Virus record (IMG/VR): IMGVR_UViG_3300043469_000056
Span: 1 to 24,197 of that record
From: a virus
DNA: 24,197 nucleotides
Reading direction: 5' to 3' (one strand)
Shown: piece by piece, positions 1 through 24,197 of the stretch
Position numbering within the stretch: position 1 is the stretch's first letter
Layout of the letters: each line of letters opens with the position of its first letter
Made by a program: the position numbers and the translations under genes
Notes under the pieces: model-generated
What the model saw: only the letters and a program-made list of their open reading frames with translations
The model's database searches: none
What the model was told of the DNA's origin: nothing

Positions 1-720
1 CATTTCAACATCACCATTAGAAAGTTTTCTGTGTGACCAAAGACCTTCACCCATAATAGTAAAAGCACGATTACGAACTTCTGTCTCTGACATTTCAAGA
101 CTGATGATTAGCGGTGTCTTGCCCTGCTTCCAAGCCTGTACAGCAAAGTAAAGAGCAAGCCATGACTTTCCAATACCTGGATAAGCAAGGAACACCCCTA
201 GTTGTCCTGGCATAATTCCAGAAGGTAGGTAGTTATCAAATCCTGGAAGTCCAGTCTTAATACCAATATGTCCAAGTGCCTGTTGCTTTTTTAGATTTTC
301 AAAGTATGCAATAGCAGAATCAATATCTGTAGCATCAATATCACGAATAGAGGATGTATTCTTCTTTAACTCTGAAGTCTTAGTAATAAGTTCTTCTAGT
401 GCCTTAGATCCTTCACCCTGTTGGATTTCAGATGCAGCGTTACGGATTATATCTTTAAGACTGTCGTTTAGATATTCTACTTGTAATTCATCTAGGTGAT
501 GCTTTGTTGCTCCTATACCCTCGGCTGGTACGAAGTCTCTAAACTTCTCTACAACCAAAGATGTTGGTGGAACTGTGCCATTTGCCTCAGAATAATTTCT
601 GATAAAGTTCCACACATCATTATGTGTTCTTAGTAAATTATCTACATTTGCTTGTAAAAGAACATGAACCTGTTTATCGGTTAAAACAGCAGTGATTAGT
701 TTTGCCTCTGTATTATTCAC
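1..720 (-). CDS. DnaB-like replicative DNA helicase, N-terminal 240 residues (3' end outside window)
   Basis: The frame is open from a GTG at 720 to the left edge, so the C-terminal part is missing. Seen: an N-terminal helical region, then a RecA-like fold beginning near residue 150 (IKTGLPGFDNYL). A Walker A motif AYPGIGKS lies at residues 179-186, followed by LIISLEMSETEVRNRA at about 204-219, the Walker B region typical of DnaB-family hexameric helicases. Known for the family: ATP-driven 5'-3' unwinding at the replication fork. Walker A comes about 50 residues earlier than in E. coli DnaB, so the N-terminal domain is short or divergent. The GTG start is favoured because AAAGGAG sits seven bases upstream. 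It overlaps the preceding stop codon by 8 bases, which suggests translational coupling with the 102-residue gene. A DnaB/RadA-like ATPase of another role is possible but less likely. Confidence 0.9.
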   Translation of the reverse strand, partial: MNNTEAKLITAVLTDKQVHVLLQANVDNLLRTHNDVWNFIRNYSEANGTVPPTSLVVEKFRDFVPAEGIGATKHHLDELQVEYLNDSLKDIIRNAASEIQQGEGSKALEELITKTSELKKNTSSIRDIDATDIDSAIAYFENLKKQQALGHIGIKTGLPGFDNYLPSGIMPGQLGVFLAYPGIGKSWLALYFAVQAWKQGKTPLIISLEMSETEVRNRAFTIMGEGLWSHRKLSNGDVEM

Positions 721-1021
721 TCAACCACTCCTTTGCTCTTGCCCTACGCTCTATTCGCTCTTTATCGTCTTGTTCTTTATCAAGTTTACCATTAAGAATT
801 TTTTCTGCATTGTATGCAAAGAAGTTCCAAGTTGGATCCTGTGCAATACCAAAGTAATATTCAAGTAAGTCATAGCAGGCAGAAATTCCATAGGATTCAA
901 CAAGGGCATCGGATGCCCACTGCTCAACGTTTAAGTTGATATTAGACTTTTTCTCATATCTCTGCAAGTAAAGTTTGTTGTAGCGACTGAGCAAAGCCAT
1001 TCGGTCTTTGCGTTCAGCCAC
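713..1021 (-). CDS. Small charged protein upstream of the helicase; possible helicase loader
   Basis: This 102-residue protein has no signal peptide or membrane segment. The centre (about residues 32-62, including QWASDALVESYG and LLEYYFGIAQDPTWNFFAYNA) looks helical and aromatic-rich. The last 25 residues are a highly charged helix (KEQDDKERIERRARAKEWL). Translation starts at GTG one base after the previous stop, without a strong Shine-Dalgarno; an in-frame ATG lies at codon 8. The stop is overlapped by the helicase start, so the two proteins are probably made together. I do not recognise a named family with certainty. By size, charge and position directly before dnaB, a helicase loader or partner is a reasonable guess (compare the small loaders of other phages), but that is inference from context only. 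Confidence 0.75.
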   Translation of the reverse strand: MAERKDRMALLSRYNKLYLQRYEKKSNINLNVEQWASDALVESYGISACYDLLEYYFGIAQDPTWNFFAYNAEKILNGKLDKEQDDKERIERRARAKEWLSE

Positions 1022-1022
1022 T

Positions 1023-1268
1023 CTACTCTGCTACGATTTCGGCTTTTGCTTCGTTTACTTTTTCGATTACTTTGTTTTCAACAAATGCGTAGATTCGATC
1101 CATAGCCTCATTTGTTGTCTCGCCTTCACGAGTGTAATCAACAACACCAAGATCAACTCTTAGTGATTGAAAGTTACCCAGGTTAAGCGTGTATCCAAGT
1201 GTTGCAGATACTTTTGTGTTTTGTCTTTCAATAACGTTTTCTGTAATTTCTTCCACCATTGCCTCCAT
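1023..1268 (-). CDS. Conserved-looking 81-residue phage protein of unknown function
   Basis: A short soluble protein. Residues 19-45 hold a beta-rich segment (KVSATLGYTLNLGNFQSLRV, then DLGVVDYTREGE), followed by a helix to the end (AMDRIYAFVENKVIEKVNEAKAEI). I recall similar small proteins next to replication genes in other phages but cannot name a function. The start is ambiguous. The ATG at 1268 overlaps the previous stop as TAATG. A GGAGG lies just inside, too close to the ATG at 1259, but ideally spaced (CAATG between) for a GTG at 1256, which would give a protein four residues shorter. The gene lies between a DNA-binding regulator and the helicase pair, which fits a role in DNA metabolism, but that is inference. 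Confidence 0.75.
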   Translation of the reverse strand: MEAMVEEITENVIERQNTKVSATLGYTLNLGNFQSLRVDLGVVDYTREGETTNEAMDRIYAFVENKVIEKVNEAKAEIVAE

Positions 1269-1813
1269 TAATTAATGCTCTCATTCCAAATTGGAATAAA
1301 TCTTCCATCTTCAGTTCTTGTATAAACCAGTATACCATCGCCAGTTCTTCGTGTCAACTCTTGACTCGTAGGAGTCATATTGTTTGTTATTAAATTATCT
1401 TTTCTTGGTCTTCCAATATGTATACTTGCAAGTATATCACGTATCTCTTTTAGTTGCGATTCAGAGTAGTATGCTCTTACTTGCCAATGACGTACCCCGT
1501 TTAGTTGAGAACCCATTGGTGGAGGAATGACTCCTCGTTTAATTAATAATGGAAAATATTTTCTGTGCCTATTGACAAGTTTAGCAGTTTCTGTTACAGT
1601 GTAAGCCTTTTGTCTATTTTTTCTAAAGTCAGCACGAAAACATGTTTCTAGTCTATCTTTTGTTATGTTATAAACAGAAACCATACCAGTTGATCTTGAA
1701 CTATGATGCAGTCTAACTAAATCGCCATTAAGGAACCAAATATTTTTGTTTCCAGAAATTACAGGCTGACTATTGTAGTCTTTGCTCTCAAGTTTTCTTG
1801 GTTTAAAATCCAT
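1268..1813 (-). CDS. MerR-like helix-turn-helix DNA-binding protein with an AT-hook-like motif
   Basis: A 181-residue protein. Residues 70-98 (YTVTETAKLVNRHRKYFPLL, then IKRGVIPPP) have the pattern of a MerR/excisionase-type winged helix: a helix-turn-helix that begins with a 'T(V)xExAxLV' strand-helix and ends in a wing before a short helical region (SESQLKEIRDILASIHI). GRPRKDN at 134-140 resembles an AT-hook and could grip the minor groove of AT-rich DNA. The N-terminal 60 residues (including FLNGDLVRLHHSSRSTGMV) form a separate beta-rich domain. The start at 1813 is set by a strong AAGGAGGG six bases upstream. The first 55 bases overlap the end of the zinc-ribbon gene. It is likely a transcription regulator at the boundary between structural and replication genes. 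An excisionase or a replication-initiation DNA binder are alternatives. Confidence 0.8.
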   Translation of the reverse strand: MDFKPRKLESKDYNSQPVISGNKNIWFLNGDLVRLHHSSRSTGMVSVYNITKDRLETCFRADFRKNRQKAYTVTETAKLVNRHRKYFPLLIKRGVIPPPMGSQLNGVRHWQVRAYYSESQLKEIRDILASIHIGRPRKDNLITNNMTPTSQELTRRTGDGILVYTRTEDGRFIPIWNESIN

Positions 1814-1947
1814 CTACCCTCCTTGCTATCTGAAGGTGGATGAAAGAATTTTCTTGAACCACAACAGATGCAATAAGTTTCAATATGTATTTGGCTAGAA
1901 TATTGTCTGTCAACAAACATTCTGCCATTGCATTTCCCACAATGCAT
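1759..1947 (-). CDS. Small zinc-ribbon protein (62 residues)
   Basis: Two cysteine knuckles are visible: CGKC at residues 3-6 and CICC at residues 26-29. Their spacing is that of a minimal zinc ribbon, which would bind one Zn ion and often contacts nucleic acid or protein. The rest is polar with a basic tail. The ATG at 1947 is preferred because AAAGGGGA lies upstream with eight-base spacing, and it starts 13 bases after the previous stop. A TTG at 1977 would add ten residues but overlaps the preceding gene and has no better site. The 3' end overlaps the helix-turn-helix gene by 55 bases, so both frames are used there. Role unknown; a regulatory partner of the next gene is an inference from position. 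Confidence 0.7.
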   Translation of the reverse strand: MHCGKCNGRMFVDRQYSSQIHIETYCICCGSRKFFHPPSDSKEGRWILNQENLRAKTTIVSL

Positions 1948-1960
1948 TACCCAGTCCCCT

Positions 1961-2404
1961 TTAGTTTGGTATACCAATAATAATAAGGTGGACTGCTAGA
2001 GAAAGATCTCCAGATGCACCAAATCTTACAATGCCTTCTACTCTTGAAGTTGTTACACTCTTTAAAATAACATTAACGTTTTGACCCGCTGGAGTATTTC
2101 CAATATTTACCGCCGTTGCGGACGCAATTGGAGCATACTTAAAATCTGAAGGAAAATCATACGCAAATGTTTTTTCATTTCCAGCACTTACTGTAGAGTT
2201 ATTTGCAACCTCTACATAGCCACCAACAACTCTTGCTTCAGATGTTTTTATGCTCTGCTTTCCAGCAGAAATAGTATCAACTGTTGTATAGTTATAGGTT
2301 GCTGATGAAACCTGTGTAGATAAATCATTAACAGTATCAACTAATTGATAAATGTATGTTAAATCTAGAGGTTGTCCTCGTTCTGGTAGCGGTACTTTAG
2401 CCAT
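1961..2404 (-). CDS. Minor structural / fibre-associated protein, 147 residues
   Basis: It begins MAKVPLPERGQPLDLTYIYQ, an N-terminal segment that I associate with small virion structural proteins of tailed phages. A helix follows (about residues 17-33), then a beta-rich C-terminal half (about 70-147) with a repeating hydrophobic pattern ending AVHLIIIGIPN. This resembles the compact beta domains at fibre tips. It is the last gene of the tail-tip and fibre cluster. The ATG has GGAGAG six bases upstream. The 18-base gap before it carries a candidate extended -10 element, so this gene may also head its own transcript. Likely an adhesin or fibre accessory; no enzymatic motif is visible. Confidence 0.7.
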   Translation of the reverse strand: MAKVPLPERGQPLDLTYIYQLVDTVNDLSTQVSSATYNYTTVDTISAGKQSIKTSEARVVGGYVEVANNSTVSAGNEKTFAYDFPSDFKYAPIASATAVNIGNTPAGQNVNVILKSVTTSRVEGIVRFGASGDLSLAVHLIIIGIPN

Positions 2405-2413
2405 TATCTCTCC

Positions 2414-2422
2414 ATTATATCA
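2414..2422 (-). promoter_or_regulatory. Candidate extended -10 promoter element before the 147-residue gene
   Basis: On the minus strand this reads TGATATAAT, a TGn plus a perfect TATAAT. It lies in the short gap directly after the stop codon of the 176-residue gene and 9 bases before the next ATG. No -35 hexamer is evident. The same nine bases occur at 21759-21767. In AT-rich DNA such matches can arise by chance, and here the element overlaps ribosome-binding context, so confidence is low. Confidence 0.3.
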
Positions 2423-2953
2423 TTAAACAGTCTCATTGAGAAGTCTGTACACTTTTAAAAACGGTGTTCCAGCAGCACCATCTGATCTTTGAATTGGATA
2501 TCCTGGAAGGTAAACTTCAACGCTCATTCTATTTGGTTGGCTTGGTTGAACTACACCGTTTACGGTATATGTAGATGGAACTGGAATAGACAAAGAAGTT
2601 GTTGACAATCTTTCTTTATATAACCAATCACCATTACTTCCACCTCTATCCCATCTTACCCAAAAATCATACTGAGATTCTTTTCTAATAAAATAAGTAC
2701 TTGCTCCATCTATTTTATTAATGCTAACTGAGTCCCATACAAGGCTAGCAATGCTTCCCGCTTTATTAAATGCAATAACTCCAGGAGTAAATGTATAGTC
2801 TGGCTGGATTAAATATACTGGGGACCAATGAGAAGTTCTGTTTTTATCTGATGATATAACCCTATATCTTAAGTCATATCCTTCAGTTATGCTACTAATT
2901 GGTGGCATATCTGTAAGTGGTACCTTAAATTTTTTAATTGTTTCATTAGCCAT
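2423..2953 (-). CDS. Minor tail / fibre protein with an immunoglobulin- or fibronectin III-like fold
   Basis: This 176-residue protein appears all-beta. Residues 15-50 (SSITEGYDLRYRVISSDKNR, then TSHWSPVYLI) look like the strands of a fibronectin type III domain, where 'Y.lRyRvis.d..r.S.WSp.y' is a common pattern. The middle (SASTYF-like through FWVRWDRGG) carries further strands with exposed aromatics, and the C-terminus (about 140-176) has VEVYLPGYPIQRSD. It starts at a TAATG overlap with the preceding gene. It is probably a structural spacer or adhesion protein of the tail tip that binds host surface glycans. The fold call is by eye, and no catalytic residues are visible. Confidence 0.7.
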   Translation of the reverse strand: MANETIKKFKVPLTDMPPISSITEGYDLRYRVISSDKNRTSHWSPVYLIQPDYTFTPGVIAFNKAGSIASLVWDSVSINKIDGASTYFIRKESQYDFWVRWDRGGSNGDWLYKERLSTTSLSIPVPSTYTVNGVVQPSQPNRMSVEVYLPGYPIQRSDGAAGTPFLKVYRLLNETV

Positions 2954-4104
2954 TACGTTACCCCAACAGAAAATCTAAATTCGATATAATTACTTGTATT
3001 TGGTGATTTAACAATTGTTTCTGCATCTGTATTTTTTACAACCGAATATCCAGTTAATCCATACAAAGGATTTGTTGTTGCAATATTTTCTAGTCTAAGA
3101 GCATCAAGTGCAATATAGTAGTCGTCAGAAGGTACATTTGATACGATAGCACAAGCATAAATTTTAACTACAGTAACAGCATTCCAAGTAAAACCTTGTG
3201 TCTGGTACAACTCTTGTAGTTGTGTAGATGCTACATAATATCTATTAGTAGCAAAATCATATGTTCCGCTAGTACCACTGCCATTATCTAGTTCAATTTC
3301 AAATCTAGCAAACTCATCTGGAGTTTCTGAGTCCGTTGATGCAAAGTCAACTAATATTCTAACTGTCTCTGGAACTGATGCGGAATCTCCGTCTTTGCTA
3401 ATAATAGAAAATGCAAGCCTTAGTTCATCTATCGGAGAGTTTCTACTAAAATTAACATCTGCTCCAGTTAGGTGTATGTGATTAGATCCAGCCTCAATAA
3501 CAAAGTGTCCAGCAGGAGCGCCAGTACTTGCATCAATAGTTAAGTCTGAGTCATCTCCTTGAATTAAAATAATATTATTTAAAAATCTTGCACGTTCATA
3601 TCTTTCTGGACGTGGAGATTTATAAAAAATTGAGTTATCTGCATTTGTTTGAAATACTGGATCTGCTGTTGCAATTACGTTATCATCTAATGGGTCATCA
3701 AGAGGTTCTGTAATTGTGGGAATAGATGTTGCTGCTACTGCTGTATGGTATTGCCAGTTTTCTCCCTGTGTAAATGCAAAAACAGTTTTGCTATCATAGG
3801 CACCAGCAGATGGGTTTGATCCTGCTGAGTAAAGACCAATCTCTGTAATCTCATATCTTTCTTCTGTTGGCAATTCTGCTGTAAGGACTAGTTTTTCTGT
3901 TGCACCGTCATTTACAAATCCTCTAGATGATATGGGAACACGAAACATTTCAAAGTCTAGATTTTGTTTTTCAGAGTAATCTCCGTATGGGTCTGCGGTT
4001 TCAAGTGGTTGCGCCCCACAGCCAACGGCAATGTATGAAGCGTATGCTGGAGCCTGTCCAAGCAAATACTTACCAATTATCGATTTTCCAGTGTCAGTTA
4101 TCAT
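2953..4104 (-). CDS. Tail fibre-like protein with a conserved N-terminal attachment domain
   Basis: A 383-residue protein. The N-terminal 115 residues (start MITDTGKSIIGKYLLGQ; YIAVGCGA near 24; ELPTEERYEITEIGLYSAGS at about 78-97) resemble the attachment domain of phage fibre proteins, in which an 'ITEIGLY' strand is typical. The remaining part, about residues 160-345, is a jelly-roll-like beta sandwich (HFVIEAGSNHIHLTG; DELRLAFSI; YYIALDALRLENI) that resembles carbohydrate-binding modules. It would fix to the tail tip by its N-terminus and bind a host glycan with its C-terminal domain. The ATG directly abuts the previous TAA, with GAGGCGG about ten bases upstream. Specific ligand unknown. 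Confidence 0.75.
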   Translation of the reverse strand: MITDTGKSIIGKYLLGQAPAYASYIAVGCGAQPLETADPYGDYSEKQNLDFEMFRVPISSRGFVNDGATEKLVLTAELPTEERYEITEIGLYSAGSNPSAGAYDSKTVFAFTQGENWQYHTAVAATSIPTITEPLDDPLDDNVIATADPVFQTNADNSIFYKSPRPERYERARFLNNIILIQGDDSDLTIDASTGAPAGHFVIEAGSNHIHLTGADVNFSRNSPIDELRLAFSIISKDGDSASVPETVRILVDFASTDSETPDEFARFEIELDNGSGTSGTYDFATNRYYVASTQLQELYQTQGFTWNAVTVVKIYACAIVSNVPSDDYYIALDALRLENIATTNPLYGLTGYSVVKNTDAETIVKSPNTSNYIEFRFSVGVT

Positions 4105-4608
4105 TTAAATGTCCGCCTCATATATTGTACCACTGATGGTAATTTCTAGTTCTATTTGTTCATCTTCCGCCATATTAACGGCTTCAACAACCAGTTCTCC
4201 AGTCTCTGGATCAATATAAACATGAGATCCATCTGGACCAGTTCCCTCTGTGGGAACTTTTTCATCAAACTTAATAGAAAAGTTTTGAAAGTATTTATCT
4301 GAAGTTGCTTGAAGACTAACTATATTATTAGGATTGTACTGTTGTTGAACTGCTGTTAGATTTTTAATTGGCTGATATAAAATTGTTTGTCCATTAACTG
4401 TATCATTACGAGCAATATTAATTAATTCTTGTCCACCAATATTTTCAAAGATAAGGTCTGACATTATCTCTATTGGAACAGAGTCATCATTAAATAGAAT
4501 TGTATCTATTGGGGCAGTCAATACTGGATTAATGTTGCTGCTTGATACCGCCAAGCCAATTGTTGATGGAGTAAGCGGAGTTGCTGAGATAGAATTACTG
4601 TTTGTCAT
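4105..4608 (-). CDS. Minor tail protein of unknown fold, 167 residues
   Basis: A Ser/Thr/Asn-rich N-terminus (about residues 1-30) precedes a beta-rich segment (EIMSDLIFENIGGQELINIA) and a C-terminal part rich in acidic residues that ends with a strand pair (QIELEITISGTIYEADI). There is no signal peptide, membrane segment or catalytic motif. It follows the large hub gene with a one-base gap, and its ribosome binding site GAGGTG lies in the last codons of that gene, so its translation probably depends on the hub's. Its place between hub and fibre suggests an adaptor linking the fibre to the tail tip, which is inference. I do not recognise the family. Confidence 0.65.
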   Translation of the reverse strand: MTNSNSISATPLTPSTIGLAVSSSNINPVLTAPIDTILFNDDSVPIEIMSDLIFENIGGQELINIARNDTVNGQTILYQPIKNLTAVQQQYNPNNIVSLQATSDKYFQNFSIKFDEKVPTEGTGPDGSHVYIDPETGELVVEAVNMAEDEQIELEITISGTIYEADI

Positions 4609-4609
4609 T

Positions 4610-7600
4610 TTACACCTCGCTCAAATATACTGTCATAGATGGACCAGACAAAGATCTATTGTATCCAATGTTATAAACTACAAACCTGTCTGATGCTTCT
4701 GCAACAAGGTCTAAGTCATCACTATTTTTATAATCAATTGTAACAATGTCTCCTAGTTGTAATGTTGGAATAGAAAATAGGTTAATACCAATTGATTTCT
4801 TAGGACGCATTACTTTGTTAATAATCCAACCCATTAATTCATTTGCATCATCTTGGCTTTGGATATAGGGTGTTTCAATTGAAAAATCATTCTTTCCATA
4901 GATCAATCTACTTAGTTTAATCTCATCATACTTTGCTTTTTCTACAAGAGGAGATGTTATTAGTGTGCTTCCCTGTAGTTCTGGATCTGATAGATTTCCT
5001 TGTTTCTTAAAGTATTCATCTACTGTTAATTGATAAGATGTATCTTGTGTAAATGTAATACCCTGAATTCTTAGATAGTTGCCAGTTGTTTCATCAAGAT
5101 TGAGAGCAGTGTCAGAGGCATTAAAGATTAAGAACTCTGCTCCATATGAGTCTGCTTGGAAGCCAGAAACTGTATAGCCTTTGATTCTGTTAAATGTTGG
5201 AGATAGTTGTGCGTATAGTGCGGGGTAGGAACGATCATACTTAATATCAAAGTAGGCACATTCACGCATAATAGAACCAAACTCTTCAAAATACATGTTA
5301 TATTTTGGTGGTTGTTCTGAATTTATTCCCGTAAGATATGTTCCCTGAACTAAACCACTTATCGCATATTTTCTAAATGATTCATTTGCGTCAATTTCAC
5401 TATCTCCAAATACATCAGAAAGGGTTTCTCCTACTACAGATACTGTATTTTGTGAATAGTTATTTGTTATGGCATATAGGTTTTCAAACATTACTCTGGA
5501 AGATCCTCTAACAAAAGGAGCAATATTGTTATAAACTGGTAGTGGATCTGAATCGTCAACAATCTTAATTAACTTGTTATTAATGTATAAATAGAATCTA
5601 CGCAGAGTTCCAATGTTTTGATACTCTACTGCTAAATCATATACGGTTGGCTTGTCTTCTCCAGAAAGTCTATACTGTCCAGTAAATCTACCGTCGTCAA
5701 CAATGATGCTTGTTAGACCACCCCAAAGTTTAACTGGAATAGCATTATTATTTGATGCATCTTTCTTAACTTTGTAAAAAACAACGTTATTAATGTTTAC
5801 TTCTGCTTGTCCAGTTGGATCAAGTTTTAAGTAAGACTCAACGTTTGTTTCTGTTAGGGCAACAATTTCAAAATAGTATCCGTTGTTTGTTTCTGGATTA
5901 AGCATGATTGCTAAACCACCAGAGCCACCACCTATGCTGACATTTTGATTTGTCTGTGCACTATTTACTTGGTAGTAAGATATGCTACCGATAGGTGTCT
6001 GTCCACGAGTTTCGTTGTTTTCAATCTTTCCAATAATTCTCATTCTTGCACCAAAACTTCTATATGCATTATCAAGTTGTTTGTATTGATATGACACAAA
6101 GTTAATTGGAACCTCTGTAGTTTTAAAAGATGGACCATTCATTACAAGGGCTGAAGACTGAATAGTTCCTGTCTGTGTAGACTTAAGACTATTTACATCT
6201 GTTTCTGTCAAATAACTAGTTGACATAAAATTTTTAATAATACCATTTCTTGTGGTTTGTCTTGCAAGCGTGTTGTTTACTCCAGCGGCCCCTAGTGTTG
6301 TTGCGGGTACAGAAAGATTTTGATCTAAAGTTGTTGTAAACAAGTATTGTGTTTGCATATCACAGCCACGAACGTAGGAGTTGTCTGACCAATATTGATT
6401 AATTCCAGCAGTGTGGGCAACTACTGGTGTACCAAACTGACCTCTGCCATGCTCATATACTGCTCCAGGTTGTAGTCTGTTTATTCCATCAACGGTTTCA
6501 TAGTATGGTGTTGAAAATATCCTTACTAGTCCTGTTGGATATATTTTTCCATTAAAAGGTATTGATGAAAAGTATTTTTGATACTCTTGATTACTGCTAA
6601 TCCAAACATTTCCAGTTCCAGTTATATTAAATTCCGCAGCATCATATCTTATTACTTCTCCACCAGAATAAAAGTATCCTTGATATCTTGTTAACCAATA
6701 GACGTTTTCTCCTATGTCCATAACGTTATTTATAACTATACCGTTTTGAACAACTGGCAAAGATCCTGTTAAGTCAGAATTGAGAGGCATTGCTCCAAGA
6801 ACATACTTGCCCTGCTTAGAGGCAACCTCATTAATAGTTTTAGTATTTTCTGTTCCAGCAACTTCCCATAAGAGCGCAGGCTTATAAATCCAAGTCTTAT
6901 CTCTATCAACCATATTTGCTTGTCTAATACTTCCATATGATCTTTGGATATATCTTGCGGTATAGGATATGTTTCCTCCGTTATATACCTTTTTATCTTC
7001 TGAGGCTATGCTAATTATATTTGGTAAGTTTCCAGATGTAGCATTTTCAACTACCCCCGAATCTGTCTGGTTATTAGTTCCAGATAGCACAAAGTCTGTT
7101 GGTCGCTCATCTGTATCTGGCATTAAATAGTTTTTGCTCATTACAATGAAGTTATTAAATTCATCAAAGAACATTGCACTTTGAGTTGCAACTGCTAGTT
7201 GGTTTAAAACCTCTGCAACATTTTGATCTGGTGCAACAAAAAAATATGGAATTACTGGGTCAGACTCGGTATCTAATCTTCTAAAAGAATAATTGCTAAA
7301 ACCAATATAGTCTAGCAAGGTAACAATAGCCATGCTTAAAGATGTTTCTGTCATTAAAAGTCTTGGTGCTGGCATTGATTCTAAGAAAAAATATAAGTCA
7401 CGTAAAGTAATATCAATGGTTCCAGCAGTTACATTTGCTTGTGGCATACCCTCTGAGTATAATGTCTTGATTGGAACATAGTAATCAAAGCCATCAACAT
7501 CTACTATGACTTCATAAAAGTTAAACTTAATATTTTTTCTAATATAGTCTGCAACAATACTTGTAGTATTATAAGAATTAAAGGCCTGATCGTCATCAAA

Positions 7601-8932
7601 GATTGATAGTGACCCAGTTGATGCTAGTAGTTGTCCAACTGGTAAAGATGTTACACCAATATCAGACAATGTTTTTGTAATATTAAAATCAATTACCTTA
7701 TCAGATATATCAACAACTAGTCTTGGTGACATTTCAATTAGGTCAAATGTAGAGTCAAACTTATTCATTATGTCTACTACAACTCTAATACCCTGAACAT
7801 ATTCAAACTCTCTGTAAACTGTTTGTCCATTAACTTCGTCTGTAAACTGCTCTGGAGAGGTTAAGTCTGTTACAAAGTTTGTTTGATTTGTTATTGTTTC
7901 TGAACCTAGCGTCCATCCATACTCTGGCACAAAGGAATCGTAGCCATCATCTTCGCCTGTGCCAGTATAAATATAAAATGTTCCTTGATCTCCCGAAGTT
8001 GGAATTACAAGGTACGAATAGCCAATCGGTGCAGCATCTGGTCTTAGTGTTACAGATGCTAGTGTTTCAGCATAAACAAAAATATCTCTGTATTGTTCTG
8101 GAACTATCAGTCCATATTCTATTTCAACATAACCATCTGGACCAATAATTGCTGATCCATCTGGTCTAGTGTCTGTTTCATTAAATGAATAAGCATCTAC
8201 CCAGTTATTATCATTTAAATATTGAACTTTCCATCTTGATGGAGTTGTTTTATTTGCATCTCCAAACAAGGGATCATCAATTGGGCCAGTGCTTGTAGCA
8301 AATGGACCAAGGTCAACAGAACCAGTGTTTGTTTGCATTTTTACAATAAGTCTGTTTGCTGGAACCTGTGTTTTATAAACAACAAATGGAACAGCATCGT
8401 CTATGTAATTAAGACCATTAGATATGTTGTTTGCAATACCACGCTCAAAATTATCTTCTGTTCTGTAAGAAGTCCAATATCTAAACTCATCATAGCGAGA
8501 TGGCATGTAGTATCTTGGTCTTTCTGCCATATCTGCACCAGAGTTTGCTATATATCTACCAGAAAAATAAAGTGGCTTGTTAATTCCAGATCTTGGTCTA
8601 AATGGTTTTGTGCAATCTTCTAAAGAATAAATCATTTTCATTTTATCTTTTTGCAATGTAAATTGTTGTGGAACATTGCTATTTGTAAAACCACCATCAA
8701 TTACTACATCTGCATCTGTTGCGCCAGTGTAGTAGTTGCCCTGATCAAGTAAATCAAAACTAATGGGCAAAGTAAAATATTGAGATGTAACATCTGTTGG
8801 TCGGTATCTATAATTACCAACCTTTTGTAGATTATCTGGCATATTCATATTCCATTCAGCCAATACTAATGACTGAAGTCTTATTGTTGCAGATGTTTCT
8901 AGATGTGTCTTTAATGCTTCACTAACAAACAT
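4610..8932 (-). CDS. Large tail-tip hub / minor tail protein (1440 residues) with lectin-like domain
   Basis: The largest tail-tip protein. Residues about 1-130 form an N-terminal docking region. About 230-395 hold beta-rich insertions (GDQGTFYIYTGTG). About 397-620 look like the hub fold of Tal/gp27-type proteins (RLVVDISDKVIDFNITKTLS; FFLESMPAPRLLMTET; PYFFVAPDQNVAEVLNQLAV). About 930-1145 look like a concanavalin/LamG-type sandwich (YRSFGARMRIIGKIE; GGLAIMLNPETNNGYYFEIV; LRRFYLYINNKLIKIVDDS; SRVMFENLYAI). The C-terminus (LQLGDIVTIDYKNS near 1390) returns to a hub-like beta domain. It would close the tail tube, contact the distal tail protein made just before it and display a glycan-binding domain. 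No peptidase or lysozyme motif is visible. Its ATG lies one base after the previous stop, and GAGGT in the preceding gene's last codons is the ribosome binding site. Confidence 0.8.
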   Translation of the reverse strand: MFVSEALKTHLETSATIRLQSLVLAEWNMNMPDNLQKVGNYRYRPTDVTSQYFTLPISFDLLDQGNYYTGATDADVVIDGGFTNSNVPQQFTLQKDKMKMIYSLEDCTKPFRPRSGINKPLYFSGRYIANSGADMAERPRYYMPSRYDEFRYWTSYRTEDNFERGIANNISNGLNYIDDAVPFVVYKTQVPANRLIVKMQTNTGSVDLGPFATSTGPIDDPLFGDANKTTPSRWKVQYLNDNNWVDAYSFNETDTRPDGSAIIGPDGYVEIEYGLIVPEQYRDIFVYAETLASVTLRPDAAPIGYSYLVIPTSGDQGTFYIYTGTGEDDGYDSFVPEYGWTLGSETITNQTNFVTDLTSPEQFTDEVNGQTVYREFEYVQGIRVVVDIMNKFDSTFDLIEMSPRLVVDISDKVIDFNITKTLSDIGVTSLPVGQLLASTGSLSIFDDDQAFNSYNTTSIVADYIRKNIKFNFYEVIVDVDGFDYYVPIKTLYSEGMPQANVTAGTIDITLRDLYFFLESMPAPRLLMTETSLSMAIVTLLDYIGFSNYSFRRLDTESDPVIPYFFVAPDQNVAEVLNQLAVATQSAMFFDEFNNFIVMSKNYLMPDTDERPTDFVLSGTNNQTDSGVVENATSGNLPNIISIASEDKKVYNGGNISYTARYIQRSYGSIRQANMVDRDKTWIYKPALLWEVAGTENTKTINEVASKQGKYVLGAMPLNSDLTGSLPVVQNGIVINNVMDIGENVYWLTRYQGYFYSGGEVIRYDAAEFNITGTGNVWISSNQEYQKYFSSIPFNGKIYPTGLVRIFSTPYYETVDGINRLQPGAVYEHGRGQFGTPVVAHTAGINQYWSDNSYVRGCDMQTQYLFTTTLDQNLSVPATTLGAAGVNNTLARQTTRNGIIKNFMSTSYLTETDVNSLKSTQTGTIQSSALVMNGPSFKTTEVPINFVSYQYKQLDNAYRSFGARMRIIGKIENNETRGQTPIGSISYYQVNSAQTNQNVSIGGGSGGLAIMLNPETNNGYYFEIVALTETNVESYLKLDPTGQAEVNINNVVFYKVKKDASNNNAIPVKLWGGLTSIIVDDGRFTGQYRLSGEDKPTVYDLAVEYQNIGTLRRFYLYINNKLIKIVDDSDPLPVYNNIAPFVRGSSRVMFENLYAITNNYSQNTVSVVGETLSDVFGDSEIDANESFRKYAISGLVQGTYLTGINSEQPPKYNMYFEEFGSIMRECAYFDIKYDRSYPALYAQLSPTFNRIKGYTVSGFQADSYGAEFLIFNASDTALNLDETTGNYLRIQGITFTQDTSYQLTVDEYFKKQGNLSDPELQGSTLITSPLVEKAKYDEIKLSRLIYGKNDFSIETPYIQSQDDANELMGWIINKVMRPKKSIGINLFSIPTLQLGDIVTIDYKNSDDLDLVAEASDRFVVYNIGYNRSLSGPSMTVYLSEV

Positions 8933-8933
8933 T

Positions 8934-9572
8934 TTAGACCTCTTCCAGTGTTACCGAAATATTCCAGAGGTCAAAGTTATTTCCACCACGTTTTACTATT
9001 GAATAATTAAAATCAGCAAAATATACTTGAACTATTTGATTGTATTGTGCAAGGTGTCCAAAGGCTGCATTATCATCACCAAAATTAGAATACTTATCAT
9101 ATGCTAGATACATCCAGAATGGTCCTTTATGGTTTTGATACCAGTCCAAAATCTCTACTCCGCCCGCTCCACCATCTGATGTAAATTCTTGTGTAATATT
9201 TTGATATGGAGATTTGCCAGTTGTTGTATTAAATGCAGCATTTTGATAAAATGCACGAGATGGCAACATAGACCAAGACCACTCAAACTTTAATTTATCT
9301 GCAATGTGATAAGAGCGCATACGGCCATTAATTGTTCTTTGGCGTTGTTCAAGTCTTTCAGAATTAATAGTGATTTCTCCACGATTATGGTCTGATAAAA
9401 TTAAAAATTGATCAATTAGATCTGGGTCTGTCTCTGCAGGTACACTTGCTCCTACTTCAAAGCCATTGGGCACGTACAGGCCTCCTGAGAGGGTTCCAGG
9501 GTTGTTTGACCATAATACTGCCTGTGGTCTTTGGTAGCGCTTTCTACCTGTTATATACGCTGCAGTTGCCAT
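8934..9572 (-). CDS. Distal tail-like minor tail protein, 212 residues
   Basis: It sits between the tape measure and the hub, the usual place of the distal tail (Dit) protein that forms the ring joining tail tube and tip. The sequence is beta-rich with many aromatics (KLKFEWSWSMLPSRAFYQ at about 93-110; GPFWMYLAYDKYSNFG near 150; YNQIVQVYFADFNYSIV near 180) and ends in NISVTLEEV, a terminal strand like that of tube-fold proteins. The N-terminal 30 residues are basic. Start and previous stop overlap as TAATG. Family identity is inferred from position and general look; it is shorter than classical Dit proteins. Confidence 0.7.
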   Translation of the reverse strand: MATAAYITGRKRYQRPQAVLWSNNPGTLSGGLYVPNGFEVGASVPAETDPDLIDQFLILSDHNRGEITINSERLEQRQRTINGRMRSYHIADKLKFEWSWSMLPSRAFYQNAAFNTTTGKSPYQNITQEFTSDGGAGGVEILDWYQNHKGPFWMYLAYDKYSNFGDDNAAFGHLAQYNQIVQVYFADFNYSIVKRGGNNFDLWNISVTLEEV

Positions 9573-12500
9573 TATGCCCTTTGTGTCCTAATTCTTTGTG
9601 AGTCAATTTGTCTAATTTGTGTCATAACTACCCGTGCAATATCGTCAGGATCTGCATCAGACTTAACATTAACACTTAGATTATAATTATACACCTTCTC
9701 GCCTTCATAAGAACCAGAATTCATTGCCTTCATTTTATCAACACCATATGAGTTAACAGCGTACTTACTCATTACAAATTCTCCAGGAGTTAGCATTGCT
9801 GGTACTATATCTGTACCTCTTGCTGCACCTCCAATAGAAAAGTATTTAGGCTTAACCATTCCACCAGAAGATAAAGCCATCATGTCTGTCGATCCGCCAC
9901 CACCACGTCCATTGCTAGACATATTTGGATCAACTGTTGGCAAGGTTGCATCGTATGCTGCTTGGGCTGCGGCTTCGGCGGCTTGGGCTGCAGCAAGGGC
10001 TACTCCAGCATTTCTGACTGCATACATGTTTCCGCTTTCAACTGCTGCATCTAGTGCTGCAGTTGCTGCATCAACTGCTTCTATTGTTGCATCAAGTGAT
10101 TCAACTATTGTTATAAATTCTTCATAGGCTGCTTCGTCCTCTGCAGTAGATACTGGAGAAACATACTTGGTTAAGTCTTCTTTTCCACCCGTAGCAACCA
10201 ATGTTTTTAAATTTGTTGCTGCGGATGCTGCTGAAATATCGGCTAGCATAGTAGCCATTTGTCCAAGAAGTCTTACTGTTTCTGCAATAACATCATTATA
10301 TTCTCCTTGAGCAATTTTTGCAGCGATTGCTGCATCTTCTGCTGCTTCAAAAGCATCTCTTTGTAAGTCAATATTATCAAGTCTTGCTTGTAATTGATCT
10401 CTTACTAACTGTAGTTCTTTTTGTGCATCTTCTAAAGCCTTTGCTGCTGGCTCAAGTTCTTTAACTTTTATATTATATATATCATCTTCATACCCACGAA
10501 TAATAAGCATTGTTGCTTCACGTTGTTCTTCAAGAATATAAATTGAATCTTCAATACCCTTTATTTGTGTAAGTGTTATTTGTCTTGCCTGCTCTATTGC
10601 AAATATTTGATCTTGTTTAATTTGTATTCTTGCTTGTACCGCTTCACGCTGCTCTTCAAGTGCAAAGGTTTGCTGACCAATTCTAAACTGTGCTTCTTCT
10701 ATCTGTTTTCTTGTAAGTCCAGCAGCATTAGTTAATCTTTCTAATTCTAGTTGTCTAGCAGCCTGCAATGTGTTGTCTGCATTTGTTGCTGATGTTTCTG
10801 CTGCTGTAGAACGTGCTTCTTGTGCTAATTGCGCTGCTGCAGATATATCTCCCTGTGTCAGTGCATCTGCAATACTAATCTGTTGTTTTTGCTGACCAAG
10901 TATTTGTTGGTTAATGTTTGCTACATTTTGAAGAGCAGTTGCCTGTGCATCATATTTTTCATTAATAGACTCAGCGGCTCTATCCATTAGTGTTAAGTCA
11001 TTAGATAGGTCAGAAGATGTTTCTTGTAATGCCGCTAAAGGTCTTTCAAAGTCTAACTCTATACCACGCTCAAGTGCACTTACTTCATTTTGAATTGCCT
11101 CAACTGGTCTGTCAAATTGCATTTCAATTATTCTTTGAAGATCGCTTATTTGCTCTTGGTATTGTTCAATTTTTCTAGTAATGTTGGTTTCAAGATTACG
11201 TTGTTCTAGATCAATTTTATCTTGAATAGAATCAATACTTTTCTGAATTTTATCTACTGCATCTTGAGCATTTTTAACTTCTTTTTCTGCATCAATAATT
11301 AATGGCTTATACTCACGTTGTGCTGCTCTTTCAAGGAATGAGAACAACTCGCTTGCTTTCTTTTTTAATTCTTCTTTTGCCTTATCTGGATTTATAATAA
11401 GATCAAACTTAATGTCAATTGCTTCGCCTGATCTTACAGCATCAAGATATTTTTTCATTCTTTCTGCTTTTTGTTCTGCAGTGGCAAATCCGTCAACAAA
11501 TGATTCCATTAGTGTTGGATTATTTAATACATTTTCAATATCTTTTGTTGTTGCACCTATTTTTTGAAAGGTTGGAAGAATTCCAGCAAAACTTTGTTTT
11601 AGCGTATTTTCTTCACTTATGTTTTTTAGAAAGTTTCTTATTGATTCTGAACCTGAAAGTTTTTCTAGGTCGTTCATCTTTTTTACAAACTCGTCAAGTC
11701 TGCTTACATCAATATTACCAGTTGCAAGACCAAGTGCAATAACAGAATCACCAGCATACTTAGTTGCTGTGGCAGAGTCATACCCTTCCTTTGTTAACAA
11801 CTCATATGCATTTTTTGTATTTACTAATTCTTTTCTTTGGTTTTCAAGTTGTTCAATTGCTAACTGGAATGGAGACTTTTCTGTGCCAGAACTATCTCCT
11901 CCAATAGTGCCCACCTTTTTTTCTTCTTTTCCAATTTTTTCAAGACTTCCAAACATTTTGTCATATTGTCTATTAATCTGTATTAAAGCGTTTCTATATT
12001 CTTTTGAATTTTTTGGTGCCTTAAGACCTTCTAATACTGGACTACCCTTTTGAAAAATTCCAGAAGACATTAAAGCAAGTAAACGCATCTCAGTTACTGT
12101 TCTTCCTAAAATGCCGTTTAGAGCAGATGCATCGGCACCAAGTTTTTGAAATACTTTTTGCAGCAATATTTTACGCTGGGCTTCATCTAACCCTCTTGTT
12201 GTTTCAAGAATGGTATTTAATGTTGCTTCATAGGTTGCACCATCAATTAGGCCAAGTTCAAACATTCCTGATGCAGATTTTGCTGTTTCAGATATAAACT
12301 CTGATGTAGTTTCAAGTTGTTTTTGTGCTTCTTTGCTGAATATTACAATTTCTTGAAGAGGTGCTGAAAAACCTTTTCCACCACCGCCGCCAACAAGTTT
12401 TTTAGTTATACCAGTGTCTAGCGCTTTATTTAAATTAACTAGTAGTGGAGCAACATCTTTCTTTAATTGATCTAAAGACTCTTGTGAAAGGTTTAAACTT

Positions 12501-15500
12501 TTTACATCTAGTACCACATCTGTTTGTGATGATTCTTCACGCAAAGCATCAATAATTACTTGCACTTGATCTGCTGCAAAACCTTGTGCTCTTAAATTTA
12601 ATGCAAGAGAAGAAAATACAACCTTTGCTTCGTCGTTTGTTGCTTTTCTTAATGACTCAATTGTGCTCTTAAATTCTTTTTGGAATCCAGGATCTGCTTT
12701 TAAAGACTCTCTCTGTGTTCTAGTTTCTTTAGCAACAAACTCTCTTTGTCCTAACTCAAACGGTAATTTTGTAGGAAGTACATTAAAGAAATCACCAAGT
12801 GTTTTTACTTGTGTTGTGGTTGTTGTCATTGCATCTGCAAGACCTTCGATTGCAACTCGCTCACGCTCTCGTGCTGCATTTACCATTTTAATAACAGATA
12901 TTGTGCCTATCATTGCTGTTGTTGCTAGTCCAATTGGCCCAGCAAAACGTAGTAAGAATTTTCCAGCAGTGAGTATGTTTTTACCAAATCCAGCAAGGCC
13001 TCCGCCTCTTGAGAACAATCCGCCAACTGTTTTTGATCCCATTACATCTGCAACTGTTTTTGCTCTAGTTGCTACTAATTCTGCAAACTTTGCTTGTGTT
13101 AATAATTGTGTTACAGACATTAATGCAAATAGTAGTCCTGAGTATTTCATTACCTGTTGAGAAAGATTTCCAATAGGTCCGCTTGCCATTGACCCAGCAC
13201 CAGCAAGTGATGTTAGTGCAAATGTTCCAGCCATAAGACCTTTATTCATAGAGTCAATTCTTTGTGCAGAAGTTTTTCTTGCTGTTACTTCTTGATCTAT
13301 TGCATCTTTCATTGCTGGAGATATCGCTGATTGACGTGCTTGCTCTAAAGTAAGGTCAGCAGGTGCCTGTGGTCTATCCGCTCTTCTTCTAACTCTTGGT
13401 CCACCACTTTGTGTTGCTTGATCTGCTCCTGCTGGTCCTTGCGCTCTAAATGCTGCTCTTCTACGGCTTTGTGTTCCAGCAACTGCTGCAGTAGCAAGTT
13501 CCTGACCAGCCATTGCAACATCGTCTTTTCTGTTATCCATTCCAACTTCAAGACCTCTTGCAATATCTTCGCCAATTGGAATTGTCTTTTTTGATGGAGA
13601 CTGTGTGCCTGCTGCTTGTGCAGTTGCTGCAATTGCTGCATTAACATTTGCTGCACTCTCTTGTGCAAGAGGAGCATTTGCAAACGATCCTACTCCACCA
13701 CGTTTTCTAAATGTTCCAGTTCCACCAGGAGTTACTCTTCCGCCCTTTGAACCTCTACCATATCCTGCTGGCAATCCTGCCTGTTGTTCTGGAGTTAATC
13801 CTTGAAATCTTATTTCTGTAATTGTATTCATTGCTTCTTGGAATACAGCCTCAAGACCTGATCCTAATTCAAGAACATTTTGTCTTGTTTGTTCTGCAAC
13901 AGTATCCATTGCAACATAAATTGTGTCATCAAATGTTTCACCCTTAACAAGAGCCTCTTGTCTCATTTGCTCAATTTGTGCTTGGCTATCTACAATTATT
14001 CTTGCGCCTTGGCTATATGCTTCTTCTAAATTTTGTTGGAACCTTGCGTCAAAGGCTGCTAACTCTGGACCTAAATCTTCCATGTTGCCGCCGCCAATTT
14101 CAACTGATTTGCGGAACTTATCAACACCACCAATCTTAAAGTCATTGATGGCATCTTCTAGGCTTGCACCAGCACCCTGCATTGCATTGTTCAAGAATCC
14201 AGTTAACTCTACACCAAATCCAGTTTTAAGATCAACTAGAGCGTCTGCACCTGCTGCATCTACAAATTCTCTTAGTCTTGCCTGAGTTCTTGGGTCAACT
14301 ACTGCTCCACTTGACTGTAGTTCTCCAGCCTTTACTCTTCTGCCAGTATCTAGATGTGCAAACTGTAATTCTTCTTGTTGCCCAATATTTGCATTGTATT
14401 GTGCTCTAAATGCTTTTAGTCTTTCTTTTAGTGCTGTTTCTGAAAGTTTTACTTCTTGAGAAATTGTTGTAACTAAGTCTTTAAAGTCTTGAACAAGTTG
14501 TTCTGGAACAGCCTTAAGTTCTCTTTCTAAGAAAGCCTGAACTCCTGCTTGGCTTCTTTGTGGAGCAACACCAGCAATAGATTGTGCAAATTCTGCGTCT
14601 CCAGAACCAAGCCCTCTTCTATATCCAGGAATATTGCCAGCAATCATTCCATTGATTAAAGCACCATATCTCTTTGACATCTCTGCTGGAATTACTGTTT
14701 CTCCAGGTGTGAGTAATGCTAACTCTGTGTCTTTATTTCCAGTGCCGCCGACAACTACTGGCTTTCCCTTTGCTCTCTTAGTAGGTGCGCCTCCTGGCGC
14801 TCTCATCAATCCAGGATTGATTGCTGCAAACTTTGCTGCTGCAACTGTAGCCTGTTGATATGCGGCAATAAGTTGAGTAACCGCACTTGACTCAGCAGTG
14901 AATGTTTGAGTTAGTCTTGCGTGTGATTGATCTAATGAGTGAGATGCTGCTGCTGCATCAATCTGCTCCATTGTTAAATACTCTGTTTGTTCACCAAGTA
15001 TTTGAGTTTGTCCAGTTAATCTTAAATATCCATTACGTAATACAAGTGCGCCCTTGACAATATTTGCAAGACCATTTGCAAGCAAACCAAATGTCATAAG
15101 TGCAATAGGTCCAATTGCTCCAATTGCTACAGTTAGTACTACTAAGGCTTTCTTTACACCATCAGATAAATTATTAAATCTTTCAAGTATTCCGCCAATA
15201 AATTCAACAATTGGTGTTACTGCTTGCAGGAATGTTTGTCCTACTGGAACAAGTGAAAGTTTTAAATCTTCAACAGACTTTCTAAACTTATTCATTGCAG
15301 AATCTGCAGTCATGCCCAATTCTTTTTCAGACAAGGCTGAAAGGTCTTCAATAGATGTTCCCGCTAGTTCAAGTACACGGGCTGCCTGACCGCTTTGATT
15401 TGTTACGTTATCAAACAAAGTTGAAAGACGAGCAAACTGGAACTTACCAAATAGTTGTTCAATTGCTCTTGCACGAGTTAGTGGATCAAGTGTATCAAGT

Positions 15501-16774
15501 GCTTGAGCAAACTCAACAACAGTTGTTTTTAGATCTCCCTGATTTCCTTCAATAATTTTGTCTATATTTATTCCATAACCTGCAAGCATTGCAGATGCTT
15601 TTGTGGTTGGATTAATTAATGCTGCAAGACCAGACTTAAGTGCATTAGCACCTTCTGATGCATTAATTCCACCTTCTTTCATTGCAGCCATAAAGAATGC
15701 TAAGTCTTTTACATCTCCACCTAGTTGCTGGATAACTGGAGCAACCTTTGGAATTGCAGTTGTAATATCATCAAGAGATACTACTGTTTGGTTTTCTACT
15801 GCGTTTAAGAAATCGATAGATGATGCAAGGTTTTCAGAAGACATCTTAAATGCATTTTGCAATGAAATTGTTGTTTCAAGTGCCTTATTGGAATCAATTT
15901 GTCCAAGAACAGAAAGTCTCGTTGCTTCTGTTGTTTGACGCTGTAGGTCGACTCCAGAAAAACCTGCTGCTGCGGCTTCTGCTGCAAGACCCACTGTTTG
16001 AGAAACAGCCACACCATATTTTGTAAACATCTGGCCAAGTGCTGTAATATTATCAAGTGCTTGGTTTGTTTCTTCTGTTGGTGTAAATAAATCACCATAG
16101 ACTTTTCTAAATTTAATTGTTTGTGCTTCCATCTCCATGAAAGTACGTGTTGCTACCGTTCCCAAAGTGGCTAGTGGTAGCGTAAAGCCAACCATTAACT
16201 GGCGGCCAGCCCACTGGGTATTCTTACCAAAGTTTAAAAGATTTGTAGATCCTTGTTTAACTAACTGATTAAATATTGCTTGTTTCTGTGCTGCAATTTG
16301 TGATTGAGTAGAAAAATTACTCATATCAAGTTGATTAGGCATAATGGCAATTGCCTTCATTACACCGCTTGTATCACGACCTAATTTTATGTACTGAGTC
16401 TGAAGTCTCTTGACACGATCATCTGCTACCTTGCCTATTGTGTCAAACTCAGATTTAAATAATTTTCCAAATGTTTTTGTTGCACCGCCTGCAAAGCGGA
16501 AATATTCTCGCATTGAGAACTTGTTTTTTTGAAGTGAATCAGTAAAAGACTCAGCAGTTGTTTTTACGGTGCGGAGTTCTGCAGAGAACGCTCCAATAGC
16601 ATTTACGCTATTAAGAAAGTTTTTCTGCAGATCCCTCTGCGCCAATGCAGCAGTTTCACTGCTTTTAGCGATAGATGTATGAAACTGAGATATCTGACGT
16701 TGTAAAGCCTTTAGTTGGGCTAACGCTGCAGACGTATCAATATTAACGCCAATATTAGCATTAACATCAGCCAT
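9572..16774 (-). CDS. Phage tail tape measure protein (2400 residues, TP901 type)
   Basis: This protein sets tail length and is held inside the tail tube. Residues about 180-550 carry the TP901-type core (WAGRQLMVGFTLPLATLGTV; GLAAEAAAAGFSGVDLQRQT; AMKEGGINASEGANALKSGL). Hydrophobic helices able to span a membrane lie at about 540-570, 1176-1230 and 1268-1298. A long charged coiled coil covers about 1815-2170, with internal repeats such as FDRPVEAIQ/FERPLAALQ. An Ala-rich helix (about 2218-2278) and a Gly/Ser linker (NGRGGGG) precede the C-terminus. The motif LTPGE occurs twice (about 688 and 2325), the second with GTDIVPAMLTPGEFVMS as in many tape measures. At the usual 0.15 nm per residue the tail could approach 360 nm, unless globular parts shorten it. 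The ATG has GAGGTG seven bases upstream. No lysozyme or peptidase motif was recognised. Confidence 0.95.
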   Translation of the reverse strand: MADVNANIGVNIDTSAALAQLKALQRQISQFHTSIAKSSETAALAQRDLQKNFLNSVNAIGAFSAELRTVKTTAESFTDSLQKNKFSMREYFRFAGGATKTFGKLFKSEFDTIGKVADDRVKRLQTQYIKLGRDTSGVMKAIAIMPNQLDMSNFSTQSQIAAQKQAIFNQLVKQGSTNLLNFGKNTQWAGRQLMVGFTLPLATLGTVATRTFMEMEAQTIKFRKVYGDLFTPTEETNQALDNITALGQMFTKYGVAVSQTVGLAAEAAAAGFSGVDLQRQTTEATRLSVLGQIDSNKALETTISLQNAFKMSSENLASSIDFLNAVENQTVVSLDDITTAIPKVAPVIQQLGGDVKDLAFFMAAMKEGGINASEGANALKSGLAALINPTTKASAMLAGYGINIDKIIEGNQGDLKTTVVEFAQALDTLDPLTRARAIEQLFGKFQFARLSTLFDNVTNQSGQAARVLELAGTSIEDLSALSEKELGMTADSAMNKFRKSVEDLKLSLVPVGQTFLQAVTPIVEFIGGILERFNNLSDGVKKALVVLTVAIGAIGPIALMTFGLLANGLANIVKGALVLRNGYLRLTGQTQILGEQTEYLTMEQIDAAAASHSLDQSHARLTQTFTAESSAVTQLIAAYQQATVAAAKFAAINPGLMRAPGGAPTKRAKGKPVVVGGTGNKDTELALLTPGETVIPAEMSKRYGALINGMIAGNIPGYRRGLGSGDAEFAQSIAGVAPQRSQAGVQAFLERELKAVPEQLVQDFKDLVTTISQEVKLSETALKERLKAFRAQYNANIGQQEELQFAHLDTGRRVKAGELQSSGAVVDPRTQARLREFVDAAGADALVDLKTGFGVELTGFLNNAMQGAGASLEDAINDFKIGGVDKFRKSVEIGGGNMEDLGPELAAFDARFQQNLEEAYSQGARIIVDSQAQIEQMRQEALVKGETFDDTIYVAMDTVAEQTRQNVLELGSGLEAVFQEAMNTITEIRFQGLTPEQQAGLPAGYGRGSKGGRVTPGGTGTFRKRGGVGSFANAPLAQESAANVNAAIAATAQAAGTQSPSKKTIPIGEDIARGLEVGMDNRKDDVAMAGQELATAAVAGTQSRRRAAFRAQGPAGADQATQSGGPRVRRRADRPQAPADLTLEQARQSAISPAMKDAIDQEVTARKTSAQRIDSMNKGLMAGTFALTSLAGAGSMASGPIGNLSQQVMKYSGLLFALMSVTQLLTQAKFAELVATRAKTVADVMGSKTVGGLFSRGGGLAGFGKNILTAGKFLLRFAGPIGLATTAMIGTISVIKMVNAARERERVAIEGLADAMTTTTTQVKTLGDFFNVLPTKLPFELGQREFVAKETRTQRESLKADPGFQKEFKSTIESLRKATNDEAKVVFSSLALNLRAQGFAADQVQVIIDALREESSQTDVVLDVKSLNLSQESLDQLKKDVAPLLVNLNKALDTGITKKLVGGGGGKGFSAPLQEIVIFSKEAQKQLETTSEFISETAKSASGMFELGLIDGATYEATLNTILETTRGLDEAQRKILLQKVFQKLGADASALNGILGRTVTEMRLLALMSSGIFQKGSPVLEGLKAPKNSKEYRNALIQINRQYDKMFGSLEKIGKEEKKVGTIGGDSSGTEKSPFQLAIEQLENQRKELVNTKNAYELLTKEGYDSATATKYAGDSVIALGLATGNIDVSRLDEFVKKMNDLEKLSGSESIRNFLKNISEENTLKQSFAGILPTFQKIGATTKDIENVLNNPTLMESFVDGFATAEQKAERMKKYLDAVRSGEAIDIKFDLIINPDKAKEELKKKASELFSFLERAAQREYKPLIIDAEKEVKNAQDAVDKIQKSIDSIQDKIDLEQRNLETNITRKIEQYQEQISDLQRIIEMQFDRPVEAIQNEVSALERGIELDFERPLAALQETSSDLSNDLTLMDRAAESINEKYDAQATALQNVANINQQILGQQKQQISIADALTQGDISAAAQLAQEARSTAAETSATNADNTLQAARQLELERLTNAAGLTRKQIEEAQFRIGQQTFALEEQREAVQARIQIKQDQIFAIEQARQITLTQIKGIEDSIYILEEQREATMLIIRGYEDDIYNIKVKELEPAAKALEDAQKELQLVRDQLQARLDNIDLQRDAFEAAEDAAIAAKIAQGEYNDVIAETVRLLGQMATMLADISAASAATNLKTLVATGGKEDLTKYVSPVSTAEDEAAYEEFITIVESLDATIEAVDAATAALDAAVESGNMYAVRNAGVALAAAQAAEAAAQAAYDATLPTVDPNMSSNGRGGGGSTDMMALSSGGMVKPKYFSIGGAARGTDIVPAMLTPGEFVMSKYAVNSYGVDKMKAMNSGSYEGEKVYNYNLSVNVKSDADPDDIARVVMTQIRQIDSQRIRTQRA

Positions 16775-16805
16775 CTAGTTACACCTCGCTTTTTAGTTTT
16801 TGTTA

Positions 16806-17114
16806 TTAATCGTTAGAGTCTGCAGCAAGTGTTGTACCTGATGCTGCTTCTACGATCTTGTAGACAGTTGGTAAATCTAGAAGTTCTTCTAGTTTATCAA
16901 TGTCGTCGGCTAGTTCTGGCTTATACTGCTTCATAGCAATCTGAACACATTCAACAAGAAGTGTCATTGACTTCTCATTATTATCCGCCACCGCCGCAAC
17001 GCCCTCAAACTTTGCCATGAATGGACGAAGTAGAGAGATTTTTAAAGGACGAACAGAAATTTCTGTACCGTCCATAAGTGTGAGTTTTTGAGCCTCATAC
17101 TTTGTTGTTGCCAT
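16806..17114 (-). CDS. Tail assembly chaperone, short form (G-like)
   Basis: A 102-residue protein directly before the tape measure gene. It matches the first 100 residues of the upstream chaperone across its whole length: DGTE near 15-18, then PLKI, LR-FM-FEG, CV-I-MKQY-PE-A, and LDLPT-YK near the end. In most siphoviruses a short protein (G) and a frameshift product (GT) share one N-terminus and coat the tape measure during tail assembly. Here the short form has its own gene. No slippery site with a downstream frame is present, since the tape measure begins 31 bases after the stop. AGGAGG lies six bases before the ATG, and a candidate promoter stands in front. Confidence 0.8.
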   Translation of the reverse strand: MATTKYEAQKLTLMDGTEISVRPLKISLLRPFMAKFEGVAAVADNNEKSMTLLVECVQIAMKQYKPELADDIDKLEELLDLPTVYKIVEAASGTTLAADSND

Positions 17115-17118
17115 TTTG

Positions 17119-17158
17119 CCTCCTATTTTAGGTTAACCTTAATTATAGCATGAATAGG
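17119..17158 (-). promoter_or_regulatory. Extended -10 promoter with overlapping palindrome (operator?) before the short chaperone
   Basis: In the 44-base gap between the two chaperone genes, the minus strand reads TGCTATAAT at 17142-17150, a complete extended -10 box (TGn plus TATAAT). A -35 match at 16-18 bases upstream is poor. Transcription would start near 17135, inside the perfect 10-base palindrome AGGTTAACCT at 17130-17139. That position suits an operator for a small dimeric repressor. AGGAGG (17119-17125 region) then serves the gene. The motifs are seen directly; promoter and operator function are inferred. Confidence 0.5.
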
Positions 17159-17863
17159 CTAATTTTTCATAAGGGATGGATCTCTTGCATCTTCATAATC
17201 AAGCCCCATTCCAATACCAAATCCAGCCTTTATAGCATTTTGTCCTTGAAGGGCTAGAACATCATTGCTGTCAGAAGTGGCTCCGCCACTAAATACCCTA
17301 GCCTTCATGTCTTCCCATTCTTTTTGACCTTTATCAGAATTAGTAGCACCATCTAGATCTACCCCCTGAATTGCTGCCAAAAACTTTTTTTCTTCATAAT
17401 CTAATTCTCTTTTACTAGAAAGAGTAACCATTAATTCTGGCATAGATAAAGACTCTTCTAGTTCTTTATAGTCTTTCCAAATTCCTAATATAAATACTTC
17501 TGCCTCTAGTTTTGCTAAATCAAGATCATCCCAGGTAGAACCGCTAGTCTTTGCTTGTTCTTTTACTGGTTCCTCTGATTTTTTATTTATCTTAATACCA
17601 GCAGCAATATCTATAACTTTATATATTGTAGGTAGGTCAAGGTTATCTTCTACTGTATTTGCTATTTCTGGATAGTATTGTTTCATACAAATACCGACAC
17701 ATTTTGACAAAACTTCAATAGCCTCATCATCGTCTGAGGCATCCTTGATGCCTTCAAACTCTACCATAAACTCTCTTAAATATTTAATCTTTAATGGGAT
17801 AATTTCTAATTCTGTTCCATCAATTAAATAAATATTACCTTTACTATATACTTCTGTAGCCAT
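17159..17863 (-). CDS. Tail assembly chaperone, long form (GT-like fusion)
   Basis: This 234-residue protein has an N-terminal domain (1-90) paralogous to the 102-residue chaperone and a C-terminal extension. The extension has a polar linker (about 95-110), a helical part (LAKLEAEVFILGIWKDYKEL), and a segment with SMPELMVTLSSKRELDYEEK, the kind of T domain that follows the frameshift in other phages. The ATG at 17863 is chosen because MATEVY aligns with MATTKY of its paralogue; a TTG at 17890 lies in the terminator tail. There is no Shine-Dalgarno before this ATG. A candidate -10 box seven bases upstream would give a leaderless mRNA. Six A's at 17579-17584, at the domain border, could slip to a short form, but this is weak. 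Confidence 0.8.
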   Translation of the reverse strand: MATEVYSKGNIYLIDGTELEIIPLKIKYLREFMVEFEGIKDASDDDEAIEVLSKCVGICMKQYYPEIANTVEDNLDLPTIYKVIDIAAGIKINKKSEEPVKEQAKTSGSTWDDLDLAKLEAEVFILGIWKDYKELEESLSMPELMVTLSSKRELDYEEKKFLAAIQGVDLDGATNSDKGQKEWEDMKARVFSGGATSDSNDVLALQGQNAIKAGFGIGMGLDYEDARDPSLMKN

Positions 17864-17870
17864 TTTATCT

Positions 17871-17879
17871 ATTCTATCA
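17871..17879 (-). promoter_or_regulatory. Extended -10 element placed for a leaderless transcript
   Basis: The minus strand reads TGATAGAAT, a TGn plus a five-of-six -10 hexamer. Between the hexamer and the ATG at 17863 there are seven bases (AGATAAA), so the expected start of transcription falls on or next to the start codon. The gene lacks a Shine-Dalgarno, which fits leaderless translation, a common mode in Actinobacteria. The element lies immediately downstream of an intrinsic terminator, so a new promoter is needed for full expression. No -35 box is visible because that position is occupied by the terminator. Confidence 0.45.
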
Positions 17880-17880
17880 T

Positions 17881-17914
17881 AAAAAAACAAAGCCCACCCC
17901 CGAAGGGATGGGCC
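17881..17914 (-). terminator. Intrinsic terminator after the major tail protein gene
   Basis: The RNA from the minus strand would fold GCCCATCCC and GGGGTGGGC (17892-17913) into a 9-bp stem with one G-U pair, closed by a UUCG tetraloop and followed by TTTGTTTTTTT. This is a textbook Rho-independent terminator. It lies just past the major tail protein stop codon and before the long chaperone, so it would leave abundant tail-tube mRNA and reduce read-through into chaperone and tape measure genes. Confidence 0.9.
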
Positions 17915-17920
17915 TGTTAT

Positions 17921-17938
17921 TAATCTAAAACTAGATTA
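17921..17938 (-). repeat. Small AT-rich hairpin at the major tail protein stop codon
   Basis: TAATCTA and TAGATTA form a perfect 7-bp inverted repeat around a 4-base loop. One arm contains the TAA stop codon (17936-17938). It stands directly upstream of the GC-rich terminator. The same tandem layout follows the major capsid gene, which suggests a shared 3'-end design rather than chance. Confidence 0.6.
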
Positions 17939-18571
17939 TGTTGCTGGTGTCCAGGTACGATCTACGATCTTACCATATGAACCAGATGTATCCTCTGGTA
18001 GGAGACGGAATGATACTTCAAACATTGAAGCCTCATCACGCTTTGCAGATACTGTTACATTCTCAATTGAGAGTGCACGGTATGCGTTGTATGTGCGCTC
18101 TACGTATGCTGATTCCGCACAGTCGCCTGTGCCTGGACCTACAGCAATAATTCCACGCTCTACTGGACATTCGCCAATATCGCCTGCAGAAAGATCAAGT
18201 CTCTGTCCGTTAGATGTGCTCTTTGTGCCTGTCAACTGATCAGAGTTGTAAGCAAGTGCAAGAAGCAAGTTCTCAAGTGTGGCTTCAGCAAAAGCAGTTG
18301 CCATGTTCACTTGCATTCCTTGCTTGTATAACTTAGCAACGTCAAGAAGTTGGTCAACCTGTACTTCGCCGAAGTCTGGTTGGAACTGCAATTCAAGGCC
18401 GTTCATTGTATAACCTACGTTAGTAAAATCAGAATCATCAGCGATTGTCTCTCTGTATGACTCGGATGATACATAAGCAGGCAGTGTGCCAGAAGTTAGT
18501 GTTGTGTCTGCGACGAAAAACGCTGCAGCACCAACAATAATGTTAGTAGACGTACCACGAGTGTATGCCAT
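17936..18571 (-). CDS. Major tail protein (tail tube subunit)
   Basis: A 211-residue protein in the usual position between tail terminator and chaperones. It begins MAYTRGTSTNIIVGAAAFFV, typical of actinophage-style tube proteins. It continues with beta strands (GLELQFQPDFGEVQVDQLLD at about 58-77), a helix rich in Ala (MATAFAEATLENLLLALAYN at about 89-108), and closes with strands (VTVSAKRDEASMFEVSFRLL). This is the pattern of the tube fold, which stacks as hexameric rings around the tape measure. It has a strong GAGGTGA eight bases before the ATG, in a 77-base leader, and is followed by a strong terminator. Both suit a protein needed in hundreds of copies. Identification is by position, length and fold pattern. 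Confidence 0.85.
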   Translation of the reverse strand: MAYTRGTSTNIIVGAAAFFVADTTLTSGTLPAYVSSESYRETIADDSDFTNVGYTMNGLELQFQPDFGEVQVDQLLDVAKLYKQGMQVNMATAFAEATLENLLLALAYNSDQLTGTKSTSNGQRLDLSAGDIGECPVERGIIAVGPGTGDCAESAYVERTYNAYRALSIENVTVSAKRDEASMFEVSFRLLPEDTSGSYGKIVDRTWTPAT

Positions 18572-18648
18572 ATTTTTTCACCTCTACTTTCAATAGAATC
18601 TATATTAAGTTGTTGGGGTGTTTCCTCAAAATAAGTATAACAGCATTT

Positions 18649-19215
18649 TTAAGTGTATGGGTTTTCATAGGCTACCCCGTTGACCGTAATATTGTCTATT
18701 GTGTGGTAGTCGTACTCAATAATTAGTTTATTTGCATATACCGTTCTGGCTGAGGCTAGTTCTAGTACATCTCTTGTCTCATCAGCCTGGTAGACACGAA
18801 GGTTGTGAAAATAGACATTAAACGGAAGGTTGTCTACTTCAAACTCTGCACACCATGCGTTTACGTCTTGTGCGGCAGAGTCCTCACGATCAAGGGAGTC
18901 AGTGATGATTCTGTGAGCATCTGTGATTTTACTTAAATTTGTACAATATAAATAGTAGACCATTTGCTCTCTTTTGTTTCTGTAAAAGGAGTTTGGCCTA
19001 AATCTAATTAATCTTTCATACTGAATCAATAGTGGGTCAGATATACCTGGGGCTGCTATGTAGTTTTTAAATACATCTTCTATATTTGTAGGGGTAGTAG
19101 GAAATACTGGAACCATTTGCTCTGTACCGCTTAAAATACCAAAACGCTCTAGTTGACCAACAACGTATTGATTAATAAATGTTGGGGGAAATCCTGTTAC
19201 TAATACATTTTCCAT
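18649..19215 (-). CDS. Tail terminator protein candidate
   Basis: A 188-residue protein directly before the major tail protein, where tail terminators are encoded. The N-terminus (VTGFPPTFINQYVVGQL at about 6-22) is followed by an alpha/beta middle (MVYYLYCTNLSKITDAHRII at about 84-103, a strand then a helix) and C-terminal strands (FNVYFHNLRVYQ; LIIEYDYHTI). This matches the expected strand-helix-strand pattern of the hexameric ring that caps the tail and meets the head stopper. The ATG follows the previous stop by four bases, with GAGGT about eleven bases upstream. Confidence rests mostly on position. Confidence 0.7.
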   Translation of the reverse strand: MENVLVTGFPPTFINQYVVGQLERFGILSGTEQMVPVFPTTPTNIEDVFKNYIAAPGISDPLLIQYERLIRFRPNSFYRNKREQMVYYLYCTNLSKITDAHRIITDSLDREDSAAQDVNAWCAEFEVDNLPFNVYFHNLRVYQADETRDVLELASARTVYANKLIIEYDYHTIDNITVNGVAYENPYT

Positions 19216-19219
19216 AGTC

Positions 19220-19897
19220 TTATTCTACCTCAATCTTTGCATTTGTAATCCATTTATACCCAGTAGATACGCCCTTTGGTCTACCCTGCTTTGCACCTGC
19301 TGGAAGATTCTTTTTGTATATAACTGGATTGCTTATATAATCAGAGATACCGCTTGCTCTTAAAAATGCTTGAGTAAAGTATCTTGTCATAAATTCATCA
19401 AAAATTCTTTCAAAAGATCCTTCAACCTGATTGCCTCCAGGATTTCTTACTGTAACTGGCTTTGAAGTAAAGACAGTCTCTCCACCTTCATAAAATCTTA
19501 ATACTGAGTTTTTCTTTGGTCGAATAACTACGGGTATTCCATTTTCCATTATTTTTGCTTTATTGTAAAATGGAGTGGTTGCATCTTGCTGTATAGTTCT
19601 TGATTGTCTAAAAGTAGAATTAAGAGAAAGCCCTAGGTTGCTAACAGTGTACGTTATGTCAAATAATCTTGCTTGTGGGCTTCCTGTTTGATACCACTCA
19701 TATACGTGATGTAGTGCTTCTTTATTTGCTCTTGCTTCAACATCTACGTATTGTCCTAGTGCAAAGATAACCCCTCTACCAAGATTATCTAAAAATACTT
19801 TTTTACCCTTTTGAGCACCCTCTAAAAAACCCAAAGAGTAGTTAGCAATATTAAGAAGTTCTTTTTCAAAGTTGTTGGTCTGTATGGAGACTCTCAC
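19220..19897 (-). CDS. Neck / tail-completion protein, HK97 gp10-like candidate
   Basis: A 225-residue protein. The N-terminal half is helical (NFEKELLNIANYSLGFLEGA; ARANKEALHHVYEWY), followed by a basic, strand-rich part (MENGIPVVIRPKKNSVLRFY at about 119-138) and a basic tail (KQGRPKGVSTGYKWITNAKI). Proteins of this look sit between head stopper and tail terminator and are annotated as neck or HK97-gp10-like. The basic C-terminus may contact DNA or the tail ring. It starts with GTG, overlapping the previous stop by one base (TAGTG). Function is inferred from order; an HK97-gp10 match could not be checked here. Confidence 0.65.
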   Translation of the reverse strand: MRVSIQTNNFEKELLNIANYSLGFLEGAQKGKKVFLDNLGRGVIFALGQYVDVEARANKEALHHVYEWYQTGSPQARLFDITYTVSNLGLSLNSTFRQSRTIQQDATTPFYNKAKIMENGIPVVIRPKKNSVLRFYEGGETVFTSKPVTVRNPGGNQVEGSFERIFDEFMTRYFTQAFLRASGISDYISNPVIYKKNLPAGAKQGRPKGVSTGYKWITNAKIEVE

Positions 19898-20346
19898 TAG
19901 TCACCAACTGTCTGGTTCTCTGTTCTGCGCCAGAGCATTTTATAATATTCTATTTCTCCAAATGGACCAATAAAAGGCTCAAAAGTTCCTATTTCATAGA
20001 TAGTTCCACGGCCAGTTCTTGGGCCTGCTGTTTCTTTATAAAACACTATATCGCTTGCGCTTCTAATGTTTGTAACTAGTATGTTTGTAATTGCATTTTC
20101 TGCATTATTAGAAGATGTTCTTATGTCTGATTTTGATCTTGCAATAAGTTTACCATCATACTGTAAAAATACATCTGGTTTTAATTCTACATCTCCTGCG
20201 CCACCTATAGTTGTTGCGTTGCAAATAATAGTTCTATCAAATACCCATTCTTTATTTGCTTGTCCATAATTGTTTTGTGTAATTATTGGATAGTAAATAT
20301 CTGCTTTCATTGGGTAGATAAAGTCTGTTGCCTCGCACTCAGCCAT
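19897..20346 (-). CDS. Head closure (stopper) protein candidate
   Basis: A 149-residue beta-rich protein placed between the adaptor candidate and the neck protein. Strands include DIYYPIITQNNYGQANKEWV at about 16-35, then RTIICNATTIGG, and a C-terminal GTIYEIGTFEPFIGPFGEIE (about 113-132) before YYKMLWRR. Head stoppers of SPP1 gp16 or HK97 type are small beta barrels of similar size that close the portal channel after packaging. The start overlaps the adaptor stop (TAATG). The assignment relies on order, size and all-beta character. Confidence 0.65.
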   Translation of the reverse strand: MAECEATDFIYPMKADIYYPIITQNNYGQANKEWVFDRTIICNATTIGGAGDVELKPDVFLQYDGKLIARSKSDIRTSSNNAENAITNILVTNIRSASDIVFYKETAGPRTGRGTIYEIGTFEPFIGPFGEIEYYKMLWRRTENQTVGD

Positions 20347-21350
20347 TATAAAACTCCAGGTGTGCCAAAGTTCGTAATATACTTTTCTAGGATTTTGTCT
20401 ACTAGGATATTGCCTGTTCCGCTAAGTGCAGACTTGTCAATCTTAATCTTGTATTGGTCTGTAGAATAATCAAGAATATATCTCTTGTGGTATTCCATTT
20501 TGCCACATTTAATGTCATCAATAAGCATTGTTGCGGCATCTTGAATATCATAAGGAACTACCTTGTACCCCGTTTCAAGCGAGAATAGATAGTTAAATGT
20601 TACTGGAAATGTTACTCCTGCGGCTACTGCTAGTGTTACGGGGCTATCTTCTGTATCGTAAAGATAAATTGAATCTGACTCTCCAAGTGGTACACCCTTT
20701 GGTGTTCCAACTGCTCTAACATATGAATCAGTCATTTGCTGATTCCACTCTTTAATAATTGCTGTCTTGTCTTTTGTTAACAGATAACTCCACTCAAACA
20801 ATGCTGCAGGATCTTGTGTTGAATCCCAGACAAGTTCGTTGTTTTCATATGCCTTTAAAATTTTATATACTCTATCCCAGATGCCAAGATAGTCTGTTCC
20901 ATTACCATTTGTTTCATACCATGAACGCTCATAGTAGAAGCCTCCTGGAACTATAGAATCAATGATTGCTCGTGCTAAGTTTTCATATTGTAAGTATTGT
21001 GCAATTTCTGTTGCTGTAGTAAAGCCTAAACTTTGTGCTAGTTTTGTAGGGTTTACATAAGGACGCATAATTTCTAGATTATCCTCAACAACAAGATCTC
21101 CTTCTTCTGGAATTTCAGAGCCAGTTGAATAGACCGCTTCATAAATAGCCAAATAGTAAGACTCGTCATAAGAATTAAACTGGTCTGGAAGAGTGTATTC
21201 TAGTTTTGATCCAGCAGTAGAAACAATAGTTTCTGTAACATCATTTACATTTCTTGTGCTTTGATTAATAACAAGAATGTAGTCAGTATTTGGTAAAGGC
21301 ACATCATAAGAGATGGTTAATGGGTATGGTGGTAAACGTAAAATCTGCAT
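20346..21350 (-). CDS. Head-tail adaptor candidate with an extra N-terminal beta domain
   Basis: A 334-residue protein. Residues 1-80 form a beta domain (LPPYPLTISYDVPLPNTDYI). From about 98 a helical region begins with VNPTKLAQSLGFTTATEIAQ (as seen in connector adaptors: 'vt.eeLa..lg...'), continuing YLQYENLARAIIDSIV. The last 60 residues (MLIDDIKCGKMEYHKRYI; YKIKIDKSALSGTGNILVDK; ITNFGTPGVL) resemble the extended arm by which adaptors pack under the portal. It is longer than gp6/gp15-type adaptors (about 110-150 residues), mainly because of the beta domain and an insertion around 205-260. Start and previous stop overlap as TAATG. Confidence 0.65.
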   Translation of the reverse strand: MQILRLPPYPLTISYDVPLPNTDYILVINQSTRNVNDVTETIVSTAGSKLEYTLPDQFNSYDESYYLAIYEAVYSTGSEIPEEGDLVVEDNLEIMRPYVNPTKLAQSLGFTTATEIAQYLQYENLARAIIDSIVPGGFYYERSWYETNGNGTDYLGIWDRVYKILKAYENNELVWDSTQDPAALFEWSYLLTKDKTAIIKEWNQQMTDSYVRAVGTPKGVPLGESDSIYLYDTEDSPVTLAVAAGVTFPVTFNYLFSLETGYKVVPYDIQDAATMLIDDIKCGKMEYHKRYILDYSTDQYKIKIDKSALSGTGNILVDKILEKYITNFGTPGVL

Positions 21351-21742
21351 TAAATCTTACCGTAATGTCTGGCTACTTCTTTAGGCGATGCTTCACGAAC
21401 TGCCTTATGATTTAGCCACTTAACGGATGCCTCCTTTGTGACAATGTTATATCCTTTTTCAAGGGCACCCACACCGTTCCAATGAAGATTTCGCTCTGAA
21501 TACAAAGCCATCTTGTCTGTTGGAAACTCTAGCGCTTCTTTTTGTTCTTTTGATCCTTCTGCTTTTTTTGTTTCTTTTACTTCTTCTACATCTTTTCTTG
21601 GTACAAAAGGCAAAATAGCCTCTAGCATTTCTTCTTTTGTGCTTGTTCCATATAGATCAATATTGTTCTTTTTTGCATAGGCTTTTAGTTGTGGTACTGT
21701 TTTCTTACTAAATTTTTCTACTACTTCTACTGTTGTTGCCAT
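21350..21742 (-). CDS. Head-module protein with a SAP/HeH-like N-terminal motif
   Basis: A 130-residue protein. Residues 12-47 (KKTVPQLKAYAKKNNIDLYG, then TSTKEEMLEAILPF) match the helix-extension-helix pattern of SAP/HeH/Rho-N motifs, which often bind nucleic acid. A charged Lys/Glu linker follows (about 48-72). The C-terminal 50 residues (MALYSERNLHWNGVGALEKG; KWLNHKAVREASPKEVARHY) form a compact domain that I associate with phage head genes. The ATG at 21742 has GGAGG six bases upstream; a GTG at 21754 lies in that site. It may bind DNA or the portal ring at the vertex; the role is unproven. Confidence 0.7.
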   Translation of the reverse strand: MATTVEVVEKFSKKTVPQLKAYAKKNNIDLYGTSTKEEMLEAILPFVPRKDVEEVKETKKAEGSKEQKEALEFPTDKMALYSERNLHWNGVGALEKGYNIVTKEASVKWLNHKAVREASPKEVARHYGKI

Positions 21743-21758
21743 CTTATCCTCCACTGCT

Positions 21759-21781
21759 ATTATATCAGAGATAACTTATCT
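21759..21781 (-). promoter_or_regulatory. Candidate extended -10 promoter with an inverted repeat
   Basis: On the minus strand TGATATAAT (21759-21767) is a full extended -10 box. One base away lies AGATAA-G-TTATCT (21769-21781), a perfect 6-1-6 inverted repeat over the spacer region, which also holds the TAA stop of the 74-residue gene. A repressor or activator could bind there. No -35 match was found. Together with 17142-17150 and 2414-2422, this suggests that promoters inside the late cluster rely on an extended -10. Confidence 0.4.
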
Positions 21782-22000
21782 TCTACTTGCTCTCAATGTT
21801 TGTGGTCTTCTAATACCGCTTGGTGTTCCAGAAATTGTTATATTATCACCAAATATTGGTGTTGGTATATTTCCTAAAACATTATTTTGTGTAATCATAC
21901 CACTTGGACCCATTATGATTGCTCCGCCTACCCCGCCTACTGCAATAGCGCCATCACCATCATGTTGATGTGAAACTGTTGGGCTTCCTGGATAAGACAT
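21776..22000 (-). CDS. Free-standing paralogue of the major capsid protein N-terminal arm
   Basis: This 74-residue protein aligns over its whole length with residues 8-80 of the capsid protein encoded just before it. YPGSPTVSHQH is identical (residues 3-13 here, 10-20 there), followed by GDGA, a Gly-rich stretch with GGA, then GNI-T--FG and GTP-GI--P. It ends where the HK97 fold starts in the capsid protein, finishing in a basic tail (RRPQTLRASRR). Of the 11 codons in the identical block, 7 differ, so the duplication is old and the protein sequence has been kept. AAGGAG lies four bases before the ATG. A capsid accessory, vertex or assembly-control peptide is the likely role; function unknown. 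Confidence 0.8.
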   Translation of the reverse strand: MSYPGSPTVSHQHDGDGAIAVGGVGGAIIMGPSGMITQNNVLGNIPTPIFGDNITISGTPSGIRRPQTLRASRR

Positions 22001-22020
22001 AATGCTCCTTAATTGATAAA

Positions 22021-22044
22021 GGAGGACAGTTTGACCTGTCCTCC
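22021..22044 (-). terminator. Strong hairpin after the major capsid gene (attenuator or stability hairpin)
   Basis: GGAGGACAG and CTGTCCTCC form a perfect 9-bp stem around a 6-base loop. The following tract (TTTATCAATT) is only weakly T-rich, so this is probably a partial terminator or a 3' mRNA stabiliser rather than a complete stop. It separates the capsid gene from the 74-residue arm paralogue and would lower expression of that gene and those after it. Confidence 0.65.
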
Positions 22045-22052
22045 CTATCGTT

Positions 22053-22068
22053 TAGTTTTTATAAACTA
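22053..22068 (-). repeat. Small AT-rich hairpin at the major capsid stop codon
   Basis: TAGTTT and AAACTA form a perfect 6-bp inverted repeat with a 4-base loop, directly after the TAA stop (22069-22071) and before the GC-rich hairpin at 22021-22044. The layout mirrors that after the major tail protein gene. Confidence 0.5.
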
Positions 22069-23208
22069 TTATGCAGTAGGATCTGATGCTGCGTCTGCAT
22101 AAGCAACCGCATCAAGTTCTTCCCACTGTAGACCAAAGCGGACGAATACTGTGTATTCAATTGTATCCTTCTTTGGCTTGTATTCACGGTTTACAGTGAT
22201 ATCTCTCTGGAATCCCCAAATACGGTTAGCAGGGAATGTCAAGTCGACATAATCTGCTGGGTAGTAAGGGACTTCTTGTACGTCAATTCCAAGAACACGT
22301 GTTGTACGTGCTCCGCCGAATGTCTGTGCCTGTCCATCAAGGTATGCCTGACGGTTGCGCTCTGTACCTGCAGCACGAGGAGCAAATGCTTCTGCGATAG
22401 CATCAGCAAGTGTTCCGTTGTTCTTTACGATACCTTGGAATGCATCTGTACCAGCGTAGAACTTTAGGTTCTGCTTTAGTGCACGATACTTACGTGGCAT
22501 TGCAAGGATAATATCCTGCATTACTTCAGTTGTCCAGTTATCATCAGTAACAGTAACGAGTGCTTCGTGAGCATCGCCATCATTCTCTACCTTGTGTACG
22601 AAACCTTCCATGATTGAAAGGAAGTTTCCAGTTGAACCATCGCCATTAATAGCAAGGTCTTCGATATCGTTAGCAAATGCGTTTGTCATCAAGCGAACTA
22701 GATGATCTTCAAGCGCTCCGCCTTCAATATTATCTTCAAGTGCTTCTGTAGATACTTCCCAGTCAAGACGAATCTTCTTGGTTGTTAACTCTACCTTTGT
22801 AAATGTTGCACCTGCGTTTGTATAATCATTGCTTGCCTGTGCAGCAGCACGGATTACACGCTCACCAACGTTAACTTTTTCAAGTTCCATGGTGTTTGCT
22901 CTCATTGTAACTCTACGACCATCTTTGGCGAGAACTGTTGCATCCCACACGTAGTCGATGAAGCGACGAGCCTGTTCTGGAAGTAGAATACCTCCAGGTG
23001 TACCAGTTGGATTAATTGCGTTAGGACCGTTGGTTACACCAAAGTTCGCTGTTGCAATATTTCCCATTTCTGCTCCGACATTTGAAGTGGTTGGGCTGGT
23101 AGCAGTTGCTCCGCCAATATCACCTGATGCGAAAGCACCATCACCTGCGTGTTGGTGGCTTACGGTTGGAGAGCCTGGATAGTTCTTTACGATTTCTTGT
23201 TCCGACAT
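22069..23208 (-). CDS. Major capsid protein, HK97 fold
   Basis: A 379-residue protein. Residues 1-75 are a Gly/Thr-rich N-terminal arm (YPGSPTVSHQH at 10-20). The HK97-type domain begins at LLPEQARRFIDYVWDATVLA (about 75-94) with the long strand and helix pattern of the family (VELTTKKIRLDWEVSTEALE; HLVRLMTNAFANDIEDLAIN). Later come GDGSTGNFLSIMEGF, then ILAMPRKYRALKQNLKFYAG, and the closing strands (RIWGFQRDITVNREYKPKKD; VFVRFGLQWEELDAVAYADA). It forms the icosahedral shell. The arm may be cleaved by the upstream protease or exchanged between subunits. The ATG at 23208 is preferred: GGAGGTGA lies five bases before it, while the GTG at 23217 is inside that site. Strong ribosome binding plus 3' hairpins suit very high expression. 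Confidence 0.95.
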   Translation of the reverse strand: MSEQEIVKNYPGSPTVSHQHAGDGAFASGDIGGATATSPTTSNVGAEMGNIATANFGVTNGPNAINPTGTPGGILLPEQARRFIDYVWDATVLAKDGRRVTMRANTMELEKVNVGERVIRAAAQASNDYTNAGATFTKVELTTKKIRLDWEVSTEALEDNIEGGALEDHLVRLMTNAFANDIEDLAINGDGSTGNFLSIMEGFVHKVENDGDAHEALVTVTDDNWTTEVMQDIILAMPRKYRALKQNLKFYAGTDAFQGIVKNNGTLADAIAEAFAPRAAGTERNRQAYLDGQAQTFGGARTTRVLGIDVQEVPYYPADYVDLTFPANRIWGFQRDITVNREYKPKKDTIEYTVFVRFGLQWEELDAVAYADAASDPTA

Positions 23209-23213
23209 ATTGT

Positions 23214-23222
23214 TCACCTCCT
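23214..23222 (-). promoter_or_regulatory. Near-perfect Shine-Dalgarno of the major capsid gene
   Basis: The minus strand reads AGGAGGTGA, fully complementary to the usual 16S rRNA 3' end, five bases before the ATG at 23208. It decides the start, because the upstream in-frame GTG (23215-23217) is part of this site and could not be used at the same time. Confidence 0.85.
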
Positions 23223-23234
23223 AGTGAATAGTAC

Positions 23235-23804
23235 TTATTGGAATAAGTCGGCTGTTTTGAGGAAACGACCGCCCCATAGGGATTTTTGAGTCTTCGTTTC
23301 CGAAAACTCCTGTACAATCTCGCCGAGATCGCCAGACTTGCGGAAAGCGGTGTCTTTTTCGACCATATCTACTCGCTTTCCAAACTCATTAAAAGAACCC
23401 TTAACTTCTTTTACCTCATTTGATACAGACTTAACTTCACCTGTAACGGCATCAAGGGACTTTGTAATTGCTTCAACAGTGGCCTGCATAGACTTTACTG
23501 TTTCTGCTAGATTGCTCAAGGCATTAGTTAGATTTTCATTGATTGAAGAAACTGCTTTAGCAACTTCTTCTGTTGCATTAACAACAGCATCAACTGAATC
23601 ATTTGCTTCTTCAACAACAGGTGCTTCTTCAGCCTCTGGTGCTGCTTCTGCTGCTGGCTCTGTAGCAGGAGTATCCTCTGCAGGAACTTCTACTGGAGCC
23701 TCTTCTACAGCAACTGCTGCAGCCTCTGGAGCAACCTCAACATTTTCAACCAACTCTACTGTTTCAGCACCTAGTGCGTTAACGATTGTTGTTTCTTCTG
23801 TCAT
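23235..23804 (-). CDS. Probable internally started scaffold protein within the protease gene (189 residues)
   Basis: In the same frame as the protease, an ATG at 23804 is preceded by AGAGGAGGAAAATCCT: a consensus AGGAGG (23813-23818) with eight-base spacing. This would yield a protein with only the acidic Ala/Pro/Glu linker, the coiled coil and the C-terminal SLWGGRFLKTADLFQ, and so the classical composition of a phage scaffold. The same arrangement is known in lambda, where Nu3 scaffold starts inside protease gene C. The site is seen directly; its use is inferred. The Glu-Glu-Glu codons that create it (GAG GAG GAA) could be chance in an acidic region. Confidence 0.6.
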   Translation of the reverse strand: MTEETTIVNALGAETVELVENVEVAPEAAAVAVEEAPVEVPAEDTPATEPAAEAAPEAEEAPVVEEANDSVDAVVNATEEVAKAVSSINENLTNALSNLAETVKSMQATVEAITKSLDAVTGEVKSVSNEVKEVKGSFNEFGKRVDMVEKDTAFRKSGDLGEIVQEFSETKTQKSLWGGRFLKTADLFQ

Positions 23805-24197
23805 AGGATTTTCCTCCTCTGTCATCTTAATTGTTCTAATGCCTTTTGCACTATCAACTAAGAACTTTATTTTGTCTGTATTTTCTGAATCTGATTTTTC
23901 AACAAAACCAATATTTTTCATAGGCTTACCAGAAGTAGGACTATCTGCTGAATCATCTTCTGACATTAATACAATATCATTCTCTGAATCCCAGAATACG
24001 TTTTTAACTTCTGTCTTTGAAAGGTATCCACTAACTGTATTCTTACCGTCTACTTTTTCAATAGAGATAACATTAGCAAATTGGTTTGCTGGATTATCAA
24101 CTAGTGATAATTCAAACAATTCATACTCTTTAATTATACGCACTGATTTATCAAGTTTTTCATCAAATGTATCATCTGACTTTGTGATGTTGCCACC
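23235..24197 (-). CDS. Prohead protease C-terminal part fused to a scaffold-like domain (5' end outside window)
   Basis: The frame is open to the right edge, so the true start and the main catalytic part lie outside; 320 residues are visible. The first 50 include IIKEYELFELSLVDNPANQF, the 'ELSLVDNPAN' signature of caudoviral prohead proteases (Peptidase S78/XkdF-like), which cut the scaffold and capsid arm during head maturation. A GTG at 24143 is not taken as the start because the protease signature continues upstream. Then come about 60 polar residues, an Ala/Pro/Glu-rich acidic linker (about 155-200) and a coiled coil (about 205-280, including SINENLTNALSNLAETVKSM). The end is conserved-looking (SGDLGEIVQEF; SLWGGRFLKTADLFQ). 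It sits 27 bases before the capsid gene. The coiled-coil part is probably the scaffold or delta domain. Confidence 0.85.
   Translation of the reverse strand, partial: GGNITKSDDTFDEKLDKSVRIIKEYELFELSLVDNPANQFANVISIEKVDGKNTVSGYLSKTEVKNVFWDSENDIVLMSEDDSADSPTSGKPMKNIGFVEKSDSENTDKIKFLVDSAKGIRTIKMTEEENPMTEETTIVNALGAETVELVENVEVAPEAAAVAVEEAPVEVPAEDTPATEPAAEAAPEAEEAPVVEEANDSVDAVVNATEEVAKAVSSINENLTNALSNLAETVKSMQATVEAITKSLDAVTGEVKSVSNEVKEVKGSFNEFGKRVDMVEKDTAFRKSGDLGEIVQEFSETKTQKSLWGGRFLKTADLFQ

Follow-up and report, generated by a model that had tools for sequence, protein, structure and literature searches.

Locus and gene neighbourhood

The window, a 24.2-kb contig of an uncultured virus, carries a head and tail module on the minus strand. 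The genes and elements considered here are, in order along that strand:

23235..24197, minus strand: head maturation protease/scaffold gene (upstream flank, cut by the contig end; phrog_9427, 3.8e-44)
22069..23208, minus strand: major capsid protein (MCP) gene, 379 aa, HK97-type (phrog_1623 E=6.9e-73, residues 70-372; PF05065)
22969..23208, minus strand: MCP segment for the N-terminal arm (residues 1-80), from which, according to the alignments, the free copy derives
22021..22049, minus strand: terminator-like hairpin between the MCP and arm genes, GGGAGGACAG...CTGTCCTCC (MFE -24.8, z=-6.1; retained whether or not the arm gene is present)
22005..22010, minus strand: Shine-Dalgarno-like AAGGAG of the arm gene (sequence and aligned loci)
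21776..22000, minus strand: free-standing MCP-arm gene, 74 aa plus stop (homology to MCP residues 9-80; homologue family)
21759..21767, minus strand: extended -10-like element TGATATAAT in the gap separating the arm gene from the gene after it; forms the cassette's right border (motif count in loci)
21350..21754, minus strand: next gene, Rho_N/SAP-like domain protein (flank, outside the arm unit; PF07498, 6.8e-06)

The arm gene starts with ATG, with the AAGGAG ahead of it. The product of the Rho_N/SAP-like gene, which is found after the MCP in this phage group, combines the N-terminal domain with a conserved C-terminal region (LHWNGVGxLxxGYNI); Streptomyces gp30/gp50 occupy the same position. 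Beyond it lie more head-tail genes, including one for a major-tail-like protein and, from length and position, a presumed tape measure gene.

Among described MCPs, those of Streptomyces Stanwilliamsviridae come closest (~41-44% identity), followed by those of Rhodococcus Trinavirus. A contig assigned to an Actinomycetota MAG carries one MCP relative, which points weakly to an actinobacterium as the probable host, and from the metagenome sources the habitat may be freshwater.

Head genes next to the MCP gene of phages are usually well understood. Searches of PDB, Pfam and PHROGs with single free-arm sequences and with alignments returned nothing relevant, neither a known decoration protein nor any annotated head gene, in keeping with the description of the gene in an earlier note on this DNA as unlike the standard head genes. 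A literature search on partial MCP duplications yielded nothing matching.

Homology to the MCP arm

BLASTP aligned residues 2-70 of the free arm with MCP residues 9-81 (49% identity, E=1e-17), and profile-profile comparison aligned residues 2-72 with MCP residues 9-80 (probability 99.3%, E=2.6e-20). The two proteins scored 156 in local alignment, whereas none of 2000 shuffles exceeded 64. Once the YPGSPTVSHQH block was taken out, the remainder scored 98 against a shuffle maximum of 69, so that more than a short low-complexity stretch is shared. The end-to-end match to the MCP arm described in the earlier note is thus borne out by BLASTP, profile-profile comparison and shuffles alike (MCP residues 9-80), and a recount in the identical 11-residue block again gave different codons at 7/11 positions.

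The same note placed the end of the copy exactly at the start of the HK97 fold, which needs correction. Homology to the free arm ends at MCP residues 80-81, whereas the phrog_1623 match begins at residue 70 and spans residues 70-372; the free arm therefore reaches ~10 residues into the conserved capsid domain, with GGILLPEQ of the MCP changed to SGIRRPQ. Streptomyces relatives retain GGGLLNAEQADRF at the beginning of this domain, GGGLLNAEQ being their counterpart of GGILLPEQ. Given these ~10 capsid-domain residues, the simplest source for the free copy is the 5' end of an MCP gene.

The MCPs of Streptomyces (Belfort, Enygma) and Rhodococcus (NiceHouse, Trina) phages are without an arm and start a few residues before the capsid-domain point, which makes the ~60-residue arm a lineage-specific extension of the MCP. 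It is rich in Gly, Ala, Ser, Thr and Asn, and each close MCP relative examined has it in some form, which in a few is a shortened one.

Family, origin and selection

Loci were collected from IMG/VR with free-arm and MCP queries, so that the share of arm-positive loci is biased and constitutes no census; the searches returned 59, 71 and more loci, on contigs that are mostly fragments. After removal of duplicates, the collection comprised 91 distinct combinations of MCP and arm, in which the pairing of a capsid gene with an arm-only gene recurs in other phages, and 132 MCPs without the arm gene. Neither INPHARED, with 50,697 phage records, nor the GTDB genomes yielded a homologue of the free arm. 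Arm-like places were counted with an arm profile on 24 contigs of up to 114 kb: each of the 11 arm-positive contigs (56-112 kb) had exactly two, the MCP and the free arm, and on the 13 arm-negative contigs the MCP was the sole one.

In a tree built from the arms only, 58 free arms lay on one side of a branch and 90 MCP arms on the other (support 98); the 75 columns gave poor resolution inside the groups, and the tool issued a long-branch warning. That all free arms group apart from the MCP arms indicates that the 5' end of the MCP gene was duplicated a single time. Recent gene conversion between arm and MCP was considered as the cause of their likeness and rejected, since the codons of the identical block differ as counted above and the free arms form their own clade.

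The dN/dS of the free arm was 0.20 for disjoint pairs and 0.43 for all pairs, compared with 0.22 and 0.29 for the MCP arm and 0.11 for the MCP body. The free arm is under purifying selection near that of the MCP arm, and the claim that its protein sequence has been maintained by selection holds: at about 0.2-0.4 the ratio is not near 1, and the ORFs are intact across the family with one exception, a copy without N-terminus in L073. In that locus (667-1856), an MCP without C-terminus runs into the arm ORF, either through a deletion or through an assembly joint. In L111 (IMGVR_UViG_3300012286_000260, 3497-5699), a near-complete tandem copy of the MCP gene, coding for an identical protein, lies between the MCP and arm genes and is either an assembly error or a recent duplication.

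An optional cassette

The arm gene directly follows the MCP gene in nearly all arm-positive loci, with a gap of 66-81 nt in all but one. Its presence differs between MCPs that are 99.7% (L087 vs L061), 98.7% (L063 vs L065), 97.9% (L116 vs L109) and 91.3% (L068/L072 vs L016) identical. In the aligned DNA the cassette has identical borders each time: its left border is the post-MCP hairpin and its right border TCTG[AG]TATAAT, and between the two the Shine-Dalgarno sequence and the arm ORF are either cleanly there or missing. A stable structure is found 3' of the MCP gene whether the arm gene is present or not, and TG[AG]TATAAT occurs in 88/89 arm-positive and 107/132 arm-negative loci. This element is possibly a phage promoter element; on the coding strand of the window it is found twice only, at 21759-21767 (-) and at about 2414-2422 (-), both adjoining gene starts or ends. 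An assembly artefact is an unlikely cause of the absences, as independent contigs from different metagenomes have the same borders without the arm.

The presence of the arm gene changes 12-13 times on the tree of the MCP body and 11 times on both the MCP tree and the downstream-gene tree (shared rows); gains or losses of the gene, each time as the exact cassette, number at least 11-13. The idea that it travels with the downstream gene rather than with the MCP made no difference, both trees requiring the same 11 changes. Because near-identical MCPs (up to 99.7%) occur without the gene, it is not essential for assembly, which leaves the assembly-controlling role proposed in the earlier note unsupported in any essential form. 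That note had named homologues absent from or broken in close relatives as evidence against its reading; absence is partly what we find, and breakage is not. Since the arm gene lies between the terminator-like hairpin and the next promoter-like element, it would be expressed by read-through, below the level of the MCP.

Sequence features and motif agreement

Every full-length free arm checked has a basic C-terminal tail with zero acidic residues. The median net charge is +2 for free arms and -4 for MCP arms. The protease/scaffold protein encoded upstream is strongly acidic, its portion inside the window having 61 acidic against 29 basic residues. AlphaFold models of the MCP (86-row alignment, pLDDT 37) and the free arm (59-row alignment, pLDDT 49) are of low confidence; they have no helix in the arm and at most a predicted hairpin. 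The HK97 core is absent from the free arm.

The status of an HxH motif was the same in the free arm and its own MCP in 90/90 intact pairs (81 with, 9 without), L073 having been left out because its free arm is without N-terminus. MCP arms without HxH mostly have LNGxG-like residues instead. On the tree this agreement rests on 1-2 switches only and is therefore suggestive, without amounting to statistical proof of contact. The similarity of free arms was 0.51 to their own MCP arms and 0.48 to other MCP arms; the partial correlation of the free arm was 0.49 with the MCP arm and 0.48 with the MCP body, and as the former is not larger than the latter, co-inheritance alone could give this correlation. 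Over independent pairs, the presence of the arm gene and HxH in the MCP were associated in the same direction, not significantly. In L068 and L072 (MCP at 5001-6134), which lie inside an arm-positive HxH clade, the MCP arm has switched to LNGxG and the arm gene is also missing. HxH motifs of phage fibres, which are fibre domains, are associated with iron; that the HxH of the arms might bind metal is speculation. Both the optional nature of the gene and the motif match with its own MCP had been overlooked in the earlier note.

Comparison with known capsid proteins

In JBD30, the hooks of the N-terminal arms meet each other between capsomers, and the minor capsid protein gp39, present on about half of the virions, was judged likely dispensable (PMC11445458); in D3, N-arm and E-loop form much of the inter-capsomer network (PMC12749128). 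The free arm resembles T4 Soc, lambda gpD and JBD30 gp39, which are small, dispensable in some cases, and bind the shell where neighbouring capsomers meet (PMC11445458). JBD30 gp39 is moreover numbered directly after the MCP, gp38, as the free arm gene likewise follows its MCP gene. With a position in the head module beside the MCP, and with related phages that dispense with it, the free arm may possibly have a decoration role. The known decoration proteins, however, are domains with a defined fold (beta-tadpole or similar) and share no sequence relationship with the MCP, whereas the free arm, a putative head component, copies the arm of its own MCP and has no recognisable fold.

T4 gp24 is an MCP paralogue that mixes into the shell and has kept the HK97 fold. 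The Ccm protein of SaPIbov5 (PMC6893505) came from a duplicated capsid gene, as the free arm did, and like it may become part of one shell with the MCP. With its HK97 fold retained, Ccm can take the place of an MCP subunit (PMC6893505), whereas the free arm, though homologous to the MCP, is an arm only and lacks the HK97 core; Ccm also belongs to a satellite, the free arm gene to the phage itself. SaPI1 CpmB, SaPIpT1028 Rcm and P4 Sid are small proteins acting on capsid assembly, and CpmB has motifs in common with the scaffold it competes with (PMC12409344). These are satellite weapons that bind the MCP or mimic the scaffold (PMC12409344); here, in contrast, a phage copies its own MCP arm, and near-identical MCPs are found without the copy. 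The delta domain of HK97 and D3 is likewise an N-terminal extension of the MCP, of about 100 residues, which serves as scaffold and is cleaved (PMC12749128); in the present phages, unlike there, the coiled-coil scaffold-like part is in the protease gene, and the arm has at most a predicted hairpin in the low-confidence models.

Interpretation

The reading we favour, tentatively, makes the free arm an accessory peptide of the head that the phage can dispense with and that joins the MCP arms. According to alignments and tree, the 5' end of the MCP gene was duplicated once, which yielded a copy of the ~60-residue extension with the first ~10 capsid-domain residues; purifying selection keeps this copy as an optional cassette just behind the MCP hairpin. 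Read-through of MCP transcripts would supply the free arm in smaller amounts than the MCP; through arm-to-arm contacts it may then associate with MCP arms where these cluster on or in the shell, with the HxH or LNGxG motif as the shared contact of both partners and with the basic tail bound to DNA or to an acidic surface, the MCP arms being net negative. It could add stability or a surface property useful under some conditions only, like other optional decoration proteins. Without an HK97 core the free arm is itself no lattice subunit, and this, together with the near-identical MCPs that do without it, argues for an accessory part. Homology, position, one origin, selection, the complete HxH agreement, the clean cassette, the basic tail and the JBD30 precedent are in favour of this tentative reading; against it, the low-confidence models name no contact site, and the motif agreement amounts to 1-2 switches. 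The partial correlations, the non-significant link with HxH and the small margin of similarity to the own MCP arm also count against it. The broader proposition of a detached MCP arm as an optional module, absent from characterised phages and acting either through arm-to-arm contacts (possibly HxH metal sites) or as a capsid decoy, appears rather doubtful to us.

The main rival to an accessory head peptide, though an unlikely one, is a decoy or immunity protein that mimics the exposed MCP arm against a host sensor, a satellite capsid hijacker or the assembly of a superinfecting phage. The patchy distribution fits it equally well: the gene is accessory, optional and often exchanged (11-13 changes), the motif type matches the own MCP as mimicry would demand, and the protein lacks an HK97 core and is not needed by near-identical MCPs. 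Yet no defence or satellite protein against such an arm is known in these hosts, divergence is moderate and not fast, and a decoy leaves the basic tail without a role. We assign a slightly lower probability to a regulator of assembly or size that competes with the MCP arms in the prohead or sits at lattice or portal-vertex sites, limiting or guiding growth. The free arm consists of the arm and the first N-arm residues, a segment that makes inter-capsomer contacts in HK97-like phages (D3: PMC12749128), and competing mimics are known from satellites (CpmB, Rcm), but MCPs 97.9-99.7% identical do without the gene, and contigs of >100 kb, themselves fragments, occur both with (112 kb) and without it (114 kb and 106 kb). 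With the gene both present and absent beside almost the same MCP, size control seems less likely, and the shell-size or vertex role suggested in the earlier note loses ground accordingly.

Lower again we place an internal or ejected protein, for which the arm would be a packaging tag and the basic tail would lie on DNA or on the acidic scaffold region of the protease. The tail without acidic residues and the strongly acidic upstream product suit such a protein, but nothing beyond the arm is left to serve as cargo, and MCP arms are not known as targeting tags. A non-functional remnant of a tandem duplication is very improbable: the gene is optional and adjoins its source, but it has an intact ORF, a Shine-Dalgarno site and a dN/dS of 0.2-0.4 over much divergence, and its one origin has left many descendants.

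A large group of uncultured phages thus repeatedly gains and loses a gene made of the arm of a capsid protein only, and the natural pairs of nearly identical MCPs with and without it make its role directly testable. Were the free arm a component of the shell, an MCP arm would work detached from its capsid domain, which bears on capsid engineering and on the origins of decoration proteins; were it a decoy, it would represent a new kind of phage counter-defence.

A second N-terminal paralogue

The window encodes another N-terminal-only paralogue, in a gene pair at 16806-17114 and 17159-17890 (-). A protein of 102 aa, whose gene precedes the presumed tape measure gene, resembles the N-terminal ~100 residues of the upstream 243-aa protein (44% identity, E=6e-28). 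Their position suggests that both are tail assembly chaperones.
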